Origin: Arthrobacter sp. MAHUQ-56
GTDB taxonomy: Bacteria; Actinomycetota; Actinomycetes; Actinomycetales; Micrococcaceae
Assembly (NCBI RefSeq): GCF_019710585.1
Contig: NZ_JAIFZQ010000020.1
Span: 62,001 to 126,000, forward strand
DNA length: 64,000 nt
Direction: 5' to 3'
Under the pieces are notes generated by a model. It worked only from the letters and a program-made list of their open reading frames with translations, was not told the DNA's origin and did not search any database. This document shows positions 1 to 64,000 of the stretch, in pieces (within the stretch, counting starts at the first letter, position 1; every line of letters starts with the position of its first letter). Position numbers and translations under genes: made by a program.

Positions 1-1222
1 CGGCGCCGCCGAGACTGCGGCTAAGTCGTTCCAGGCACTGACTAGGGAGTTTGAGAAGAACGGCAAGGGCGCGAAGGAAGCCCTGGACATGCTGCCTGGC
101 TACAAGGACGCCCTGCAGGGGCTCGCCAACCAGGCAGGGGTAACGCTTGAAGGCCAGGACCTGCTGGACTACGCCATGGGCAAGGTTCCCGCGTCAATGG
201 AGCTTGCAGCCGGTTCGGTAGGCACGTACACGAGCAAAGCCGGTGAGGCAAAGCCCGTCACGGAAGCGATGGCCAAGGAACTGGAAAACGTTGGCCTGTC
301 AGCGTCCGGCGCCGTGGTGGACATTGACGCCTTCGGGAAGTCGCTGTTCAACGCCGGGCTGTTGTCCTTGTCAGCGTCGGATGCATCTATCGCGTACCAG
401 GCGGCAATCGACAAGATCACCGAGTCGATCAACGCTAACGGCAAGTCATTGGACATCAACACCCCAAAGGGCCGCGCTAACCAGTCCGCGTTCAACGACC
501 TGGCTAACGCCGCCATCACATCCGCTGAGGCCACGGCTAAGCAGACTCTCGCGACGGACGGTTCCAAGGCCGCACAGGACCAGCTACAGGGTTCGCTGAG
601 CCAGTCTTATAAGGATCTGATCGCCGCTGCTGGGCAGTTCGACATCACTGGTGACGCGGCCGATACGATGGCGCGGAAGGCGCTTGGTATTCCGAAGAAC
701 GTCAACATTGATGCGTGGATCGCTGACCACGCCTCAACCACTCTTGACGGCATCAAGGGTAAGGCTGACCAGTTGGACGGCAAGCGGGTGACTATCGGCA
801 TCTACACGACCGAGTATTTCGACAGTGTAGACCGGCGCTCTAGGGCATCGGATCTGAACGGTGACGCTTCCGGTACTGGCCGGCCCGGCCTTGCGACCGG
901 TGGCCGCGTCTACGGCATCGGCACAACCACATCGGACTCTAACCCTTACATGCTGTCCAAGGATGAGTACGTATTGAAGGCGTCGGCAGCCAAGGCTATC
1001 GGCTACGAGAACCTGGACCGGTTGAACGGCGGAGACACGCAGCCGCTAAAGGCCGGGTTCCAGTACGCGCCGGCCGCTCCACCAGCCCGACAGGTTGCCT
1101 CTATGAACCCTGCAGGCACCGCGCCACGCGAAGTCAACTACAACACCACGATCAACCAGGTTGACGACCCCACAGGCACCGCGCACGCTGTAGCCCGAAA
1201 GCTTGGCTCACTCCTGCCGTAG
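1..1222 (+). CDS. Phage tail tape-measure protein, C-terminal part (5' end outside window)
   Basis: The frame is open from base 2, so this is the C-terminal ~407 residues of a longer protein. Tape-measure proteins set tail length and help DNA pass the envelope in siphoviruses. The visible part is Ala/Lys-rich and probably helical. It is followed by a Gly-rich stretch (ATGGRVYG) and a segment around PYMLSKDEYVLKASAAKAIG, then an Asn/Thr-rich end (NYNTTINQVDD) close to those of tape-measure C-termini of actinobacterial phages. GC content is visibly lower than in the genes after 2.1 kb. A strong terminator follows directly, and no minor-tail or lysis genes follow, so this is probably the edge of a prophage or remnant. 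The family call rests on C-terminal style, not on a full domain. Confidence 0.7.
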   Translation, partial: GAAETAAKSFQALTREFEKNGKGAKEALDMLPGYKDALQGLANQAGVTLEGQDLLDYAMGKVPASMELAAGSVGTYTSKAGEAKPVTEAMAKELENVGLSASGAVVDIDAFGKSLFNAGLLSLSASDASIAYQAAIDKITESINANGKSLDINTPKGRANQSAFNDLANAAITSAEATAKQTLATDGSKAAQDQLQGSLSQSYKDLIAAAGQFDITGDAADTMARKALGIPKNVNIDAWIADHASTTLDGIKGKADQLDGKRVTIGIYTTEYFDSVDRRSRASDLNGDASGTGRPGLATGGRVYGIGTTTSDSNPYMLSKDEYVLKASAAKAIGYENLDRLNGGDTQPLKAGFQYAPAAPPARQVASMNPAGTAPREVNYNTTINQVDDPTGTAHAVARKLGSLLP

Positions 1223-1231
1223 CAACTGACG

Positions 1232-1273
1232 ACAGAGCCCCCGCAGGTACATTCCGGCGGGGGCTCTGTTTTT
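1232..1273 (+). terminator. Rho-independent terminator after the tape-measure gene
   Basis: A 13-bp perfect stem, ACAGAGCCCCCGC (1232-1244) with GCGGGGGCTCTGT (1257-1269), has a 12-nt loop and is followed by TTTT. It starts 10 bases after the stop codon. This is the most canonical intrinsic terminator in the window. Confidence 0.9.
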
Positions 1274-1295
1274 AGTACAACTGTGCGAAATTAAG

Positions 1296-1607
1296 TCATT
1301 CCGTTTTCTCAAATATCAATGTCTTCGATGACCCACTGGATGAAGTCTGAGTCTCGTTCATAAGACGGTAGCCCCTTGCCTTGGCCCCCAGTACGACCGT
1401 CTCATACTTGGGTGACCGCGGGTGGATCTTGAACACCACATTGTCACCAACGAACGCCTCATCGAGTATCGCCGGCGCGTTCTCTTCGGCTTTCTTGTGC
1501 CCCTTGCTGTCCCCAGCAACGGTGGCGATGGCGATCCAGCCGCCTACGCCATACATCGCAATGAAAAACACAATGACCAGGACGATGAGTCCGATAAGTA
1601 TCCCCAT
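1296..1607 (-). CDS. Small membrane-anchored protein of unknown function (prophage-associated)
   Basis: 103 residues. Residues 1-30 form one hydrophobic segment (GLIVLVIVFFIAMYGVGGW) after a very short N-terminus, so it is probably a signal anchor with the remaining ~70 polar residues outside. The tail is Ser/Thr-rich (QTSSSGSSKT). I do not recognise the family. It lies antisense to the tape-measure gene and shares its lower GC. Small membrane proteins next to prophage tail genes are often lysogenic conversion or superinfection-exclusion factors, but nothing here proves that. Confidence 0.6.
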   Translation of the reverse strand: MGILIGLIVLVIVFFIAMYGVGGWIAIATVAGDSKGHKKAEENAPAILDEAFVGDNVVFKIHPRSPKYETVVLGAKARGYRLMNETQTSSSGSSKTLIFEKTE

Positions 1608-1647
1608 GGCCGGATTCTATGAGTTCTATCTGTGCCGACGCTAGAGG

Positions 1648-1929
1648 CTATTTACTCCGAGCCTCGACCACTTCCCCCATATCTTTCAGGGCCCCGGTCA
1701 GTGTGGCGATCAAGTCACGAATTTCGGGCACGCTGAACGCCTCATCTTGGTTGTGATCGATCCACAGGCGAAGTCCTCCCTCGACTGTCCAGCTAGTGAG
1801 GATCTTGTATCCCGGCCGCTCGATGGCCGGCGCCGAGTAGTCAACCAGTTCAGGCTCTGGAGCCTTGCTGAACTCATTGACGAAGTAGTTGGGCGTGAAT
1901 CCGGCAGGCATTTCGACAGTTGTGTTCAT
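1648..1929 (-). CDS. Small acidic protein of unknown function (prophage-associated)
   Basis: 93 residues, acidic, with no signal peptide or membrane segment. GGAAGG lies 8 bases before the ATG. The C-terminal half (VPEIRDLIATLTGALKDM) looks helical, and a central WTVEGGLRLWIDH strand pair suggests a small alpha/beta fold. Probably co-transcribed with the membrane protein downstream (40-bp gap). The upstream side of this gene is the junction to chromosomal Tad genes. The family is not recognised. Confidence 0.6.
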   Translation of the reverse strand: MNTTVEMPAGFTPNYFVNEFSKAPEPELVDYSAPAIERPGYKILTSWTVEGGLRLWIDHNQDEAFSVPEIRDLIATLTGALKDMGEVVEARSK

Positions 1930-2004
1930 GATGAGACCTTCCCCCTATTTGTGTTTTCCGCATCCCCAGCGGATGCAGTGGAGCCTACTCTCAAGAGCAA
2001 GTAA

Positions 2005-2142
2005 CTTCAAATAGTTTCTGTCTACGCCATCGCCACCCTGGCTGCCGTGGGCTTCGCCGGACTGCTCGTGTTCATCCTCCGCAGTGACGAGGTGCGCGGA
2101 TTCCTGCTGAACCTGATCCGTACCGCCCTGGCGTTGCCGTGA
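2005..2142 (+). pseudogene. DUF4244 family small Flp/Tad-locus protein, 5'-truncated
   Basis: The frame from 2020 reads VYAIATLAAVGFAGLLVFIL, then RSDEVRGFLLNLI and ends at 2142. This matches the transmembrane core and C-terminus of DUF4244 proteins, which precede TadE genes in actinobacterial Flp-type loci. The expected N-terminal part, usually ending in a TAEYAIATL-like motif, is missing. A TAA at 2002 closes the frame just upstream and no ATG, GTG or TTG start lies before the conserved core. The break coincides with the shift from low-GC prophage-like DNA to chromosomal composition. The remnant still overlaps the TadE gene by 4 bases (GTGA). Confidence 0.7.
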
Positions 2143-2636
2143 TCCGCGTGCCGGCAGGGCTGCGGTGGCCAGGTTCCCGCCCGGCCGGCTGCGGCGTGAA
2201 CGCGAGTGCTGCAGGTGCAAGCGGGCCAACGGCTGGAGGGCCGGACTGCCGCGGGACGGTAACGGCCGAGTTTGCCGTGGCCCTGCCTGCGGTCGTGGCC
2301 CTGCTGGCCATGCTGCTCGCGGCAGCCGCCGCAGGCATGACGCAACTGCGGATCGAAGAGGGCGCCCGGGCCGGGGCAAGGGCGTTGGCCCGGGGTGACA
2401 GTCCGGCAGCCGTGGAAGGAACAGTCAGGACACTTGCCGGCGGGTCCGCCTCCGCCTCGGTGGCCGCCGACGGCGAGTGGCTGAGTATCACTGTCTCGGA
2501 CCGTGTTCCCGGTCCCCTCGGCTCCGCCATCCCCTGGACCCTGACAGCCCGGGCATCGGCACGCAGCGAAACGGCAGGGAGCGAAACGGCAGGGAGCGGT
2601 ACCGCCGGCGGGTCAGCGGCCGGAGGCGGCTCTTGA
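2139..2636 (+). CDS. TadE-family pseudopilin-like protein
   Basis: 165 residues from a GTG that overlaps the stop of the DUF4244 remnant. The TadE signature is seen at residues 39-50 (GTVTAEFAVALP), followed by a hydrophobic helix to about residue 66. The rest is Ala/Gly/Ser-rich and ends in a short repeat (ETAGSETAGSGTAGG). TadE-type proteins are minor pseudopilins processed and assembled by the Tad secretion machine. Because the upstream gene is broken, this gene may have lost its operon promoter. The long Arg/Pro-rich N-terminus before the TadE motif leaves the true start uncertain. Confidence 0.75.
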   Translation: MIRVPAGLRWPGSRPAGCGVNASAAGASGPTAGGPDCRGTVTAEFAVALPAVVALLAMLLAAAAAGMTQLRIEEGARAGARALARGDSPAAVEGTVRTLAGGSASASVAADGEWLSITVSDRVPGPLGSAIPWTLTARASARSETAGSETAGSGTAGGSAAGGGS

Positions 2637-3058
2637 CGGGGGTCCGGCGGAACCCGGGGCCCCGGAAGGCCAAGGACTGTGGGGGCAGCGGTGGGACCGG
2701 GAATCCGCAGGAGCAGAACGTTCGGGAGCGGGGCTCCGGGACCATCCTGGCCGCCGGTCTTGCACTCGTGGTCATGGCGGCCATGGCCGTCGTTCTGCTG
2801 CTGGCCCAGTCGGCCGTGCTGGCAAGCCGTGCCGCTGCGGCAGCAGACCTCGCCGCGCTGGCGGGAGCGGATGCGCTGAGGGGTGTTACCCAGGGGAAGC
2901 CGTGCGCCGTCGCCGCCGAGGTGGCAGCCCGGCACGCGGCGGCATTGCTCAGCTGCGCCGAGGGCAGCGGCCAAACCCTTGAAGTCCGGACGGAGCTGGA
3001 GGAAAGGTCAGTGCTGGGGCCGGCAACCGGGCAGGCGCGCGCCGGGCCGCCGACCTAG
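2633..3058 (+). CDS. Rv3654c-type TadE-like secretion-neighbourhood protein
   Basis: 141 residues from a TTG at 2633 whose TTGA overlaps the TadE stop, with GGAGGCGG just upstream. A longer reading from 2477 would run through the TadE gene in another frame and is less likely. The motif RGSGTILAAGLALV (about residues 33-46) followed by a hydrophobic helix and RAAAAADLAALAGADAL is typical of the small protein found between TadE and the helicase gene in actinobacteria (the Rv3654c neighbourhood). It is probably a membrane-anchored minor pseudopilin-like component; the function is not established. Confidence 0.75.
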   Translation: MTGVRRNPGPRKAKDCGGSGGTGNPQEQNVRERGSGTILAAGLALVVMAAMAVVLLLAQSAVLASRAAAAADLAALAGADALRGVTQGKPCAVAAEVAARHAAALLSCAEGSGQTLEVRTELEERSVLGPATGQARAGPPT

Positions 3059-3090
3059 GCGCATCAGACCTGGGGTGGAAAGAGATCCCT

Positions 3091-5466
3091 TCACCTCTGG
3101 GCCCCCACCGGCAGGCCGGGAGCTTCGGCGGCGTCCTTGAGCAGGACGTCCAGCAGGGTCACAGCCGCGGCCTTGTCCAACGGGTTGTTCTTGTTGCCGC
3201 ACTTGGGTGACTGGACACAGGACGGGCAGCCGGAATCGCATTCGCAGGCCTTGATTGCATCCCGGGTGGCCGTCAGCCAGACCTTGGCCTTGTCGAAGCC
3301 CCGCTCGGCGAACCCCGCGCCGCCGGGGTGCCCGTCATACACGAAAATGGTGGGCACCCCGGTGTCGGCGTGCAGTGCCGTGGACACTCCGCCGATGTCC
3401 CACCGGTCACTGGAAGCCACCAGCGGCAGGAGCCCGATCGCGGCATGTTCGGCCGCGTGCAGTGCGCCCGGGAACTGGGCCTCGATGAGTCCCGCCGCTG
3501 TCAGCGGCCTGTTGTCCACGACGAACCACACGGCTTTGGTGAACAGGTCGCGTGCTCCCAGCTCCAGCGGTTCCTCGCCGAGCACCTCGTTGGAAATCAG
3601 GGCCTTGCGCTGGAAGGAGACAACCTGGGTGGTCACCTTCACGTCACCGAAGTGGACTGTCACGTCCCCCCACTGCATGCTCCGCTGCGTATCCAGCACC
3701 TCGATCTGGGTCACGTCCCGTGCTGTGGTGTAGTAGTCGGGATTCGCCCGGCGCACCATGACGCAGTGGTCGTCTTCGTTCAGGTCCTCCACCACGTAGG
3801 TGTCGCCCTGGTGGACATAGACGGCCCCGGTGTGGGCCTGGTAGTGCGTCTGCGGCGAGTCCATGGTTCCCAGGAGGGAACCGGTCTCGGCATCGACGAT
3901 GCTCACCGGGCCCCCGCCGTCGCCCCGCAGGCTGACCATGCCCGCGGCGCTCTGGGAATGGGTCCAGAACCAGCCCGCGGGCCGCCGCCGGAGATAGCCC
4001 TGCGCCACCAGCCGGTCCAGGAGCATTTCCGCGGTGCTGCCGAAGAGGTCGAGCTCAGCCGGACCCAGCGGCAGTTCTGCTGCCGCCGCGCACAAGTGGG
4101 GACCCAGCACGTAGGGATTGGAGGGATCGAAGACCGTCGCCTCAACCGACACGTCGAAAATGGCCTCGGGGTGGTTCACGAGAAATGTGTCCAGCGGGTC
4201 GTCGCTGGCCACGAACGCGGCGATCGCGTCCTGCCCGGCCCGCCCTGCCCTGCCGATCTGCTGGAACAGGGATGCCCGGGTTCCCGGCCACCCGGCCACC
4301 AGGACTGCGTCGAGGCCGGAGATGTCGATTCCCAGTTCCAGTGCTGAGGTACTGGAAACCCCCAGGAGCCGGCCTGAACGCAGGGACTTCTCAACCTCGC
4401 GCCGTTCCTCCGGCAGGTACCCGGAGCGGTAGGCCGCCACCCGCTGCGGCAGGCTGGGATCCACTTCATCGAGCAGCCGCTTGGTGATGGCGGAGATGGT
4501 TTCGGCGCCGCGCCGGGACTTGATGAAGGCGATGGTGCGGACCTGCGCGGAGACCAGGCTGGCCAGCAGGTCTGAGGTTTCCGCTACCGCCGTCCGCCGT
4601 TCCCTGGCGCCGTTCTCGCCCTTGATGTCAGTCAGTGCCGGCTCCCAGAAGGCCACGGTGGTGGCTCCGTGCGGGGAACAGTCGCCGGACACGGCCTGGA
4701 CCGGGGCGCCGATGAGGCGGGAGAACGAGGCATCAGGCTCTGAGGCTGTTGCCGACGCTGCGATGAACACCGGCTCGGGAAATGAGGTTCCCGCGCCGTA
4801 ATAGGCACAGATGCGGCGCAGCCGCCGCAGAAGGTTCGCAACGTGCGACCCGAACACGCCGCGGTAGCTATGGGCCTCGTCCACGATGACGTAACGCAGC
4901 CGGCGGAAAAACCCGGCCCACCAGGCGTGGTTGGGGAGGATGCCAAAATGCAGCATGTCGGGGTTGGCCAGGATGAAGTTGGCGTGGTCCCGGATCCACC
5001 GGCGCGAGGCGGGATCGGTGTCGCCGTCGTACGTTTCCGCCCGGACCGTGGGCAGCTTCAGGGCGCGGATGGCGTTCAACTGGTCGGCGGCCAGCGCCTT
5101 GGTGGGGGAGAGGTAGAGCGTCACCGCGCCGTCGCCGTGGATCTTTCCCGGATCTGCAAGGACCCGCAGCTCGGAGCGGTGGATGGCGTCCAGCGCGGGC
5201 AATTGGTAGGCCAGTGATTTGCCGGAAGCGGTACCCGTTGAGATCACCACGTGCTCCCCGGAGTGGGCGATATCGGCAGCTTCCACCTGGTGCCTGAAAG
5301 GCTCCCGGATGCCGAGCGACCCGTAGGCCTTCACCAGGTCCGGGTGCACCCACTTCGGCCAGGGTTCGTGGATGGCGGCACGGGCGGGAATGGTCCGGAC
5401 ATGACGCAGCTGTTCCGGGTCCGGGCCACGGCCCAGCAGGGGAAGCAGGGAGTCATGGGGATTCAC
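3091..5466 (-). CDS. MrfA-type DEAD/DEAH-box helicase with C-terminal DUF1998 (Zn-binding)
   Basis: 791 residues. The N-terminal helicase core shows a Walker A-like STGTASGKS (76-84), DEAH (196-199), SAT (238-240) and QIGRAGRA (403-410). The C-terminal domain carries the five-Cys cluster CECDSGCPSC...C at residues 741-756, which in the MrfA/YprA family binds zinc. Family members (Rv3649 in Mycobacterium) are 3'-5' helicases; MrfA of Bacillus works in a nucleotide-excision route with MrfB. The gene lies convergent to the TadE-like genes, as in many actinobacteria. The specific substrate here is inferred from the family. Confidence 0.92.
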   Translation of the reverse strand: MNPHDSLLPLLGRGPDPEQLRHVRTIPARAAIHEPWPKWVHPDLVKAYGSLGIREPFRHQVEAADIAHSGEHVVISTGTASGKSLAYQLPALDAIHRSELRVLADPGKIHGDGAVTLYLSPTKALAADQLNAIRALKLPTVRAETYDGDTDPASRRWIRDHANFILANPDMLHFGILPNHAWWAGFFRRLRYVIVDEAHSYRGVFGSHVANLLRRLRRICAYYGAGTSFPEPVFIAASATASEPDASFSRLIGAPVQAVSGDCSPHGATTVAFWEPALTDIKGENGARERRTAVAETSDLLASLVSAQVRTIAFIKSRRGAETISAITKRLLDEVDPSLPQRVAAYRSGYLPEERREVEKSLRSGRLLGVSSTSALELGIDISGLDAVLVAGWPGTRASLFQQIGRAGRAGQDAIAAFVASDDPLDTFLVNHPEAIFDVSVEATVFDPSNPYVLGPHLCAAAAELPLGPAELDLFGSTAEMLLDRLVAQGYLRRRPAGWFWTHSQSAAGMVSLRGDGGGPVSIVDAETGSLLGTMDSPQTHYQAHTGAVYVHQGDTYVVEDLNEDDHCVMVRRANPDYYTTARDVTQIEVLDTQRSMQWGDVTVHFGDVKVTTQVVSFQRKALISNEVLGEEPLELGARDLFTKAVWFVVDNRPLTAAGLIEAQFPGALHAAEHAAIGLLPLVASSDRWDIGGVSTALHADTGVPTIFVYDGHPGGAGFAERGFDKAKVWLTATRDAIKACECDSGCPSCVQSPKCGNKNNPLDKAAAVTLLDVLLKDAAEAPGLPVGAQR

Positions 5467-5538
5467 CCCACCATTGTTTCATCCGGCACCAGCCGCGCAG
5501 GCACGGTTCGCCGGGAAAGGCAGCGCATCCGGCGGAAT

Positions 5539-6231
5539 TCAGCTCAGCGAGAGGTCCGCTCCCTCATGCGATGCCGAGAGCATCAGGACCCGGGCGATGG
5601 TGCTCCACCCAAGATGCGAGTACAGCTTCTGGCCGTCGGCGGACGCCAACAGCAGCCCGGTCTGCACGTCGTGCCCGAAGGCCTGGGCGGCCAGCGCCCG
5701 CATGATGAAACTGCCCAGGCCCCTGCGCTGGAAGGCAGGCTGCGTGATGATCTTGTCGAACACCGCGGTGTCGCCAACCACGAACACCCGGCCGCTGGCG
5801 GCGATGGTGTCCCCGGAGCGGACCTCGGCGTAGTGGACGCCGTCCTCCTCGTACGTGTGCAGGCGGAGGTCGTCGTCGGAAAGCCACGGATCCTCGGCGT
5901 CCTGGGTCTCCATGTCGACGATCATCATCGTCTGCGTATCGGAGGTCACGTTAAGCCCGTGCTGGGCCGCCAGCGCCGTGTACCGGGCGGGATTGTTGGT
6001 CAGGATTGTCAGCACCCGCGCGGGGGACTGGGCCGTTCTGGCAGCCAGGAATGCGAACTCGGCATCCGTGGGTTCGGACGCGAAAACTTCCCACTCACCG
6101 CTCGTATCCGCCCGGAACGCAGTGGGAAAGCGGCCCTCGGTGGAGGTCCGGTATCCTCGGCAGCCCGCCCAGCCGGCAACCCAGACTTCAAGCAGGCCAG
6201 TGATGTCTTCAACAATGGTTTCCGGGCTCAT
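5539..6231 (-). CDS. GNAT-family N-acetyltransferase
   Basis: 230 residues. The GNAT acetyl-CoA motif is seen as QRRGLGS (168-174), preceded by beta-strand residues FDKIITQPAF and followed by IMRALAAQAF. The N-terminal ~100 residues form an extra region before the catalytic domain. The C-terminal half (LLLASADGQKLYSHLGW) has the usual GNAT strand-helix ending. The substrate cannot be read from sequence. It runs in the same direction as the helicase, 72 bp upstream of it. Confidence 0.82.
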   Translation of the reverse strand: MSPETIVEDITGLLEVWVAGWAGCRGYRTSTEGRFPTAFRADTSGEWEVFASEPTDAEFAFLAARTAQSPARVLTILTNNPARYTALAAQHGLNVTSDTQTMMIVDMETQDAEDPWLSDDDLRLHTYEEDGVHYAEVRSGDTIAASGRVFVVGDTAVFDKIITQPAFQRRGLGSFIMRALAAQAFGHDVQTGLLLASADGQKLYSHLGWSTIARVLMLSASHEGADLSLS

Positions 6232-6381
6232 GGCTTGAGACTATGCCAGCGCGATCGCCAGCAACAGGGGGCAGGAAAGAGCTTATGCAATCGTGATACG
6301 CACCGGGTGTGGGCTGCCCTGCGGGCATGATCCGCGTTCCCGCCGCCAGCCACTTTTGTACCAGCCGGTACCCTTAAATAC

Positions 6382-7278
6382 GTGGCTTTGAACCGGATTG
6401 TGCTCTTTTACGGCTTTACCCCCATCGCAGACCCTGACGCGGTGCGGCTCTGGCAGCGTGCCCTCTGCGAGAAACTGGGCCTGACGGGCCGCATCCTCAT
6501 TTCCAAGGACGGCATCAACGCCACGGTCGGCGGCGAAATCGGGGCAGTTAAGCAGTATGTCAAGACCACTCGCGAGTACCCCGGCTTCCGGGGCATCGAC
6601 GTGAAATGGTCCGACGGCGGCGCGGAAGACTTCCCGAGGCTCAGCGTCAAGGTACGGGACGAGATCGTCTCCTTCGGTGCCCCCGGAGAGCTCAAAGTGG
6701 ACGGGAACGGCGTGGTTGGCGGCGGCAAGCACCTCAAGCCGGAGGAACTGCACGAGCTGGTGGAGGCCAAGAAGCAGGAGGGCGGGGACGTTGTCTTCTT
6801 CGACGGCCGGAACGCCTTCGAAGCGCAGATCGGGCGTTTCAAGGACGCAGTGGTCCCCGACGTCGCCACGACCCACGACTTCATCAAGGAGCTTGAATCC
6901 GGCAAATACGACGACCTCAAGGACAAGCCGGTGGTGACCTATTGCACGGGCGGCATCAGGTGCGAGGTCCTCTCCAGCCTGATGGTGAACCGCGGCTTCA
7001 AGGAGGTCTACCAGCTGGACGGCGGCATCGTCCGCTACGGCGAGGCCTTCAAGGACCAGGGGCTCTGGGAGGGCTCGCTCTACGTCTTCGACAAGCGCAT
7101 GCACCTCGAGTTCAGCGACCAGGCCAAGACCATCGGCCAGTGCGCCCGCTGCTCAGCGCCGACCAGTAAGTTCGAGAACTGCTCCAATCCCAGCTGCCGG
7201 ACCCTGACACTGTACTGCGCCGGATGCGCCTCCAGCCCCGAGACGCTCCGCTGTCCCGGGGGCTGCGCAGCGGCCTGA
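6382..7278 (+). CDS. trhO: tRNA uridine-34 hydroxylase, rhodanese type (TrhO/YceA)
   Basis: 298 residues from a GTG at 6382. An N-terminal acylphosphatase-like region is followed by a rhodanese domain with the active-site loop YCTGGIRC, catalytic Cys188. A Cys-rich C-terminal end (CARC, CSNPSC, CAGC, CPGGC) is usual for long TrhO proteins. The family makes 5-hydroxyuridine at the wobble position of certain tRNAs using O2. A -10-like TACCCT (6369-6374) lies 7 bases before the GTG, and no Shine-Dalgarno is visible, so the mRNA is probably leaderless. Convergent with the lipoprotein gene that follows. Confidence 0.93.
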
Positions 7279-7291
7279 GGCAGCAGGAGGC

Positions 7292-7861
7292 TCAAAGCCG
7301 GCGCAGGCGGAAAGCGAAATTGGCCGCGCTGTGTGCCTCCAGCCTCACAGACAGGGCGCTGTCCGTGGAGAGATAGATGACGTTCTCACGGTTGACGCCA
7401 CACCGCAGCCCCAGGTCCACCAGGGTGAGCGTCTCGGTACGGACGGTGAAGGTGACCCGCCGCTGGCTGCGGCACGCGAGGGCAAGCATGTAGGTTCCGG
7501 TGTGCAGGACCGGTGAGGACAGGGTCCTGACTTCGCCGGAGGCCAGCAGCCCGGCGTCGGCATGGACCACTTCCTGGGGGACGTCCGGGAATGTCCGGGA
7601 CACCCACTCACCCAGCCCGGCTTCGCTGACCGGATCCTGCTGCAGCGGGTCCCGGGTGAAGGGTGCCTCGGGGGCCGCGGTGGCGGTGCCCCGCACGTTG
7701 CCGGCCCGTCCGTCGTCGTACGTGTATTCGCAGCCAGCCAGCGCTCCCGCCCCCAGCACCATCCCAAGCGCAAGCGCGACGGCGGGCGCCGGCCTCACTG
7801 CCGGGGGCGCCCCCGGCGTCCTGGCAGGACGGGGCGCGGAGAACCTCCGCACACTGGGCAT
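7292..7861 (-). CDS. Putative lipoprotein of unknown function
   Basis: 189 residues. A long basic N-terminus is followed by a hydrophobic stretch and the lipobox LAGC (about residues 41-44), so the mature protein should be a membrane-anchored lipoprotein. The C-terminal half (YMLALACRSQ, LGLRCGVNRE, FAFRLRRL) is strand-rich with two Cys. It resembles the C-terminal half of the next lipoprotein gene (7912-8400) in layout: a LAL(A/V)C strand, a second Cys 25-30 residues later, then an Arg/Glu-containing strand. The two look like diverged tandem paralogues. No enzymatic motif is seen. Confidence 0.75.
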   Translation of the reverse strand: MPSVRRFSAPRPARTPGAPPAVRPAPAVALALGMVLGAGALAGCEYTYDDGRAGNVRGTATAAPEAPFTRDPLQQDPVSEAGLGEWVSRTFPDVPQEVVHADAGLLASGEVRTLSSPVLHTGTYMLALACRSQRRVTFTVRTETLTLVDLGLRCGVNRENVIYLSTDSALSVRLEAHSAANFAFRLRRL

Positions 7862-7911
7862 AGTCCGACTTTAGGCCCCTGGGAGGCGGCGGGCCAGAGC
7901 CGGCCGGGCGG

Positions 7912-8400
7912 TTATTGCGCCGGTGCCAGTTGGTACGCGTAGACCAGCGGGGCATCGACGCTGGCGCCGCTGATTTCCACCCGCCCGGCCGTAGGCAGGG
8001 AAATCCTGGTGGTTTCCCGGCTGCCGTTGCAGGCCGCCCCGGCTTCCGCCACCGCCTTGCCGTCCAGCGTCACATCAAAGAAGGCCTTGCCGCTGCCGTC
8101 GCACACCAGCGTGAGCGTATACCTGCCCGCAGGAACCGTGGCCGCCTGCTGCACGGTGCGGTCCCGGTTGAGGATCTTTCCCGAATCCTGGAGCACAACG
8201 CCCGGCGCCTCGGGCAGCGCCGTGGCCCGCCACTTCGGAACGTCCGCGTTCTCCACCGAAGACGTGGACGAGCACCCAGCCAGCCCGAAGACGGCCGCAA
8301 GGCCCAGTACCCCGGCGGACACGGCTGCCGGCAGCGTCGACCGCCGCACCGTTCCGGAGGCCCGGCGGGCGCGCGAAAAGAGGGAAAGGCGGGAAGGCAT
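7912..8400 (-). CDS. Putative lipoprotein of unknown function, related to its neighbour
   Basis: 162 residues from the ATG at 8400, preceded by GGTGGAGCC. An in-frame GTG at 8421 would add seven residues, but the ribosome site favours the ATG. The signal sequence ends in the lipobox LAGCSSTSS. The mature part has TLVCDGSG and AACNGSRETTRISL, probably a disulphide-bonded beta-sandwich ending in VYAYQLAPAQ. It lies in tandem with the related lipoprotein at 7292 and divergent from the methyltransferase (44 bp between starts). Confidence 0.75.
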   Translation of the reverse strand: MPSRLSLFSRARRASGTVRRSTLPAAVSAGVLGLAAVFGLAGCSSTSSVENADVPKWRATALPEAPGVVLQDSGKILNRDRTVQQAATVPAGRYTLTLVCDGSGKAFFDVTLDGKAVAEAGAACNGSRETTRISLPTAGRVEISGASVDAPLVYAYQLAPAQ

Positions 8401-8444
8401 GGCTCCACCGTACCCCCGCACACCGGCCGGACTAAACTTGAGCG

Positions 8445-10106
8445 GTGCCTAGATCCCCTTACGAGTTCACCGCCGGCAACATCCCCGACGCCCCCCGCAG
8501 CGATGCACCCGGACTGCTCGCCGCCCTGGCCGCGGACCTGCGCCGGCTGGACTACACGCTCGACGGCGTCGCCCGGCTCCTGGGCCCCACGGCCTCCGCG
8601 GCACTGAACCGGGACCAGGTCATCCCCGCGATGCTCGCTGCCGAGCGGGCTGTCCTGGCGGACAGGGGCGCAGCGGCGCTCGCCGCCGTCGTCCGCCTCT
8701 GGCTCCTCGCCGAGCCCCAGGAACGTGAAACGCTCGACGACGCCCTGCCGGGGCTCCGCGCGGACGGACTCCTGGCGCTGGGGCTGGTGCAGCCCGTACC
8801 CGGCACATCCCTGCTCACAGCCAAGGCGGACCTGCGGCCCTACGGCTGGGACAAGAACGAGGACGGCAGCGGCGGTGCCGAACTCTGGGTGGCCAGCGAC
8901 CTCGCGGCCCACCAGCAGGCAGGCGTCCTGCGGCACGACCACGTGCTGGGCATCGGACAGGCCTCCACCACCCTGGTGCAGACCACCGTCCGCCGCCACA
9001 CCGTCCGCGCGCTGGACCTCGGCACCGGCTGCGGCATCCAGGCGTTCCACCTCCTGCACCACTGCGAGCATGTGACCGCCACTGACATCTCCGAACGCGC
9101 CCTCGCCTACGCCCGCTTCAACATCCTGCTCAACGCCGACGCCCTCTCCGTGGACCCGGAGCGGCTCGAAGAGCGGGTGAGCCTGCGCCTGGGCTCGCTG
9201 CTGGAGCCGGTAGCCGGGGAGGAATTCGGGCTGGTGGTCTCCAACCCGCCGTTCGTCATCACCCCGCGCAGCGCCGGCGAGGACGCCGCGGACCTGTTCA
9301 TCTACCGCGACGGCGGCCTGCCGGGCGACGGGATTGTCTCCGCCCTGGTGGCCGACCTGCCCGGTATCCTGGCCCCGGGCGGCACCGCACAGATGCTCGG
9401 CAACTGGGAGGTTCCCACCGGCGCTGAATGGCAGGACCGGCCGAGGTCATGGGTGCGGCCGGGCGTGGACGCCTGGTTCATCCAACGCGAACAGGTCAGT
9501 CCCGAACAATATGCCGAAACATGGCTGCAGGACGCCTCCGAGTCCCGGGACCGGCAGCATTACCGGGATGCCTACGCCGCCTACCTCGCCGATTTCGAGT
9601 CGCGGAACGTGGAAGGGATCGGCTTCGGCATGGTCTGGCTGCGCCGGCCCGTGCCCGGGGGACAGGCGTCCGTGCAGTCGGCGCTGAGCCGGTTCGAGGA
9701 AATCACGTACCCCATTGAGCAGCCCATTGGCCCCCACCTGGGCGCCGCCGTCGAACGCCATGACTGGCTGGCAGCGCACAGCCTTGAGGATGCGCACCTG
9801 CTCGTGGCGGACGACGTCACCGAGGAACGCCACCAGCGGCCGGGCGCCGAGCACCCGGGCGTGATCCTGCTCCGGCAGGGCGCCGGGCTGCGCCGCACCA
9901 ACCTGCTGAGCACCGAACTTGCCGGGTTCGTTTCGGCGTGCGACGGCGATCTTTCGGCCGGGCAGATCGCCGGCGCGCTGGAAGCGCTGCTGGGCGGTGC
10001 AGCCGGCGGCGGGGACGGGTTCGACGACGGTTCCTTCCGGCGTGCCCTCCTCACCGATGTGGCTAATCTGGTGCGCGACGGCTTCCTGGTTCCGGCCGTG
10101 GAATGA
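8445..10106 (+). CDS. Class I SAM-dependent methyltransferase with NPPF motif
   Basis: 553 residues from GTG 8445. The SAM-binding loop DLGTGCG (191-197) and the catalytic motif SNPPF (266-270) place it near the HemK/PrmC/RlmG group that methylates amide or exocyclic amino nitrogens. The ~180-residue N-terminal region (LWLLAEPQERETLDDALPG) and the C-terminal ~150 residues are the extra domains usual in this actinobacterial family. The target, a protein Gln or an rRNA base, cannot be decided. No Shine-Dalgarno is obvious, so a leaderless mRNA is possible. A strong hairpin follows the stop. Confidence 0.85.
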   Translation: MPRSPYEFTAGNIPDAPRSDAPGLLAALAADLRRLDYTLDGVARLLGPTASAALNRDQVIPAMLAAERAVLADRGAAALAAVVRLWLLAEPQERETLDDALPGLRADGLLALGLVQPVPGTSLLTAKADLRPYGWDKNEDGSGGAELWVASDLAAHQQAGVLRHDHVLGIGQASTTLVQTTVRRHTVRALDLGTGCGIQAFHLLHHCEHVTATDISERALAYARFNILLNADALSVDPERLEERVSLRLGSLLEPVAGEEFGLVVSNPPFVITPRSAGEDAADLFIYRDGGLPGDGIVSALVADLPGILAPGGTAQMLGNWEVPTGAEWQDRPRSWVRPGVDAWFIQREQVSPEQYAETWLQDASESRDRQHYRDAYAAYLADFESRNVEGIGFGMVWLRRPVPGGQASVQSALSRFEEITYPIEQPIGPHLGAAVERHDWLAAHSLEDAHLLVADDVTEERHQRPGAEHPGVILLRQGAGLRRTNLLSTELAGFVSACDGDLSAGQIAGALEALLGGAAGGGDGFDDGSFRRALLTDVANLVRDGFLVPAVE

Positions 10107-10107
10107 G

Positions 10108-10132
10108 GCCGGGGAAGCCTCCCCGGCAACCC
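10108..10132 (+). terminator. Stem-loop terminator after the methyltransferase gene
   Basis: An 8-bp perfect GC stem, GCCGGGGA (10108-10115) with TCCCCGGC (10120-10127), has a 4-base loop and starts 2 bases after the stop. The tail is C-rich with TTTT only 10 bases later, so it is not a classical U-tract terminator, but such hairpins commonly end transcripts in high-GC actinobacteria. Confidence 0.6.
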
Positions 10133-10230
10133 CCCTCTTTTCCACATGGATGCGCAGAATTCTGCAAAATATGGTGAACTAGGCGAACATGGGCGCATCT
10201 GCCCGAGCAATCTTTTTCTGTAGGAGCACC

Positions 10231-12957
10231 GTGCCAAGCAAGGCCAAAACCGGCAAGAAACTCGTGATTGTGGAGTCTCCGGCCAAGAGCAAGACCATCG
10301 CCAAGTACCTGGGCGAGGGCTTCATCGTAGAGGCCTCCATCGGTCACATCCGCGACCTGCCGCAGCCGTCCGAGCTCCCCGCCGAGCTGAAGAAGACCTC
10401 GATCGGCAAGTTCGCCGTCGACGTTGACCACGACTTCAAGCCGTACTACGTGGTGTCCCCGGACAAGAAGAAGAAGGTGACCGAGCTCAAAGCTGCGCTC
10501 AAGGACGCCGACGAACTCTACCTCGCAACAGATGGGGACCGCGAGGGCGAAGCCATCGCGTGGCACCTGCTGGAAGTGCTCAAGCCCAAGGTCCCGGTGT
10601 ACCGGATGACGTTCGGCGAAATCACCAAGGAAGCCATCCAGCGCGCCATGGGCAACCTGCGCGACGTCGACTCCGCCCTGGTGGATGCCCAGGAAACCCG
10701 GCGCATCCTGGACCGCCTCTACGGCTACGAGATTTCGCCGGTGCTGTGGCGCAAGGTGGCACGCGGCCTGTCCGCCGGCCGCGTGCAGTCCGTGGTCACC
10801 CGCATGGTGGTGGACCGCGAACGCGAAAGGATGGCCTTCAAGGCCGCCTCCTACTGGGACCTTACCGGCCAGTTCGGCGCGGACTCGGGCTCCTTCAAGG
10901 CGAAGCTCGCCGCCGTCGACGGGGCCAAGGTGGCCACCGGCCGTGACTTCAACGACGACGGTGTCCTCACCTCGAAGAACGTAGCCCACCTCAACGAGGA
11001 GCTGGCCACATCCCTGGCAGCCGGGCTGCAGGACGCCGAGTTCCGTGTCCGTTCCGTTGACACCAAGCCCTACACCCGCCGGCCGGCCGCCCCGTTCACC
11101 ACCTCCACGCTGCAGCAGGAGGCCGGACGGAAACTCCGTTTCTCGTCCAAGAGCACCATGCAGATCGCCCAGCGCCTGTATGAAAACGGCTACATCACCT
11201 ATATGCGTACCGACTCCTCGGCGCTGAGCGACGAAGCCATCACGGCCGCGCGGCGGCAGGCCTCGGAGCTGTACGGCCCCGAATACGTCCCGCAGTCACC
11301 GCGGGTCTACTCCAACAAGGCAGCCAACGCCCAGGAAGCGCACGAGGCCATCCGGCCCGCCGGTGACTCCTTCCGCACTCCTGCCCAGGTGGCCTCCCAG
11401 CTCTCCGGCGACGAGTTCAGGCTCTACGAACTCATCTGGAAGCGCACCGTCGCCTCCCAGATGGGCGATGCCAAGGGTTCGACGGCGACCATCCGCCTGG
11501 GTGCCGTGTCCACCGACGGGCGTGACGCCGAGTTCTCCGCCTCCGGCACCGTGATCACGTTCCCCGGCTTCCTCGCCGCCTACGAGGAAGGCAAGGACGA
11601 AACCCGGGGCGACGACGACTCGGACGAAGCACGCCGGCTGCCGAACGTGGCCAAGGACGACTCCCTGACCGCCGCCGACATCGTGGCAGTGGGACATGAG
11701 ACCTCGCCGCCGCCGCGGTACACGGAAGCGTCCCTGACCGCGGAGCTGGAGAAGCGCGGCATCGGCCGCCCGTCCACGTACGCCTCCACCATTTCCACCA
11801 TCCAGGACCGCGGCTATGTGCGGAAACAGGGGTCGGCGCTGGTGCCCAGCTGGATTGCCTTCTCCGTGATCCGGCTGCTGGAGCAGCACTTCAGCGACTA
11901 CGTCGACTACGAGTTCACCGCCGACATGGAAGGCGACCTGGACAAGATCGCCAACGGCCAGGAAGCCGGCGCGTCCTGGCTGCGGCACTTCTACTTCGGC
12001 GAGGATTCCGATCCCGGCCTGCTGAGCATCGTGAACAACCTGGGCGAGATCGATGCCCGGGAAATCAACTCCATTCCGATCACCGACGAGATCACCCTGC
12101 GGGTGGGCAAGTTCGGCCCGTACCTGGAGAGCTCCGCCGCCGTGGTGGACCCGAAGACGGGCGAGATCGTCGAATCGGCGCGCGCCAACGTGCCCGAGGA
12201 CCTGGCGCCGGACGAGCTGACCGCGGCCAAGGCCATCGAACTGATGGAGACGGCGGCCCCGGAGGAACGCGTCCTCGGTACCGACCCGCACACCGGGCAC
12301 ACGGTGGTGGCAAAGAACGGCCGCTACGGCGCCTATGTCACCGAGGTCATCCCCGAGATGACCGAGGAACAGATCGCCGCCCAGCCGGTGGAGTACTACA
12401 AGAACGGCAAGCCCAAGCCGCCGAAGAAGCCGGTCAAGGCCAAGCCGCGCACCGGGTCGCTCTTCAAGTCCATGACCGTGGAGTCGGTGACCCTGGACGA
12501 GGCGCTGCAGCTGATGAGCCTGCCGCGCGCCCTGGGGGAGGACGCCGAAGGCAACCTCATCACGGTGCAGAACGGCAGGTTCGGCCCGTACCTGAAGAAG
12601 GGGACCGACTCCCGGTCCATCGGCTCCGAGGAAGAGATCTTCACCATCACCCTGGACCAGGCCCTGGAGATCTACTCCCAGCCCAAGCAGCGCGGAGCCC
12701 GGGCTGCAGTGCCGCCGCTGGCGGAGTTCGGCCCGGATCCCGTCTCCGAAAAGAACATCGTGGTGAAGGAAGGCCGGTTCGGGCCCTACATCACCGACGG
12801 CATCACCAACATCACCGTTCCCCGGGCCACCTCCCTCGAGGAACTGACGCGCGAACAGGCGGTGGAACTGCTGGCCGAGAAGCGCGCAAAGGGCCCGGTC
12901 AAGCGCACGGCCGCACGCAAGGCGCCGGCCAAGAAGAAGGCAACGGCCAAGAAGTAG
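10231..12957 (+). CDS. topA: DNA topoisomerase I
   Basis: 908 residues. The GTG at 10231 is chosen because GGAG lies 7 bases upstream and the Toprim domain starts at once (KKLVIVESPAKSKT); an ATG at 10189 would add 14 atypical residues. Toprim DGDREGE is at 101-107, and the active-site tyrosine is Y324 in YITYMRTDS. The C-terminus carries repeated topoisomerase modules (KFGPYLE, RFGPYLKKG, RFGPYITDG) and a Lys/Ala-rich tail of the actinobacterial type that helps DNA binding. It relaxes negatively supercoiled DNA and is essential in most relatives. Confidence 0.97.
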   Translation: MPSKAKTGKKLVIVESPAKSKTIAKYLGEGFIVEASIGHIRDLPQPSELPAELKKTSIGKFAVDVDHDFKPYYVVSPDKKKKVTELKAALKDADELYLATDGDREGEAIAWHLLEVLKPKVPVYRMTFGEITKEAIQRAMGNLRDVDSALVDAQETRRILDRLYGYEISPVLWRKVARGLSAGRVQSVVTRMVVDRERERMAFKAASYWDLTGQFGADSGSFKAKLAAVDGAKVATGRDFNDDGVLTSKNVAHLNEELATSLAAGLQDAEFRVRSVDTKPYTRRPAAPFTTSTLQQEAGRKLRFSSKSTMQIAQRLYENGYITYMRTDSSALSDEAITAARRQASELYGPEYVPQSPRVYSNKAANAQEAHEAIRPAGDSFRTPAQVASQLSGDEFRLYELIWKRTVASQMGDAKGSTATIRLGAVSTDGRDAEFSASGTVITFPGFLAAYEEGKDETRGDDDSDEARRLPNVAKDDSLTAADIVAVGHETSPPPRYTEASLTAELEKRGIGRPSTYASTISTIQDRGYVRKQGSALVPSWIAFSVIRLLEQHFSDYVDYEFTADMEGDLDKIANGQEAGASWLRHFYFGEDSDPGLLSIVNNLGEIDAREINSIPITDEITLRVGKFGPYLESSAAVVDPKTGEIVESARANVPEDLAPDELTAAKAIELMETAAPEERVLGTDPHTGHTVVAKNGRYGAYVTEVIPEMTEEQIAAQPVEYYKNGKPKPPKKPVKAKPRTGSLFKSMTVESVTLDEALQLMSLPRALGEDAEGNLITVQNGRFGPYLKKGTDSRSIGSEEEIFTITLDQALEIYSQPKQRGARAAVPPLAEFGPDPVSEKNIVVKEGRFGPYITDGITNITVPRATSLEELTREQAVELLAEKRAKGPVKRTAARKAPAKKKATAKK

Positions 12958-13017
12958 CCCTGCGTCCCAGCATTTGGCCGGATTGCGGTGGAGAGCCCAA
13001 CGTGATCGAGTAGGTGT

Positions 13018-13437
13018 ATGACTGAACAGCAGGGAATCGACGACACCAATCCGCTCAACGACCTTGAGGAGAAGCTCGCCACCGGCGGGCAGCCCGACGC
13101 GAACCCGGTGGACGTCATCCTGTCCTTCCTGAACAGCGAGGTCTACATCATCAGCCCGGACACGGTGGAGACCGAGGATTCCCAGGTGGAGCCCCTGGTT
13201 CTGGCCAACGCCGACGGCGACCCCGTCCTGGCGGTCTTCTCACACCCCAGCCGGGTGGACCAGCCGTACCTGGAGGCTGCCCCGAATGTGCTGGGCACCC
13301 AGGGCGCGGCCATCATCGCCAACATCGGCGATGAACTGGGCCTGGTGATCAATCCAGGAGCCGCGTACGGTTTCGAAATCAATCCGGAGGGCGTGGCCAA
13401 CATCAGGCGCGACTTCAAGCGCGCCGACGAGGAATAA
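13018..13437 (+). CDS. SseB-family protein
   Basis: 139 residues. The fold of the SseB N-terminal domain is suggested by NPVDVILSFLNSEVYIIS, then VLANADGDPVLAVFSHPSRVD and GLVINPGAAYGFEINPEGV. This small domain occurs in many bacteria, was first named from a type III secretion locus, and has no agreed activity outside it. It lies 60 bp after topA and 7 bp before the Ppx/GppA gene, so the last two probably form an operon. Confidence 0.7.
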   Translation: MTEQQGIDDTNPLNDLEEKLATGGQPDANPVDVILSFLNSEVYIISPDTVETEDSQVEPLVLANADGDPVLAVFSHPSRVDQPYLEAAPNVLGTQGAAIIANIGDELGLVINPGAAYGFEINPEGVANIRRDFKRADEE

Positions 13438-13444
13438 TGGCTCC

Positions 13445-14434
13445 ATGCGGCTAGGCGTCCTCGACATAGGGTCCAACACTGTCCACCTGCTCCTGGTGGA
13501 TGCGCACCCCGGTGCCCAACCGGTTCCGTTCGCGTCACACAAGCGGCCCCTGTCCCTGGTGCAGTACCTCGAACCCGACGGGAGCATCAGCGATCAAGGC
13601 CAGCATGAACTGGCCGAGTTCGTCCTGGAAGCCTGGGAGTTTGCCGCCCGGCACAAGGCAGAGGACCTGCTGGCCTTCTGTACCTCGGCCATCCGCGAGG
13701 CCACCAACGGACCGGCCGTCCTGGCCCGCGTGAAGCACGAAACCACCGTGACCCTCCAGGAACTGACCGGCAGCGAGGAGGCGTCGATGACTTTCTTCGC
13801 GGTCCGGCGCTGGCACGGCTGGGGCGCCGGCCCCATCCTCAACCTGGACATCGGCGGCGGCTCCTTCGAAATGGCTTTCGGCCAGGACGAGCTTCCCGAA
13901 GTGGCCACCTCTGTACCGTTGGGCGCCAGCCGCCTCACCCGCGACTGGCTGGCGGAGGATCCGCCGTCGGCCAAGAGCGTCAAGGAACTCCGGCGCTACA
14001 TCCGGGCCACGCTCAAGCCCGCGGTCCGGGAATTCGACGGCCTTGGCCGGGCCAACGTGGTGGCGGGGACGTCCAAGACGTTCCGTTCCCTGGCCAGGAT
14101 CGCAGGTGCCGCTCCCAGCGCCGAAGGTCCCTACGTGAAACGCGAACTGCACGCTTCGGACCTGGGCATCTGGACCCAGCGGATCTCCGCCATGAGTTCC
14201 GAGGACCGCCTGCACCTGCCTGGCGTGTCGGAAGCGCGGGCCCACCAGCTGCTCGCCGGCGCTATGGTTGCCGAGGCTGCCTTGGAAATGTTCAAGTTCA
14301 AGAAGCTGCGCATCTGCCCGTGGGCGCTGCGCGAAGGCCTGATCCTGCGACGCCTGGACCAGCTGGTGTTTGACGGCCCGCTCGAACCGGCGCCGCACGT
14401 GGCGCCATCCAAGACGGTGGAAGCCGCCGTCTAG
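13445..14434 (+). CDS. Ppx/GppA-family exopolyphosphatase / guanosine pentaphosphatase
   Basis: 329 residues, the length of the short actinobacterial Ppx form without a C-terminal HD domain. The ASKHA phosphate-binding loops are DIGSNTVHLL (7-16) and DIGGGSFEM (135-143). It contains the conserved FCTSAIREATN. Family members release phosphate from polyphosphate or hydrolyse pppGpp; sequence alone does not separate the two. Translated 7 bp after the SseB-like gene. Two hairpins fill the gap to proC. Confidence 0.9.
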   Translation: MRLGVLDIGSNTVHLLLVDAHPGAQPVPFASHKRPLSLVQYLEPDGSISDQGQHELAEFVLEAWEFAARHKAEDLLAFCTSAIREATNGPAVLARVKHETTVTLQELTGSEEASMTFFAVRRWHGWGAGPILNLDIGGGSFEMAFGQDELPEVATSVPLGASRLTRDWLAEDPPSAKSVKELRRYIRATLKPAVREFDGLGRANVVAGTSKTFRSLARIAGAAPSAEGPYVKRELHASDLGIWTQRISAMSSEDRLHLPGVSEARAHQLLAGAMVAEAALEMFKFKKLRICPWALREGLILRRLDQLVFDGPLEPAPHVAPSKTVEAAV

Positions 14435-14473
14435 AGCGGCTGCGTTCACCATCCAGACCCGTTAAACGCGGAA

Positions 14474-14554
14474 GCACCGGGGCCGGTAACAGGAAAATGG
14501 GGGAAAACCTGTTGCCGTGCCACCGGTGCCCTGGCAGGCATCCCCATGCCTGCC
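14474..14554. other. Two adjacent stem-loops between the Ppx and proC genes
   Basis: The first pairs GCACCGG (14474-14480) with CCGGTGC (14523-14529) and, inside it, GGTAACAGG (14484-14492) with CCTGTTGCC (14508-14516). The second is a perfect 9-bp stem, GGCAGGCAT (14533-14541) with ATGCCTGCC (14546-14554), and a CCCC loop. Neither has a U tract. They may end the Ppx transcript in both directions or be processed RNA. No ORF is convincing in the gap at 14435-14641. Confidence 0.5.
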
Positions 14555-14668
14555 GCATCACTCGCACCCTCAATGAGGTAATACCTACAGTAAGAAGCCA
14601 ACTTGTGCGCTTCCTGCAGTGAACATGGGAGTTGCCTGTGAATGGTTGCGAACTGCAATGATGGAGGC

Positions 14669-15502
14669 ATGAGCAACCGAATCGCATTCCTTGGCTGTGG
14701 GTCCATGAACGAAGCCATCCTTGGCGGCCTGCTGGAGGCGGGTACCGACCCCGGTGACGTCGTGGCCACTGTCCGCCGTGCTGAGAGGGCCGCCGAACTG
14801 GCCGAGCGCTACCACGGCATCACCGCGATCGCCGGCGAGGAAGAGCCGGACAACAACAGGCAGGCCACCAAGGGGGCCGCCGTCGTCATTCTTGGCGTCA
14901 AGCCCGTTGGCATTGCCGACCTGGCACGCGAAATCAGCCCCGTACTCGCACCCGGGACTGTGGTGGTCAGCGTGGCTGCCGCCGTGTCCATCGCCCAGCT
15001 CGAAGCCGCGCTCCCGGCCGGGCAGCCCGTCATCCGCACCATGCCGAACACCCCCGCAAAGCTGGGCCGCGGCGTCGTGTCGGTGTCTCCCGGGACCCAC
15101 TGCTCCGCGGACCAGCTCCGGAAGGTCAAGGACATCCTGCAGGGCGCCGGAACAGTCGTTGAGGTCCCGGAGGAACAGGTGGACGCCCTGTCCGCCATCA
15201 GCGGGTCGGGCCCCGCCTACGCCTTCTACCTGGCCGAGGCGATGGCCGCTGCGGGGGAGGAACTGGGACTGGACCGCGAACTGTCCCTGCTGCTGGCCCG
15301 CGAAACCGTGGCCGGGGCAGGCCTGATGCTTGCCGAGCCGGGCGCGGATCCCTCAGCGCTGCGCAAGGCGGTCACCAGCCCCAACGGCACCACCGAACGG
15401 GCCATCGCCACGTTCGACGAGCAGGGCATCCCCGCGATCATCGCCGCCGGCGCCCGCGCAGCGGCCGACCGGGCGGCGGAGATCACCAAGCAGCTGGGCT
15501 AA
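14669..15502 (+). CDS. proC: Pyrroline-5-carboxylate reductase
   Basis: 277 residues from ATG 14669. An ATG nine codons upstream (14642) has a better-spaced GGGAG; GGAGG stands only one base before 14669. I keep the inner start because the Rossmann strand RIAFLGCGSM then begins at residue 4, as usual for ProC. Other marks are VILGVKPVGI, MPNTPAKLGRGV, the catalytic-domain SGSGPAYAF and the C-terminal TSPNGTTERAI. It reduces pyrroline-5-carboxylate to L-proline with NAD(P)H, the last step of proline synthesis. Convergent with the Trk genes (3-bp gap). Confidence 0.95.
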   Translation: MSNRIAFLGCGSMNEAILGGLLEAGTDPGDVVATVRRAERAAELAERYHGITAIAGEEEPDNNRQATKGAAVVILGVKPVGIADLAREISPVLAPGTVVVSVAAAVSIAQLEAALPAGQPVIRTMPNTPAKLGRGVVSVSPGTHCSADQLRKVKDILQGAGTVVEVPEEQVDALSAISGSGPAYAFYLAEAMAAAGEELGLDRELSLLLARETVAGAGLMLAEPGADPSALRKAVTSPNGTTERAIATFDEQGIPAIIAAGARAAADRAAEITKQLG

Positions 15503-15505
15503 GCG

Positions 15506-16192
15506 TCAGGGCCGGGCTGCGAACCGCTCCAGCAGGTCCACGTGGCCGGAGACGATCAGCATGTCCCGCGAGGACACCTTGGTCTCCGGCCGGGCGTAGG
15601 TGAAGTCCTCACCCGGGGACTTCACGCCCACGATGGTCACACCGTATTTGGACCGGACCTTTGACTCGTCCAGCGTGAACCCCACCGTTTCGCGCGGCGG
15701 GTACATCTTCACGATGGCGAAGTCGTCGTCGAACTCGATGAAGTCCAGCATGCGCCCGGACACCAGGTGCGCGGCCCGGACGCCGGCGTCGGCCTCCGGG
15801 TAGATGACGTGGTTGGCGCCGATGCGCGTGAGGATCTTGCCGTGGGACGGGGTGATGGCCTTGACCCAGAGGTGTTCGATGCCCAGGTCCACCAGGTTGA
15901 CCGTGATCAGCACCGAGGACTCGATGGAGGTGCCCACACCCACGACGGCGGAACTGAACTCCTGTGCCCCCAGCTGGCGCAGTGCGTCGATGTTGGTGGC
16001 GTCCGCCTCCACGACGTGGGTCAGGAGGGGCGCCCACTTCTGGACCAGGCTCCGGTCGCGCTCGATGGCGAGCACTTCCCGGCCCTGCTTGACCAGTTGT
16101 TCGGCGGTGGATGACCCAAAGCGGCCCAGGCCGATCACCAGCACCGGGGCGTTGTGGGCGGGGCGCCGGGGGGCGTCGGTGGAACTAGCCAA
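15506..16192 (-). CDS. Trk/Ktr potassium uptake NAD-binding regulatory subunit (TrkA/KtrA type)
   Basis: 228 residues from a TTG whose first codons overlap the end of the TrkH gene by 8 bases. An RCK_N Rossmann domain begins VLVIGLGRFGSS (18-28) and continues with VVEADATN and AVVGVGTSIESSVL. The C-terminal RCK_C domain (about 140-228) ends in DMLIVSGHVDLLERF. This cytoplasmic ring gates the TrkH channel in response to nucleotides. No ATG lies upstream of the glycine motif, which supports the TTG start. Confidence 0.92.
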   Translation of the reverse strand: MASSTDAPRRPAHNAPVLVIGLGRFGSSTAEQLVKQGREVLAIERDRSLVQKWAPLLTHVVEADATNIDALRQLGAQEFSSAVVGVGTSIESSVLITVNLVDLGIEHLWVKAITPSHGKILTRIGANHVIYPEADAGVRAAHLVSGRMLDFIEFDDDFAIVKMYPPRETVGFTLDESKVRSKYGVTIVGVKSPGEDFTYARPETKVSSRDMLIVSGHVDLLERFAARP

Positions 16193-17621
16193 TGATCGGC
16201 CTTTCTTCGGGGTAGTGGTACAACTGGCTGCGCTGGCGCAGGGCGAGGGCTGCGGCGAGGGTTACGGTACCCACGCGGCCCGCGAACATCAATGCCGTGA
16301 GCACATAGACCCCTTCGGGCGCTATTTCCGCGCTGAGGTTGGTGCTGAGGCCCACGGTGGCAAACGCGGAGATGGTTTCGAACAGCACCCGGTCCAGGGG
16401 CTGGCCGCTGATGTGGAGCAGCAGGAACGCGCACACCGACACCAGGGTGGCACCGGCGACGATCACGGAAATGGCCACCCGCATGCTGCCCTGCGGGATG
16501 GTCCTGCCGTAGACCTTGACGTCGGCATCGCCGCGGGCCTCGGCAATGATGGCCAGGAACATGACGGCGATGGTGGTCACCTTGATGCCGCCGGCTGTCG
16601 AGGCGGATCCGCCGCCGGCAAACATCAGGGCGTCGGTCAGCAGCATGGTGGTGGACTCCATCTGGTTCTGGTCCACCAGGTTGAAGCCGCCCGACCGCAT
16701 CATGACGGAGGCGAAGAACGCGTGCGTGACCTTGTCACCGAGGCTCATGGAGCCGATGGTCCGGGTGTTCTCCCATTCCGTCAGCGCCCACAGGACCGCC
16801 CCGGACACCAGGAGGATGAGGGAAACCTGGATGGTGAGCTTGGTGTGCAGGTTCCACTTCTTCCAGTTCAGGCCGTTCTGCTGCAGCACCATCACCACCG
16901 GGAACCCCAGGCTGCCCATGAACACGCCCACCATCAGTGGGAGAAGGATCCAAAGGTCCGTCTCGTAGGGGACGATGCCGTCCGAATGCGGGGTGAAGCC
17001 GGCGTTGTTGAACGAGGAGATGGCGTAGAAGATGCCGTGCCACACGGACTGCCAGAACGGCTCGCCCAGGGTGAGGAACCGCGGCACCAGCACCAGCGCC
17101 AGGATGCCTTCGATGGCCACCGACGTGGTGATGACGATCCGCAGCAGGGTGCCCACCTCGCCGAGGCGGCCGGCGGTGTTCATGGACTCCGCGGCAATGA
17201 TCTTGCCCCGCACGCCGAGCCGCTTGCTCACCATCAGCGCAAGCAGCGAGGCGAGGGTCAGCGTGCCGAGGCCGCCGATGAAGATGCCCACGAGGATCAC
17301 CAGCTGGCCGAAGAAGGACCAGTGCACCGCGGTCGAGACCACCGTAAGCCCGGTGACACAGACGGCCGAGACGGCGGTGAACAAGGCCTGGTGGATGGGG
17401 GTGGCCGTTCCGTTGGCGGACGAAACCGGCAGGGACAGCAGGAAGGTGAACACTACGCACACGGCGGCGAACGCCGTCAGGGCAAGCCTGGCAGGGGTTG
17501 CGTTGGCGATGTCGTCGATGAAGTCGCGCAACCGGGTGAAGATCCGGAGGCCGCCCTCCCGCTCCTGCCCCGGGGGGTGCCAGCTGGCCGGGGTACGGGG
17601 CCTCGACTGGCTCTGCGTCAT
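16185..17621 (-). CDS. TrkH-family potassium uptake membrane subunit (KtrB type)
   Basis: 478 residues from ATG 17621, preceded by GAGGAAA. A longer frame from 17732 would run into the divergent AcuC promoter. Eight or more hydrophobic segments and four pore-like repeats are seen (AVSAVCVTGLTVV, AISSFNNAGFTPH, ASVMMRSGGFN, TISAFATVGLSTN), each with the central Gly of the TrkH/KtrB filter. It forms the K+ channel and works with the overlapping TrkA-type gene. The short cytoplasmic N-terminus is Arg/Pro-rich. Confidence 0.94.
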   Translation of the reverse strand: MTQSQSRPRTPASWHPPGQEREGGLRIFTRLRDFIDDIANATPARLALTAFAAVCVVFTFLLSLPVSSANGTATPIHQALFTAVSAVCVTGLTVVSTAVHWSFFGQLVILVGIFIGGLGTLTLASLLALMVSKRLGVRGKIIAAESMNTAGRLGEVGTLLRIVITTSVAIEGILALVLVPRFLTLGEPFWQSVWHGIFYAISSFNNAGFTPHSDGIVPYETDLWILLPLMVGVFMGSLGFPVVMVLQQNGLNWKKWNLHTKLTIQVSLILLVSGAVLWALTEWENTRTIGSMSLGDKVTHAFFASVMMRSGGFNLVDQNQMESTTMLLTDALMFAGGGSASTAGGIKVTTIAVMFLAIIAEARGDADVKVYGRTIPQGSMRVAISVIVAGATLVSVCAFLLLHISGQPLDRVLFETISAFATVGLSTNLSAEIAPEGVYVLTALMFAGRVGTVTLAAALALRQRSQLYHYPEERPIIG

Positions 17622-17725
17622 GTGTGGCTTTTCCTCGGTCGAAACTTCTTCCCCCAGTAGTAAACCACTAATGCCGGCGTAATGGCCGGGCGGGCAGCGG
17701 CTCACGCTCGGGTAGCCTGTGATTG

Positions 17726-18937
17726 ATGACATACCTGCCCGGTCTCAGCAAGCCCGCGCCGCCAACGATGGTGGCGTGGAGCCCCGCCATGACCGCGTAC
17801 AACTTCGGCCCGGGCCACCCCATGGCACCGGAACGGATGGACCTGACTGCGCGGCTGGCGCGCAGCCTGGGGATCCTCGACCTTGACCACGTCAACGTGG
17901 CGGCGCCGGATGTGGCATCCGACGCCGAGCTGCAGTCCGTCCACGCACCTGACTATGTGGCGGCGGTCCGCAAGGTCAGCGCGGACCCCTCCCAACCGGA
18001 CGAATCCCGCGGGCTGGGAACCGAGGACGATCCCGCATTTGCCGGGATGCACGAGGCCGCGGCACGACTGGCCGGAGGCTCCCTGCTGGCAGCCGAGCAC
18101 GTGCTGCAGGGTACTGCCGTGCATGCTGTGAACTTCGGCGGCGGCATGCACCACGCCTCCCGCGACCGGGCCAGCGGGTTCTGCATCTACAACGACGCCG
18201 CCCTCGCCGTGCAGGCACTGCTCGACGGCGGAGTGGACAAAGTGGCGTATATCGATGTTGACGCCCACCACGGGGACGGAACGCAAAACATCTTCTGGGA
18301 CGATCCGCGCGTCCTCACCGTGTCACTCCACGAAACCGGGCTGACCCTGTTTCCCGGAACCGGGTTCGCCAATGAGCTCGGCGGCACCGGAGCGGAGGGC
18401 ACCGCCGTGAACGTGGCCCTGCCGGCGGGAACGGCCGATGCCGGCTGGCTGCGGGCCTTTTACGCCGTGGTGCCGCAGCTGGTGGGGGCCTTCCACCCCG
18501 GGGTGATCGTCAGCCAGCACGGCTGCGATTCGCACCGCACCGACCCCCTCACGCACCTCAACCTGAGCGTGGACGGCCAGCGCGAGGCCGCCACCGCCGT
18601 CGGAAATTTGGCGGAACGGTACTGCGGCGGGCGCTGGATCGCCACCGGCGGGGGCGGGTACAACGTCCTGGACGTGGTGCCCCGGGCCTGGAGCCACCTG
18701 GTGGCCATCGCCGCCGGACGGCCCGTTCCGCTGCGGACCCCTGTGCCGCAGGACTGGCGCGACTATGTCGAGGAGAAATTCGGCACCGCTGCGCCAGTGC
18801 TGATGGGGGACGACGTGGAACTGTGGTGGCGGTCCTGGGAAGTCGGCTTCGACCCCAACGACGCCGTGGACCGCTCTGTGATGGCCACCCGCAAGGCAGT
18901 TTTCCCGCTGCACGGCCTCGACCCCTGGTTCGACTAA
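17726..18937 (+). CDS. Acetoin utilization protein AcuC-like histone-deacetylase-family enzyme
   Basis: 403 residues from ATG 17726 (a TTG one codon earlier is possible). The arginase/deacetylase fold shows GPGHPMAPERM near the N-terminus, the catalytic HH at 142-143 (GGGMHHA), the Zn-binding DVDAHHGDG (177-185) with D179 and H181, and CDSHRTDPL for the third ligand. GGGGYN is the last conserved loop. Family members deacylate lysines; AcuC in Bacillus acts on acetyl-CoA synthetase. The acs gene is not in the window. Divergent from trkH. Confidence 0.9.
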   Translation: MTYLPGLSKPAPPTMVAWSPAMTAYNFGPGHPMAPERMDLTARLARSLGILDLDHVNVAAPDVASDAELQSVHAPDYVAAVRKVSADPSQPDESRGLGTEDDPAFAGMHEAAARLAGGSLLAAEHVLQGTAVHAVNFGGGMHHASRDRASGFCIYNDAALAVQALLDGGVDKVAYIDVDAHHGDGTQNIFWDDPRVLTVSLHETGLTLFPGTGFANELGGTGAEGTAVNVALPAGTADAGWLRAFYAVVPQLVGAFHPGVIVSQHGCDSHRTDPLTHLNLSVDGQREAATAVGNLAERYCGGRWIATGGGGYNVLDVVPRAWSHLVAIAAGRPVPLRTPVPQDWRDYVEEKFGTAAPVLMGDDVELWWRSWEVGFDPNDAVDRSVMATRKAVFPLHGLDPWFD

Positions 18938-18963
18938 AGGCGCGGACTCCTGGGCCCTGCCGG

Positions 18964-19479
18964 TCAGCCTGACGGCTTCTCCGTCTGGAACACCACGCCT
19001 GCCGCGCCAATAAGCCAGCCCAACAGTGACAGGGCGAACGCACCGATCAGGTCGGTGGAGGCAGTCCCCTTGACGAGCCACAGAAGCAGGACCAGCAGGC
19101 CCACCGCGAGGTACACCACGATGGCTGCAACGATCCGCCCCGACAGGCTGGCCACGACGTCTGAAGGACTGACCATGGCGGCGCTGCCGGGCCCACGTTC
19201 GCCTGCGGGGGCAGTATCCCCACGGCCCTGGGTTTCACCACCGCCGCGGCGCACCTCGGCAATGGTGAAACCCAAGGCCGAGGCCGTCAGTGAACTCAAT
19301 GATGTGGCCAGCACGCCGGCAGCCGTAACCAGGGCTCCGTTAAGGGGCGGGGCAGCGGTCCGGCCGTCAGGCACCCAGAACCCAACGCGCAGCAGAACGG
19401 TCCCCCACACCGCCACAAAAAGGCCGAGAAACACAAACGCGATGATGTTGAACAGCTGCTGCCGGAGGAAATCCATCAT
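18964..19479 (-). CDS. Integral membrane protein of unknown function
   Basis: About 171 residues. The start region has GTG ATG ATG in frame (19482, 19479, 19476), and AAGGG upstream best suits the second or third. Four hydrophobic segments are seen: near the N-terminus (IIAFVFLGLFVAVWGTV), GALVTAAGVLATSL, IVAAIVVYLAVGLLVLLLWL and LIGAFALSLLGWLIGAAG. A Gly/Arg-rich cytoplasmic or external loop follows the second. The family is not recognised. It is convergent with the AcuC-like gene and divergent from the ArsR-type regulator. Confidence 0.7.
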   Translation of the reverse strand: MMDFLRQQLFNIIAFVFLGLFVAVWGTVLLRVGFWVPDGRTAAPPLNGALVTAAGVLATSLSSLTASALGFTIAEVRRGGGETQGRGDTAPAGERGPGSAAMVSPSDVVASLSGRIVAAIVVYLAVGLLVLLLWLVKGTASTDLIGAFALSLLGWLIGAAGVVFQTEKPSG

Positions 19480-19629
19480 CACCCACCCTTCACCTCACAG
19501 GGGCCAATGTCCGCTCAGTCCGCGGCAACGGTCACACTGTTGTAGCACCGCGGGAGAATCCCGGCAACGCTTCCGGTCCGGGCGAAATAGTTGATGCCTT
19601 TCGGCGTATATGTCGCTAGGGTGGGAGGC

Positions 19630-20247
19630 ATGGTGACAGACGACGTATTTGCCGTCATTGCGGAATCGACCCGGCGTGACATCCTGGTGTCCCTCCGTTC
19701 CGGAGACAAGGCCGTGGGCGAACTGGTGGAGGAACTGGCGGCGAGCCAGCCCACCATTTCCAAGCACCTGAAGGTCCTGCGGGAAGCGCAGCTGGTGAGC
19801 ATGCGCGCCCAGGGGCAGAAACGGTACTACGCCCTCAACCGAGGGCCCCTTGAGGGCATCGCGAGCTGGCTGGAAACGTTCGACGTCGGCACTGGTGCCA
19901 AAGCCGCCGCCGCGCAGGCCGCCACGGACCAGGCAGTGTCGGCCCACCTGAAGGAAGGCGTCGCCGCTGCCGCCGCTTCACTGCCGCCTGCAGGCCGGGC
20001 CGTGCAAGCGGCACCGGCGGAACCGGCGCCGGCACAGGCGAGCAAAGAGGAAGTCCCCACGCCCGTCCTGGTGCGCGAAGGGGCTGAGCTGAGTCCCGCC
20101 GTCGTCATCCCGGGCGGAACCGGCACCCCGCTCAGCGACGACAGCGTTCCCCAGCAGATCGGCCGCACCGTGGGCCGGGCGGCCACCAAGGCAGCCGACC
20201 TGCTGGCCAACCTTCCCACCCTGCCCAAATTCGGGCGCAAGAAGTAG
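19630..20247 (+). CDS. ArsR-type winged-helix regulator with long disordered C-terminus
   Basis: 205 residues. The start at 19630 (ATG GTG) follows GGGAGG very closely, so the adjacent GTG 19633 may be used. Residues 5-80 form a winged helix with STRRDILVSLRSGDKAVGEL, recognition helix SQPTISKHLKVLREA and wing QKRYYAL. The last ~100 residues are Ala/Pro-rich and end in a basic stretch (FGRKK). No metal-binding Cys typical of ArsR sensors is present. Proteins of this shape are common in Arthrobacter, and their ligands are unknown. Confidence 0.82.
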   Translation: MVTDDVFAVIAESTRRDILVSLRSGDKAVGELVEELAASQPTISKHLKVLREAQLVSMRAQGQKRYYALNRGPLEGIASWLETFDVGTGAKAAAAQAATDQAVSAHLKEGVAAAAASLPPAGRAVQAAPAEPAPAQASKEEVPTPVLVREGAELSPAVVIPGGTGTPLSDDSVPQQIGRTVGRAATKAADLLANLPTLPKFGRKK

Positions 20248-20277
20248 GTCCCGGCCGCGGGCAGCAGCGGCCTACTT
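20242..20277. terminator. Possible bidirectional terminator between the regulator and lldD
   Basis: AAGTA (20242-20246) pairs with TACTT (20273-20277) and GGCCGC (20253-20258) with GCGGCC (20267-20272), across the two convergent stop codons. The outer and inner stems are separated by a 6-base bulge on one side. No U tract is present. Confidence 0.4.
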
Positions 20278-21612
20278 ACCCAGCAGCCGCACGTGGTCCG
20301 GGGTCAGTTCGGAAACCTTGCTGACGCCCAGCAGGGCCATGGTGCGGGCCATGTCCTTTTCGAGGATCTGGAGCGTGCGGTCCACCCCGGCGCGGCCGCC
20401 GGCCATGAGGCCGTACAGGTAGGCGCGGCCGATCAGGGTGAAGTCGGCGCCCAGTGCCAGGGCGGCGATCATGTCCGCGCCGCTCATGATGCCGGTGTCC
20501 AGCATGATCGCGGCATCGGTGTTGTCCGCTTCGAAGGCCTGCCTGACCTCGGGGAGCAGGTGGAACGGAATCGGGGCACGGTCCAGCTGGCGCCCGCCGT
20601 GGTTGGACAGGACAACGCCGTCCGCGCCGTGGTCCACCACCCGGCGGGCGTCCTCCACGGTCTGGATGCCCTTGACCACCAGCTTCCCCTTCCAGGTTTC
20701 GCGCAGCCAGTCCAGGTCCTCGAACGTCAGGGTGGGGTCGAACATCGAGTTGATCAGGTCGGCCACCGTGCCGGTGTAGCGGGACAGCGAGGCGAAGGTC
20801 AGCGGTTCGTGGGTAAGGAAGTTGAACCACCAGGCGGGCCGGTAGGAGGCGTCCAGGACGGTCTTCAGGGTCAGCGCGGGCGGGATGGTCATGCCGTTGC
20901 GCACGTCGCGGAGCCGGGCCCCTGCCACGGCCGTGTCCACGGTGACCATGAGGGTGTCGTTGCCGGCCTTGGCGGCGCGCTCGATCAACTCCAGCGACCG
21001 GTCGCGGTCCGTCCACAGGTACAGCTGGAACCAGTTGCGGCCGTTCGGGGCGGCTGCTGCCACGTCCTCGATGGAGGCCGTACCCATGGTGGAGAGGGTG
21101 TAGGGGATGCCTGCCGCTTCGGCTGCCTGCGAACCGGCGTACTCGCCTTCGGACTGCATCATCCGGGTGAAGCCGGTGGGGGCGATGCCCACCGGAAGCC
21201 GGGACGGCTTGCCCAGGATTTCGGTGCTGAGGTCTATCGAGGAGACGTTGCGCAGAATGCCGGGGCGGAACTCGATGTCCAGGAAGGCCTGGCGGGCGCG
21301 GCGGAGGGTGATTTCCCCTTCCGCAGCGCCGTCGGTGTAGTCGAACGGTGCCTGCGGCGTGCGGCGCTTGGCGATGTCCCGCAGTTCCCACACCGTGCTG
21401 GCACGCTTGAGCCGGGCTTCCTTGCTGAACTCCGGCTTCTTGAACTGCATCAGCGGGGCGAGGTCCGAGTACTTGGGGATGCGGCGCTTCAGTGCTGCCG
21501 GCACAACGGCGGACGACGCCGGAGCCGCGGCGGGTGCGGCGGCCGCGGGAACGTCGGTGGTGTCCGGGGCCGGGGTCGTCTCGGGATTGCTGGGCTGGAT
21601 GGTGTGGGTCAC
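20272..21612 (-). CDS. lldD: L-lactate dehydrogenase, FMN-dependent, quinone-linked type
   Basis: 446 residues from GTG 21612, 7 bases after GGAGG. The first ~45 residues are an Ala/Pro/Thr-rich extension before the TIM barrel. FMN and substrate residues typical of alpha-hydroxy-acid oxidases are seen: APTGFTRMM (144-152), K314 in VVKG, and the catalytic H338 in SNHGGRQLD, followed by LDTGIMSG. The family oxidises L-lactate to pyruvate at the membrane, passing electrons to quinone. It is divergent from a FadR-type regulator, with two matching operators between the starts. Rhamnose breakdown at 56-61 kb would feed it lactate. Confidence 0.9.
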
Positions 21613-21623
21613 GTGTCCTCCTA

Positions 21624-21659
21624 TGGTCTAACCACACTCTAGGTCATGTGGTCCAACCA
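21624..21659. promoter_or_regulatory. Paired FadR/LldR-type operators in the lldD-regulator intergenic region
   Basis: TGGTCTAACCA (21624-21634) and TGGTCCAACCA (21649-21659) are two copies of the TGGT-N3-ACCA palindrome used by FadR-subfamily GntR regulators including LldR. They are 25 bp apart centre to centre. They lie between divergent starts, so one repressor can close both promoters. A -10-like TACTAT sits just downstream for the regulator. Confidence 0.8.
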
Positions 21660-21678
21660 CATCAACTACTATTTATCC

Positions 21679-22374
21679 ATGCGTACGCACCAGCTTGTCC
21701 TGTCCTGGATCGAGAATGAGCTCTCCGCCGGCCGGCTGGCCCTGGGGGGCCGGCTGCCGGCCGAACGCAGCCTGGCTGAGCACCTCAAGGTGTCACGGAC
21801 TTCCGTGCGGGAGGCCATCCGGATCCTGGAGGCGATGGGTGTGGTGCGCGCGGGCGTGGGGTCCGGTCCGGAGGCGGGGACCGTGGTCATATCGGATCCG
21901 ACGGCGGCGCTCGGCTCGGCCCTGCGCCTGCACGTTGCCACGCAGCACCTGCCGGTGGCGGACATCGTGGAGACGCGGGTCCTGTTGGAGTCGTGGGCCG
22001 CAGCCAAGGCGCGGCCTGACGCGCCCGAGCTCGACGAGGCGGCCGACCTGCTGCATGCCATGGACGCCTCCGAGGGCCTGGATATCAGCGGCTTCCTGGC
22101 GCTCGACGTCCGTTTCCACCTGGCCCTCGCGAATGCGGCGGGCAACGCCGTGGTCAGTGCCATGATGGGCTCACTCCGTGAATCCATCCAGGGCTATGCG
22201 GCCGAGCTGACCTCGGGGCTGCCGGACTGGGATGCTACGGCCTCCCGGTTGCGGACGGAGCACCGGGAGATCCTGGCGGCAATCAGGGAGGGCGACGGCG
22301 GCCGGGCGGCCACGCTGGTGGCCGCCCATATTGAGGGGTACTACAAAGAGGCCGGGCTGGCCGCGGGCCTCTAG
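21679..22374 (+). CDS. FadR-subfamily GntR regulator, probable lactate regulator
   Basis: 231 residues from ATG 21679; an ATG at 21646 lies inside the operator and is unlikely. No Shine-Dalgarno is visible and a -10-like box ends about 7 bases upstream, so the mRNA is probably leaderless. The N-terminal winged helix has GRLPAERSLAEHLKVSRTSV, followed by REAIRILEAMGVV. The C-terminal FCD domain contains DVRFHLALANAAGN and a later TEHREILAAI, giving the Asp/His metal-site pattern of FCD proteins. The neighbour lldD and the TGGT-N3-ACCA sites make L-lactate the likely effector. Confidence 0.85.
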   Translation: MRTHQLVLSWIENELSAGRLALGGRLPAERSLAEHLKVSRTSVREAIRILEAMGVVRAGVGSGPEAGTVVISDPTAALGSALRLHVATQHLPVADIVETRVLLESWAAAKARPDAPELDEAADLLHAMDASEGLDISGFLALDVRFHLALANAAGNAVVSAMMGSLRESIQGYAAELTSGLPDWDATASRLRTEHREILAAIREGDGGRAATLVAAHIEGYYKEAGLAAGL

Positions 22375-23405
22375 CCGTGGACCGTGCTCCGCGGGGCCTT
22401 GGCGGGGCCGGTGCTGGCGCGCACTTCCAGCCGCGGCTGGTAGCTGCTGCCCGGGGCCTCGTTCCCTTCCTTGCGGATCAGCGCCCGGAGCTGGTGCCAC
22501 GCCTGCTCGCCCAGTTCGGTGATGGGGACGGCAGCAGTGGTGAGCGCCGGCGTCGTGTATTTGGCAAACGGGATGTCATCGAAGCCTGTCACCGAGATAT
22601 CGCCCGGCACGTCCAGGCCGCGCTCGTGCAGGCCGCTCATCAGCCCCATGGCCACGAGGTCGTTGAAGGCCAGGATGCCGGTGGCGCCGCTCGCCAGCAC
22701 GGCGTCCACCGCTTCGTGCCCGGTGTCGAAATCGGAGCCGCCCTCAAGCATGGTGACTTCCACCTCCAGGTGCGCGGCCTTGAAGGTCTCCAGGCCCTTG
22801 AGCCGCATTCCGTTGGAGGCGCTGCGCGGCGGGCCGGCCAGGAAGGCCAGGCGGGTGTGGCCCAGTTCCACCAGGTGCCCGGCGATGTCCTGCACGCCCT
22901 GCCCGTAGTCCACCACCAGGCTGGGAACACCGGGGGCGGAGGTGGTGCGGTTGATCAGCACCAGCGGATGCAGTGACGGCGCGATCTCTTCCAGCTCCGC
23001 ATCGCTCATGCGGGGGGCGCACAGCACCAGCCCGTCGCAGCGGCGCCGCGCCTCGCCTGCCAGGATGGTCTCCTCGCTGGAAACCTCGAAAGAGTCGGCG
23101 ATGAGGACGCGGTAACCGTCCTGGGCTGCCGCGCGGCTCAGGCCGCGGAGGATGGCCTGGAATGTGGGGTTGGCGAGGTCCGGCACCACGATGCCGATGG
23201 TGTCCGTCTTGCCCAGGGCCAGGCTGCGTCCCACCGGGTTGGGCTGGTACTTCAGCTCCGCGGCTGCTGCGCGGACGCGGGCGGCGATCTCGGGGTCCAC
23301 CGTGAAGTTGCCGTTCATGACCCGGGAGACCGTGGCATGCGAGACCCCGGCCTTAATTGCGACATCAGCGATGCCGATCCGGCCGCTTGCCGACTTCCTG
23401 ACCAT
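22371..23405 (-). CDS. LacI-family transcriptional repressor (regulator 1)
   Basis: 344 residues from ATG 23405 with AAGGG 8 bases upstream; an in-frame start at 23591 would add 62 atypical residues. The N-terminal HTH reads IGIADVAIKAGVSHATVSRV (11-30), followed by hinge residues KYQPNPVGRSLALGKT. The rest is a periplasmic-binding-like effector domain. Its start region and the promoter of the uronate operon share a 297-bp gap holding three 12-bp GAAAACGCTTTC-type palindromes, so it probably represses itself and that operon. The same motif recurs at 34.2, 36.5, 41.8 and 48.3 kb. The inducer is unknown, possibly a uronate or aldarate. Confidence 0.88.
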   Translation of the reverse strand: MVRKSASGRIGIADVAIKAGVSHATVSRVMNGNFTVDPEIAARVRAAAAELKYQPNPVGRSLALGKTDTIGIVVPDLANPTFQAILRGLSRAAAQDGYRVLIADSFEVSSEETILAGEARRRCDGLVLCAPRMSDAELEEIAPSLHPLVLINRTTSAPGVPSLVVDYGQGVQDIAGHLVELGHTRLAFLAGPPRSASNGMRLKGLETFKAAHLEVEVTMLEGGSDFDTGHEAVDAVLASGATGILAFNDLVAMGLMSGLHERGLDVPGDISVTGFDDIPFAKYTTPALTTAAVPITELGEQAWHQLRALIRKEGNEAPGSSYQPRLEVRASTGPAKAPRSTVHG

Positions 23406-23453
23406 GGGGAACCCTTCGTTGAGCGCTTTGGAACACAGCATATACCGGGATGG

Positions 23454-23465
23454 GAAAGCGATTTC
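23454..23465. promoter_or_regulatory. LacI-type operator, motif A (upstream of regulator 1)
   Basis: GAAAGCGATTTC, 49 bp before the start of regulator 1. One mismatch from a perfect palindrome. Position suggests autoregulation. Confidence 0.55.
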
Positions 23466-23532
23466 TACGCTTTTCCCCGGTTTTCCGCCCCCGTTCCCGG
23501 GCATCACCCAGGCCGGAGGCCGTCCCGCGTTA

Positions 23533-23544
23533 GAAAACGCTTTC
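23533..23544. promoter_or_regulatory. LacI-type operator, motif A (upstream of uronate operon promoter)
   Basis: GAAAACGCTTTC, 18 bp before the -35 hexamer of the operon promoter. An identical copy lies 77 bp downstream, past the -10, a spacing compatible with repressor looping. Confidence 0.65.
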
Positions 23545-23562
23545 CTCCAGCGCGGAGAACGG

Positions 23563-23592
23563 TTGACGGATCGGCTCCGCGGTTGGTACAAC
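23563..23592 (+). promoter_or_regulatory. Sigma-70-type promoter of the uronate/aldarate operon
   Basis: TTGACG (23563-23568), an 18-bp spacer, and TACAAC (23587-23592). It lies between two identical motif A operators. The untranslated leader to the first gene would be about 100 bases. Confidence 0.6.
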
Positions 23593-23609
23593 TGCTATTA
23601 GCGAACTGA

Positions 23610-23621
23610 GAAAACGCTTTC
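23610..23621. promoter_or_regulatory. LacI-type operator, motif A (downstream of -10)
   Basis: GAAAACGCTTTC, 17 bp after the -10 box, where bound repressor would block initiation or early elongation. Exact copy of the site at 23533. Confidence 0.65.
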
Positions 23622-23702
23622 TGGTGCGGTGCAGCAAGGTGCCGCCGCCCAACACCAGCGGCCGTTCCCCGGCCGGGTAAACGAGCCTTCGAAAGGGACC
23701 CC

Positions 23703-25115
23703 ATGGTCAACACAGCCGAGACGACGCCGGCCCGAGCCGCTTCCCACCCCGGCGCGGCAGCCGGCAAGGCGCGCATTGCCCTGATCGGCACCGGCGGCCG
23801 TTCCGAGATGTATATCCGTGCCATTCTTGGCAAGCACGCGGACACGGCGGAACTGGTGGCCTTCTCCGACGTCAACCCGGGGCGCGTTGAGTTCTACCAA
23901 AAGCTCATCCAGGAACTCGGCGCCCCCGGGCCCGTCGCGTCGTTCGACCCCGCAGACCTCCCCGCCTTCATCCAGGCCAACAACATCCACCGGGTCATCG
24001 TCACCACGCCTGACTACACCCACGCCGACTACATCGTCGAAGGGCTCCGTGCGGGCGCCGACGTCGTCGTCGAAAAGCCCCTCACCATCAACGCCGAGGG
24101 CTGCCGCCGCATCACCCAGGCCGTGCACGAGACCGGCCGCAACGTGGTGGTCACCTTCAACTACCGCTACTCACCCCGCAACAGCGCGCTCAAGGAAATC
24201 ATCCAAAGCGGCGTGATTGGCAAGGTCACCTCCATCGACTTCAGCTGGGTCCTGGACACGGTCCATGGCGCGGACTACTTCCGCCGCTGGCACCGCGAGA
24301 AGAAGAACTCCGGCGGGCTGCTGATCCACAAGGCGTCCCACCACTTCGACCTGGTCAACTGGTGGATCGACGACGTCCCGGAACGGGTTTTCGCGTCCGG
24401 CGGCCTGAAGTTCTACGGCGACAAGAACGCTGCCGAGCGCGGGCTTGGTCCCCGGCCTGAACGCGGAACGCCCGACGCCGATGCCCCCAACGCGGGAAAG
24501 GATCCGTTCGCGCTGGACCTGAGGGAGGACGAACGGCTCAAGGCCCTCTTCCTCGACAACGAGCACTACGACGGCTACCGCCGCGACCAGGACGTGTTCA
24601 CCGGCGGCATCACCATCGAGGACAACCTGGCGCTCGTGGTGGAGTACCAGGGCGGTCCGCGCCTGAGCTACTCCCTGAACGCCCACAGCCCCTGGGAGGG
24701 GTACCGGGTGGCGGTCAACGGCACCGAAGGACGCGCCGAGCTGGAAGTGGTGGAACGCGCCGCCGTCCTGCACAGCACCGACAGGAAGACTGTGGTGGAC
24801 CCGAGTGCCACCCCGGTCGAGGAAGAGGACGCCGTGCGCCGCAACGGTGAGCGCCTGGTGGTCCAGCGCCACTGGGAGGCTGCCTACGAGGTGCCCATCG
24901 TCAACGGCGAAGGCGGCCACGGCGGCGGCGACGAGCTCCTGCTCTCGGACCTCTTCAACGGACCGGGCGAGGATCCGCTGGGCCGGCCCTCCGGCTACCT
25001 GGACGGGCTGAGGTCCGTCTCCGTGGGTATTGCCGGCAACCAGTCGCTCGAAACCTCCCTCCCCGTGCGCATTGGGGACCTGGGCCTCGGCGCCGACCTC
25101 CGCCGCGGCAAGTAA
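23703..25115 (+). CDS. Gfo/Idh/MocA-family NAD(P)-dependent oxidoreductase
   Basis: 470 residues, longer than the usual 340-390. The N-terminal Rossmann fold begins ARIALIGTGGRSEMY (about 23-37). VVVEKPLT supplies the conserved Lys, and HKASHHFDLVNWW the conserved His region. A ~70-residue insertion (PRPERGTPDADAPNAG and around) and a longer C-terminal sheet follow. First gene of the operon with an SDR, KdgD, an enolase-superfamily enzyme and a semialdehyde dehydrogenase. A sugar or uronate dehydrogenase role fits the context, but substrate cannot be read. Start ATG 23703 follows GAAAGGGACCCC. Confidence 0.85.
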   Translation: MVNTAETTPARAASHPGAAAGKARIALIGTGGRSEMYIRAILGKHADTAELVAFSDVNPGRVEFYQKLIQELGAPGPVASFDPADLPAFIQANNIHRVIVTTPDYTHADYIVEGLRAGADVVVEKPLTINAEGCRRITQAVHETGRNVVVTFNYRYSPRNSALKEIIQSGVIGKVTSIDFSWVLDTVHGADYFRRWHREKKNSGGLLIHKASHHFDLVNWWIDDVPERVFASGGLKFYGDKNAAERGLGPRPERGTPDADAPNAGKDPFALDLREDERLKALFLDNEHYDGYRRDQDVFTGGITIEDNLALVVEYQGGPRLSYSLNAHSPWEGYRVAVNGTEGRAELEVVERAAVLHSTDRKTVVDPSATPVEEEDAVRRNGERLVVQRHWEAAYEVPIVNGEGGHGGGDELLLSDLFNGPGEDPLGRPSGYLDGLRSVSVGIAGNQSLETSLPVRIGDLGLGADLRRGK

Positions 25116-25124
25116 GGACGAACC

Positions 25125-26084
25125 ATGAGCAGGATATTCGTTACCGGCGGCTCCGGCCGGCTGGGCAGGAGCGTTGTGGCAGGGCTGGCCCAGGCGGGCC
25201 ACGAGGTGGTCTCCGTTGACCGCGACGCCGTGCCCGCGGAACTGCTGCCGGCAGGCGTCGTGCAGGAGACAGCGGACCTCCTGGCGCCCGGGGAGGCGCT
25301 GCGGCTGTTGGGCGCAGCAAAGCCCGACGCCGTCATCCACCTTGCAGCGATCGCCGTGCCGTTCAGTGCGCCCGAGGACGTCATTTTCGGCACCAACACG
25401 CGGCTCGCCTTCGCCGTCATCAGCGCGGCGACGGAGCTCGGGGTCCCGAAGATCATCACCGCCAGCAGCCCCACCGTCCTCGGCTACGGGTCCCCGGCGG
25501 GCTGGCTGCCGCCGTCGTTCCCGCTGGACGAGCGGACGCCGCCGAAGCCCTGGAACGCCTACGCCCTGTCCAAGCTCATCGCTGAGCAGACGGTTCAGAT
25601 GTTCGCCGCGGCGCAGGGGGAGAAGATCCGCTACGCAGCCTTCAGGCCCTGCTTCATCATCTCGCCGGAGGAATGGGAAGGCGCGCCCACCCAGCAGGGC
25701 CACACCCTCGCCGAGCGCCTCGCCGATCCCGCACTGTCCGCCCCTGCGCTGTTCAACTACGTGGACGCGCGGGACGTGGCGGACTTCCTGGACCTGCTGC
25801 TGCGGAAGATGGAGTCCATTCCCAACGGCGAGACGTTCTTCGTCGGGGCGGCGGACGCACTTGCCACTGCACCCCTTGCGGAACTGATGCCGAAATTCCT
25901 GCCCGGAAGCGAAGCACTCAGCGCCGGCCTCACCGGCACTAGCCCCGCATTCTCCATCGCCAAAGCCCAGGAACTGCTCGGCTGGCAACCCAAGCGCACG
26001 TGGCGCACCGAACTCAAACCCACCCTCAACGACGAGGCCTCCACGCTGGTCACTGCCGGCGGCGGAGCCAAGGAGACATCATGA
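25125..26084 (+). CDS. NAD-dependent epimerase/dehydratase-family (extended SDR) oxidoreductase, possible uronate dehydrogenase
   Basis: 319 residues. GGSGRLG (8-14) is the nucleotide loop. Catalytic Ser lies in ITASSPT, and Tyr/Lys in NAYALSKLI. Its position 9 bp after the Gfo/Idh gene and a 4-bp ATGA overlap with kdgD mark one operon. In oxidative uronate pathways an SDR of this type, uronate dehydrogenase (Udh), oxidises galacturonate or glucuronate to the aldaric lactone. The protein is about 50 residues longer than typical Udh, so an epimerase or another sugar dehydrogenase remains possible. Confidence 0.75.
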   Translation: MSRIFVTGGSGRLGRSVVAGLAQAGHEVVSVDRDAVPAELLPAGVVQETADLLAPGEALRLLGAAKPDAVIHLAAIAVPFSAPEDVIFGTNTRLAFAVISAATELGVPKIITASSPTVLGYGSPAGWLPPSFPLDERTPPKPWNAYALSKLIAEQTVQMFAAAQGEKIRYAAFRPCFIISPEEWEGAPTQQGHTLAERLADPALSAPALFNYVDARDVADFLDLLLRKMESIPNGETFFVGAADALATAPLAELMPKFLPGSEALSAGLTGTSPAFSIAKAQELLGWQPKRTWRTELKPTLNDEASTLVTAGGGAKETS

Positions 26085-26986
26085 AATTCGACGGCGTACT
26101 CTTCTTTCCCGTCACCCCGTTCACGGCCCAAGGCGCCATTGACGTGGACCTGCTCAAGGAACACATCAGCTCCCGCCTGCCCTTCGGCCCAGGCGGCGTG
26201 TTCCCCGCCTGCGGCACCGGAGAATTCCACGCTCTGAGCATCGACGAGGTCCGCACCGTGGTGGCCGCCGCCGTCGAAGTCGTGGCCGGCAAGGTTCCCG
26301 TAGTGGCCGGTGCGGGCGGACCCCTGGGCCACGCCCTCGCCGCCGCCCGCGCGGCCGAGGAAGCCGGTGCGGATGCCCTCCTGGTGCTGCCGCCGTACCT
26401 GGTCACGGGCCCGACGGACGGGCTGGTGGCCTACATCGAAGCCGTGGCCGACGCCAGCAGCCTGCCGGTCATCGTGTACCACCGTGGCAACGCAAAGTTC
26501 ACCGCTGCGTCCATGACCAAACTCGCCGCCAACCCCAAAGTCATCGGTTTCAAGGACGGCCTGGGCGACGTGGGCCTGGCGCAGGAGATCGTAACCGCCG
26601 TCCGCGCCACAGGCCGCAGCGACTTTGCCTTCTTCAACGGCCTGCTCACCGCGGAGCTGACGCAGGGCGCCTACCGCGGACTGGGGATCCCGCTGTACTC
26701 GTCCGCGGCCTTCGCCATGGCCCCGGAAATCGCCAAGGCATACTACGACGCCTACGTTTCCGGTGACGAGGACCGCCGCAACGCCCTCCTGGAAGGCTTC
26801 TACGCGCCCCTGGTGCGGCTCCGCGACCAGACCCCCGGCTTCGGTGTTTCGCTGATCAAAGCCGGACTCCGCCTGGCCGGCCTTCCCGTCGGCTCCGTGC
26901 GCCCACCCCTGATGGACCCTACCGAGGAGCAGCTGGTCCAGCTCAAGGCCATCCTCGCAAAGGGCTACGAGCTGGCCGGCCGCTGA
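26081..26986 (+). CDS. kdgD: 5-dehydro-4-deoxyglucarate dehydratase
   Basis: 301 residues, DHDPS/NAL superfamily. The start ATG 26081 overlaps the upstream stop and follows AAGGAG. Schiff-base Lys158 lies in VIGFKDGLGDV and the partner Tyr133 in VIVYHRGN. GTGEFHAL replaces the usual GTTGE of DHDPS and is typical of KdgD. It converts 5-dehydro-4-deoxyglucarate to 2,5-dioxopentanoate with loss of CO2 and water. Together with the last gene of the operon this feeds 2-oxoglutarate, which is the strongest clue to the pathway. Confidence 0.92.
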   Translation: MKFDGVLFFPVTPFTAQGAIDVDLLKEHISSRLPFGPGGVFPACGTGEFHALSIDEVRTVVAAAVEVVAGKVPVVAGAGGPLGHALAAARAAEEAGADALLVLPPYLVTGPTDGLVAYIEAVADASSLPVIVYHRGNAKFTAASMTKLAANPKVIGFKDGLGDVGLAQEIVTAVRATGRSDFAFFNGLLTAELTQGAYRGLGIPLYSSAAFAMAPEIAKAYYDAYVSGDEDRRNALLEGFYAPLVRLRDQTPGFGVSLIKAGLRLAGLPVGSVRPPLMDPTEEQLVQLKAILAKGYELAGR

Positions 26987-28089
26987 TGGGCGCCCCGGCC
27001 GCCGAAGCGGTCCGCACCGCACCCCGCATCACCGGGCTCTCCACCCGCCTCATCACCGTTCCGCTGCGCCGGCACTGGGGTGCGGAGGCGCCCGAGAACC
27101 ACGTCATCGCCACCGGAATCCACACGGACGACGGCGGTGCCGGGCACGGTTTCTCCTGGACGCCCACCATTGGCCCCCAGGCCGTCAAGGCGTTGCTTGA
27201 CTACGACATCGCGCCGTTCATCACGGGCCTGCCCGTGAACCCGGAAACGGTGTGGGACGCGTTGTGGAAACGGCTCCATGAGGCAGGCGGCGGCGGGCTC
27301 ACTACCATCGCGATGGCCGGCGTCGACCTTGCCCTGTGGGACCTGCAGGCGCGCCGGGCCGGAACCTCGGTCACCGGCATGCTGGGCCAGCGGCAGGAAT
27401 CCGCCGAGGTCTATGGATCCGGGGTGAACCTGCACTACACGCTGGAAGAGCTCGTGGCGCAGGCCGAGCGGTGGGTTGCCGCCGGCCACCAGGCGGTGAA
27501 AATCAAAGTGGGCAAGCCAGACCTGCGCGAGGACGCCGAACGGGTGGCGGCCGTCCGTTCCGTCCTGGGTCCGCACCGCAGGCTCATGATCGACGCCAAC
27601 CAGCGCTGGGACCTGGCCACCACCTTCCGGGCGCTGGACGTGCTGTCCGAATTCGGGCTGGAGTGGCTGGAGGAACCCATCAGGGCGGACGACCTCTGGG
27701 CCTACCGCCGCCTGCGCAAGCACTCGCCGGTACCCATCGCCCTTGGCGAAAACCTGCACACCATCTACCGGTTCCGCGATTTCATTGAGGCGGAGGCGGT
27801 GGACATCATCCAGCCAAACATCATCCGGGTAGGGGGGATCACCCCGTTCCGGCGGATCGTGGAGCTGGCGCGGACCCACAGCATCAGGGTGATGCCGCAC
27901 CTGCTGCCGGAACTGTCAGGCCAGCTGGCACTGACCCTGGCGGAGCCCACCATGGTGGAGGACGTCGAGGAGGCGTCCTTCGAACAGCTGGGCATCCTGG
28001 ACGGGCCGTCGCCGGTGCGGTTCAGCAACAGCAGGCTGACCCTTGCGGACCAACCCGGACTGGGCTTCCGCTTCCGGGACGGGCTGTAA
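26986..28089 (+). CDS. Mandelate racemase/muconate lactonizing-family enzyme, probable aldarate dehydratase or lactone cycloisomerase
   Basis: 367 residues, enolase superfamily. The N-terminal capping domain runs to about residue 130. The barrel shows the KxK motif (VKIKVGK, K172 and K174), metal ligands D203 (IDANQRW), E229/E230 (WLEEP) and E255 (ALGEN), and H305 in RVMPHLLPEL. That is the mandelate-racemase subgroup. Between an SDR-type dehydrogenase and KdgD it should make the 4-deoxy-5-keto aldarate. It may act on galactarate or glucarate, or directly on galactaro-1,4-lactone, as Gci does in Agrobacterium; the second option would explain the absence of a lactonase. Its ATG overlaps the kdgD stop by one base. 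Confidence 0.85.
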   Translation: MGAPAAEAVRTAPRITGLSTRLITVPLRRHWGAEAPENHVIATGIHTDDGGAGHGFSWTPTIGPQAVKALLDYDIAPFITGLPVNPETVWDALWKRLHEAGGGGLTTIAMAGVDLALWDLQARRAGTSVTGMLGQRQESAEVYGSGVNLHYTLEELVAQAERWVAAGHQAVKIKVGKPDLREDAERVAAVRSVLGPHRRLMIDANQRWDLATTFRALDVLSEFGLEWLEEPIRADDLWAYRRLRKHSPVPIALGENLHTIYRFRDFIEAEAVDIIQPNIIRVGGITPFRRIVELARTHSIRVMPHLLPELSGQLALTLAEPTMVEDVEEASFEQLGILDGPSPVRFSNSRLTLADQPGLGFRFRDGL

Positions 28090-28123
28090 CAACGTACGTA
28101 CATCCACAGAACAGGTATCTGAC

Positions 28124-29575
28124 GTGACAACTGCAACGCTTTCCCTGTCCGGGCTCACGGCCGCCGCAACGGAGGCCGCCCGCGTTTCCGCGGCTGCGTC
28201 CGACGCCGAGCGCGCCGGCTGGCTCCATGCCGTGGCGGACGCCCTGGACGCCAACGCCACCGAACTGGTGGAGATCGCGGATGCCGAAACCAGCCTGGGC
28301 ATCACCCGCCTGACGGGCGAGGTGGCACGCACCACCGGCCAGCTTCGCCTGTTTGCGAGGGTCATCACCGAGGGCTCCTACCTGGAAGCCATCATCGACC
28401 ACGCTGATCCCGCCGCCACCCCGCCCAGGCCGGACCTGCGCCGAATCCTCAAGCCCATCGGTCCCGTGGCTGTCTTCTCGGCGTCGAATTTCCCGTTCGC
28501 GTTCTCGGTGGCCGGCGGCGACACCGCTTCCGCCCTGGCCGTTGGCTGCTCCGTGATCGTCAAGGCCCACTCCGGCCACCTGCGGCTCTCCGAACGGACC
28601 GCGGAGATCGTGGCGGAGGCCCTCCGTGGCGCGGGCGCACCGGACGGCCTGTTCGCCCTGGTGCACGGCCGCGAGGTGGGCACAGCCCTGGTCCAGGACC
28701 CTGCCATCAAAGCCGTCGGCTTCACCGGCTCCATCCCGGGCGGCCGTGCCCTGTTCGACCTCGCCACCTCGCGGCCTGAGCCCATCCCCTTCTACGGGGA
28801 GCTCGGCAGCCTGAACCCCGTGGTCATCACGGCCGCGGCTCTGCAGGAACGCTCCGGGGAACTCGCGGCCGGCCTCGCCGGATCCTTCACCCTGGGCGCC
28901 GGACAGTTCTGCACGAAGCCCGGGCTCGTTTTTATTCCGGCCGGGACGGACTTCGCCGCCCAGGTGGCGCAGGCCAGCAAGGACAAGCCGGCCCTGGGCA
29001 TGCTGACCAGCCGGATCGCGGAAGCGTATCCGGACGGGCTTCGCAGCTTCGCCTCGGTGGAGGGCGTGGACGTGGTCAGCGGCAGCGTCGACCAGGACGC
29101 GGCGGCCAACGGGGCGGCGCCGGTGGTGTTTTCCACCACCGCGGCCAGGGTGCTGGAGCAGCCGGAACAGCTGCTCGAGGAGTGCTTCGGACCCACCACG
29201 ATGCTGATCGAATACCAGGACCAGGCCGAACTGTCCGAGGTCCTGGCCAGCGTGCCGGGCAGCCTGACCGCCACCCTGCACGCCCAGCCCGGCGAAGGCA
29301 TCGGGGATCTGGTGGAGCAGCTCTCCGGACTCGCCGGACGCGTCCTGTTCGAGGGCTGGCCTACCGGCGTGGCTGTGAACTGGGCCCAGCAGCACGGCGG
29401 CCCGTACCCGGCCACCACGTCGCTGTTCACCTCGGTGGGCGCGACGGCAGTCCGGCGCTTCCAGCGTCCCGTCGCCTACCAGGACGCGCCGGAAACGGTG
29501 CTGCACCCGGCCTTGCACGAAAGCAACCCCTTGGGCATCCCGCGCCGCGTGGACGGGGAACTGCAGCTTCCCTAG
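28124..29575 (+). CDS. 2,5-dioxopentanoate (alpha-ketoglutaric semialdehyde) dehydrogenase
   Basis: 483 residues from GTG 28124. Aldehyde-dehydrogenase residues: N122 (SNFPF), E226 (GELGSLNPVV), catalytic C263 (GAGQFCTKPG). GHLRLS and the GQFCTKPG loop are typical of the KGSA dehydrogenase group in uronate and pentonate pathways. It oxidises 2,5-dioxopentanoate to 2-oxoglutarate with NAD(P)+, the last step of the operon. Followed by a strong terminator. Confidence 0.9.
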   Translation: MTTATLSLSGLTAAATEAARVSAAASDAERAGWLHAVADALDANATELVEIADAETSLGITRLTGEVARTTGQLRLFARVITEGSYLEAIIDHADPAATPPRPDLRRILKPIGPVAVFSASNFPFAFSVAGGDTASALAVGCSVIVKAHSGHLRLSERTAEIVAEALRGAGAPDGLFALVHGREVGTALVQDPAIKAVGFTGSIPGGRALFDLATSRPEPIPFYGELGSLNPVVITAAALQERSGELAAGLAGSFTLGAGQFCTKPGLVFIPAGTDFAAQVAQASKDKPALGMLTSRIAEAYPDGLRSFASVEGVDVVSGSVDQDAAANGAAPVVFSTTAARVLEQPEQLLEECFGPTTMLIEYQDQAELSEVLASVPGSLTATLHAQPGEGIGDLVEQLSGLAGRVLFEGWPTGVAVNWAQQHGGPYPATTSLFTSVGATAVRRFQRPVAYQDAPETVLHPALHESNPLGIPRRVDGELQLP

Positions 29576-29597
29576 CCGACAGCCACCGCACGCAAAG

Positions 29598-29630
29598 AAA
29601 ACCCCGGGACCGCTTCGGTCCCGGGGTTTT
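29598..29630. terminator. Bidirectional terminator between the uronate operon and the M24-fold gene
   Basis: A 15-bp perfect stem from AAAACCCCGGGACCG (29598-29612) to its complement at 29616-29630, loop of 3. It carries AAAA on one side and TTTT on the other, so it works for both converging transcripts. Confidence 0.9.
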
Positions 29631-29650
29631 CCGGCATCTTCGGGAACGTC

Positions 29651-30766
29651 CTACAGTTGCAGTGTCACCGGACGCTGCAGCCCGTTCACGGCGGTGGTGG
29701 GCCAGCGAGGATCCACCGTCAGCACCCGCAGCCCCGAGTCGGTGAGCTGCACCGTGTCCTCGATCTTGACGCCGGGACCCGACGGGTTCCACGTGAAGGT
29801 CTGGCCCGGCACCACCAGGTCCGTGACGGCCGACGTGACCCGGGGATCACGGCCTGCATAACCGGCGGGCCCGCCCTGGTGGTGCTGTTCCCACTGGTCC
29901 GCGCCGAACCCATGCCGCAGGTAGGCTGCCTTGATCTCCGCGAAGATCCCGTCCAGCCGGGCGCCCGGGACCGTGGCGTCAAAGATGTCCGCTTCCACCG
30001 CAGCGATGCGTGCTTCGGCGTCGAGCTCTTCGGCCGTGCCGGCGTCGAACCTCACCCAGCGGGTGATGTTGGCTACCAGCCCGTCGCGCCGGGCGCAGAC
30101 CACGGCCATGGCCCGGCGGCCCAGGGGGGAGTGGGTAGCCAACGGGTGCCGGAATCCGCTCCGGGAGCTGCCGTTGCAGAGGAGGACCAGCGGCTCCGCG
30201 CCTGCGGCCACCACCCGGGATGCCAGCGCCGAGGCCACCTCGAATTCCGTTGTGTCGGGCCGGGCGGTGGAGAGGACATCCGTCATCATCACCGCAACCT
30301 CCGCGCCGAGCCGGGCATACCGGGCGCTTTCGGCCGGGAGCAGCTGCTGGCGGGCGGCCCGGAGTTCGACGGTGACGTCCGCCTCCGCGAGTGGCGGCCG
30401 GGAACTGCTCCCGGCGGCGGCCGCGGCCTGGTGCAGGTTTCCATACCAGGGGACGGTGCGCAGGTTGACGCCGGGCGGGAGCTCCTCGGCCGCGATCCGG
30501 CCTGCCTCGTTGTTGAACGTCACCAGGTGGTCCCCGTCGCGGTCCACCAGCAGCGCGGCGATCGGGTCGCCGGCCACGCTGATGTGCACCCGGCTGCCGT
30601 CCAGGTACCACGTCAGCGCGGTGTGCGTGGTGAGGAGCACCGAGTCCCGGCCCGCCGCGTCCAGGATGTCCAGGACGCGCTGGCGCTTGACGGCCCGGTC
30701 AGCCGGGGAGGCCGGCGCCCGGCGCGCCTGGACCTGTCGATCGGGTGCGGCTGTAGTTTGCGTCAT
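29651..30766 (-). CDS. M24 (creatinase/prolidase-fold) protein with altered metal ligands
   Basis: 371 residues from ATG 30766, whose ATGA overlaps the stop of the upstream fusion gene. N-terminal creatinase-like domain to about 135, then a pita-bread domain. Expected M24 ligands are partly missing: the DxTR-type Asp is Asn (ANITR, N233), and the Glu before the final segment is Asn (TWNPS, N327), while the last Glu stays (KIEDTV, E336). HHQGG (295-299) stands where peptidases have HGxGHG. It is therefore unlikely to be a standard two-metal aminopeptidase; creatinase shows that this fold can act without metals. Its partners, a sugar oxidoreductase and an esterase, suggest a small-molecule hydrolase. 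The 3' neighbour is the bidirectional terminator. Confidence 0.78.
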   Translation of the reverse strand: MTQTTAAPDRQVQARRAPASPADRAVKRQRVLDILDAAGRDSVLLTTHTALTWYLDGSRVHISVAGDPIAALLVDRDGDHLVTFNNEAGRIAAEELPPGVNLRTVPWYGNLHQAAAAAGSSSRPPLAEADVTVELRAARQQLLPAESARYARLGAEVAVMMTDVLSTARPDTTEFEVASALASRVVAAGAEPLVLLCNGSSRSGFRHPLATHSPLGRRAMAVVCARRDGLVANITRWVRFDAGTAEELDAEARIAAVEADIFDATVPGARLDGIFAEIKAAYLRHGFGADQWEQHHQGGPAGYAGRDPRVTSAVTDLVVPGQTFTWNPSGPGVKIEDTVQLTDSGLRVLTVDPRWPTTAVNGLQRPVTLQL

Positions 30767-32841
30767 GACGGGTCCCCCTGCTGGTTGATCAAAGCTTCGA
30801 TGTCGGTGGTGGCCAGGATGCCGTCGGCCACGAAAACGGTGATCTGCCGCCGCACCGGACTGCCGGGTTCTGCGATGGCGGGCGCGTCCCACGCCAGCGA
30901 CTGCCCGACGCCCGGGTAGCCGTCGACGCGGACGAACCAGGGGTCCGTCGAGCCCTCCGGTGCCACGAAGACCAGGGTGGCCGGTCCGCCGTCGAACGTT
31001 CCGGACCCGCCGAATTTTCCTGACCAGGCGAGCCAGCGCGTGGTGCTCCCGTGGGCCTTCGACTCGCCGCTGCCGGCGGGTGTCCACACAGTGGCGTCCG
31101 CGCATTCGGGCAGCCGCCAGAAGAAGCCCCCGTAGCCGCCCTCAAAGCGGCCGTTGGACCCGGGGCTGCCCAGGCTGACCGGCTTGTCACCGGCGGGGGA
31201 GAGCGCGAAGTCCAGGGACAGGCGCCAGATGGAAGGCGCGACGCCGGACCACGCCCAGGTGCGTTCCTCCAGCAGGACCGGGGCGCCGTCCGGGCCGTTC
31301 CAGCTCAGGCTCTGCTGCAGCTTTCCTGCGGCGGCGCCGGACCGGGCCGCGGTTTCCTCAACAGCGGTAGCGGTGACGGCGATGCTGCCGTGGTCGGGCC
31401 GCCAGATGTACTGTCCGGCGTCGCGGGTGTAGGTGCGGCCGCCCCAGAAGTTCACCCCGTCCACGTCCTGCAGCGCCACCCCGGCGCCAAGATGCCACAC
31501 GTGGTCCAGCGGCTGGTGGTCCGTCACCACCGTGCCGTTCAGCGTCCGGACCGGATGCAGGTAGGGACGCGGCGAGGAGACGGCCCGTATGTGGCTGCCG
31601 TCCTGGTACCCGGCCACGGGACGGCCGTCAAGGGTGAGGGTTCGGGCCGGCGGAAGCTGCCGTGCCCAGGGCACGCCGAGTTCGGCAAAGGTTGCCTGCG
31701 CCTTAACGGCGCGGTCCATCAGGGCACTGATGCCGTGCACCACTGGATGGGCGTTGTCGCCCTCGCCTTCCCAGCTGACGTGCGCAGCGTCGATCGGCGC
31801 CGGTGCAGGTGCGGTGCGGATGGCTTCCAGGACGGCGGTGAACGCACCGGTATCCTCCAGGGCGCAGAGCAGCGGCGCCCCGGTGGACCTGGCATCCAAT
31901 AGGTTCTCCAGCAGGTCGGTGCGGCTGAACGTTTCGCGGCGCTCGCCGTCGGAGGTGGTGATGACCACCTCGTCCCGCGTGTAGTAGAGGGTGATTTCGC
32001 CGAGGGTGCCGTGCACCGTGACGGAAGGGTCCAGCTGTTCGGGGCCGCAGAGCGTGAGGGCGCACAGCAGCGTGGTTCCCTGCGCGGTACGGATCCGCAG
32101 CACGGAGGTGTCGTCGCTTTCGGTGTCGTGCGCCCGGTAAAGGTCCGTTTCCACGGACGCGACGTCGGCCAGCGTGCGGGCTCCTGCAACGTGCAGGGCT
32201 GTGGCCACGGCATGGGCCAGCGCGTTGGTGGCCACGCCATCCACCACGTCCACGCCGTCCAGGCTTCGCTGGCCGGCCCAGCGTGAGCGTTTGAAGTACG
32301 CCTTGCTCCGCACCCACTGGCCGGTGGCGCTGAGGCCCAGGACGTCGCCGATTCCTCCGCCTGCCACCAGTTCCGCGATGGCCGGCAGGGCAGCCGACCC
32401 CAGGCTCTGGAAGCCCACCTGGACCAGCCGGCCTGCATTCCGGGCCGCCGCCATCACGTCCTCGAATTGTGACAGGGACGCCACGGGCGGCTTCTCCACA
32501 TAGACGTCCAAGCCCGCCGACAAAGCCGCAACAGCCAGTGGCGCGTGCGTCTGGATGGGGGTGGCGAGGATGGCGACACCGATGTCCGGCTGTGCGGCCA
32601 GCAGGGCGGCAAGGTCGGGGAACACTGCCACCGATTCGGTGAGGGTGCCGGACCCTGGAGGGGTGGGGTCGGCGACGGCCACCAGTTCCAGCCTCCCCGC
32701 CTCCTGCAGCCGGGCCAGGTTGGCGAGGTGCCGTTCGCCGAACCCGTGGACGCCAACAAGCGCAATTCTGGGAACGTCTGTGGAAAGGGTGCCGGCGCCC
32801 GGCAGCTTGCCGGGTTCGGGGGCGGGGTGCTGAGCGGTCAC
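30763..32841 (-). CDS. Fusion of Gfo/Idh/MocA oxidoreductase with C-terminal DUF6807 (PmoA-like) domain
   Basis: 692 residues from GTG 32841, overlapping the upstream hydrolase stop (GTGA). Residues 25-385 are an oxidoreductase: RIALVGVHGFGERH (25-38), VEKPP (115-119), WEGEGDNAH near the end. Residues about 395-692 match DUF6807: RPYLHPVRTL, then DHQPLDHVWHLGAG and GVNFWGGRTY. That beta-sandwich domain is often a separate protein in sugar-catabolic clusters and its activity is unknown. The N-terminal half is clearly homologous to the unfused protein at 47.1 kb. A sugar dehydrogenase with an accessory or second catalytic domain is a reasonable guess. Confidence 0.85.
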   Translation of the reverse strand: MTAQHPAPEPGKLPGAGTLSTDVPRIALVGVHGFGERHLANLARLQEAGRLELVAVADPTPPGSGTLTESVAVFPDLAALLAAQPDIGVAILATPIQTHAPLAVAALSAGLDVYVEKPPVASLSQFEDVMAAARNAGRLVQVGFQSLGSAALPAIAELVAGGGIGDVLGLSATGQWVRSKAYFKRSRWAGQRSLDGVDVVDGVATNALAHAVATALHVAGARTLADVASVETDLYRAHDTESDDTSVLRIRTAQGTTLLCALTLCGPEQLDPSVTVHGTLGEITLYYTRDEVVITTSDGERRETFSRTDLLENLLDARSTGAPLLCALEDTGAFTAVLEAIRTAPAPAPIDAAHVSWEGEGDNAHPVVHGISALMDRAVKAQATFAELGVPWARQLPPARTLTLDGRPVAGYQDGSHIRAVSSPRPYLHPVRTLNGTVVTDHQPLDHVWHLGAGVALQDVDGVNFWGGRTYTRDAGQYIWRPDHGSIAVTATAVEETAARSGAAAGKLQQSLSWNGPDGAPVLLEERTWAWSGVAPSIWRLSLDFALSPAGDKPVSLGSPGSNGRFEGGYGGFFWRLPECADATVWTPAGSGESKAHGSTTRWLAWSGKFGGSGTFDGGPATLVFVAPEGSTDPWFVRVDGYPGVGQSLAWDAPAIAEPGSPVRRQITVFVADGILATTDIEALINQQGDPS

Positions 32842-33998
32842 GGGGTTCCTAGGAGGTGTTGGTCGGGGTCTGTGGCTGAAGGTTCCAGCGTTGCGGCCAG
32901 GAAGTCGAGGGCTTCATCCTGCATGGCGGACGTGAAGACGTGGCCGCCGGACCAGAAGCTGCCCGTGTAGCGGGCGGTGCCTGCATGCAGGGACTCCAGC
33001 ATCCCGTGGGCCCGGCGCATGCCGTCCTCCGGGAAGAGCTGGTCCGCCAGGGCATACTGCACCAGGAATGTGGACGTGGCTGCGCGGGTGGTGAGCTCAG
33101 GCCAGTCGCCGAGCTTCCACAGCCCGGGAGTTTGCAGCAGCCAGGAGTGGGCGTCAAGGTATGCGGGCAGCAGAGACTCGAAGGTGGTCATCATGCAGGC
33201 CACCACCGACGCACGGACCCGGGAATCGAGGGCGGCCAGTACGAGTGAGCGGCCGCCGCCGCCAGAGAAACCGATGCAGCCCAGCCGGGAGCTGTCCACG
33301 CCGGGCATCGCTGCCAGGATGTCCAGGGCAGCGAGGTCGTCATACGCCACCATGCCCGCCAGGCTGGTGCCGAGCAGCCCGGCGGTCTTGGCAACAGTGT
33401 CCTCGTGGAAGCCCGCGGCGGCGTTGTAGTCATCCGCTTCGGACGGTACGACGCCGTCCTGCCGCCACAGCGCACGCCGCGCCTCCAGTGCGGAGGCCGT
33501 GCGCCACGGGGGAATGGAGAGGTCGAATTTGCGGCTCCCCCAGGCGAACGAATCGTGGGCAAGTACGGCGAAGCCACGGCGTGCGATGTCGGTGGCCAAG
33601 GCCCGGCCGTCATAAAGCCCGGCGCGTGCGGCGGCAGCTGACGGGTGGTTCGCCGGCAGTTCCACCAGCCGGTCGGCGCCGCCGAACTTGTTGCCGCCAT
33701 GGCAGTGCAGGGCAAGCACTCCCGGCAGGCTGCCGGAACTTCCGGCCGGACGGACCAGCCAGCCAGTAGTCCGGGGCCCGAAGCCCAACTGCCAGCTCAG
33801 CTCGGAGGTGGTGGCGCCGTCGTACGTTTCTTCCCAGTGGACGGTGACCTCCGGCAGTCCGGATGCCGCCGGAACTCCCAGGGCATCCGCGAGTTCCTGC
33901 GCCCGGGGAGCGGGAGCAGTGTGTCGCGGGTGGCTCCGCACATAGGCCGGCCAGTCCTCGTAGCCGGCGATGGCACTGGGCCGCGTTGCCTCATCCAC
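32838..33998 (-). CDS. Alpha/beta hydrolase, esterase/dienelactone-hydrolase-like
   Basis: 386 residues from GTG 33998, chosen for AAAGGAGG 7 bases upstream; the open frame reaches 34133 but without a good site. The nucleophile elbow is GFSGGGGR with Ser245. LALHCHGGNKFGG (95-107) forms the oxyanion region, and a His near the end (SGGHVF) completes the likely triad. It resembles the large acetyl-xylan-esterase-like hydrolases seen in carbohydrate loci. First gene of a three-gene coupled operon, divergent from ABC importer 1 across a 485-bp control region with motif A operators. Confidence 0.82.
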   Translation of the reverse strand: MDEATRPSAIAGYEDWPAYVRSHPRHTAPAPRAQELADALGVPAASGLPEVTVHWEETYDGATTSELSWQLGFGPRTTGWLVRPAGSSGSLPGVLALHCHGGNKFGGADRLVELPANHPSAAAARAGLYDGRALATDIARRGFAVLAHDSFAWGSRKFDLSIPPWRTASALEARRALWRQDGVVPSEADDYNAAAGFHEDTVAKTAGLLGTSLAGMVAYDDLAALDILAAMPGVDSSRLGCIGFSGGGGRSLVLAALDSRVRASVVACMMTTFESLLPAYLDAHSWLLQTPGLWKLGDWPELTTRAATSTFLVQYALADQLFPEDGMRRAHGMLESLHAGTARYTGSFWSGGHVFTSAMQDEALDFLAATLEPSATDPDQHLLGTP

Positions 33999-34188
33999 CT
34001 GGCTGCCTCCTTTCGTCCGGCTCCGGCGCTCCACATCCGTACGAAGCGGTTGCGCGGGGTTTGGTTGGTTTCGGAGGGCCAGTGTCAGCGCCGCGCGGGC
34101 CGGCTGTGACCTTGGCCGATTTACTGAGACCAAACTTCATTGTCCTGCCCCTCATTATGCTTTGCCTGGCGCAGGTAAGCGCGGAGCA

Positions 34189-34200
34189 GAAAACGCTTTC
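34189..34200. promoter_or_regulatory. LacI-type operator, motif A (divergent control region)
   Basis: GAAAACGCTTTC, identical to the two sites flanking the uronate promoter. It lies 190 bp before the hydrolase start and about 210 bp before the first ORF of importer 1. The gap 33999-34400 has no convincing gene. Confidence 0.65.
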
Positions 34201-34233
34201 TGAAAAATTAGCAAAGGGCTATACAGGAGTCAA

Positions 34234-34245
34234 GAAACCGTTTAC
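34234..34245. promoter_or_regulatory. Degenerate LacI-type operator (divergent control region)
   Basis: GAAACCGTTTAC, 45 bp from the perfect-consensus site at 34189. It matches either motif A or motif B imperfectly. Confidence 0.35.
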
Positions 34246-34400
34246 TTTGGTACGGAGCCGCTTTTTGAAGACCATCCCCGGTGGCAATCGAAAGCTCCCG
34301 CAACCGCTTAGTGGCGGAGGAGCCGGCGCCGGGTGATGACTCACCCCATCGCCCCGGCGGTGGCCGCAATTTGCAGGCCACGATGACCAAAGGAGACCAC

Positions 34401-34487
34401 ATGGCCGCACAACACATTCCCAGGACGCCCCGGCCGGCAGCAACGCCGGCCGCGGGCGTGGCGCACGTGACGGAGCAGTCCGCGTGA
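34401..34487 (+). CDS. 28-residue ORF translationally coupled to the permease gene
   Basis: Starts with ATG 34401 after a good AAAGGAG site and ends TGA 34485-34487, overlapping the permease GTG (GTGA). The peptide is Ala/Pro/Thr-rich with no membrane segment. It may be a coupling leader that loads ribosomes for the permease, which itself lacks a clear Shine-Dalgarno, or the stub of a lost gene. A role as product is unproven. Confidence 0.45.
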   Translation: MAAQHIPRTPRPAATPAAGVAHVTEQSA

Positions 34488-35428
34488 GCGCCATCAGCGA
34501 ACTTTCCTCTTTGAGCCGGCGGAAGGGCAAGGTTACTGCCGCGGAGAAGAAGGCGAACAGCCGCGACAACAAGGCCGCCTACATCTTCCTGCTGCCGTGG
34601 CTGGTAGGCCTGGTGGCCATCACCATCGGCCCGATGCTGATGTCCCTCTACCTTTCCTTCACTGATTACAATCTGCTTCAGCCGCCTGAATGGACCGGGC
34701 TGGATAACTTTATCCGGATGCTCAGCGACGCCCGATTGCACAACTCGCTGCGGGTCACCTTCACCTATGTGTTTGTCGGTGTTCCGCTGCAGCTGGCTGT
34801 GGCGCTGTTGATCGCACTCGTCCTGGACAAGGGGCTGCGCGGCCTCCCGTTCTACCGCTCCGTGTTCTACCTGCCGTCCCTGCTGGGCGGCTCGGTGGCC
34901 GTTGCCATCCTGTGGAAGCAGATCTTCGGCACCACCGGCCTGGTCAACCAGGTCCTGGCAATGTTCGGCATTCAGGGCCCCGGCTGGATTTCGGACCCCA
35001 GCACGGCGCTCGGCTCGATCATCCTGCTGCACGTCTGGACGTTCGGCGCGCCGATGATCATCTTCCTGGCCGGGCTGCGCCAGATCCCGAACATGTACTA
35101 CGAGGCCGCCAGGGTTGACGGCGCCACCACGCTCCAGCAGTTCTGGCGGATCACGCTGCCCATGCTGAGCCCCATCATCTTCTTCAACCTGGTGCTGCAG
35201 ATCATCGGCTCGTTCCAGTCATTCACGCAGGCGTTCATCGTCTCCGGGGGCAACGGCGGTCCGTCCGACTCCACCATGTTCTTCACTCTCTACCTCTACC
35301 AAAAGGGCTTCGGCCAGTTCGACATGGGCTATGCCTCGGCCATGGCGTGGGTGCTGCTGCTCATCATCGGCGTGTTCACCGCCATCAACTTCATCGCTTC
35401 TAAGTATTGGGTTTTCTATGACGACTAA
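34484..35428 (+). CDS. Carbohydrate ABC transporter permease (CUT1, MalF-like), importer 1
   Basis: 314 residues from GTG 34484. Six membrane segments are expected, the first being YIFLLPWLVGLVAITIGPML. The ATPase-contact EAA loop is YEAARVDGATTLQQFWRITL. Ends 11 bases inside the next permease gene. Close paralogue of the permease at 43.3 kb (shared PWLxGxxAxTxGPM, LYLSFTxYNL and GLDN). No ATPase gene is in the operon, so it must use an MsiK-like shared ATPase encoded elsewhere. The partner binding protein follows at 36.6 kb. Confidence 0.92.
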   Translation: MSAISELSSLSRRKGKVTAAEKKANSRDNKAAYIFLLPWLVGLVAITIGPMLMSLYLSFTDYNLLQPPEWTGLDNFIRMLSDARLHNSLRVTFTYVFVGVPLQLAVALLIALVLDKGLRGLPFYRSVFYLPSLLGGSVAVAILWKQIFGTTGLVNQVLAMFGIQGPGWISDPSTALGSIILLHVWTFGAPMIIFLAGLRQIPNMYYEAARVDGATTLQQFWRITLPMLSPIIFFNLVLQIIGSFQSFTQAFIVSGGNGGPSDSTMFFTLYLYQKGFGQFDMGYASAMAWVLLLIIGVFTAINFIASKYWVFYDD

Positions 35429-36362
35429 GCTGGAGACGCTGCCCGCCCCGGACAGGAAGTCCGCAGGCACCGGCAAGCCTACGAACCACAAACCCAGGGT
35501 CCGCGAGTCCCGTGGAACCCTGGCCTTCAGCCGGGCCCAACGCGGCAAATCGCTGATGAAGCACGGCATCCTCATCCTGGCCGGCGGCCTGATGATCTAC
35601 CCGCTGCTGTGGATGGTGGTGTCCTCGCTGCGCCCCAACGAGTTGATCTTCCGGGAGCCGGGCCTGTGGCTCAACAGCCTGGAAATGGGCAACTACACCT
35701 CCGGCTGGTCCGCCCTGACGCATCCGTTCGGCCACTACATGCTCAACTCCGCGATCGTGGTGATCGGGTCGATCCTGGGAAACCTGGTCTCGTGCTCCAT
35801 GGCCGCCTATGCGTTTGCCCGGCTGCAGTTCACGGGAAAGAAGCTGTTCTTCGGCATCATGCTGCTGACCATCATGCTGCCGTTCCATGTGGTCATCGTT
35901 CCGCAGTACATCCTGTTTTCCCAGATCGGCTGGGTAAACACCTTCTGGCCGCTGCTGGTCCCCAAGCTGCTCGCCACGGACGCGTTCTTCGTGTTCCTGA
36001 TGGTGCAGTTCATCCGGGGCATTCCCCGCGAGCTGGACGAGGCTGCAAGGATCGACGGCGCCGGCCACCCGCGCATCTTCCTGCGCGTCATCCTGCCCCT
36101 CATGGTGCCGGCCCTGGCCACCACCACCATCTTCACGTTCATCTGGACCTGGAACGACTTCTTCGGAGCCTTGATCTACCTCACGGACCCGGACATGTTC
36201 ACGGTTCCGGTGGCGTTGCGGGCCTTCGTGGACTCCCAATCCGCGACGAGCTGGGGTTCGCTGTTCGCCATGTCCATCGTGTCCCTGCTGCCCGTGTTCC
36301 TGGTTTTCCTCTTCGGCCAGCGGTTCCTCATCAAGGGCATCGCCACCACCGGCATCAAATAG
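35418..36362 (+). CDS. Carbohydrate ABC transporter permease (CUT1, MalG-like), importer 1
   Basis: 314 residues from ATG 35418, overlapping the upstream gene by 11 bases. The ORF could be read from 35331 but that lies deep inside the first permease. EAA loop DEAARIDGAGHPRIFLRVIL; six expected helices, with LMIYPLLWMVVSSLRPN at the start. Ends RFLIKGIATTGIK as usual for MalG-type subunits. A strong hairpin follows, so the downstream binding-protein gene has its own transcript. Confidence 0.92.
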   Translation: MTTKLETLPAPDRKSAGTGKPTNHKPRVRESRGTLAFSRAQRGKSLMKHGILILAGGLMIYPLLWMVVSSLRPNELIFREPGLWLNSLEMGNYTSGWSALTHPFGHYMLNSAIVVIGSILGNLVSCSMAAYAFARLQFTGKKLFFGIMLLTIMLPFHVVIVPQYILFSQIGWVNTFWPLLVPKLLATDAFFVFLMVQFIRGIPRELDEAARIDGAGHPRIFLRVILPLMVPALATTTIFTFIWTWNDFFGALIYLTDPDMFTVPVALRAFVDSQSATSWGSLFAMSIVSLLPVFLVFLFGQRFLIKGIATTGIK

Positions 36363-36386
36363 CAGATTGACCCCCGCGAACCCTGA

Positions 36387-36426
36387 CCGAGCGGCCCGCC
36401 CTGGTGGCGGGCCGCTCGGCGGTTTT
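36387..36426 (+). terminator. Rho-independent terminator after importer 1 permeases
   Basis: A 14-bp perfect stem, CCGAGCGGCCCGCC (36387-36400) with GGCGGGCCGCTCGG (36406-36419), a 5-base loop, then CGGTTTTGT. Confidence 0.85.
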
Positions 36427-36452
36427 GTAGGGGCATTCCCGCGCCGAAACAT

Positions 36453-36482
36453 CTTGTATTACAAGTATGACGCTTGTATTCT
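36453..36482 (+). promoter_or_regulatory. Probable promoter with a 13-bp palindrome upstream of binding protein 1
   Basis: CTTGTATTACAAG (36453-36465) is a perfect palindrome. A promoter TTGTAT (36455-36460), 16-bp spacer, TATTCT (36477-36482) can be drawn across it. The palindrome does not match the LacI operators here. Confidence 0.45.
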
Positions 36483-36490
36483 TAGTTGCA

Positions 36491-36502
36491 GAAAGCGCTT
36501 TC
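36491..36502. promoter_or_regulatory. LacI-type operator, motif A, perfect palindrome
   Basis: GAAAGCGCTTTC is fully self-complementary and begins 9 bases after the proposed -10 box, over the expected transcription start of the binding-protein gene. Confidence 0.7.
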
Positions 36503-36570
36503 CATTCACTCGGAGCCCTCACCGAACTCCACCCCCCAATCCCCAAGATCAACGAAGATCGGAGTACACA

Positions 36571-37929
36571 GTGCCGCTTTTTCCACGCCCTGCGTCTGCA
36601 GCAAAGCAGCCGGCAGGCAGACCTTCACCGGGCCCCTCCCGCCGCACCCGTAAAGCAGGCGCAGTCGCCGCCGCCGTCGCGGCCGTCATGGCCCTCAGCG
36701 CCTGCGGCGGGGGAGCCTCGCCACAGAATGCCGATGGCACCGTTGAGCTGCGCTTCTCCTGGTGGGGTGGCGACAAGCGCGCCCAGCTGACCCAGGAGGC
36801 GATCAAGCAGTTCGAGGCCGAAAACCCGAAGATCAAGATCAAGCCGGAATTCGGCGACTGGAGCGGCTACTGGGACAAGCTTGCCACCCAGGTGGCTGCC
36901 AACGACGCCCCGGACGTCATCCAGATGGACGAAAAGTACATCACGGAGTATTCCAGCCGCGGCGCCCTCCTGGACCTGTCCAAGTACGACATCGACACCT
37001 CCAAACTCGACGAGGCGGCCCTCAACGCGGGCAAGGGCGAGAAGGGGCTGACGGGAATCCCGGCCGGTATCAACGCCGCCACCATCCTGGCCAACCCGGC
37101 CGTCTTCCAGGCCGCCGGTGTCCCGCTCCCGGATGACTCGAAATGGACCTGGGAGGACTTCGGGCGCATCGCCGCGGAGATCACGGCGAAGTCGCCCAAG
37201 GGCACCTATGGCGCGGCGGCTTATGGGACGGACGAAGCTTCCCTGGGCGTGTGGCTCCGGCAGAACGGAAAGTCCCTCTACACGTCCGATGGCAAGCTGG
37301 GCTTCGAGCCGGGCGATATTGCCGAGTGGTGGGCATTCCTGAAGAAGCTGAGCCAGGACAAAGCCGTGCCTTCCGCCTCCGAGGTGGTCGAAGCCGAGGC
37401 CGCTCCCCTTGACCAGAGCGGGCTGGCGACCGGCAAGAACGGAATGGCCTTCTGGTGGTCCAACCAGGCTCCGGCGCTGGAGAAGGCGTCCGGCGGCGAC
37501 CTGAAGATCCTGCGCTTCCCCACCAAGACCGGCTCCGCTGCCGATGCAGGGCTCTGGTACAAGGCATCCCAGTTCTGGTCCGCCTCCTCGCGCACCAAGC
37601 ACCCCCAGGAGACGGCGAAGTTCATCAACTTCCTCACCAACAACGTCAAGGCCGGCGAGGCCCTCCTGGCCGACCGCGGCGTCTACCCGAACTCCGAGGT
37701 GCGGACGGCAATCCAGCCCAAGCTGACCCCGGCGGACGTCAAGGTGGTCTCCTTCATCGACCAGATCAAGGACGAACTCGGCGAGGCCCCGGCGCCGCCG
37801 CCGAAGGGTGCAGGTGCCATCCAGGAAATCATCAAACGGTACACCTCTGAAGTCCTGTTCGAGCGGCTGTCCCCCGAGGACGCAGGCAAGAAGGCCACCG
37901 ATGAGATGAAGTCAGCCATCGCCAGCTAG
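36571..37929 (+). CDS. Extracellular sugar-binding lipoprotein, importer 1
   Basis: 452 residues from GTG 36571, 6 bases after GGAG. A basic N-terminus, a hydrophobic stretch and the lipobox LSACGGG give a lipid-anchored protein. SBP family 1 marks: RFSWWGGDKRAQLTQEAI, NPKIKIKPEFGDWSGYW, DVIQMDEKYI and KGLTGIPAG. Homologous to the binding protein at 41.9 kb. Unusually it lies after its permeases, behind a terminator, with its own promoter and operator. The ligand is unknown; a sugar or oligosaccharide from pectin is likely from context. Confidence 0.9.
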   Translation: MPLFPRPASAAKQPAGRPSPGPSRRTRKAGAVAAAVAAVMALSACGGGASPQNADGTVELRFSWWGGDKRAQLTQEAIKQFEAENPKIKIKPEFGDWSGYWDKLATQVAANDAPDVIQMDEKYITEYSSRGALLDLSKYDIDTSKLDEAALNAGKGEKGLTGIPAGINAATILANPAVFQAAGVPLPDDSKWTWEDFGRIAAEITAKSPKGTYGAAAYGTDEASLGVWLRQNGKSLYTSDGKLGFEPGDIAEWWAFLKKLSQDKAVPSASEVVEAEAAPLDQSGLATGKNGMAFWWSNQAPALEKASGGDLKILRFPTKTGSAADAGLWYKASQFWSASSRTKHPQETAKFINFLTNNVKAGEALLADRGVYPNSEVRTAIQPKLTPADVKVVSFIDQIKDELGEAPAPPPKGAGAIQEIIKRYTSEVLFERLSPEDAGKKATDEMKSAIAS

Positions 37930-37970
37930 TCTTCGCGCGGTTAGCCTTCCCGCCGTCCGACGGCGGATGG

Positions 37971-38019
37971 CAGCTCCACCCCGGCAGGAACCATGGTTCC
38001 CGCCGGGGTGGAGCTGTTT
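37971..38019. terminator. Terminator between binding protein 1 and the DUF222 gene
   Basis: A 15-bp stem, CAGCTCCACCCCGGC (37971-37985) with GCCGGGGTGGAGCTG (38002-38016), followed by TTTA. The loop holds a second palindrome, GGAACCATGGTTCC. Confidence 0.8.
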
Positions 38020-38053
38020 AATTGCCGGCTTGGATGTTGATCACTTGGGACCC

Positions 38054-39592
38054 TTACGGAATGCCGGTCTTGAGGGCGGTGCCACGCTTCCGCCCATGAA
38101 TGCGGGGCGGTATTACCCTCCCTAAAACATGGACGGCGTTGGGAAGCAGGGCTTGTTCAGCTGTGGATCGGCAGGCGGCGTAACGATGCTGATCTGGTCC
38201 GGTAAGTGCAGTTCCTGGCAGCGGTGGTGCGGTTGATCGGTAGGTGTGTCCGGTGGGGGTGGTGGTTTTGACTGTGTGCCGCGGGCCTGGTTCTGGTTTG
38301 GCGGTCCAGCCTGGGGTTTCCTTGGTGTGGTTGCAGGCTTCGCAGAGGCCCTGGCCGTTGGATGCAACAGTGGGGCCGCCTGCTTGCCAGGAGGCGATGT
38401 GGTCGTGGTGCCGGATGGGGGCGTCGCAGTAGGGGGTGCGGCAGGTGTCGTCCCGAATCTGGAGGAAGCGTTTGAGCCCTGCCGGGAAGAGCCGGGCTTT
38501 GGAGTCCATGGCGACAAGTTCCCCGGTGCCGGGGGCGGTGTAGAGCCTGCGGAGAAAGAGATCCAGGTCTTGAGTGCCGGTTTCCGGGTTGCCGGTGTCA
38601 CTCCCGGTGGTACCACTTGTGAGGGCGTCGTCTGTGCTGTTCTTGCGGGTGAGGGCGAGGTCGCGGGCGGTTGCTGCGGGGATGGTGCCGTAGCCGGGGA
38701 GGCGTGCGGGTTCGGCATCGCCCTGGAGGAGGGTGCGGTCGGTCATGACGAGCTGGATCTCGACCCCGATGATGCCGCCGGGGGTGCCGGTGACGCGTTC
38801 GACCAGGGTGTCCGCCATGACCTGCCCCCGGGACCGGTCGTCCCCTGCCGACCGGGCGGTGTCCGCGTCCCGGGCCAGGGCGGCGTAGGTGGCGACGCCC
38901 TGGGCGACAGGGAGCAGCGCGGTGAGGTAAGTCATGGTGTCCGGGGCCGGGCGCAGGCTCACGCACCGCTCGCCCACAGCCCGGGCCGCACGCTTCGCCA
39001 CAGAGGCAGGGTCCCGCCGGTAGGCAGCCGCACGCACCGCGGCCACAACCGCTTTATCACCGGCGCCGTCGAGGGGGCCGGTGTCGGCGGCGAGCTCCTC
39101 ATCAACCGCGGCCCGGTCCCCGGCCGACAGGCAGATGGTTTCCTTCACGACCAGCGTTGCCCGCCACTCATTCAACCGGCCGGCCCGGAAAGCGGCGAAC
39201 GTGTGCGGCATCCCGGTGAGGGTTTTAGCCAGGCCCAGCAGCCGGGAACCGCGGGCCGGGGACTCCCGCCGCGCGAGCGCGATCTGCGCCGCGACCCCTG
39301 CACCCAGCTCATCGACTGGCACCCCGGCAGCGGCCTGCTCCCTGCGCTGCCACAGGTCAAAAGCAACAGCGGCCTCAGCCTGCCGGGCACCCGCCAGGCA
39401 CTTCAGGTCCTCCAGCCCGCGCACATGGTCGATCAAACCCGGACCATCAGCAGCAAGCGGAACACGAGCCAGCAGCTTCAGGACATCCCTAATGCAAGGG
39501 GCGGCGGGTGGGATTGGAGTGGCACCAGCAGCGCACAGTTCGGCGCATTGCACCGCCTGCTGCACTGCCACCGTTCCCAAAACCGCTTCCAT
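38054..39592 (-). CDS. DUF222 / HNH endonuclease-domain protein (13E12 repeat family)
   Basis: 512 residues from ATG 39592; an in-frame GTG 39631 would add 13. The DUF222 region fills the first ~360 residues (RLNEWRATLVVKETICLS, YLTALLPVAQGVATYAAL). The C-terminal HNH motif reads CRTPYCDAPIRHHDHI, then CEACNHTKE, with the Cys and His needed for a zinc-bound HNH site. Proteins of this family occur in many copies in Arthrobacter and Mycobacterium genomes and are thought to be mobile; their target is unknown. It breaks the run of sugar genes between importer 1 and the GH42 gene. Confidence 0.88.
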   Translation of the reverse strand: MEAVLGTVAVQQAVQCAELCAAGATPIPPAAPCIRDVLKLLARVPLAADGPGLIDHVRGLEDLKCLAGARQAEAAVAFDLWQRREQAAAGVPVDELGAGVAAQIALARRESPARGSRLLGLAKTLTGMPHTFAAFRAGRLNEWRATLVVKETICLSAGDRAAVDEELAADTGPLDGAGDKAVVAAVRAAAYRRDPASVAKRAARAVGERCVSLRPAPDTMTYLTALLPVAQGVATYAALARDADTARSAGDDRSRGQVMADTLVERVTGTPGGIIGVEIQLVMTDRTLLQGDAEPARLPGYGTIPAATARDLALTRKNSTDDALTSGTTGSDTGNPETGTQDLDLFLRRLYTAPGTGELVAMDSKARLFPAGLKRFLQIRDDTCRTPYCDAPIRHHDHIASWQAGGPTVASNGQGLCEACNHTKETPGWTAKPEPGPRHTVKTTTPTGHTYRSTAPPLPGTALTGPDQHRYAACRSTAEQALLPNAVHVLGRVIPPRIHGRKRGTALKTGIP

Positions 39593-39739
39593 AACCAAAG
39601 TCTTCCACCACGGTCTGACAACCACAGCCACCCAAAAGCCCTATGTGGAAAACGGTAAAAGCACCCCCCGAAGCCGCTGTGCAGGGACGCGACGGCGGCA
39701 CCCAAGGCAGGCGCCGTCGTCGGACTTCTGCCCGGGACT

Positions 39740-41755
39740 CTAGCCCTCCGCGATGACCGCGACACCACCTGCCGGAACTGTGCCGGAAAATGCGCCGCCC
39801 GTTAACAGTTCCGAGCCGGACGCATGAACCGAGGCTTCCGCCCGCGTGTGGTTGATGGCGAACAGGAAACCCTGCCCGTCGGCCGAACGCCTCCGAACCA
39901 ACTCCACGCCGGGATCGGCGACGGCAACGGGGGAGGCCCCGGATTCAGCGAGCAACCTGTCCAAAAGGGACTCGATCCCGTCCGCGTCCGGGAACGTAGC
40001 CAGGTACCAGGCGGCCCCGGACCCCACAGCCCGGCGTGTGAGGGACGGAACCCCCTCCAACGGGTATTCGGTGAAGGTCTGCACCGCCTCCGCGCCGGCC
40101 AGATGGACATCCTCGCTCCAGATGGACGAAACGGTGCCGTCGCTCAGCTTCAGCCGGGATCCGGCCAGCAGGGGATGGAACTCCTCCACGCGCACCCCGA
40201 GGAGCTCACGGAAAGCACCGGGATATCCTCCCAGCCGCACCTGGTCCTGCATGTCCACGATCCCACTGAAATAGCTCACCAGGACCGTGGCGCCCGCGGC
40301 GGCAGCGGCGGCGATGTTGGCAGCATCGTCATCGGAGACGGCGTAGAGCGTGCACACCAGCACCAGGTGGTACCCCTCAAGGGACGCGGACGGATGCACG
40401 ATGTCCACGGAGATGCCGCGCAGGACCAGGGCGCGGTGGAAGGCCCGCAGCAGGTCCAGGTACCGGACATCGATGCTGGGCTTCGAATCTATTTCACTCG
40501 CCCACCAGGCCTCGTAGTCAAAGACAATGGCAACGCGCGATTCCACGCGCGAACCGCGCACCGGCGCCAGCCGCTTCAACGCGTCCCCCAGCTCCACCAC
40601 TTCGCGCCACACCCGGCTGTCGCGCCCCGCGTGCGGGACCATGGCGGAGTGGAACTTTTCGGAGCCCGCGAAGCTCTGGCGCCACTGGAAGAACATCACA
40701 GCGTCCGCGCCCCGGGCCACGTGCGCCAGGGAATTCCGGAGCATCTCCCCGGGCATCTTGGGCTGGTTGCGCGGTTGCCAGTTGACGGCCGACGTCGAGT
40801 GTTCCATGAGGATCCACGGGTCACCGCCCGCAATGCCGCGGGTAAGGTCCGCGCTGAACGCGAGTTCGATGTGCCGCTCGGGGTCCGCCGCCACCAGGTA
40901 ATGGTCGTTGGCGATCACGTCCAGGTCCTTGGCCCAGTCGAAGTAGTCCATCGACTTGGTGGCGCTGGAGGCCATCAGGTTGGTGGTGCACGGAATGTCG
41001 GGTGTGACTTCACGCAGCACCGCCACCAGCTCGCGGTAGTAGTCCATCAGCGCCCAGGAGTTGAACCGCTGGAAGTCCAGCTGCTGTCCCGGATTCAGCG
41101 TGGAGGGCGCGGCGGCGGGCGGCAGGATCTCATCGAAGGAGCCGTAGTTCTGGGACCAGAACGCCGTGCCCCAGGACGCGTTGAGGGCCTGGATGGTCCC
41201 GTACCGGCGCTCCAGCCAGGCGCGGAAGGCGGCGGCGTCCTCTTCACCGTAGAACTCGGAGACGTGGCAGCCAAGTTCATTGTCCACATGCCAGAGCGCC
41301 AGGGCGGGATGGTCCTTGTACCGTTCAGCGATGGTGCGGGTGATCCCCGCGGCATAGCGGCGGTAAACGGCCGACGACGGCGTGTAGTGCCGCCGCGAGC
41401 CCGGCCCCAGCACGGTTCCGTCAGCCGCCACCGGAAGGATTTCCGGGTGTCTCCGGACCAGCCACGCCGGGGGAGCGGCGGTGGCGGTGGCCAGGGCCAC
41501 TTTCACTCCGATCCCCGCGAGGTTGTCCATGACGTCGTCCAGCCAGCCGAAGTCGTACTTTCCCTCGGCCGGTTCCAGCAGGGCCCACGAGAAGATGCCG
41601 ACGCTAAGGAAGTTAACGCCCGCTTCCTGCATCAGTTCCAGGTCCTCCAGCCGGACACTGGCCGGCCACTGCTCGGGGTTGTAGTCGCCGCCGAAAGCGA
41701 TGCCCTGGACGTTGCTCCAGACGTTCGGTGCACTCGTGGTTTCCTGCATGGTCAT
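39740..41755 (-). CDS. Beta-galactosidase, glycoside hydrolase family 42
   Basis: 671 residues from ATG 41755 after AAAGGAG. The TIM barrel starts FGGDYNPEQWP (21-31). The acid/base Glu is E160 in WHVDNELGCH and the nucleophile E318 in ILMEHSTSAVNW. A trimerisation (about 390-600) and a small C-terminal domain complete the family plan. No signal peptide, so it is intracellular and acts on imported galactosides. GH42 enzymes often remove galactose from galactan or arabinogalactan oligosaccharides, which fits rhamnogalacturonan I side chains. Divergent from binding protein 2. Confidence 0.95.
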   Translation of the reverse strand: MTMQETTSAPNVWSNVQGIAFGGDYNPEQWPASVRLEDLELMQEAGVNFLSVGIFSWALLEPAEGKYDFGWLDDVMDNLAGIGVKVALATATAAPPAWLVRRHPEILPVAADGTVLGPGSRRHYTPSSAVYRRYAAGITRTIAERYKDHPALALWHVDNELGCHVSEFYGEEDAAAFRAWLERRYGTIQALNASWGTAFWSQNYGSFDEILPPAAAPSTLNPGQQLDFQRFNSWALMDYYRELVAVLREVTPDIPCTTNLMASSATKSMDYFDWAKDLDVIANDHYLVAADPERHIELAFSADLTRGIAGGDPWILMEHSTSAVNWQPRNQPKMPGEMLRNSLAHVARGADAVMFFQWRQSFAGSEKFHSAMVPHAGRDSRVWREVVELGDALKRLAPVRGSRVESRVAIVFDYEAWWASEIDSKPSIDVRYLDLLRAFHRALVLRGISVDIVHPSASLEGYHLVLVCTLYAVSDDDAANIAAAAAAGATVLVSYFSGIVDMQDQVRLGGYPGAFRELLGVRVEEFHPLLAGSRLKLSDGTVSSIWSEDVHLAGAEAVQTFTEYPLEGVPSLTRRAVGSGAAWYLATFPDADGIESLLDRLLAESGASPVAVADPGVELVRRRSADGQGFLFAINHTRAEASVHASGSELLTGGAFSGTVPAGGVAVIAEG

Positions 41756-41806
41756 GGGACTCCTTTGTCTGCTCGCGAACGGAAGGTAGCTGATGTCAGA
41801 CCTTTG

Positions 41807-41818
41807 GAAAACGCTTGC
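41807..41818. promoter_or_regulatory. LacI-type operator, motif A (GH42/importer 2 region)
   Basis: GAAAACGCTTGC, one base from the consensus, overlapping the -35 of the importer 2 promoter. Confidence 0.55.
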
Positions 41819-41843
41819 CCAACCCTCGCACAGCAGCTATTGT
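41815..41843 (+). promoter_or_regulatory. Probable promoter of importer 2
   Basis: TTGCCC (41815-41820), 17-bp spacer, TATTGT (41838-41843). Motif A covers the -35 and motif B the -10 edge. Confidence 0.5.
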
Positions 41844-41852
41844 ATCGTTTCA
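41841..41852. promoter_or_regulatory. LacI-type operator, motif B (GH42/importer 2 region)
   Basis: TGTATCGTTTCA, the reverse complement of TGAAACGATACA, one base from the site at the rhamnose promoter (TGAAACGATTCA). It lies at the -10/start region. Confidence 0.55.
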
Positions 41853-41927
41853 GAAGCCGTGTTAGCCAGCTCACTACCTCCCCTGGTGGGCGGACCGGGC
41901 CAGCACACATCGAGCAAGGAGGCTCCC

Positions 41928-43217
41928 GTGATCAACAGAAGGCATTTCCTCACAACCGTGGCCGTCGGCACCGCATCCGCCGCAGCCTTGGCGGCATGCG
42001 GGAACGGGTCCAGCTCTTCCGGGCAGACCGGAACCGCCGAGAAGCCCGTGACCATCAACTACACCTGGTGGGGCAACGACGACCGCGCCGAGCGCACCCG
42101 CAAGGCCATCGCACTCTTCGAATCGAAGAACCCGGACATCAAGGTCAACGGCAACTTCACCGACTTCGCCGGCTACTGGCAGAAGCGCGCCACCGAGGCT
42201 GCCGGCGGCGGCCTGCCCGACGTCATGCAGTGGGACCTGTCCTACCTGCGCGACTACGGCCAGCGCAACCAGCTGCTGGACCTGAGCACCGTCAAGATCA
42301 ACACTGAGGCGTTCGAGAAGTCACTCCTGCCGTCCGGCCAGATCAAGGGCAAGACCTACGGCATCCCCACCAGCACCAACGCCTTCGCCGTCTACTACGA
42401 CCCCGCTAAGCTGGCCTCGCTGGGCATTGCCGAGCCCGACGGCAGCTGGTCCTACAAGGAATTCAACGACTTCCTGAGCCAGGTGGGCAGCAAGAGCAAC
42501 GGTGCCCTCTATGGCGGCACCGACTACACCGGCGTCTGGTGGATGTTCAACATCTGGCTCCGGCAGAACAACATCCAGGCCTTCACCCCGGAGGGCAAGC
42601 TGGGCTTCAGCAAGGACGACCTGAAGAAGTGGTGGAACCTCACCGCAAGCCTGCGCGGCACGGGCGCCATCATCCCCGAGGACCGCGTCACCCAGTTGGC
42701 CCCCAAGTCCCCGTTCGGCTCCAACGCCACCGCAACAGAGGTCACCTGGGACAACTTCATGGCCGGCTACCTGGGGGACAGTGGCGCCAAGGAGCTCAAG
42801 CTCGTCCCTGTCCCGTCCGACAACCAGGACAACCTGGGACTGTTCCTCAAGCCCTCCATGCTCATGGTGGCCAGCGCCAAGACCAAGTTCAAGGACGCTG
42901 CCGCCCGGTTCATCGACTTCATGGTCAACGACCCCGAGGTGGGCCAGATCTTCAAGACCTCCCGCGGCGTTCCCGCCTCGAAGACCCAGCGTGACGGCAC
43001 CACTTTCGATGGCACGGACAAGGCCGTGGTCGATTACGAGAAGTCCATCGAGAAGTACCTCAAGGACGCCCCCGAGCCGCCGATCGTCGGCTTCGGCACG
43101 CTGGAAGCCTCCTTCAAGCGCATCGCCTCGGACCTGAACTACGGCAAGCTCACCGTCGACGGTGCAACCGATGCCTGGTTCAAGGAAGCCGAAGACCTCA
43201 TCAAGCAGAACGCCTGA
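41928..43217 (+). CDS. Extracellular sugar-binding lipoprotein, importer 2
   Basis: 429 residues from GTG 41928, 5 bases after AAGGAGG. The N-terminus NRRHFLTTVAVG has a Tat-like RRxFL pattern and ends in the lipobox LAAC, so it may be exported folded and then lipidated. SBP family 1 core: YTWWGNDDRAERTRKAI, NPDIKVNGNFTDFAGYW, DVMQWDLSYL, YGIPTSTNAF. Paralogue of binding protein 1. Divergent from the GH42 gene, so the ligand is probably a galactoside or arabinogalactan fragment (inference). Confidence 0.92.
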   Translation: MINRRHFLTTVAVGTASAAALAACGNGSSSSGQTGTAEKPVTINYTWWGNDDRAERTRKAIALFESKNPDIKVNGNFTDFAGYWQKRATEAAGGGLPDVMQWDLSYLRDYGQRNQLLDLSTVKINTEAFEKSLLPSGQIKGKTYGIPTSTNAFAVYYDPAKLASLGIAEPDGSWSYKEFNDFLSQVGSKSNGALYGGTDYTGVWWMFNIWLRQNNIQAFTPEGKLGFSKDDLKKWWNLTASLRGTGAIIPEDRVTQLAPKSPFGSNATATEVTWDNFMAGYLGDSGAKELKLVPVPSDNQDNLGLFLKPSMLMVASAKTKFKDAAARFIDFMVNDPEVGQIFKTSRGVPASKTQRDGTTFDGTDKAVVDYEKSIEKYLKDAPEPPIVGFGTLEASFKRIASDLNYGKLTVDGATDAWFKEAEDLIKQNA

Positions 43218-43262
43218 GCAAGCATCAATGCCCGATCCAGGCTCGACTGACGGAATGAACTC

Positions 43263-44216
43263 GTGACTCAAAGCCCAACCCTGAGCAGGCGCTCCACGGC
43301 GCCCGCCCCCGCACAGCTTCGCAGGTCGAAGCGCAACGGGGCGGACGCCCGTGCCGGCTACACCTTCCTGCTGCCCTGGCTGCTGGGATTTATCGCCCTC
43401 ACCGTAGGGCCGATGATTTCCTCGCTGTACCTGTCATTCACCAACTACAACCTGTTCGAACCGCCCAAGTGGATCGGCCTGGACAACTACACCACCCTCT
43501 TCCAGGACGAACGCTTCCTGCAGTCCGTGGGCGTGACCCTTGGCTATGTGGTCTTCGGAACCCCGCTGAAACTGGCCGCCGCATTGGCGGTGGCGATGCT
43601 GCTGAACAGCAAGCGCCGCGGCCAAGGCTTCTACCGGTCCGCGTTCTACGCCCCGTCCCTGATTGGCGCGTCCGTGTCGATCGCGATCGTATGGAAGGCG
43701 ATGTTCGGCGATTCAGGCCCCGTGGACCAGGGCCTGTCCTTCTTCGGGATCAACCTCGGCGGCTGGGTGGGCAACCCCGCGATGACCATGCCGATGTTCA
43801 TCCTGCTGACCGTGTGGCAGTTCGGCGCCCCGATGGTGATCTTCCTGGCCGGGCTCAAGCAGATCCCGAACGAACTGTACGAGGCGGCGTCCATGGACGG
43901 CGCCGGGCCGGTGCGGAAGTTCTTCAACATCACCTGGCCCATGCTTTCCCCGGTCATCTTCTTCAACCTGCTGATGGAGACCATCCACGCGTTCCAGATC
44001 TTTGCGTCGGCCTACATCATTTCCAACGGTGAAGGCGGCCCGGCCGGATCCACCCTCTTCTACACCCTCTACCTGTACCTGCGGGGTTTCAGCGATTTCC
44101 GGATGGGCTACGCCTCGGCCATGGCATGGCTGCTGGTCATCGTGGTCGGCATCATCACGCTGATCTTCTTCCGCACGTCCAAGTCCTGGGTCCACTACAG
44201 CGGTGATTCACGATGA
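43263..44216 (+). CDS. Carbohydrate ABC transporter permease (CUT1, MalF-like), importer 2
   Basis: 317 residues from GTG 43263. First helix YTFLLPWLLGFIALTVGPMI; EAA loop YEAASMDGAGPVRKFFNITW. Its sequence parallels the importer 1 permease through most of its length, so the two systems arose by duplication. Overlaps the next permease by 4 bases. No ATPase gene nearby. Confidence 0.93.
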   Translation: MTQSPTLSRRSTAPAPAQLRRSKRNGADARAGYTFLLPWLLGFIALTVGPMISSLYLSFTNYNLFEPPKWIGLDNYTTLFQDERFLQSVGVTLGYVVFGTPLKLAAALAVAMLLNSKRRGQGFYRSAFYAPSLIGASVSIAIVWKAMFGDSGPVDQGLSFFGINLGGWVGNPAMTMPMFILLTVWQFGAPMVIFLAGLKQIPNELYEAASMDGAGPVRKFFNITWPMLSPVIFFNLLMETIHAFQIFASAYIISNGEGGPAGSTLFYTLYLYLRGFSDFRMGYASAMAWLLVIVVGIITLIFFRTSKSWVHYSGDSR

Positions 44217-45127
44217 CAACGATGGCAACCCCCACCCATTCCGCGGGCGCCAAAGCCCCCGACTATAACCCCAAATCGGAGTCCGCCGGCGCGAAGCGGG
44301 CCAAGAGCATCATCTTCCACGCCGCGGCCCTGGTCCTTACCGCCATCGTGCTGTATCCGGGCCTGTGGATGATCGCCTCGTCCTTCAAACCGAACGCGGA
44401 AATCGGCGGGCAGAACACGTCGCTGTGGTCCAACAACTTCAGCTTCGACAATTTCGTCACGGCGATGGAAGGGATCGGCGGGGTGTCCACCCTGCAGTTC
44501 TTCACCAACTCGCTGATCCTGGCCCTCGGCGCCGTCGTCGGAACCATCCTGTCCGCGAGTGTGTCGGCCTACGCGTTCGCCCGGATCAACTTCCCCGGCC
44601 GCAGCCTGTTCTTCGGCATGATGATCGCCACCTTGCTGCTGCCCTTCCACGTGGTGATCATTCCGCAGTACATCGTGTTCCAGCAGCTGGGCCTGGTGGA
44701 CACGTACGTGCCGCTGCTGATCGGCAAGTTCCTGGCGGCCGACGCGTTCTTCGTGTTCCTCATGGTCCAGTTCATGCGTGGCCTGCCGGCGGAACTGGAC
44801 GAGGCGGCAAGGATCGACGGCGCCGGGCATGCCCGGATCTTCGGCTCGATCATGCTGCCGCTGATGAAGCCGGCACTGATCTCCACCTCGATCTTCTCCT
44901 TCATCTGGAGCTGGAACGACTTCCTGGGCCCGCTGCTGTACCTGAACACCCCGGACAAGTACCCGCTGCCGCTGGCCCTGCGCCTCTTCGTGGACCAGAC
45001 CCAGTCCTCGGACTACGGCGCGATGATCGCCATGTCCGTCCTGGCCCTGCTCCCCGTGCTGCTCTTCTTCCTGATTTTCCAGCGCTACATCGTCGAAGGC
45101 GTCTCCACCCAGGGACTCAAGGGCTAG
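44213..45127 (+). CDS. Carbohydrate ABC transporter permease (CUT1, MalG-like), importer 2
   Basis: 304 residues; ATG 44213 overlaps the upstream stop. EAA loop DEAARIDGAGHARIFGSIML; ends RYIVEGVSTQGLKG. Strong similarity to the MalG-like subunit at 35.4 kb (LPFHVVIIPQYI, KFLAADAFFVFLMVQF). Six expected membrane helices. Confidence 0.93.
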   Translation: MTTMATPTHSAGAKAPDYNPKSESAGAKRAKSIIFHAAALVLTAIVLYPGLWMIASSFKPNAEIGGQNTSLWSNNFSFDNFVTAMEGIGGVSTLQFFTNSLILALGAVVGTILSASVSAYAFARINFPGRSLFFGMMIATLLLPFHVVIIPQYIVFQQLGLVDTYVPLLIGKFLAADAFFVFLMVQFMRGLPAELDEAARIDGAGHARIFGSIMLPLMKPALISTSIFSFIWSWNDFLGPLLYLNTPDKYPLPLALRLFVDQTQSSDYGAMIAMSVLALLPVLLFFLIFQRYIVEGVSTQGLKG

Positions 45128-45133
45128 GGAAAA

Positions 45134-45769
45134 ATGAAAATGAGCGTCATGGACAGCACCACACCCACCCCCGGCCACGAGCCCATCCCGGTGAACCGGT
45201 TCGCCCTGTTCTCCGAAACCCTCCTGGCGGGGGTGCTGGTGCTGGTGCTGTCCATCCCGCTCGTCACCATTCCCGCCGCCTACGCGGCCGGAACCGCCCA
45301 CCTGGAGCGGCACCTCGCCGGCCGGGACGACTCCGTCCGGGGCCTGTGGAACCTCTTCAAGGCTGCCCTGCCGGGCAGCTGGAAACTCGGAATCACGACG
45401 GCGGCAGCCGGCGTCGTGATTGTCCTTAACCTTCTGCTCGCATGGGTTGGGCAACTTCCCGGCAGCCAGGTTGTGCTGCCCGCCACCCTCATCCTCGCCG
45501 CGGCCGGCGCCATCCTGCTGCTGCGCACCGCGGCCGCCTGGTCCGACGCCACCGGCTCCGGGAGCGGAGGCAAGGACACCTGGCGGGCCGCCCTGGATGC
45601 CGGCAAGTCCGTCTCCCTGCGCGACTGGACCGGCTCCCTGCTGCTGGCCGCCGCCCTGTTCTGCGCGGTGGTGTTCGTTTGGATGCTCGCAGCGTTGTTT
45701 GTCGTGGTGCCGGGAACCCTGCTCCTCGCTGCCGCCGCAGTCAAAATACGCTCCAGCCGCCAAGGCTGA
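45134..45769 (+). CDS. Small integral membrane protein, YesL/DUF624-like
   Basis: 211 residues; ATG 45134 after AGGGAAAA, 6 bp behind the permease. The order of segments (an N-terminal SETLLAGVLVLVLSIPLVTIP helix, then YAAGTAHLERHLAG, then helices near 90-140 and 165-195) resembles the DUF624 protein at 48.5 kb. DUF624 (YesL) proteins travel with sugar ABC importers and have no proven function. The similarity is weak, so the family call is tentative; a membrane protein in an importer operon is certain. Confidence 0.65.
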   Translation: MKMSVMDSTTPTPGHEPIPVNRFALFSETLLAGVLVLVLSIPLVTIPAAYAAGTAHLERHLAGRDDSVRGLWNLFKAALPGSWKLGITTAAAGVVIVLNLLLAWVGQLPGSQVVLPATLILAAAGAILLLRTAAAWSDATGSGSGGKDTWRAALDAGKSVSLRDWTGSLLLAAALFCAVVFVWMLAALFVVVPGTLLLAAAAVKIRSSRQG

Positions 45770-45771
45770 CC

Positions 45772-47046
45772 GTGCCTGCCGACCCCGCGCGCTCCGGCCT
45801 GTCCCTCCGCCCTACCGAAACCCCGCCCCGGTGGTACCACCCGCTGACCCAGCACAACTACCGGCTTTTCCTCGGCCTGCAGCTGGCAGGCAGCCTGGGT
45901 GTATGGATGCAGCGGCTGGCACAGGACTGGCTGGTGCTGCAGCTGTCCGGAAGCCCCGCTGCCGTGGGAGTGGCCGTGGCCCTGCAGTTCCTTCCCATGC
46001 TCGTCGTGGGCCCGCTCGCCGGGCTGGTGGTGGACGTGTTTCCCAAGCGCCGGATCATGATGGTGTGCCAGTCCGTCATTGTGCTGCTGGGCGTGGGCCT
46101 GGCGGCCTGGGCTGCCAGCGGCACCATTACCGTGGCGGTGGTCTACGCCAGCTGCGTCGCGCTGGGCGTCACCGCTGCCGTTGACCAGCCCACCCGGCAG
46201 GTCTTCGTGAATGAAGTGGTGGGCGACGCCGCCCTCCGTCCCGCCATCGGACTCAACAATGCCTTGTCCCAGCTGGGGGCCATGGCCGGTCCGGCGCTGG
46301 GAGGTGTCCTGATTGCGCATGCCGGCCCGCCGGCAGCTTTTGCCGCCAACGCGGTGATCGGCATTCTCGTCCTGGGGCTGATCGGTGCCATCCGGGCCCG
46401 CGAACTCCATCCAAGCACGCCTGCGGAGCGGGGGCGCGGGCAGGTACTGGCCGGCTTCCGGTACGTCAGGGAAAGACCCCGCCTGCTGCTGCTCATCCTC
46501 CTGGCCGGACTCCTCGGGGCCTTTGGCATGAACGGTCCGGTGGTTCTCGCCGCCTTCGCGGAGCGCGTGTGGCACAACGGGGTGGAAGGCTTCGGCCTGT
46601 TCAACACGGTCAGCGCCCTGGGCGCGCTGGCCGGAGCGCTCCTGGCGGCGCGGCTGGGCAGGATGGGCCGCAAGGGCATCGTGGCGGCCGCAGGTCTCTT
46701 TGGACTGTCCCAGCTGGTGGCCGCCGTCATGCCCACCCTGGTGCTGTTCGTGGCCATGCTGGCAGTAGTGGGAATTATGACGCTTCTGTTCCTGACCAGC
46801 GCGGCCACCGTGGTGCAGTTGGAGGCCGGTCCGGCTATCCGCGGCAGGGTCATGGCGCTGTACCTGCCGCTCCTGCTGGGCGGCCATGCGTTTGGCGGGC
46901 TGCTGGCGGGCTGGCTCACGGAGCAGTTCGGCGTGCGGACCGGCCTGGTGGTGACGGGGAGCCTGGGCATGCTCTCCGCGGCCGTCATCGGGGTGCTGCT
47001 GTGGTGGCATGGCCGGCGCCGGCAGGAAGCAGCCAGGCAGGCGTGA
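45772..47046 (+). CDS. MFS transporter (EntS-like exporter family)
   Basis: 424 residues from GTG 45772, directly behind the previous stop. Ten to twelve hydrophobic segments. The N-terminal NYRLFLGLQLAGSLGVWMQRLAQDW and GPLAGLVVDVFPKRRIMM (the loop 2-3 GxLaDrxxRR-type motif) are typical of the EntS/MFS_3 group that exports small molecules. Placed at the end of importer 2's operon, it could relieve sugar or sugar-phosphate stress, or be an unrelated passenger. Confidence 0.85.
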   Translation: MPADPARSGLSLRPTETPPRWYHPLTQHNYRLFLGLQLAGSLGVWMQRLAQDWLVLQLSGSPAAVGVAVALQFLPMLVVGPLAGLVVDVFPKRRIMMVCQSVIVLLGVGLAAWAASGTITVAVVYASCVALGVTAAVDQPTRQVFVNEVVGDAALRPAIGLNNALSQLGAMAGPALGGVLIAHAGPPAAFAANAVIGILVLGLIGAIRARELHPSTPAERGRGQVLAGFRYVRERPRLLLLILLAGLLGAFGMNGPVVLAAFAERVWHNGVEGFGLFNTVSALGALAGALLAARLGRMGRKGIVAAAGLFGLSQLVAAVMPTLVLFVAMLAVVGIMTLLFLTSAATVVQLEAGPAIRGRVMALYLPLLLGGHAFGGLLAGWLTEQFGVRTGLVVTGSLGMLSAAVIGVLLWWHGRRRQEAARQA

Positions 47047-47067
47047 GGGCCGGCCGGCCCGCACCCC

Positions 47068-48270
47068 TCAGGAAGCGGGCAATTCGAAGGCTTCCGGCCC
47101 AGCCACGGCCCAGGACAGTCCCAGCTCGCTGAAGGTGGCGTGCTCCCGGCCCGCACGCTCCAGGGCCGCTTCGATGTCGATGACGACGGCGTGCGCGGTC
47201 CCGCCTTCGCCTTCCCACCGGATGGCGGCGGGATCGATGGGCGTGGGTGGCGGCGCCGTGCGAATGGCTTCGAGCACCAGCATGAAAGCGCCGCTGTCCA
47301 CGAGCGGGCTGATGAGCGGCTCACCGCCGTTCCGGTGCGCGAGCAGGTTTTCGGTGAGGTCGTCGCGGCCGTACGCCTGCTCGGAGCGGCCTGACGGCGT
47401 CTCGACGCTGAGCCGGTCCTCCGTGTAGTGGAAGACAGCGGTCCCGGTGGAGCCCTGCAGGGTGATGTACGGCTCCACCGACTCAGCGGCGCAGACGGTC
47501 AGGGCGCAGGTGATGGGCAGGCCGGCGGCGGTCCGGATGCGGATCACTGATGTATCGTCCGATTCGATGTCGTTGGCCCGGTACAGTTCCGTCTCCACGG
47601 ACGCCAGGTCCGCCGTGGTGCGCGCGCCCGCGATGCGCAAAGCCGTGGCCACGGCGTGCGCCAGCGGGTTGGTGGCAACACCGTCCACCACGTCCACGCC
47701 GTCGATGCTGCGCTTCCCGGCCCAGCGGGACCGCTTGTAGTAGGCCTTGTCCCGAACCCACCGGCCGGTGGCGGAAATGCCCTGCAGCGTTCCGATGGTG
47801 CCGGCCGCGAGGAGGTCCTCGATGGCCCTAAGCGCATGCGAGCCCAGGCTTTGGAAGCCGATCTGCACGCTCCGGCCTGAGGCCGCGGCGGCATCGCACA
47901 GGCGGCGGAAGTCGGCCAGGGACGCCACGGGAGGCTTTTCCAGGTAGAGGTCGGCGTCCGCGGCAAGTGCCGCCAGCGCCAGCGGCGCGTGGGACTGGAT
48001 GGGCGTGGCCACGATGACCAGATCCAGCTGGTCCGTCCCGGCGAGCAGTTCGGCAAGGCCCGGGAAAACGGCTGACGACGGCGGCAGCGAGCCGGGCGCC
48101 GGTGGGGTGGGGTCGGCCACCGCCACGAGTTCGACGGCGGCGGCAGCCTGGAGGCGCTCAAGGTTCCGCAGGTGGTGGGCGCCGAAGCCGTGCACCCCCA
48201 CGAGTGCCACCCGCGATGCGGTGCTGCTCGAAGCGCCCGCTGCGCTGGTAGCTTCAGTTGCGGTTCCCAT
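47068..48270 (-). CDS. Gfo/Idh/MocA-family oxidoreductase, unfused paralogue of the DUF6807 fusion
   Basis: 400 residues from ATG 48270, with GGAGG 3 bases upstream. The nucleotide site reads RVALVGVHGFGAHH (21-34) and VEKPP is conserved. Residues align with the first ~385 of the fusion at 30.8 kb (shared HLxNLxRLQ, VDGVATNxLAHAVATAL, DTSVxRIRTA, VLEAIRTAP, WEGEG). It lacks the DUF6807 domain. Convergent with the MFS gene. Motif A and motif B operators lie upstream. Confidence 0.87.
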   Translation of the reverse strand: MGTATEATSAAGASSSTASRVALVGVHGFGAHHLRNLERLQAAAAVELVAVADPTPPAPGSLPPSSAVFPGLAELLAGTDQLDLVIVATPIQSHAPLALAALAADADLYLEKPPVASLADFRRLCDAAAASGRSVQIGFQSLGSHALRAIEDLLAAGTIGTLQGISATGRWVRDKAYYKRSRWAGKRSIDGVDVVDGVATNPLAHAVATALRIAGARTTADLASVETELYRANDIESDDTSVIRIRTAAGLPITCALTVCAAESVEPYITLQGSTGTAVFHYTEDRLSVETPSGRSEQAYGRDDLTENLLAHRNGGEPLISPLVDSGAFMLVLEAIRTAPPPTPIDPAAIRWEGEGGTAHAVVIDIEAALERAGREHATFSELGLSWAVAGPEAFELPAS

Positions 48271-48332
48271 GGTCCTCCAGTCTGTCCGGCAGGCGCCGGC
48301 GGCCTCGCGGATGCGCCGCCGCAAAGGCGGCG

Positions 48333-48344
48333 GCAAACGCTTTC
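48333..48344. promoter_or_regulatory. LacI-type operator, motif A (upstream of the unfused oxidoreductase)
   Basis: GCAAACGCTTTC, one base from the consensus, 63 bp before the oxidoreductase start. Confidence 0.55.
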
Positions 48345-48386
48345 CATCATTCAGTGTGCGGCATGAAGCGCGGCGAAGTCCAGAAG

Positions 48387-48398
48387 TGTAACGATTCA
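48387..48398. promoter_or_regulatory. LacI-type operator, motif B (upstream of YesL operon)
   Basis: TGTAACGATTCA, one base from TGAAACGATTCA, 10 bp before the -35 of the YesL promoter. A second, looser copy (AGAAACCGATTACC, 48441-48454) lies after the -10. Confidence 0.55.
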
Positions 48399-48407
48399 AA
48401 AAATGCC

Positions 48408-48436
48408 TTGACCCACTGTCGGCTTGGCGCTAGATT
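48408..48436 (+). promoter_or_regulatory. Probable promoter of the YesL/importer 3 operon
   Basis: TTGACC (48408-48413), 17-bp spacer, TAGATT (48431-48436). Confidence 0.6.
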
Positions 48437-48517
48437 TTCGAGAAACCGATTACCAGCGTGATGCGGACCGCTTTCCGCTTCGCCTCTGCAACGATGGAGA
48501 AGAGAAGGGAGCCGTGC

Positions 48518-49201
48518 ATGCTGTCCGGAACCTTGAGCGCCCGCGCCTATTCGTTCTTTGACACCCTGGCCTGGATTGCCTGCCTGAACCTGCTGTGGAT
48601 CGCCTTCACCCTCCTGGGCGTGGGTGTCCTGGGTGCAGGACCCGCCACGGCCGCGGCGCAGATCCTGGTGCGGAAACGCGCCTCCGGAGAGGCCGCGCCC
48701 CTGCTGCGGAGTTTCGCCGCCGCGTACTTCCGGAACTTCGGCAGGGCCAACATCCTGGCCCTGCCGGTGTTGGCGGTGGCCGCGGTGCTTGTCCTGAACT
48801 GGAATTACTTTTCGGCCGGTGCGGGCGTGTTGCCGCAGCTGCTGGCGGCGGGGATCTTTGTATCGGCGATCTTCCTGGCCGGGGCCGCCTGCTACCTGTT
48901 TCCCATGTACGCCCGGTACGAGCTGCCGCTGGCCCGGTACCTGCTGATGTCCCCGCGCTTTGCCGTGCGCCACCTCGCGGGGACCGTTATCCTGCTGTTT
49001 GTTTCCGGCGCAGTGTTGTATGCCAGCAGCGTTCTCCCGGGGCTCATCCCGTTCTTCAGTGTTGGCGCCTGGCTCTTCCTCACGGGCTGGCTTTGCGACC
49101 GCTTCTTCACGGCAAATGACGAATCCGTCGCTGCGGCCGCGGGGCTGGATCCTGAAGTGCTGGACCGGCAACCCGTGCTGCGCGGGGCCTCTGCCGCCTG
49201 A
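48518..49201 (+). CDS. DUF624 family membrane protein (YesL)
   Basis: 227 residues from ATG 48518 after AAGGGAG. DUF624 marks: FFDTLAWIACLNLLWIAFTL, GAGPATAAAQILVRK and the AAAYFRNFGRAN segment. About five membrane helices. In Bacillus, yesL opens the rhamnogalacturonan cluster next to an importer of the same type. Here it likewise precedes importer 3. Function unknown; an auxiliary role in uptake is only an inference. Confidence 0.85.
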   Translation: MLSGTLSARAYSFFDTLAWIACLNLLWIAFTLLGVGVLGAGPATAAAQILVRKRASGEAAPLLRSFAAAYFRNFGRANILALPVLAVAAVLVLNWNYFSAGAGVLPQLLAAGIFVSAIFLAGAACYLFPMYARYELPLARYLLMSPRFAVRHLAGTVILLFVSGAVLYASSVLPGLIPFFSVGAWLFLTGWLCDRFFTANDESVAAAAGLDPEVLDRQPVLRGASAA

Positions 49202-49252
49202 CCATCGCAGCCCGACCCGCCCTGCGTGGGGACGATGCTGCCCCAATGTGTG

Positions 49253-49264
49253 TGAAACGTATCA
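49253..49264. promoter_or_regulatory. LacI-type operator, motif B (before binding protein 3)
   Basis: TGAAACGTATCA, close to TGAAACGATTCA, 55 bp before the binding-protein start. Confidence 0.55.
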
Positions 49265-49318
49265 AAAAGGAGGGCCTGGGGCCCTTCTGAACCCCAACGA
49301 AGTGGAAAAGGAACAACC

Positions 49319-50848
49319 ATGACCCGCAGGAACCTCACCCTGGCCGCCGCCGTCGTCACCGCTGCAGCCCTGTCCCTCACGGCCTGCAGCAGTGGGGAAG
49401 CGCCGGCCGCGGAGCTTACCTCCGTGTCCATCATGGCGCCCTTCCTGGAGGCGCAGCCGCCCAGCGCCGACGGCGCCGTCCAGAAGAAGCTGGAGGAGCT
49501 CACCGGCAAGGACGTCAACATCACCTGGGCACCGAACGCCTCCTACGAGGACAAGACCAATATCACCCTGGCGGGGTCGGACATCCCGCAGATCATGGTC
49601 ATCCAGGGCAAGAGCCCCGGCTTCGTCAAGAACGCCAGGGCCGGTGCCTTCTGGGACCTGACCGGCAAGCTGGACAAGTACCCCAACCTCAAGACCACGT
49701 TCCCGGACATCCAGCAGAACGCCAGCGTCAACGGCAAGGTGTACGGGGTGTTCCGCGGCCGCTCTCCGATGCGTGCTGCCGTGATGTTCCGGCAGGACTG
49801 GCTCGACAAGCTGGGCCTTCAGCCGCCCAAGACCACGGAGGACCTCTACAAGGTGGCCAAGGCCTTCACCGAGCAGGACCCGGACGGCAACGGCCAGAAC
49901 GACACCTGGGGCATCACCATTCCCAAGTGGGGGGCCCTGGGCACCAACAGCCCCTACGACCTCATCGAGGAGTGGTACGGCACGGGGAACCGGTGGACCG
50001 AGAAGGACGGAAAGCTCGTCCCAAGCTTCGAAACGGACGAGTTCCTGGAAGCCAACCGCTTCGTCAAGAAGATGGTGGACGAGAAACTGATCAACCCGGA
50101 CTTCGCCACGTTCGACCCCACCAAGTGGAACGAGCCGTTCCTCAATGGCAAAGGCGGCATCATTGTCGACGTCGATTCCCGCGTGAGCGTCCTGATCAAC
50201 CTGTTCAAGCAGGCGGACCCGAACAACTTCCAGAACAAGGTGGGCTTCGTGGGCAACCTCGAGGGGCCTGACGGCGAACTGCACGCCCACCCCACCGACG
50301 GCTACTCCGGCTTCCTGGCCATCCCCAAGTCCAGCGTCCGCACCGAAGCTGAGCTGGACAAGGTGCTGCAATTCCTGGACACCATGAACGGCAAGGACGT
50401 CGCAGTCCTGCTGAACAACGGCATCGAAAACGTCAACTTCACGGTGCAGGACGGCAAGGCCGCCACCATCAAGCCCGAAACCGCGGAAGGCAAGGCGGTC
50501 AGCACCGACATCAAGAGCTACGCACAGCTGGGCATGAACGTGGCCGGAAACAACTTCTACCCGGTCAAGCAGCCCACGGAGTACGAGCAGCAGGTCTTCG
50601 ATAAGCGCACCACGGTGATGGCCGAAGACCTCAAGAGTGCCGTCTACAACCCCGCCGCCCCCTACGTGTCCGAAACCTACGTTGCCAAGGGTGCGCAACT
50701 GGACAACATCGTGGCCGACGCCCGGATCAAGTACCTCGCGGGCCAGATCGACGAGCAGGGCCTCAAGGACGCCATCCGGCTCTGGAACACCAGCGGCGGC
50801 GAAAAGGTCAAGGAAGAGATCAACAAGCTGTGGCAGGACAACAAATAA
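49319..50848 (+). CDS. Extracellular solute-binding lipoprotein, importer 3 (LplA/YtcQ type)
   Basis: 509 residues, ATG 49319 after AAAAGGAACAACC. Lipobox LTACSSGE. Longer than the other two binding proteins and of the YtcQ/LplA class: KKLEELTGKDVNITW, DIPQIMVIQG, GSDI near 80 and a late YLAGQIDEQGLKDAI. In Bacillus this class, with LplB/LplC-type permeases, imports unsaturated rhamnogalacturonan fragments. Followed directly by two such permeases. Confidence 0.92.
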   Translation: MTRRNLTLAAAVVTAAALSLTACSSGEAPAAELTSVSIMAPFLEAQPPSADGAVQKKLEELTGKDVNITWAPNASYEDKTNITLAGSDIPQIMVIQGKSPGFVKNARAGAFWDLTGKLDKYPNLKTTFPDIQQNASVNGKVYGVFRGRSPMRAAVMFRQDWLDKLGLQPPKTTEDLYKVAKAFTEQDPDGNGQNDTWGITIPKWGALGTNSPYDLIEEWYGTGNRWTEKDGKLVPSFETDEFLEANRFVKKMVDEKLINPDFATFDPTKWNEPFLNGKGGIIVDVDSRVSVLINLFKQADPNNFQNKVGFVGNLEGPDGELHAHPTDGYSGFLAIPKSSVRTEAELDKVLQFLDTMNGKDVAVLLNNGIENVNFTVQDGKAATIKPETAEGKAVSTDIKSYAQLGMNVAGNNFYPVKQPTEYEQQVFDKRTTVMAEDLKSAVYNPAAPYVSETYVAKGAQLDNIVADARIKYLAGQIDEQGLKDAIRLWNTSGGEKVKEEINKLWQDNK

Positions 50849-51823
50849 ATGGCAGCCCCTGTCATTGAGGCCCGTGCCGGGGAGCAGGTTCGCAGGGGCG
50901 CGCCTGCTCCCCGGAACCGGGGCAAGTTCTCCGTCCACTTCGCGCACTACAAGTGGCTGTACCTGCTGCTGTTGCCGGGTGTGGTGTACTTCGCGGTGTT
51001 CCGCTACGCCCCGATGTACGGCGTCACCATTGCGTTCAAGGACTACGTCCCGTTCCTCGGAGTGAACGGCAGCCCCTGGGTGGGTTTCCAGAACTTCCAG
51101 GACTTCTTCTCCAACCCGGACTTCCCCCGGCTGCTGGGCAACACCCTGATCCTTGCATTCCTGAACCTGGGCATCGCCTTTCCGCTGACCATCATCCTGG
51201 CGCTGCTGCTCAACGAGGTCCGCTTGTCCGTCCTCAAGCGCACCGTCCAGACGCTCGTGTACATCCCGCACTTCTTGTCCTGGACCATCGTGGCGTCGCT
51301 GAGCTTCCTGATGTTCGCCCTGGACATCGGCCCGCTGTTCCAATTCCTGAACGGCGTGATGGGAACCCACATCGACTTTCTGTCCGACCCCGCCTGGTTC
51401 CGGCCACTGATCGTGCTGCAGGAAATCTGGAAGAACACCGGCTGGGGCACCATCATCTTCCTCGCGGCACTGGCCACGGTGGACCAGGACCAGTACGAGG
51501 CGGCGATTATCGACGGCGCCGGCCGGTTCCGGCGGGTCTGGCACATCACCCTCCCCGGGATCCGGTCCACCATCATCGTGATGCTGATCCTGGCCATCGG
51601 GCAGATGCTCAACACCGGGTTCGAGCAGATCTACCTGATGACCAACGCCCTGAACCGCGACGTGGCCGACGTTTTCGATACCTACGTCTACTTCGTGGGC
51701 ATCACCCAGGGCGCCTACAGCTACTCAACCGCGGTGGGCCTGTTCAAATCCGTGGTGGGCATCGTTCTGATCTTCGGCACGAACTGGCTGGCCAAGCGAT
51801 TCAACCAGAGCGGACTGTTCTAG
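50849..51823 (+). CDS. Carbohydrate ABC transporter permease (LplB/YteP type), importer 3
   Basis: 324 residues; ATG 50849 abuts the binding-protein stop. The segment FRYAPMYGVTIAFKDYVPF is characteristic of LplB-type permeases. EAA loop YEAAIIDGAGRFRRVWHITL. Six membrane helices expected. Confidence 0.94.
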   Translation: MAAPVIEARAGEQVRRGAPAPRNRGKFSVHFAHYKWLYLLLLPGVVYFAVFRYAPMYGVTIAFKDYVPFLGVNGSPWVGFQNFQDFFSNPDFPRLLGNTLILAFLNLGIAFPLTIILALLLNEVRLSVLKRTVQTLVYIPHFLSWTIVASLSFLMFALDIGPLFQFLNGVMGTHIDFLSDPAWFRPLIVLQEIWKNTGWGTIIFLAALATVDQDQYEAAIIDGAGRFRRVWHITLPGIRSTIIVMLILAIGQMLNTGFEQIYLMTNALNRDVADVFDTYVYFVGITQGAYSYSTAVGLFKSVVGIVLIFGTNWLAKRFNQSGLF

Positions 51824-51825
51824 CC

Positions 51826-52698
51826 ATGAAAATCCACAACACCACCGGCGGCCGCATCTTCGACGCCGCCAACTACGTCTTCCTGTCGCTGCTGGGCATC
51901 GTCACCCTGCTGCCGTTCGTCTACGTCTTCGCCGGTTCCTTCGCCACGGAGGCCGAAATAACCAGCCGCGCGTTTTTCGTCTGGCCCGAACAGTTCACCC
52001 TGGGCGCCTACGAGTACATCTTCTCCACCCCGGCTTTCATTCGGGCGCTGGTCACCACGGTCCTGGTCACCGCCGTGGGCACGCTGGTCCAGCTGGCCTT
52101 CACGGTGACCATGGCCTACCCGCTGGCCAAGAAGACGCTGCGCGGACGCCAGGTCATCCTGTCCCTGGTGGTCTTCGCCATGGTTTTCTCCGGCGGCATG
52201 ATCCCCACGTTCCTGCTGGTCAAGGACCTGGGCCTGCTGAACTCCTACTGGGCACTGGTCCTGCCGGCGGCCATCAACCCGTTCAGCCTGATCATCATCA
52301 AGAACTTCTTCCAGGAGCTCCCTGCCGAACTGGAAGAGTCCGCCAAGATGGACGGTGCCACCGAGATCGGCATCCTGTGGCGGATCCTGCTGCCGCTGTC
52401 CAAACCGGTCCTGGCCACCTTTGCCCTGTTCTATGCGGTGGGCATCTGGAACGACTTCATGTCACCCCTGCTGTACCTGTCCGACAACTCCAAGTGGACC
52501 CTGCAGATGTACCTGCGCCAGGTCACCGCCGCCTCGGACCTGCTGGGCACCGGCAACGTGGATCCGAACTACATCCCGCCGGAACAGGGCATCAAGTTCG
52601 CCGTGATCGTGGTGGCCACCCTGCCCATCCTCATCTTCTACCCCTTCCTGCAAAAGCACTTTGCCAAGGGCATGCTCATCGGCTCCGTCAAGGGCTGA
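51826..52698 (+). CDS. Carbohydrate ABC transporter permease (LplC/YtcP type), importer 3
   Basis: 290 residues; ATG 51826, two bases after the upstream stop. The LplC-type KNFFQELPAELEESAKMDGA contains the EAA loop. FSGGMIPTFLLVKDLGLLNSYWALVL is also typical. Ends LQKHFAKGMLIGSVKG. No ATPase gene follows; instead an esterase gene starts 23 bp later after GGAGGAAG. Confidence 0.94.
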   Translation: MKIHNTTGGRIFDAANYVFLSLLGIVTLLPFVYVFAGSFATEAEITSRAFFVWPEQFTLGAYEYIFSTPAFIRALVTTVLVTAVGTLVQLAFTVTMAYPLAKKTLRGRQVILSLVVFAMVFSGGMIPTFLLVKDLGLLNSYWALVLPAAINPFSLIIIKNFFQELPAELEESAKMDGATEIGILWRILLPLSKPVLATFALFYAVGIWNDFMSPLLYLSDNSKWTLQMYLRQVTAASDLLGTGNVDPNYIPPEQGIKFAVIVVATLPILIFYPFLQKHFAKGMLIGSVKG

Positions 52699-52721
52699 CC
52701 ACGTATTCGAGGAGGAAGCGC

Positions 52722-53429
52722 ATGAAAATCCTGCTGGCCGGAGATTCCACGGTGGCAAACTGCCCCACGTCCGAGTACCCGATGAGCGGCTGGGGAGCGC
52801 AGCTGGCGCCCCGCACCTACCGGTGGGGCACCGTGCACAACGTCGCCAAAGGGGGAGCGAGTACCGAATCCTTCCGGGACGAGGGGCTGTGGGCGGCCCT
52901 GCTGGGAATAGCGGGCCCGGATGACCTTGTCCTGATCCAGTTCGGCCACAACGACCAAAAAAGGCAGCACCTCGCGGCGCGCACGGGTTACGCAGCCAAC
53001 CTGCGCACCATGGTGGGCGACGTGCGCTCGGCGGGCGCAACCCCGGTGCTGTGCACTTCGGTGGAGCGCCGGCATTTCCTGGACTCGCCGTCGTCGGGCG
53101 CTGCTGCCGGTGAAGCAGGACTGGAGGCGAGCCTTGACGACTATCCCGACGTGGTCCGCGAGCTCGGCCTGGAGCTGGCGGTCCCGGTCATCGACCTTAA
53201 TGCCTGGACGCGGGAGCTCTACCTGCGGCTGGGGACGGAGGACTCCAAGGCGCTGTTCTGCCACTTCGAGCCGGGGGAGCACGCGCACTGGCCCGACGGG
53301 CTGGCCGACAATACGCACTTCTCACAGGAGGGCACCGCGCTGGTGGCAGGGGAGGTGGCGCGGCAGCTTGAACAGCTGGGCTACGGCCCGCAGCATCAGC
53401 TGGCGGGTACGACGGCGGGACGCGGCTAG
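52722..53429 (+). CDS. SGNH/GDSL esterase, rhamnogalacturonan acetylesterase type
   Basis: 235 residues; ATG 52722 after GGAGGAAG. SGNH blocks: block I GDST with Ser9, block III GHND (75-78), block V D196-x-x-H199 in DNTHFS. The motif AGDSTVA is typical of rhamnogalacturonan acetylesterases such as YesT. It removes acetyl groups from galacturonic acid in rhamnogalacturonan I. No signal peptide is seen, so it probably deacetylates imported oligosaccharides in the cytoplasm. Confidence 0.88.
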   Translation: MKILLAGDSTVANCPTSEYPMSGWGAQLAPRTYRWGTVHNVAKGGASTESFRDEGLWAALLGIAGPDDLVLIQFGHNDQKRQHLAARTGYAANLRTMVGDVRSAGATPVLCTSVERRHFLDSPSSGAAAGEAGLEASLDDYPDVVRELGLELAVPVIDLNAWTRELYLRLGTEDSKALFCHFEPGEHAHWPDGLADNTHFSQEGTALVAGEVARQLEQLGYGPQHQLAGTTAGRG

Positions 53430-54083
53430 GTGGGAAACGTCCTGTACCGCAACGCCCTGGCAGGCCCGGCGGACGTCGCCGCCTGGGTGGCCGAGGGGCC
53501 GCTTCGCCTGGGCAGCCACGCGGACGCCCTCGAACTCTCCGGCGCCCTGGATGATGCGGAATGTGGCGACCATGCGCACTGGACCTTCTGGTGCCCGGAG
53601 GAGTTCCCCGACCGCATCCGCATCAGCTGGGAGTTCCTGCCCCTTGCCGAGCCCGGCCTGGCCATGCTGTTCTTCGCTGCCTCCGGGCACGGGGGACTGG
53701 ACCTCTTCAGCCCGGAGCTCGCGCCAAGGACGGGCTATTACCCGCAGTACCACTCCGGCGACATCGACGCCCTGCACGTCTCCTACTTCCGGCACAAGTA
53801 CCGGTCCGAGCGCGCGTTCCGGACCTGCAACCTGCGCAAGAGTGCGGGATTCGACCTGGTTGCCCAGGGTGCCGACCCGCTGCCGCCGGCAGAAGACGCG
53901 GCGGACTTCTACCGGCTGGAGACGGTGAAGGACGGTTCGCGGGTTGCCTTCGCCATCAACGGGTTGCAGCTGTTCATGTGGGATGATCCCTCGGACAAGG
54001 TCCTGGGCGGCGGCCGGATCGGGTTCCGCCAGATGGCCCCCCTGCGGGCGGCGTACCGCAACCTGGTGGTGGAAGAGCTTTAA
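53430..54083 (+). CDS. DUF1961 family protein (YesU-like)
   Basis: 217 residues from GTG 53430, directly after the esterase stop. A concanavalin-like beta-sandwich is suggested by WTFWCPEEFPDRIRISWEFLP, then MLFFAASGHGGLDLF, YHSGDIDALHVSYFRHKY and the late YRLETVKDGSRVAFAIN. DUF1961 (YesU) genes accompany rhamnogalacturonan clusters in Bacillus. Activity is unknown. Ends the YesL operon, followed by a strong hairpin. Confidence 0.85.
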   Translation: MGNVLYRNALAGPADVAAWVAEGPLRLGSHADALELSGALDDAECGDHAHWTFWCPEEFPDRIRISWEFLPLAEPGLAMLFFAASGHGGLDLFSPELAPRTGYYPQYHSGDIDALHVSYFRHKYRSERAFRTCNLRKSAGFDLVAQGADPLPPAEDAADFYRLETVKDGSRVAFAINGLQLFMWDDPSDKVLGGGRIGFRQMAPLRAAYRNLVVEEL

Positions 54084-54085
54084 CG

Positions 54086-54124
54086 CAGCGGCGGGCGGCC
54101 CGGATGGACCGCCCGCCGCTGTTA
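54086..54124. terminator. Strong hairpin between converging genes
   Basis: A 13-bp perfect stem, CAGCGGCGGGCGG (54086-54098) with CCGCCCGCCGCTG (54109-54121), loop of 10, starting 3 bases after the DUF1961 stop. A TT follows. It serves both converging genes. Confidence 0.75.
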
Positions 54125-54132
54125 CGCGGAAA

Positions 54133-54693
54133 CTAGAGCCCCAGGAGGCGGTTGAGCAGGTTGGCCAGGCCGCTCAGTCCGGTCCCGCCGTCCAGGAGTC
54201 CGGTTACGGCGCAGAGGAGGTTTCCCACCAGCTTGCCCGCGCCGGACTGGGCCACGATGTCCAACACCACCTGGTTCAGATCGACGTTGAGGCCGAGGAC
54301 GTCCAGGTGCAGCGGTCCGAGGACCAGGTTGACCACGTCGCAACCGCCCCCGGACGCCATGGTGTTGGGTGCAGCGGCCGCCGTGGTCGTCACCGTCTGG
54401 CTGACCGGAGTGGCCACACCCGCCAGGTCGGTGAAGGTGCCTTCAACCAGCCCCGTGACGGTCAGTTGGCCGTCCTGCACGTCGAATCCGGACGGGGTGA
54501 ATGAACCCACGAAGGTACCCACGCCGTCGATGGTCTGGTTGATTGTTGCCGTGACATTGGCAACCTGTGAAGACGACTGGGAAGCCACGGTGGGAGCCGT
54601 AGGTGTGGCTGCCGTCGCAGGGCCTGCCATGCCAAAGAGCATGGCCCCGGACAGGGAAATAGCTGTGACTGTTGCTGAGACCTTGGTACGCAT
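54133..54693 (-). CDS. Secreted protein of unknown function
   Basis: 186 residues, ATG 54693 after GAGAGGAAC. A signal peptide is clear (ISLSGAMLFGMAGPATAAT, cleavage near residue 29). The mature part is Thr/Val-rich, with a conserved C-terminal block GGGCDVVNLVLGPLHLDVLG, then LNQVVLDIVAQSG and LLCAVTGLLDGG, including two Cys that could pair. This block is common in secreted actinobacterial proteins, and no function is known to me. Confidence 0.78.
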   Translation of the reverse strand: MRTKVSATVTAISLSGAMLFGMAGPATAATPTAPTVASQSSSQVANVTATINQTIDGVGTFVGSFTPSGFDVQDGQLTVTGLVEGTFTDLAGVATPVSQTVTTTAAAAPNTMASGGGCDVVNLVLGPLHLDVLGLNVDLNQVVLDIVAQSGAGKLVGNLLCAVTGLLDGGTGLSGLANLLNRLLGL

Positions 54694-54975
54694 GTTGGTT
54701 TGTTCCTCTCAGCGCCGGATAACGGCGCATGAACCCCCCGGTGCTCCGCCCCCATAGGGAGCGCCGGCGGAACTGTTCCTTGCAGATGCAGCCCTGACGG
54801 GCCGCGACGCGCGGCGCTGGAAGGTGATCCAGGCCACTGGCACGCCGTCCAACCTAATAGTAAGCATGCTGATTAGTCAAACTGCCCGACGGTGCAGTTG
54901 CCGGCCGGTGCGCGCATCCGCAGGCGTTGGGGCAAGATAGGAAGGCACTAACTGCCCACTGGAGGGAGGCAGGGT

Positions 54976-55353
54976 TTGAAACCCATAATTGTCGACGGCG
55001 GCAAGGGAACTGTGGAGTTGCGTCCCGATGGCGTCATCCACTTGGTGTGGGAGCCGAGGGTCCGGATCGAGAAGGAGGACGCGCAGGCGGCGATGGCTGC
55101 GGTGAACCGGATCGCCGGGGGCGGCACCTATCCGATGCTCGTGGACATGGCCACAACCGAGAGCGTCAGCATCCAGGCCCGGTCGGTGTTCTCCATTCCG
55201 TGTGCGGCCAACCGCATTGCCCTGCTTGGGGCCAGCCCGGTGGACCGGATCCTCGCGAACTTCTTCCTGGGCGTCCATGTACCGCCATGTCCCACCCGCT
55301 TCTTCACCTCGCGGGACGACTCCATGAAATGGCTCCAGCAGACCGCGACCTGA
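54976..55353 (+). CDS. Small STAS-like or SpoIIAA-like protein (DUF7793-like)
   Basis: 125 residues from a TTG at 54976 behind GGAGGGAGGCAGGG. An alpha/beta fold is suggested: GTVELRPDGVIHLVWEP, then YPMLVDMATTESV, IPCAANRIALLGASPVDRILA and a C-terminal SRDDSMKWL helix. Small proteins of this plan resemble the STAS/SpoIIAA-like group in actinobacteria. The gap upstream (54694-54975) shows no gene. Confidence 0.65.
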   Translation: MKPIIVDGGKGTVELRPDGVIHLVWEPRVRIEKEDAQAAMAAVNRIAGGGTYPMLVDMATTESVSIQARSVFSIPCAANRIALLGASPVDRILANFFLGVHVPPCPTRFFTSRDDSMKWLQQTAT

Positions 55354-55383
55354 CCGCCGGCCCTGGCCGTCCCCCGGATACCG

Positions 55384-56406
55384 TCAGCCCTCGCCCGGTG
55401 TGGCGGTACTCTGCCGGACCACCAGTTCCGGCGTGAACACCACCGCGCGGTGGACGGGGTTCCTGGATTCGACTTCCTCCGAGAGCAGCTCGATGGCGGT
55501 GCGGCCCAGCAGTTCCGTTGGCTGGCGGATTGAGGACAGTGGAACGACGGCGGAGACGGCGAAGTCGATGTCGTCATACCCGATCAGTGCCACGTCCTCG
55601 GGGATCCGGAACGTGTGGGTCATGGTCAGGGACTGCATGACGCCAAGGGCCAGGAGGTCGTTGGCGCAGAAGATCCCGTCCGGCAGCTCCGCCCTGCCGC
55701 GTTCCACCAGCATGTCGCCCACGCTGCGTCCGGCAAGGACCGTCTGGCCCGCCGAATCGAGCACCTCGAGCGTGGCATCCGGTTCTTCCTTGACGGCCCG
55801 CTCGGCGCCTTGGAGGCGGTCCGCCACCTGCCGGATGGAGGTGGGCCCGCCCACGAAGGCGAGTCGGCGGCGGCCGGTGTCCAGCAGGTGCCGGGCGGCG
55901 AGGTACCCGCCGGCGTCGTCATCCACTGCCACGGAACTGAACTTCGACTCGTCGGCCAGCCGGTCCACCAGCACGGTGGGAACCCCGCGCTCGCGGAGGA
56001 GGTCCAGCCGCTCGGTGACGTCACCCACCGGGGAGATCAGCAGTCCCTGCACCCGCTGTTCCTGGAAGAGATCGATGTAGTTGGCCTCCCGGCCGGCATC
56101 ATGGCCGCTGTCGCCCAGCAGGACCGCGCTGCCCTGCAGGGCGGCGGCATCCTCGGCCGCCCGCACCACGGAGGTAAAGAAGGGGTTCCCCACGTCCAGG
56201 ACGATCAGGCCAATGGTGCGGGAGTGGCCCGCGCGGAGCTGGCGGGCGGCGTCGTTGCGGACAAAGCCGAGCTCATCGATGGCGCGGAGGACCCGTTCCT
56301 TGGTGCGCTGGGATACCCGGTCCGGGTAGTTCAGGACGTTCGACACGGTTCCCACGGCGACGCTCGCGTGGTTGGCCACGTCCTTGATGCTGGCTGTCCG
56401 ATTCAT
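55384..56406 (-). CDS. LacI-family transcriptional repressor (regulator 2), probable rhamnose regulator
   Basis: 340 residues from ATG 56406. HTH: ASIKDVANHASVAVGTVSNV (5-24), then NYPDRVSQRTKERV and hinge FVRNDAARQLRAGHSRT. The effector domain starts IGLIVLDVGNPFF. Divergent from the rhamnose operon, whose promoter carries two motif B sites; the same motif recurs at 41.8, 48.4 and 49.3 kb. L-rhamnose, rhamnulose or a fragment of rhamnogalacturonan is the likely inducer (inference). Confidence 0.88.
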   Translation of the reverse strand: MNRTASIKDVANHASVAVGTVSNVLNYPDRVSQRTKERVLRAIDELGFVRNDAARQLRAGHSRTIGLIVLDVGNPFFTSVVRAAEDAAALQGSAVLLGDSGHDAGREANYIDLFQEQRVQGLLISPVGDVTERLDLLRERGVPTVLVDRLADESKFSSVAVDDDAGGYLAARHLLDTGRRRLAFVGGPTSIRQVADRLQGAERAVKEEPDATLEVLDSAGQTVLAGRSVGDMLVERGRAELPDGIFCANDLLALGVMQSLTMTHTFRIPEDVALIGYDDIDFAVSAVVPLSSIRQPTELLGRTAIELLSEEVESRNPVHRAVVFTPELVVRQSTATPGEG

Positions 56407-56474
56407 GATTCTCCGCGCTTGCTCTGCCGGCTGCAGTAGTTTCCCGGGTGGGTACTAAAAGTTTCTGCCATTGC

Positions 56475-56504
56475 TTGACACCTGCTCAAATCCAAGAGTA
56501 CGTT
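56475..56504 (+). promoter_or_regulatory. Promoter of the rhamnose operon
   Basis: TTGACA (56475-56480), 18-bp spacer, TACGTT (56499-56504), with two motif B sites directly downstream. Confidence 0.65.
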
Positions 56505-56528
56505 GAATCGTACCAATGAAACGATTCA
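56504..56528. promoter_or_regulatory. Tandem LacI-type operators, motif B (rhamnose operon)
   Basis: TGAATCGTACCA (56504-56515) and TGAAACGATTCA (56517-56528) follow the -10 box and cover the likely start of transcription. The second is the best motif B copy. Confidence 0.65.
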
Positions 56529-56573
56529 AAACTTCGGAAGTTCAAATTCGGAAGTTTCAAAAGAGGAGTCCCG

Positions 56574-56924
56574 ATGAGGGTGTGTTTCCGTTCCTCGGTC
56601 CAGCCTGCGCTGATCGACGAGTACCGGCGCCGGCACGCGGCCGTGTGGCCGGAGATGCTGCAGGCGCTCAAGGACGCCGGGTGGAACAACTACTCGCTGT
56701 TCCTGGCACCGGACGGGCTCCTGGTGGGTTACGTGGAGTGCGACGACTTCGACTCCGCCCGTGCCCGGATGGCATTGACGGAGGTCAACGCCCGGTGGCA
56801 GGCGGAAATGGCATCTCTGTTCGAAAACACAGAAGACCCAGGGCAGGCGCCCGACGAAGGGTTCCAGGTCCTCGAGGAAGTCTTCAACCTGGACAGCCAA
56901 CTGGCAGCGGCCGGTTCCCACTAA
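56574..56924 (+). CDS. rhaM: L-rhamnose mutarotase
   Basis: 116 residues; ATG 56574 after AAGAGGAG. Family marks: MRVCFRSSVQPALIDEY, H21 and W25 in RRRHAAVWPEM, WNNYSLFL and GYVECDDF. It interconverts alpha- and beta-L-rhamnose so that the isomerase always has its substrate. First gene of the operon. Confidence 0.94.
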   Translation: MRVCFRSSVQPALIDEYRRRHAAVWPEMLQALKDAGWNNYSLFLAPDGLLVGYVECDDFDSARARMALTEVNARWQAEMASLFENTEDPGQAPDEGFQVLEEVFNLDSQLAAAGSH

Positions 56925-56987
56925 CAACAGCAGTACGCTCCAGCAGCGGGGCAGCAACCAGACCTTTAGACACCGGAAAGAACCATC

Positions 56988-58154
56988 ATGAACGACGTAG
57001 CAACGGCGCTGGGCAGGCTCGAAGAGCTCGCCATCGAGGTCCCTTCGTGGGCCTATGGAAATTCAGGCACCCGGTTCAAGGTGTTCGGCACTCCCGGCAC
57101 GCCGCGGACGGTCCAGGAGAAGCTGGCCGACGCCGCCAAGGTCCACGAGCTGACCGGCCTGGCTCCCACCGTGGCCCTGCATATCCCGTGGGACAAGGTT
57201 GAAGACTACGCCGCCCTGAAGGATTACGCGGCGGGCCTGGGCGTGGGCCTGGGCACCATCAACTCCAACACCTTCCAGGACGACGAGTACAAGTTCGGTT
57301 CCCTGACCTCGTCCAACGAGGCCGTCCGGCGCCGGGCCATCGACCACCACCTGGACTGCATCGAGATCATGCACGCCACAGGATCCAGGGACCTGAAGGT
57401 GTGGCTGGCAGACGGCACGAACTACCCGGGCCAGGACGACATGCGCGGCCGCCAGGACCGCCTGTCCGAGTCGCTGCAGGAGATCTACGCCGCGCTGGGG
57501 GATGATCAGCGGCTGGTGCTGGAGTACAAGTTCTTCGAGCCGGCTTTCTACCACACCGATGTTCCGGACTGGGGCACCTCCTACGCCCAGACCCTGGCGC
57601 TGGGGGAGAAGGCGTTCGTCTGCCTTGACACCGGGCACCACGCCCCGGGCACCAATATCGAGTTCATCGTGATGCAGCTGCTGCGCCTGGGCAAGCTGGG
57701 GTCCTTCGATTTCAACTCCCGCTTCTACGCCGACGACGACCTTATTGTGGGTGCCGCCGATCCGTTCCAGCTCTTCCGCATCATGCACGAGGTGATCAGG
57801 GGCGGCGGGTTCGGCAAGGATTCAGGCGTCGCTCTGATGCTGGACCAGTGCCACAACCTCGAGGAAAAGATCCCGGGCCAGATCCGCTCCGTGCTCAACG
57901 TGCAGGAAATGACCGCCCGCGCCCTGCTCGTGGACACCGCAGCCCTGAACGAGGCCCAGCGCGCCGGAGATGTCCTTGCGGCCAATGCCATTTTCAACGA
58001 CGCGTTCTACACCGACGTCCGCCCGGTCCTGGCCGAGTGGCGTGAATCCCGCGGCCTGCCCGCGGACCCGATCGCTGCCTTCAAGGCCAGCGGCTACCAG
58101 AAGAAGATCAACGAGGACCGCGTGGGCGGCCAGCAAGCCGGATGGGGCGCCTGA
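56988..58154 (+). CDS. rhaI: L-rhamnose isomerase (RhaI type)
   Basis: 388 residues; ATG 56988. Xylose-isomerase-like TIM barrel: INSNTFQDDEYKFGSLT, KVWLADGTNYPGQDDM, LEYKFFEPAFY, CLDTGHHAPGTNIEF and FDFNSRFYADDDLIVG supply the metal-binding Glu, Asp and His residues. It resembles the Pseudomonas stutzeri-type rhamnose isomerase, not E. coli RhaA. It converts L-rhamnose to L-rhamnulose. The gap to rhaM is 63 bp. Confidence 0.95.
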   Translation: MNDVATALGRLEELAIEVPSWAYGNSGTRFKVFGTPGTPRTVQEKLADAAKVHELTGLAPTVALHIPWDKVEDYAALKDYAAGLGVGLGTINSNTFQDDEYKFGSLTSSNEAVRRRAIDHHLDCIEIMHATGSRDLKVWLADGTNYPGQDDMRGRQDRLSESLQEIYAALGDDQRLVLEYKFFEPAFYHTDVPDWGTSYAQTLALGEKAFVCLDTGHHAPGTNIEFIVMQLLRLGKLGSFDFNSRFYADDDLIVGAADPFQLFRIMHEVIRGGGFGKDSGVALMLDQCHNLEEKIPGQIRSVLNVQEMTARALLVDTAALNEAQRAGDVLAANAIFNDAFYTDVRPVLAEWRESRGLPADPIAAFKASGYQKKINEDRVGGQQAGWGA

Positions 58155-58160
58155 TTAGTG

Positions 58161-60197
58161 ATGACGAACAAGACTGTTGAAGACCTGATTTCCCGTTCCA
58201 ACCGCCTGGGTGCGGACAAGCGGAACACCAACTTCGCCGGCGGCAACACCTCGGCCAAGGGCATGGCAAAGGATCCCGTGACGGGCGAGGATGTCCAACT
58301 GCTGTGGGTCAAGGGCTCCGGCGGGGACCTCGGCACGTTGAAGGCCGGGAACCTGGCGGTCCTGCGGCTGGACCGGCTGAACGCGCTGAAGAACGTGTAC
58401 CCGGGCGTCGAGCGCGAAGACGAGATGGTGGCTGCGTTCGATTACTGCCTGCACGGCAAGGGCGGCGCCGCCCCCTCCATTGACACTGCCATGCACGGGC
58501 TGGTGGACGCCGCGCATGTGGACCACCTGCACCCGGACTCCGGCATTGCCATTGCGACGGCGGCGGACGGCGAGGCGCTGACCACCAAGATCTTCGGTAA
58601 CAAGGTGGTGTGGGTCCCCTGGCGCCGTCCCGGGTTCCAGCTGGGCCTGGACATCGCCGCGATCAAGGACGCCAACCCCCAGGCCATCGGCACCATCCTG
58701 GGCGGCCATGGCATTACGGCCTGGGGTGCCACCAGCGAAGAGGCGGAGCAGAACTCGCTGTGGATCATCGACCAAGCCGAGAAGTACATCCGCGAGAACG
58801 GCAAGGCCGAGCCCTTCGGGGCCACGCTGCCCGGCTACGGTGCCCTGCCGGAAGCCGAGCGACGCGCCAAGGCCGCAGCACTGGCACCGGTGATCCGCGG
58901 CCTGGCCTCCACGGACAAGCCGCAGCTGGGGCACTTCAGCGATGACGCCGTCGTCCTTGATTTCCTGGAATCCGCGGAGCATCCCCGCCTGGGCGCGCTG
59001 GGGACCTCCTGCCCGGACCACTTCCTGCGCACCAAGGTCAAGCCGCTGATCCTGGACCTGCCCGCGGACGCGTCCGTCGAGGACTGCATTGCGCGGCTGC
59101 AGGAGCTGCACGCGGATTACCGCGAGGACTACCAGGCGTACTACGACCGCCACGCAGATGCTGACAGCCCTGCCCTGCGCGGCGCTGATCCGGCCATCGT
59201 CCTGGTCCCGGGCGTGGGCATGTTCTCCTTCGGCAAGGACAAGCAGACCGCCCGGGTTGCCGGTGAGTTCTACCTCAACGCCATCAACGTGATGCGCGGT
59301 GCCGAGGCCATCTCCACCTACGCCCCGATCGAGGAATCCGAGAAGTTCCGGATCGAGTACTGGGCGCTGGAGGAGGCCAAGCTGGCCCGGATGCCCAAGG
59401 CGAAGTCGCACGCCACCCGGATCGCGCTGGTGACCGGTGCGGCCTCTGGGATCGGCAAGGCCATCGCCACCCGCCTCGCCGCGGAAGGCGCCTGCGTGGT
59501 CATCGCCGACCTGAACCTGGAAAACGCCCAGAAGGTCGCCGAGGAACTCGGCGGACCCGACGTCGCTGTAGGTGTCCAGGCCGACGTCACGGACGAAGCC
59601 CAGGTCGCGGCCGCGATGGACGCCGCCGTCCTGGCGTTCGGCGGCGTGGACCTGGTGGTCAACAACGCCGGCCTGTCCATCTCCAAGCCGCTGCTGGAAA
59701 CCACCGAAAAGGACTGGGACCTGCAGCACAACGTCATGGCCAAGGGCTCGTTCCTGGTGGCGAAGGCCGCCGCGAAGGTCATGATCGCCCAGGGCCTGGG
59801 CGGGGACATCATCTACATCTCCTCCAAGAACTCCGTGTTCGCCGGCCCCAACAACATCGCCTACTCCGCCACCAAGGCGGACCAGGCCCACCAGGTCCGG
59901 CTGCTCGCCGCCGAACTGGGCGAGCACGGTATCCGCGTCAACGGCATCAACCCCGACGGCGTGGTCCGCGGGTCCGGCATCTTCGCCGGCGGCTGGGGCG
60001 CCAAGCGCGCCGCCGTGTACGGCGTGGACGAGGAAAAACTGGGCGAGTACTACGCCCAGCGCACCCTGCTCAAGCGCGAGGTCCTGCCCGAGCACGTCGC
60101 CAACGCCGCCGCCGTCCTCACCAGCAACGAACTGTCCCACACCACCGGCCTGCACATCCCCGTGGACGCCGGAGTGGCCGCAGCCTTCCTGCGGTGA
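58161..60197 (+). CDS. Bifunctional rhamnulose-1-phosphate aldolase / short-chain dehydrogenase
   Basis: 678 residues from ATG 58161 (a GTG one codon earlier is possible). Residues 1-400 are a class II aldolase: GGNTSAKG (28-35) and the zinc-binding DHLHPD (121-126). Residues 415-678 are an SDR: TGAASGIG (425-432), NNAG (501-504), YSATK with Y568 and K572. The aldolase splits rhamnulose-1-phosphate to DHAP and L-lactaldehyde, and the SDR half should oxidise the lactaldehyde to lactate. The fused form (RhaEW-like) is known from Bacillus and rhizobia. Overlaps the kinase gene by 4 bases. Confidence 0.94.
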   Translation: MTNKTVEDLISRSNRLGADKRNTNFAGGNTSAKGMAKDPVTGEDVQLLWVKGSGGDLGTLKAGNLAVLRLDRLNALKNVYPGVEREDEMVAAFDYCLHGKGGAAPSIDTAMHGLVDAAHVDHLHPDSGIAIATAADGEALTTKIFGNKVVWVPWRRPGFQLGLDIAAIKDANPQAIGTILGGHGITAWGATSEEAEQNSLWIIDQAEKYIRENGKAEPFGATLPGYGALPEAERRAKAAALAPVIRGLASTDKPQLGHFSDDAVVLDFLESAEHPRLGALGTSCPDHFLRTKVKPLILDLPADASVEDCIARLQELHADYREDYQAYYDRHADADSPALRGADPAIVLVPGVGMFSFGKDKQTARVAGEFYLNAINVMRGAEAISTYAPIEESEKFRIEYWALEEAKLARMPKAKSHATRIALVTGAASGIGKAIATRLAAEGACVVIADLNLENAQKVAEELGGPDVAVGVQADVTDEAQVAAAMDAAVLAFGGVDLVVNNAGLSISKPLLETTEKDWDLQHNVMAKGSFLVAKAAAKVMIAQGLGGDIIYISSKNSVFAGPNNIAYSATKADQAHQVRLLAAELGEHGIRVNGINPDGVVRGSGIFAGGWGAKRAAVYGVDEEKLGEYYAQRTLLKREVLPEHVANAAAVLTSNELSHTTGLHIPVDAGVAAAFLR

Positions 60198-61666
60198 GCG
60201 CCCAGGTTTCAGGTGCCGACGGCGGCGTGCCCACCCTGGGCGTGTTCGCCGCCGTCGACATCGGCGCCTCCTCCGGCCGGGTCATGCTGGGCCGGGTCAC
60301 AGGAGCAGGTGTCCAGCTCGAGGTGGTGCACCGCTTCCCCAACGGGGTGGTGGAGCTCGACGGCGGCCTCCGCTGGGACTTCGACGCCCTGTTCGTGGAG
60401 GTGCTTGAGGGCCTCCGCGCAGCGGCTACGATCGCCGCGTTGCAGGGCGAAAAGATCGCCAGCATCGGCATCGACACCTGGGCCGTGGACTACGGGCTGG
60501 TGGACCGCTCGGGGACGCTGGTGGCCCAGCCCTTCAGCTACCGGGATGACCGCAGCCGTGCCGCCGTCGAACCCGTCCACCGGAAGCTGGACCCGGCACG
60601 CCTCTACCGGACCACGGGCCTACAGTTCCTGCAGTTCAACACCATCTACCAGCTGGCCACCGAGCAGGACCTGGACGGACTCCAGGCGCTGCTCATCCCG
60701 GACCTGATCGCGTTCCTCCTGACCGGTGTCCGCCGCACCGAGGCCACCAATGCCTCCACCACGGGCCTCTTCGACGCTGTGGCGGGGGAGTGGGCCACCG
60801 AATTCTTTGCCGCCCTCGGGCTGCGCAGGAACCTGTTCCCGCCGCTCATCCAGCCCGGGGAAACCTACGGGAACCTGCTGGCGGAGATCGCCACCGCCGT
60901 CGGGCTGCCCCGCGAAACCACCGTGGTGGCCGTGGGCTCCCACGACACCGCCTCGGCCGTCGCCGCCGTGCCTGCCACGGCAGGCGACGGCGGGGAGGAC
61001 TTCGCCTACATCTCCTCGGGCACCTGGTCCCTGGTGGGCCTGGAGCTCAATCATCCGGTCCTCACCGAGGCCAGCCGCGAGGCGAACTTCACCAACGAAC
61101 GCGGCGTGGACGGCACCATCCGCTACCTGCGCAACGTGGGGGGCCTCTGGCTTCTCAGTGAGTGCCAGCGCAGCTGGGCGCAGGAAGGGTTCCGGCCCGG
61201 GCTGACCGCACTGCTCACCGCCGCCGGAGCGCTGCCACCGGGCGGCCCCCAGATCAACCCGGACGATCCGTACTTCATTGCCCCGGACAACATGCCGGAG
61301 CGCATCCGCGCGGCTGTCCGCCGCACCGGCGACGTCCTGCCCAACGATCCCGCGGCCATCACCCGCTGCATCATGGACAGCCTCGCCACCGCGTACGCCA
61401 GGACCATCAGCGCCGCGGAATGCCTCGCCGGCCGTCGGGCGGACGTGGTGCACGTAGTGGGCGGTGGCTCGCAGAACACCCTGCTCTGCCAGCTCACCGC
61501 CAACGCAACAGGCAAACCCGTCATCGCCGGGCCGGTCGAAGCCACCGCACTGGGCAACGTCCTGGTCCAGGCCCGGGCCGCCGGTGCTGCCGCCGGCGGG
61601 CTGCCGCAGTTGCGCGCCATCATCGGTGCAGGAACCAGCCTCCGCCGGTACGAACCCTGGACCTGA
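60194..61666 (+). CDS. rhaB: Rhamnulokinase
   Basis: 490 residues from GTG 60194. FGGY kinase with the ASKHA phosphate loop FAAVDIGASSGRVMLGR (15-31). The substrate loop IGIDTWAVDYGLVD is diagnostic of rhamnulokinases. HDTASAVAAVP and YISSGTWSLVG are the second-domain phosphate residues, and VVGGGSQNTLLCQ the adenosine motif. It makes L-rhamnulose-1-phosphate. Although third after the aldolase, it acts before it. Confidence 0.95.
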   Translation: MSAQVSGADGGVPTLGVFAAVDIGASSGRVMLGRVTGAGVQLEVVHRFPNGVVELDGGLRWDFDALFVEVLEGLRAAATIAALQGEKIASIGIDTWAVDYGLVDRSGTLVAQPFSYRDDRSRAAVEPVHRKLDPARLYRTTGLQFLQFNTIYQLATEQDLDGLQALLIPDLIAFLLTGVRRTEATNASTTGLFDAVAGEWATEFFAALGLRRNLFPPLIQPGETYGNLLAEIATAVGLPRETTVVAVGSHDTASAVAAVPATAGDGGEDFAYISSGTWSLVGLELNHPVLTEASREANFTNERGVDGTIRYLRNVGGLWLLSECQRSWAQEGFRPGLTALLTAAGALPPGGPQINPDDPYFIAPDNMPERIRAAVRRTGDVLPNDPAAITRCIMDSLATAYARTISAAECLAGRRADVVHVVGGGSQNTLLCQLTANATGKPVIAGPVEATALGNVLVQARAAGAAAGGLPQLRAIIGAGTSLRRYEPWT

Positions 61667-61703
61667 CCGCTTGCTGAACCTGCAGTAGGCTGCAGGCAAG
61701 CGG
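61667..61703 (+). other. Stem-loop between rhaB and the CE7 esterase gene
   Basis: CCGCTTG (61667-61673) pairs with CAAGCGG (61697-61703), and CCTGCAG (61679-61685) with CTGCAGG (61690-61696), with a 5-base bulge on one side. No U tract. It may protect the rha mRNA end or reduce read-through. Confidence 0.5.
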
Positions 61704-61728
61704 CGAACACCCATAGAACGGACTTTCG

Positions 61729-62748
61729 ATGCCCCTCTTCGACCTTCCCCTGGCCCAGCTGCGCAGCTACACCTCCGAGGTCACGCCGCCGGAGGACCTG
61801 GGCGCGTTCTGGGATGCCACGGTCGCGGAGGCCCGCGCGTTCCCGCTGGACGCGTCCTTTGAGCCGGTGGAGAACTACCTCACAGTGATCGAAAGCTACG
61901 ATGTCACCTTCGCAGGTTACGGCGGGGCGCCGGTCAAGGGATGGCTGCATCTTCCGGCCAACCGGGAAGCAGGGGCCCCGCTTCCCGTGGTGGTGAACTA
62001 CATCGGCTACTCCGGCGGCCGCGGCGTGGTCAACCAGGACACGCGCTGGGCGCAGGCCGGGTACGCGCACTTCATCATGGACACCCGCGGCCAGGGGTAC
62101 GGCTTCACCCTGGGGGAGACGCCGGATCCGCACCCTTCCGCCGGGGACGTGGCGCACGCAGGCCTGATGACCAGGGGCATCGCCAGCAGGGAGGAGTACT
62201 ACTACCGGCGCGTCTACGTGGACGCTTTCCGCGCCGTTGAAGCCGCACAGGCCCATCCCGCCGTCGATCCCGCCAAGGTGGTGCTGGCCGGCGTCAGCCA
62301 GGGCGGCGGCCTGGTGGTGGCCACCGCGGGGCTCGCTGCGGGACGGCTCGACGGCGTCATCGCCGCGCTGCCCGACGTCCCGTTCCTGCAGGACTTCCCC
62401 CGCGCCATCGACATCACCCCGCGCGGGCCCTACCCGGAGATCGCCCAGTTCCTGGCCCGGCACCGGGAACGCTACGAGCCCGCGCTCGAGGTCCTGCGCT
62501 ATTTCGACGGCGTCAACCTGGCCCGGTACGCCACGGCGCCGGCGCTGTACTCGGCGGCGCTGATGGACGACATCTGCCCGGCATCCACGGTGTTTGCCAG
62601 TTTCAACGCCTACGGGGCGGGGACGTCCGCCGCGTCCGCCACGGGAGCCGCCAAGGAGATCGAGGTGTACCGGTTCAACAACCACGAGGGCGGCCAGGAG
62701 CACCACTGGATCCGGCAGCTGCAGTTCCTGCGCAAGCTTCTGGGGTAA
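61729..62748 (+). CDS. Acetyl esterase, CE7 (acetylxylan esterase / cephalosporin-C deacetylase) family
   Basis: 339 residues from ATG 61729. CE7 marks: RGQGYG near 120, and the nucleophile Ser190 in GVSQGGG; Asp in MDDICPAST and His in NNHEGGQEHHW complete the triad. The cytoplasmic, oligomeric CE7 enzymes remove acetyl groups from short imported oligosaccharides. It lies 62 bp after rhaB and would complement the GDSL esterase on acetylated side-chain sugars. Confidence 0.92.
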   Translation: MPLFDLPLAQLRSYTSEVTPPEDLGAFWDATVAEARAFPLDASFEPVENYLTVIESYDVTFAGYGGAPVKGWLHLPANREAGAPLPVVVNYIGYSGGRGVVNQDTRWAQAGYAHFIMDTRGQGYGFTLGETPDPHPSAGDVAHAGLMTRGIASREEYYYRRVYVDAFRAVEAAQAHPAVDPAKVVLAGVSQGGGLVVATAGLAAGRLDGVIAALPDVPFLQDFPRAIDITPRGPYPEIAQFLARHRERYEPALEVLRYFDGVNLARYATAPALYSAALMDDICPASTVFASFNAYGAGTSAASATGAAKEIEVYRFNNHEGGQEHHWIRQLQFLRKLLG

Positions 62749-62843
62749 GCGGCGGAGGTGAAACCGAAGCTTGTTCGCAGCTCCTTGCCTTGTGGCTCTG
62801 GAACTGCGTACAAGCCCGGGACGAAATGTGACGGCACCTGATT

Positions 62844-62871
62844 TTGCGGCGGCGCCAGCCGGGGTTATGGT
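62844..62871 (+). promoter_or_regulatory. Probable promoter of the DAHP synthase transcript
   Basis: TTGCGG (62844-62849), 16-bp spacer, TATGGT (62866-62871). Transcription would start at or next to the leader-peptide ATG (62879), giving a leaderless leader ORF. Confidence 0.45.
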
Positions 62872-62878
62872 CTCTTCC

Positions 62879-62938
62879 ATGACTAACCGTTGGTATGCGT
62901 ATTTTTCGTTGGCTCTGGAGGGGCCCGCGTCTAACTGA
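62879..62938 (+). CDS. Aromatic-rich leader peptide upstream of DAHP synthase
   Basis: A 19-codon ORF, MTNRWYAYFSLALEGPASN, with Trp5, Tyr6, Tyr8 and Phe9 in a block of five codons. All three aromatic amino acids occur together, as expected if ribosome stalling senses the end products of the shikimate pathway. No other known function fits so short an ORF ahead of this gene. It overlaps the 5' arm of a 10-bp stem with a downstream partner. The call rests on composition and placement. Confidence 0.7.
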   Translation: MTNRWYAYFSLALEGPASN

Positions 62939-62991
62939 CACGCATCCAACTTTCCTTCAGAGCCAACAGGGCAGAGATGATTCTCTGCCCT
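62908..62991 (+). promoter_or_regulatory. Attenuator-like RNA structures of the DAHP synthase leader
   Basis: GTTGGCTCTG (62908-62917), within the leader ORF, is a perfect complement of CAGAGCCAAC (62958-62967). Directly behind it AGGGCAGAGA (62968-62977) pairs with TCTCTGCCCT (62982-62991), loop TGAT. A ribosome stalled on the Trp-Tyr-Ala-Tyr-Phe codons would mask the first arm and so change the folding downstream. The last stem has no U tract, so termination may be Rho-assisted or the control may differ. Confidence 0.6.
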
Positions 62992-63054
62992 TCGCCGTTT
63001 CTCCGGCGGGTTCTGAAATCCGGGCCCGCTTCCCATCTGGAACAGGACCCGAAC

Positions 63055-64000
63055 ATGAGCACCGCAACAGCAGCCGCACCATCCACGTCCAACCTGCGCG
63101 TCAGCGAATTCACCGCGCTGCCCACGCCTTCCGAGCTTCTCGCCGAGCTGCCCCTGGACGCCCGGGCCGCGGCCGTCGTCGAACGCGGACGCGACGAAGT
63201 CCGCGCCATCATGGACGGCGTGGATGACCGACTGCTGGTCATCGTCGGGCCTTGCTCCATCCACGATCCCAAGGCCGGCCTGGAGTACGCCCGCCGGCTG
63301 GTCAGCCAGGCCGAGAAGCACAGGGAAGACCTGCTGATCGTCATGCGGACCTACTTCGAAAAGCCCCGTACCACCGTGGGCTGGAAGGGCCTGATCAACG
63401 ATCCGCGGCTGGACGGCAGCCACGACATGGTCACCGGCCTGCGCACCGCCCGCCACTTCCTGCAGCAGGTCACGGCCCTGGGGCTGCCCACGGCCACCGA
63501 GTTCCTGGAGCCGATCAGCCCGCAGTACATGGCCGACCTGATCTCCTGGGGCGCCATTGGCGCCCGCACCACCGAGAGCCAGATCCACCGGCAGCTGGCC
63601 TCTGGCCTCTCCATGCCCATCGGCTTCAAGAACGGGACCGACGGCGGCCTGCAGGTTGCGATCGACGCCTGCGGTGCCGCCGCGGCCGCCCAGGCCTTCC
63701 TGGGGATCGACGGCGACGGCAGGGCCGCGCTGGTGTCCACCGCCGGAAACCCCGACACACACGTCATCCTCCGCGGCGGCCGCAAGGGACCCAACTACTC
63801 GCCTGCCGACGTCGACAAGGCCTCCGGCGAGCTGGCCGGCAAGGGCCTAAACCCGCGCCTGATCGTTGACGCCAGCCACGCCAACAGCGGCAAGAGCCAC
63901 CACAGGCAGGCGGAAGTTGCCCTCGAAATCGGCGCCCAGCTCGAGGACGGCGGGACCTCCGCGCAGGCGATCGCCGGCGTCATGCTGGAAAGCTTCCTGG
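63055..64000 (+). CDS. 3-deoxy-7-phosphoheptulonate synthase, class I (3' end outside window)
   Basis: 315 codons visible from ATG 63055, with AGGA 7 bases upstream. Class I (AroF/AroG type) marks: GPCSIHDP (65-72), RTYFEKPRTT (98-107), KGLINDP (111-117), ATEFLEP, GARTTESQIHR and DASHANSGK. Typical proteins have 350-360 residues, so about 40 are missing. It joins PEP and erythrose-4-phosphate as the first step of aromatic synthesis and is classically feedback-inhibited by Phe, Tyr or Trp. The leader adds probable transcriptional control. Confidence 0.95.
   Translation, partial: MSTATAAAPSTSNLRVSEFTALPTPSELLAELPLDARAAAVVERGRDEVRAIMDGVDDRLLVIVGPCSIHDPKAGLEYARRLVSQAEKHREDLLIVMRTYFEKPRTTVGWKGLINDPRLDGSHDMVTGLRTARHFLQQVTALGLPTATEFLEPISPQYMADLISWGAIGARTTESQIHRQLASGLSMPIGFKNGTDGGLQVAIDACGAAAAAQAFLGIDGDGRAALVSTAGNPDTHVILRGGRKGPNYSPADVDKASGELAGKGLNPRLIVDASHANSGKSHHRQAEVALEIGAQLEDGGTSAQAIAGVMLESFL

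Follow-up and report, generated by a model that had tools for sequence, protein, structure and literature searches.

The class I DAHP synthase gene of Arthrobacter sp. MAHUQ-56 is very probably controlled by a ribosome-mediated attenuator which responds to aromatic amino acids. The element was analysed within a stretch of 64,000 nucleotides, called the window in the following; unless stated otherwise, coordinates refer to it, and all features lie on the forward strand. According to sequence comparison, the leader, its aromatic codons, the spacing of its -10 box, two helices designated 1:2 and 3:4, and the complementarity underlying a further pairing, 2:5, are conserved. The arrangement looks like a ribosome-mediated attenuator, minus two features that define the trp type.

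The gene downstream of the element (aroF type, positions 63055 to 64000) continues beyond the end of the window. Its assignment to class I DAHP synthase, proposed from the letters alone, agrees with the profile search: TIGR00034 (aroFGH, class I) was matched with 429.9 bits at a cut-off of 173.2, and the PF00793 match reaches genome position 126113, i.e. position 64113 in window numbering. The host genome encodes one class I DAHP synthase and one of class II, as determined by profile searches; the latter is located elsewhere (G000:C19:45376-46668), and inspection of its locus (L176) by eye revealed no leader peptide. On the 5' side of the leader are a rhamnulose-phosphate aldolase/dehydrogenase gene and a rhamnulokinase-like gene (NCBIfam; the rhamnulokinase models scored below cut-off), whereas no NCBIfam match was obtained for ORF 61729-62748, the 5' neighbour of the leader.

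Placed between this ORF and the synthase gene, downstream of the promoter, is an ORF of 19 codons (MTNRWYAYFSLALEGPASN, 62879 to 62938, ATG to TGA), which is probably leaderless and was present in all 138 Micrococcaceae loci fetched. In agreement with the original prediction, W, Y, Y and F were found inside five of its codons: the control codons TGG TAT GCG TAT TTT (W5 Y6 A7 Y8 F9) occupy positions 62891 to 62905 and are nearly invariant in 137 Micrococcaceae leaders. By its bare sequence, the aromatic cluster would be unexceptional (among the 1432 reading frames of 10 to 40 codons in the window, nested starts being counted apart, 17 contain at least four aromatic residues per five codons); it is conservation which, at the level of sequence, settles that the leader is real.

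A DNA similarity search matched the 211-base region of the element in all 101 genus genomes sampled and in 102 of the 245 family genomes sampled, in 15 of 32 genera; the family figure counts DNA-similarity matches, so that diverged leaders in the other 143 genomes lie outside its scope. The five Micrococcaceae genomes matched in a protein search with the DAHP synthase (G000, G002, G138, G162, and G131) all match the region, too. The 138 loci, the window's own included, stem from part of the matching genomes and comprise 60 of 72 family-search rows and 20 genus-search rows that named no locus. By pattern, the leader motif was detected in 137 of them, and the remaining one (L132) also contains the motif; this count is conditional, because the loci were picked by similarity to the same region. 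In L132, a deletion of one base in GGAGGGGCCC puts the leader out of frame after the control codons. This deletion may be a sequencing error; the genome concerned (G052) is 79% complete.

The element extends beyond the Micrococcaceae, which are f1 in our arbitrary labelling of families. A protein search (E ≤ 1e-60) identified class I DAHP synthases in 27 of 119 order genomes and in 58 of 296 class genomes. Outside the Micrococcaceae, 78 loci with a class I DAHP synthase were inspected, and 51 of them have aromatic-codon leaders: 1/1 in f4, 2/2 in f7, 7/7 in f8, 14/14 in f10, 19/20 in f26 (locus L195 has none), 2/2 in f41, and 6/6 in f53. The class I loci of f23 (0/17) and f48 (0/9) have no credible leader, and the element appears to have been lost there or never gained. 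Three second copies of f48 were outside the examined set, and the leader of L152 was found by eye. In total, eight families belonging to the class have such leaders; the aromatic motif varies by family (WYAYF, WYWF, WYWRF, YWRF, YFWF, YRWF, RYPYF), its place being constant. The expectation that the leader offers codons for all three aromatic amino acids was confirmed, as W, Y, and F are all represented in 176 of 188 leaders; in L187, L191, and L208, which belong to this number, Trp appears only beyond the cluster. The exceptions are 11 f26 leaders without Trp and one f7 leader without Phe. The position of the cluster relative to the sequence GGCTC was measurable in 178 of the 188 loci: in 177 of the 178, Phe is the last aromatic codon before GGCTC and starts 8 bases ahead of it; in the remaining locus a Tyr codon is found at 11 bases before it.

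A pattern scan of named genomes matched at least 118 stretches. Among the matches listed are the genera Arthrobacter, Pseudarthrobacter, Paenarthrobacter, Paeniglutamicibacter, Sinomonas, Zhihengliuella, Kocuria, Microbacterium, and Humibacter. A DAHP synthase follows downstream in 14 of 15 loci inspected, and the record of the 15th (L287) ends too soon. One record, L244:7825-7974, which is titled Sporosarcina beigongshangi, contains an Arthrobacter-like leader plus DAHP synthase; the name is probably wrong.

The leader ORF had also been proposed to be leaderless, and the promoter region speaks in favour of this assumption. A -10 box, TATGGT (62866 to 62871), is located 7 bases upstream of the leader ATG. 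All 188 leaders have the motif TANNNT 12 to 15 bases upstream of the start codon, whereas positions -45 to -16 combined gave 7 occurrences. For the 51 leaders from other families, the start was picked among nested start codons using the -10 box; thus, the count is unbiased for the 137 Micrococcaceae leaders only. Due to this distance of 12 to 15 bases, the leader mRNA is probably leaderless. The -35-like hexamer TTGCGG (62844 to 62849) has TTTG/TTGC-like counterparts near the same place in relatives, as seen by eye; it is rated weak, because a sigma-70 consensus scan of the leader region found no promoter.

The conservation of the control region concerns codons and not only residues: CGT TGG TAT GCG TAT TTT are kept in 135, 137, 136, 135, 136, and 136 of the 137 Micrococcaceae leaders, respectively. 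Four genes of the window use such codons sparingly: TAT for 1 of 49 Tyr residues, TTT for 3 of 56 Phe residues, and CGT for 5 of 109 Arg residues. Over the entire peptides of the 188 leaders, TAT was counted 334 times versus 3 for TAC, and TTT 186 times versus 13 for TTC. The sole ideas we can offer for this bias are that the 5' end is kept unstructured or that decoding is slowed. A motif that is nearly invariant in Micrococcaceae might alternatively signify nascent-peptide arrest, i.e. the ribosome would be halted by the WYAYF peptide itself, for which a bound amino acid may be needed. However, third codon positions are nearly invariant as well, and the peptide varies among families while aromatic content and spacing are constant. 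Therefore, codon reading fits better than a fixed arrest sequence, and we consider arrest by the peptide very improbable.

RNA pairing was assessed with an alignment of 93 sequences (A2; L254, L304, L244, and L287 were left out) and by folding. Segment 1 (GUUGGCUCUGGAGG, 62908 to 62921) lies inside the ORF and is the 5' arm of helix 1:2; segment 2 (CCUUCAGAGCCAAC, 62954 to 62967) is, according to alignment and folding, the partner of segment 1 or of a segment 5 described below. That part of the ORF serves as a 5' arm, as originally predicted, is borne out by the alignment: 98.8% of the 1:2 cells are paired, compared to 97.4% in shuffled alignments and 36-55% in slid controls. Double-change cells amount to 26 versus 8.2 in shuffles (0 of 500 as high). 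Hairpin 3:4 (62968 to 62991) consists of 10 base pairs formed by AGGGCAGAGA (62968 to 62977) and UCUCUGCCCU (62982 to 62991) with the loop UGAU; 97.4% of its cells are paired. Of the two perfect 10-bp stems initially described, the second has this length, whereas the first is longer, comprising in the window 14 base pairs with one G-U. The proposal that an alignment of relatives would reveal conserved aromatic codons and covariation of both stems held for the codons and for 3:4, where 7 of 10 pairs changed on both sides; for 1:2, only 2 of 14 pairs changed on both sides, a number no better than in the shuffles (1.2; reached by 87 of 500).

The small hairpin P4 (CGCCG/CGGCG, 62993 to 63008) is paired in 78.8% of cells; some double change occurs in all five pairs, but of the 75 sequences that have letters at the innermost pair, 61 are unpaired there. 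For 1:2, 3:4, and P4 together, 95.0% of cells are paired in the 93 sequences of A2 (shuffled 89.4, slid 41-56), and 14 pairs changed on both sides, compared to 8.5 in shuffles, none of 500 being as high; most of this covariation comes from 3:4. A further duplex, which was absent from the original prediction, could link segment 0 (GUUGGUAUGCGU, 62889 to 62900), overlapping the W-Y-A codons, with segment 0' (ACGCAUCCAAC, 62940 to 62950), directly 3' of the stop codon. Its energy was at p ≤ 0.05 versus shuffles in 54 of 78 Micrococcaceae loci. In sequence order 0:0' crosses the 1:2 stem and would be either a pseudoknot or an additional alternative state. A search of positions 62700 to 63100 with the Rfam covariance models (T-box, trp leader, riboswitches, and the rest) gave two chance hits far under the gathering score.

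According to the original assumption, the final stem would act as a terminator under the control of the ORF stem, in the manner of trp-type attenuation. If so, formation of 3:4 would be decided by translation of the leader. This reading can point to the fact that 3:4 is the helix with the most covariation and that its tail is T-richer than the sequence preceding aroF (for the 78 Micrococcaceae loci, 3.9 T per 10 versus 1.5; the family means range from 1.0 to 4.1). A strict U-tract follows in 8 of 129 loci, among them L089, L093, L103, and L108, and a T run was seen by eye in L105, which the rough measure, placing the hairpin end by folding, had missed. Moreover, aroR of Corynebacterium glutamicum is said, in the accessible text of PMC11802643 and PMC11525245, to act on aroF transcription. 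However, when the RNA was folded as far as the end of 3:4, the hairpin reached a probability of at least 0.8 in each of the three ribosome states for 110 of 119 loci (10 of the 129 were left out by a size filter), which means that nothing found switches 3:4; the probability fell below 0.5 in two f10 loci. Folding predicted for the 119 loci no antiterminator that competes with 3:4, and a strict terminator consensus scan of positions 62700 to 63200 detected no terminator. In addition, the only other partner detected for segment 2 is segment 5, which is transcribed later than the hairpin. The trp-type terminator switch was rejected: the scan and the predictions revealed neither a U-tract terminator nor a competing antiterminator, which are the two features defining this type. 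We regard classical transcription attenuation through 3:4 as unlikely, although some lineages may have a weak terminator. As an observation in its own right, the five Micrococcaceae loci L089, L093, L103, L105, and L108 have a run of at least 4 T after 3:4, a terminator look not shared by most relatives.

The lack of an intrinsic terminator in the scan would also suit Rho-dependent termination coupled to leader translation, which has been suggested for mycobacterial cys leaders (PMC1262725, accessible text). Rho would, however, leave the conserved helices 1:2, 3:4, and 2:5 unexplained, and we judge this alternative to be decidedly improbable.

Of the proposed attenuation layout, the leader with control codons and the pairing of an ORF arm are supported and the terminator is not. 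In place of the latter, the analysis points to an alternative pairing, 2:5, not contained in the original prediction, in which segment 2 binds segment 5 (GGUUCUGAA, 63009 to 63017) beyond hairpin 3:4. In the 93 sequences, 88.6% of the 2:5 cells are paired, compared to 88.1% after shuffling among sequences and 17-55% in slid controls, and double changes occur in 1 of 9 pairs; therefore, the complementarity of 2:5 is conserved, but hardly covaries in these sequences. As far as folding is concerned, 1:2 and 2:5 are mutually exclusive pairings with one arm in reach of a stalled ribosome. Folding was applied to set A1, i.e. 78 of 135 distinct Micrococcaceae loci with less than 97% identity. In the free RNA, the mean probability of 1:2 was 0.72, and 22 of the 78 loci favoured 2:5 even without a ribosome. 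A ribosome on Phe9, masking segment 1, resulted in a mean of 0.90 for 2:5, with values below 0.5 in 4 loci. With the ribosome on Trp5, segment 1 is free and 1:2 had a mean of 0.97; therefore, the model favours Tyr8 and Phe9 as stall sites. A ribosome covers about 15 bases from its P site, and with Phe in the A site GGCUC would be covered.

Shuffling of the 3' part lowered 2:5 in Micrococcaceae from 0.94 to 0.41. At most 1 of 20 shuffles was as high for 2:5 in 74/78 loci of f1, 7/14 of f10, 9/19 of f26, 3/7 of f8, 2/6 of f53, 1/1 of f4, 2/2 of f7, and 2/2 of f41. With segment 1 masked, the mean of 2:5 in the 51 loci of other families was 0.72. By these predictions, 2:5 is weaker outside Micrococcaceae. 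It was not predicted in four f10 loci (L225, L227, L229, and L230), which have a variant Y-F-W-F leader and a different fold. By eye, segments 1, 2, and 5 change in step between families: GGCUCUG/CAGAGCC/GGYUCUG stands here versus GGCUCCGG/CCGGAGCC/GCUCCGG in L157. When partners were swapped, native combinations scored better than foreign ones (1:2, -22.2 versus -17.4; 2:5, -16.3 versus -14.1), but some foreign partners were superior, e.g. segment 2 of f10 with the f53 partner (-17.9 versus -13.0 native); the test is not clean, because GC-rich partners bind broadly. Taken together, we consider it likely that the exchange between 1:2 and 2:5 is the switch.

The model we propose is as follows. 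Transcription would start at or adjoining the leader ATG, and a 70S ribosome would translate the leaderless mini-ORF. The ribosome would pause at codons 5 to 9 whenever tRNA charged with Trp, Tyr, or Phe is scarce; such stalling, the direction of its effect, and the output step are what we infer. During a pause on Tyr8 or Phe9 the ribosome would sit over segment 1, as GGCUC lies 8 bases beyond the start of the Phe codon. Covering segment 1 would keep segment 2 off the ORF and allow it to pair with segment 5, past a constitutive 3:4. If amino acids are abundant, segment 1 would be released, 1:2 would form, and segment 5 would be left loose. In the host genus, loose segment 5 (CGGGUUCUG) could then bind to the ribosome-binding site of aroF (CAGGACCCG) and shut it. 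A stall would consequently open aroF for translation, and the enzyme would be made when aromatics are short. On balance, we incline towards this full model, consisting of a leaderless leader, the 1:2/2:5 switch, and output at the ribosome-binding site.

Since segment 5 is transcribed after 3:4, any effect of a 2:5 switch must be exerted downstream of it, and the aroF ribosome-binding site would be the obvious target. Segment 7 (CAGGACCCG, 63043 to 63051), which contains the aroF Shine-Dalgarno sequence AGGA (63044 to 63047), is complementary to positions 63007 to 63015 (CGGGUUCUG) and partly to segment 6 (CGGGCCCGCUUCC, 63021 to 63033), for which segment 5 and the ribosome-binding site are possible partners. 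In the window, the predicted unpaired fraction of this site rose from 0.25 to 0.42 with segment 1 masked. Among 22 loci of the host genus, which are related and non-independent, folding predicted that masking opens the site by more than 0.1 in 15 and closes it to this extent in none. The test across families comprised 120 of 129 loci (78 plus 42): in the 78 Micrococcaceae loci, the shift was upwards in 24 and downwards in 9; the counts were 0 up and 3 down of 10 in f10, and 1 up and 3 down of 19 in f26, and in f4, f7, f8, and f53 none of 13 loci moved by more than 0.1. A conserved opening or closing of the site was rejected, the sign not being constant over these loci.

A rival model has the opposite wiring. 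A stall at Trp5 or Tyr6 would permit 1:2, segments 5 and 6 would pair, and the ribosome-binding site would be free, whereas fast translation would give 2:5, and 6:7 would close the site. For 6:7, the complementarity was at p ≤ 0.05 versus shuffles in 26 of the 124 loci used (of 129), including 4 of 10 in f10, and the f10 loci close, instead of open, with segment 1 masked. However, the sign is reversed in the host genus, and a stall at Phe, the amino acid reported as relevant in C. glutamicum, would mask segment 1 and turn the gene off. We regard the opposite wiring as improbable. Returning to the model with 2:5 formed during a stall, a translational output, whose sign is proposed for the host genus only, is plausible from the predictions but somewhat uncertain.

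Judging from the accessible text of the reports, the closest known system is the aroR-aroF attenuator of C. glutamicum, whose aroF leader with Phe-Tyr-Phe was seen in an RNA-seq study (PMC4046766) and which is also treated in PMC7356990 and PMC11525245. Both systems are actinobacterial and have an aromatic-codon leader peptide immediately 5' of a DAHP synthase gene. Compared by description, aroR has Phe-Tyr-Phe and is transcriptional, Tyr being irrelevant, whereas the Arthrobacter leader includes Trp; in C. glutamicum, Phe limitation raises transcription of the aroF operon and Tyr is without effect (PMC11802643, accessible text). In control searches, the C. glutamicum genome matched both DAHP synthase families, and a 27-base pattern taken from the published aroR primer had no match in the genome contigs.

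Leaderless leader peptides are described in the accessible parts of several papers on other Actinobacteria (PMC8079986, PMC5784534, PMC11857589). As in ilvBNC of C. glutamicum and leuL, trpL, and ilvL of S. lividans, the leader ORF would be at or near the transcription start, and several of those leaders are likewise without a clear U-tract (PMC8079986, PMC11857589, as far as accessible); unlike the one described here, they serve other amino acids. For ilvBNC, terminator and antiterminator hairpins are backed by mutation (PMC11857589, accessible text), whereas such competition is absent from the Arthrobacter predictions. The mycobacterial polycysteine ORFs also constitute leaderless leaders and are described as translation attenuation (Canestrari 2020 as cited in the accessible text of PMC13236596), with cysteine in place of the aromatics. 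Control-codon leader peptides and alternative RNA pairings are likewise reported for actinobacterial trp leaders and for the LEU element, in which the codons pair with the ribosome-binding site (Seliverstov 2005, PMC1262725). According to its accessible text, this 2005 survey of Actinobacteria found no conserved RNA structure 5' of phenylalanine or tyrosine operons. A literature search, which for the most part did not extend to subscription papers, yielded no report of such a leader element in Arthrobacter or outside Corynebacterium.

DAHP synthase catalyzes the entry step of aromatic synthesis and is a major target of strain engineering. It is a tentative and rather doubtful proposition that a class-wide, previously undescribed actinobacterial RNA family gates the shikimate pathway in that one leaderless mini-ORF pools the charging of tRNA-Trp, tRNA-Tyr, and tRNA-Phe by means of rare but almost fixed TAT/TTT control codons and a terminator-free 1:2/2:5 switch on aroF translation. 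Two questions can be put to experiment with this element: how attenuation might work where an intrinsic terminator is lacking, and why a leaderless ORF retains rare synonymous codons. If true, a leader that reads all three end products together would amount to their direct summing.
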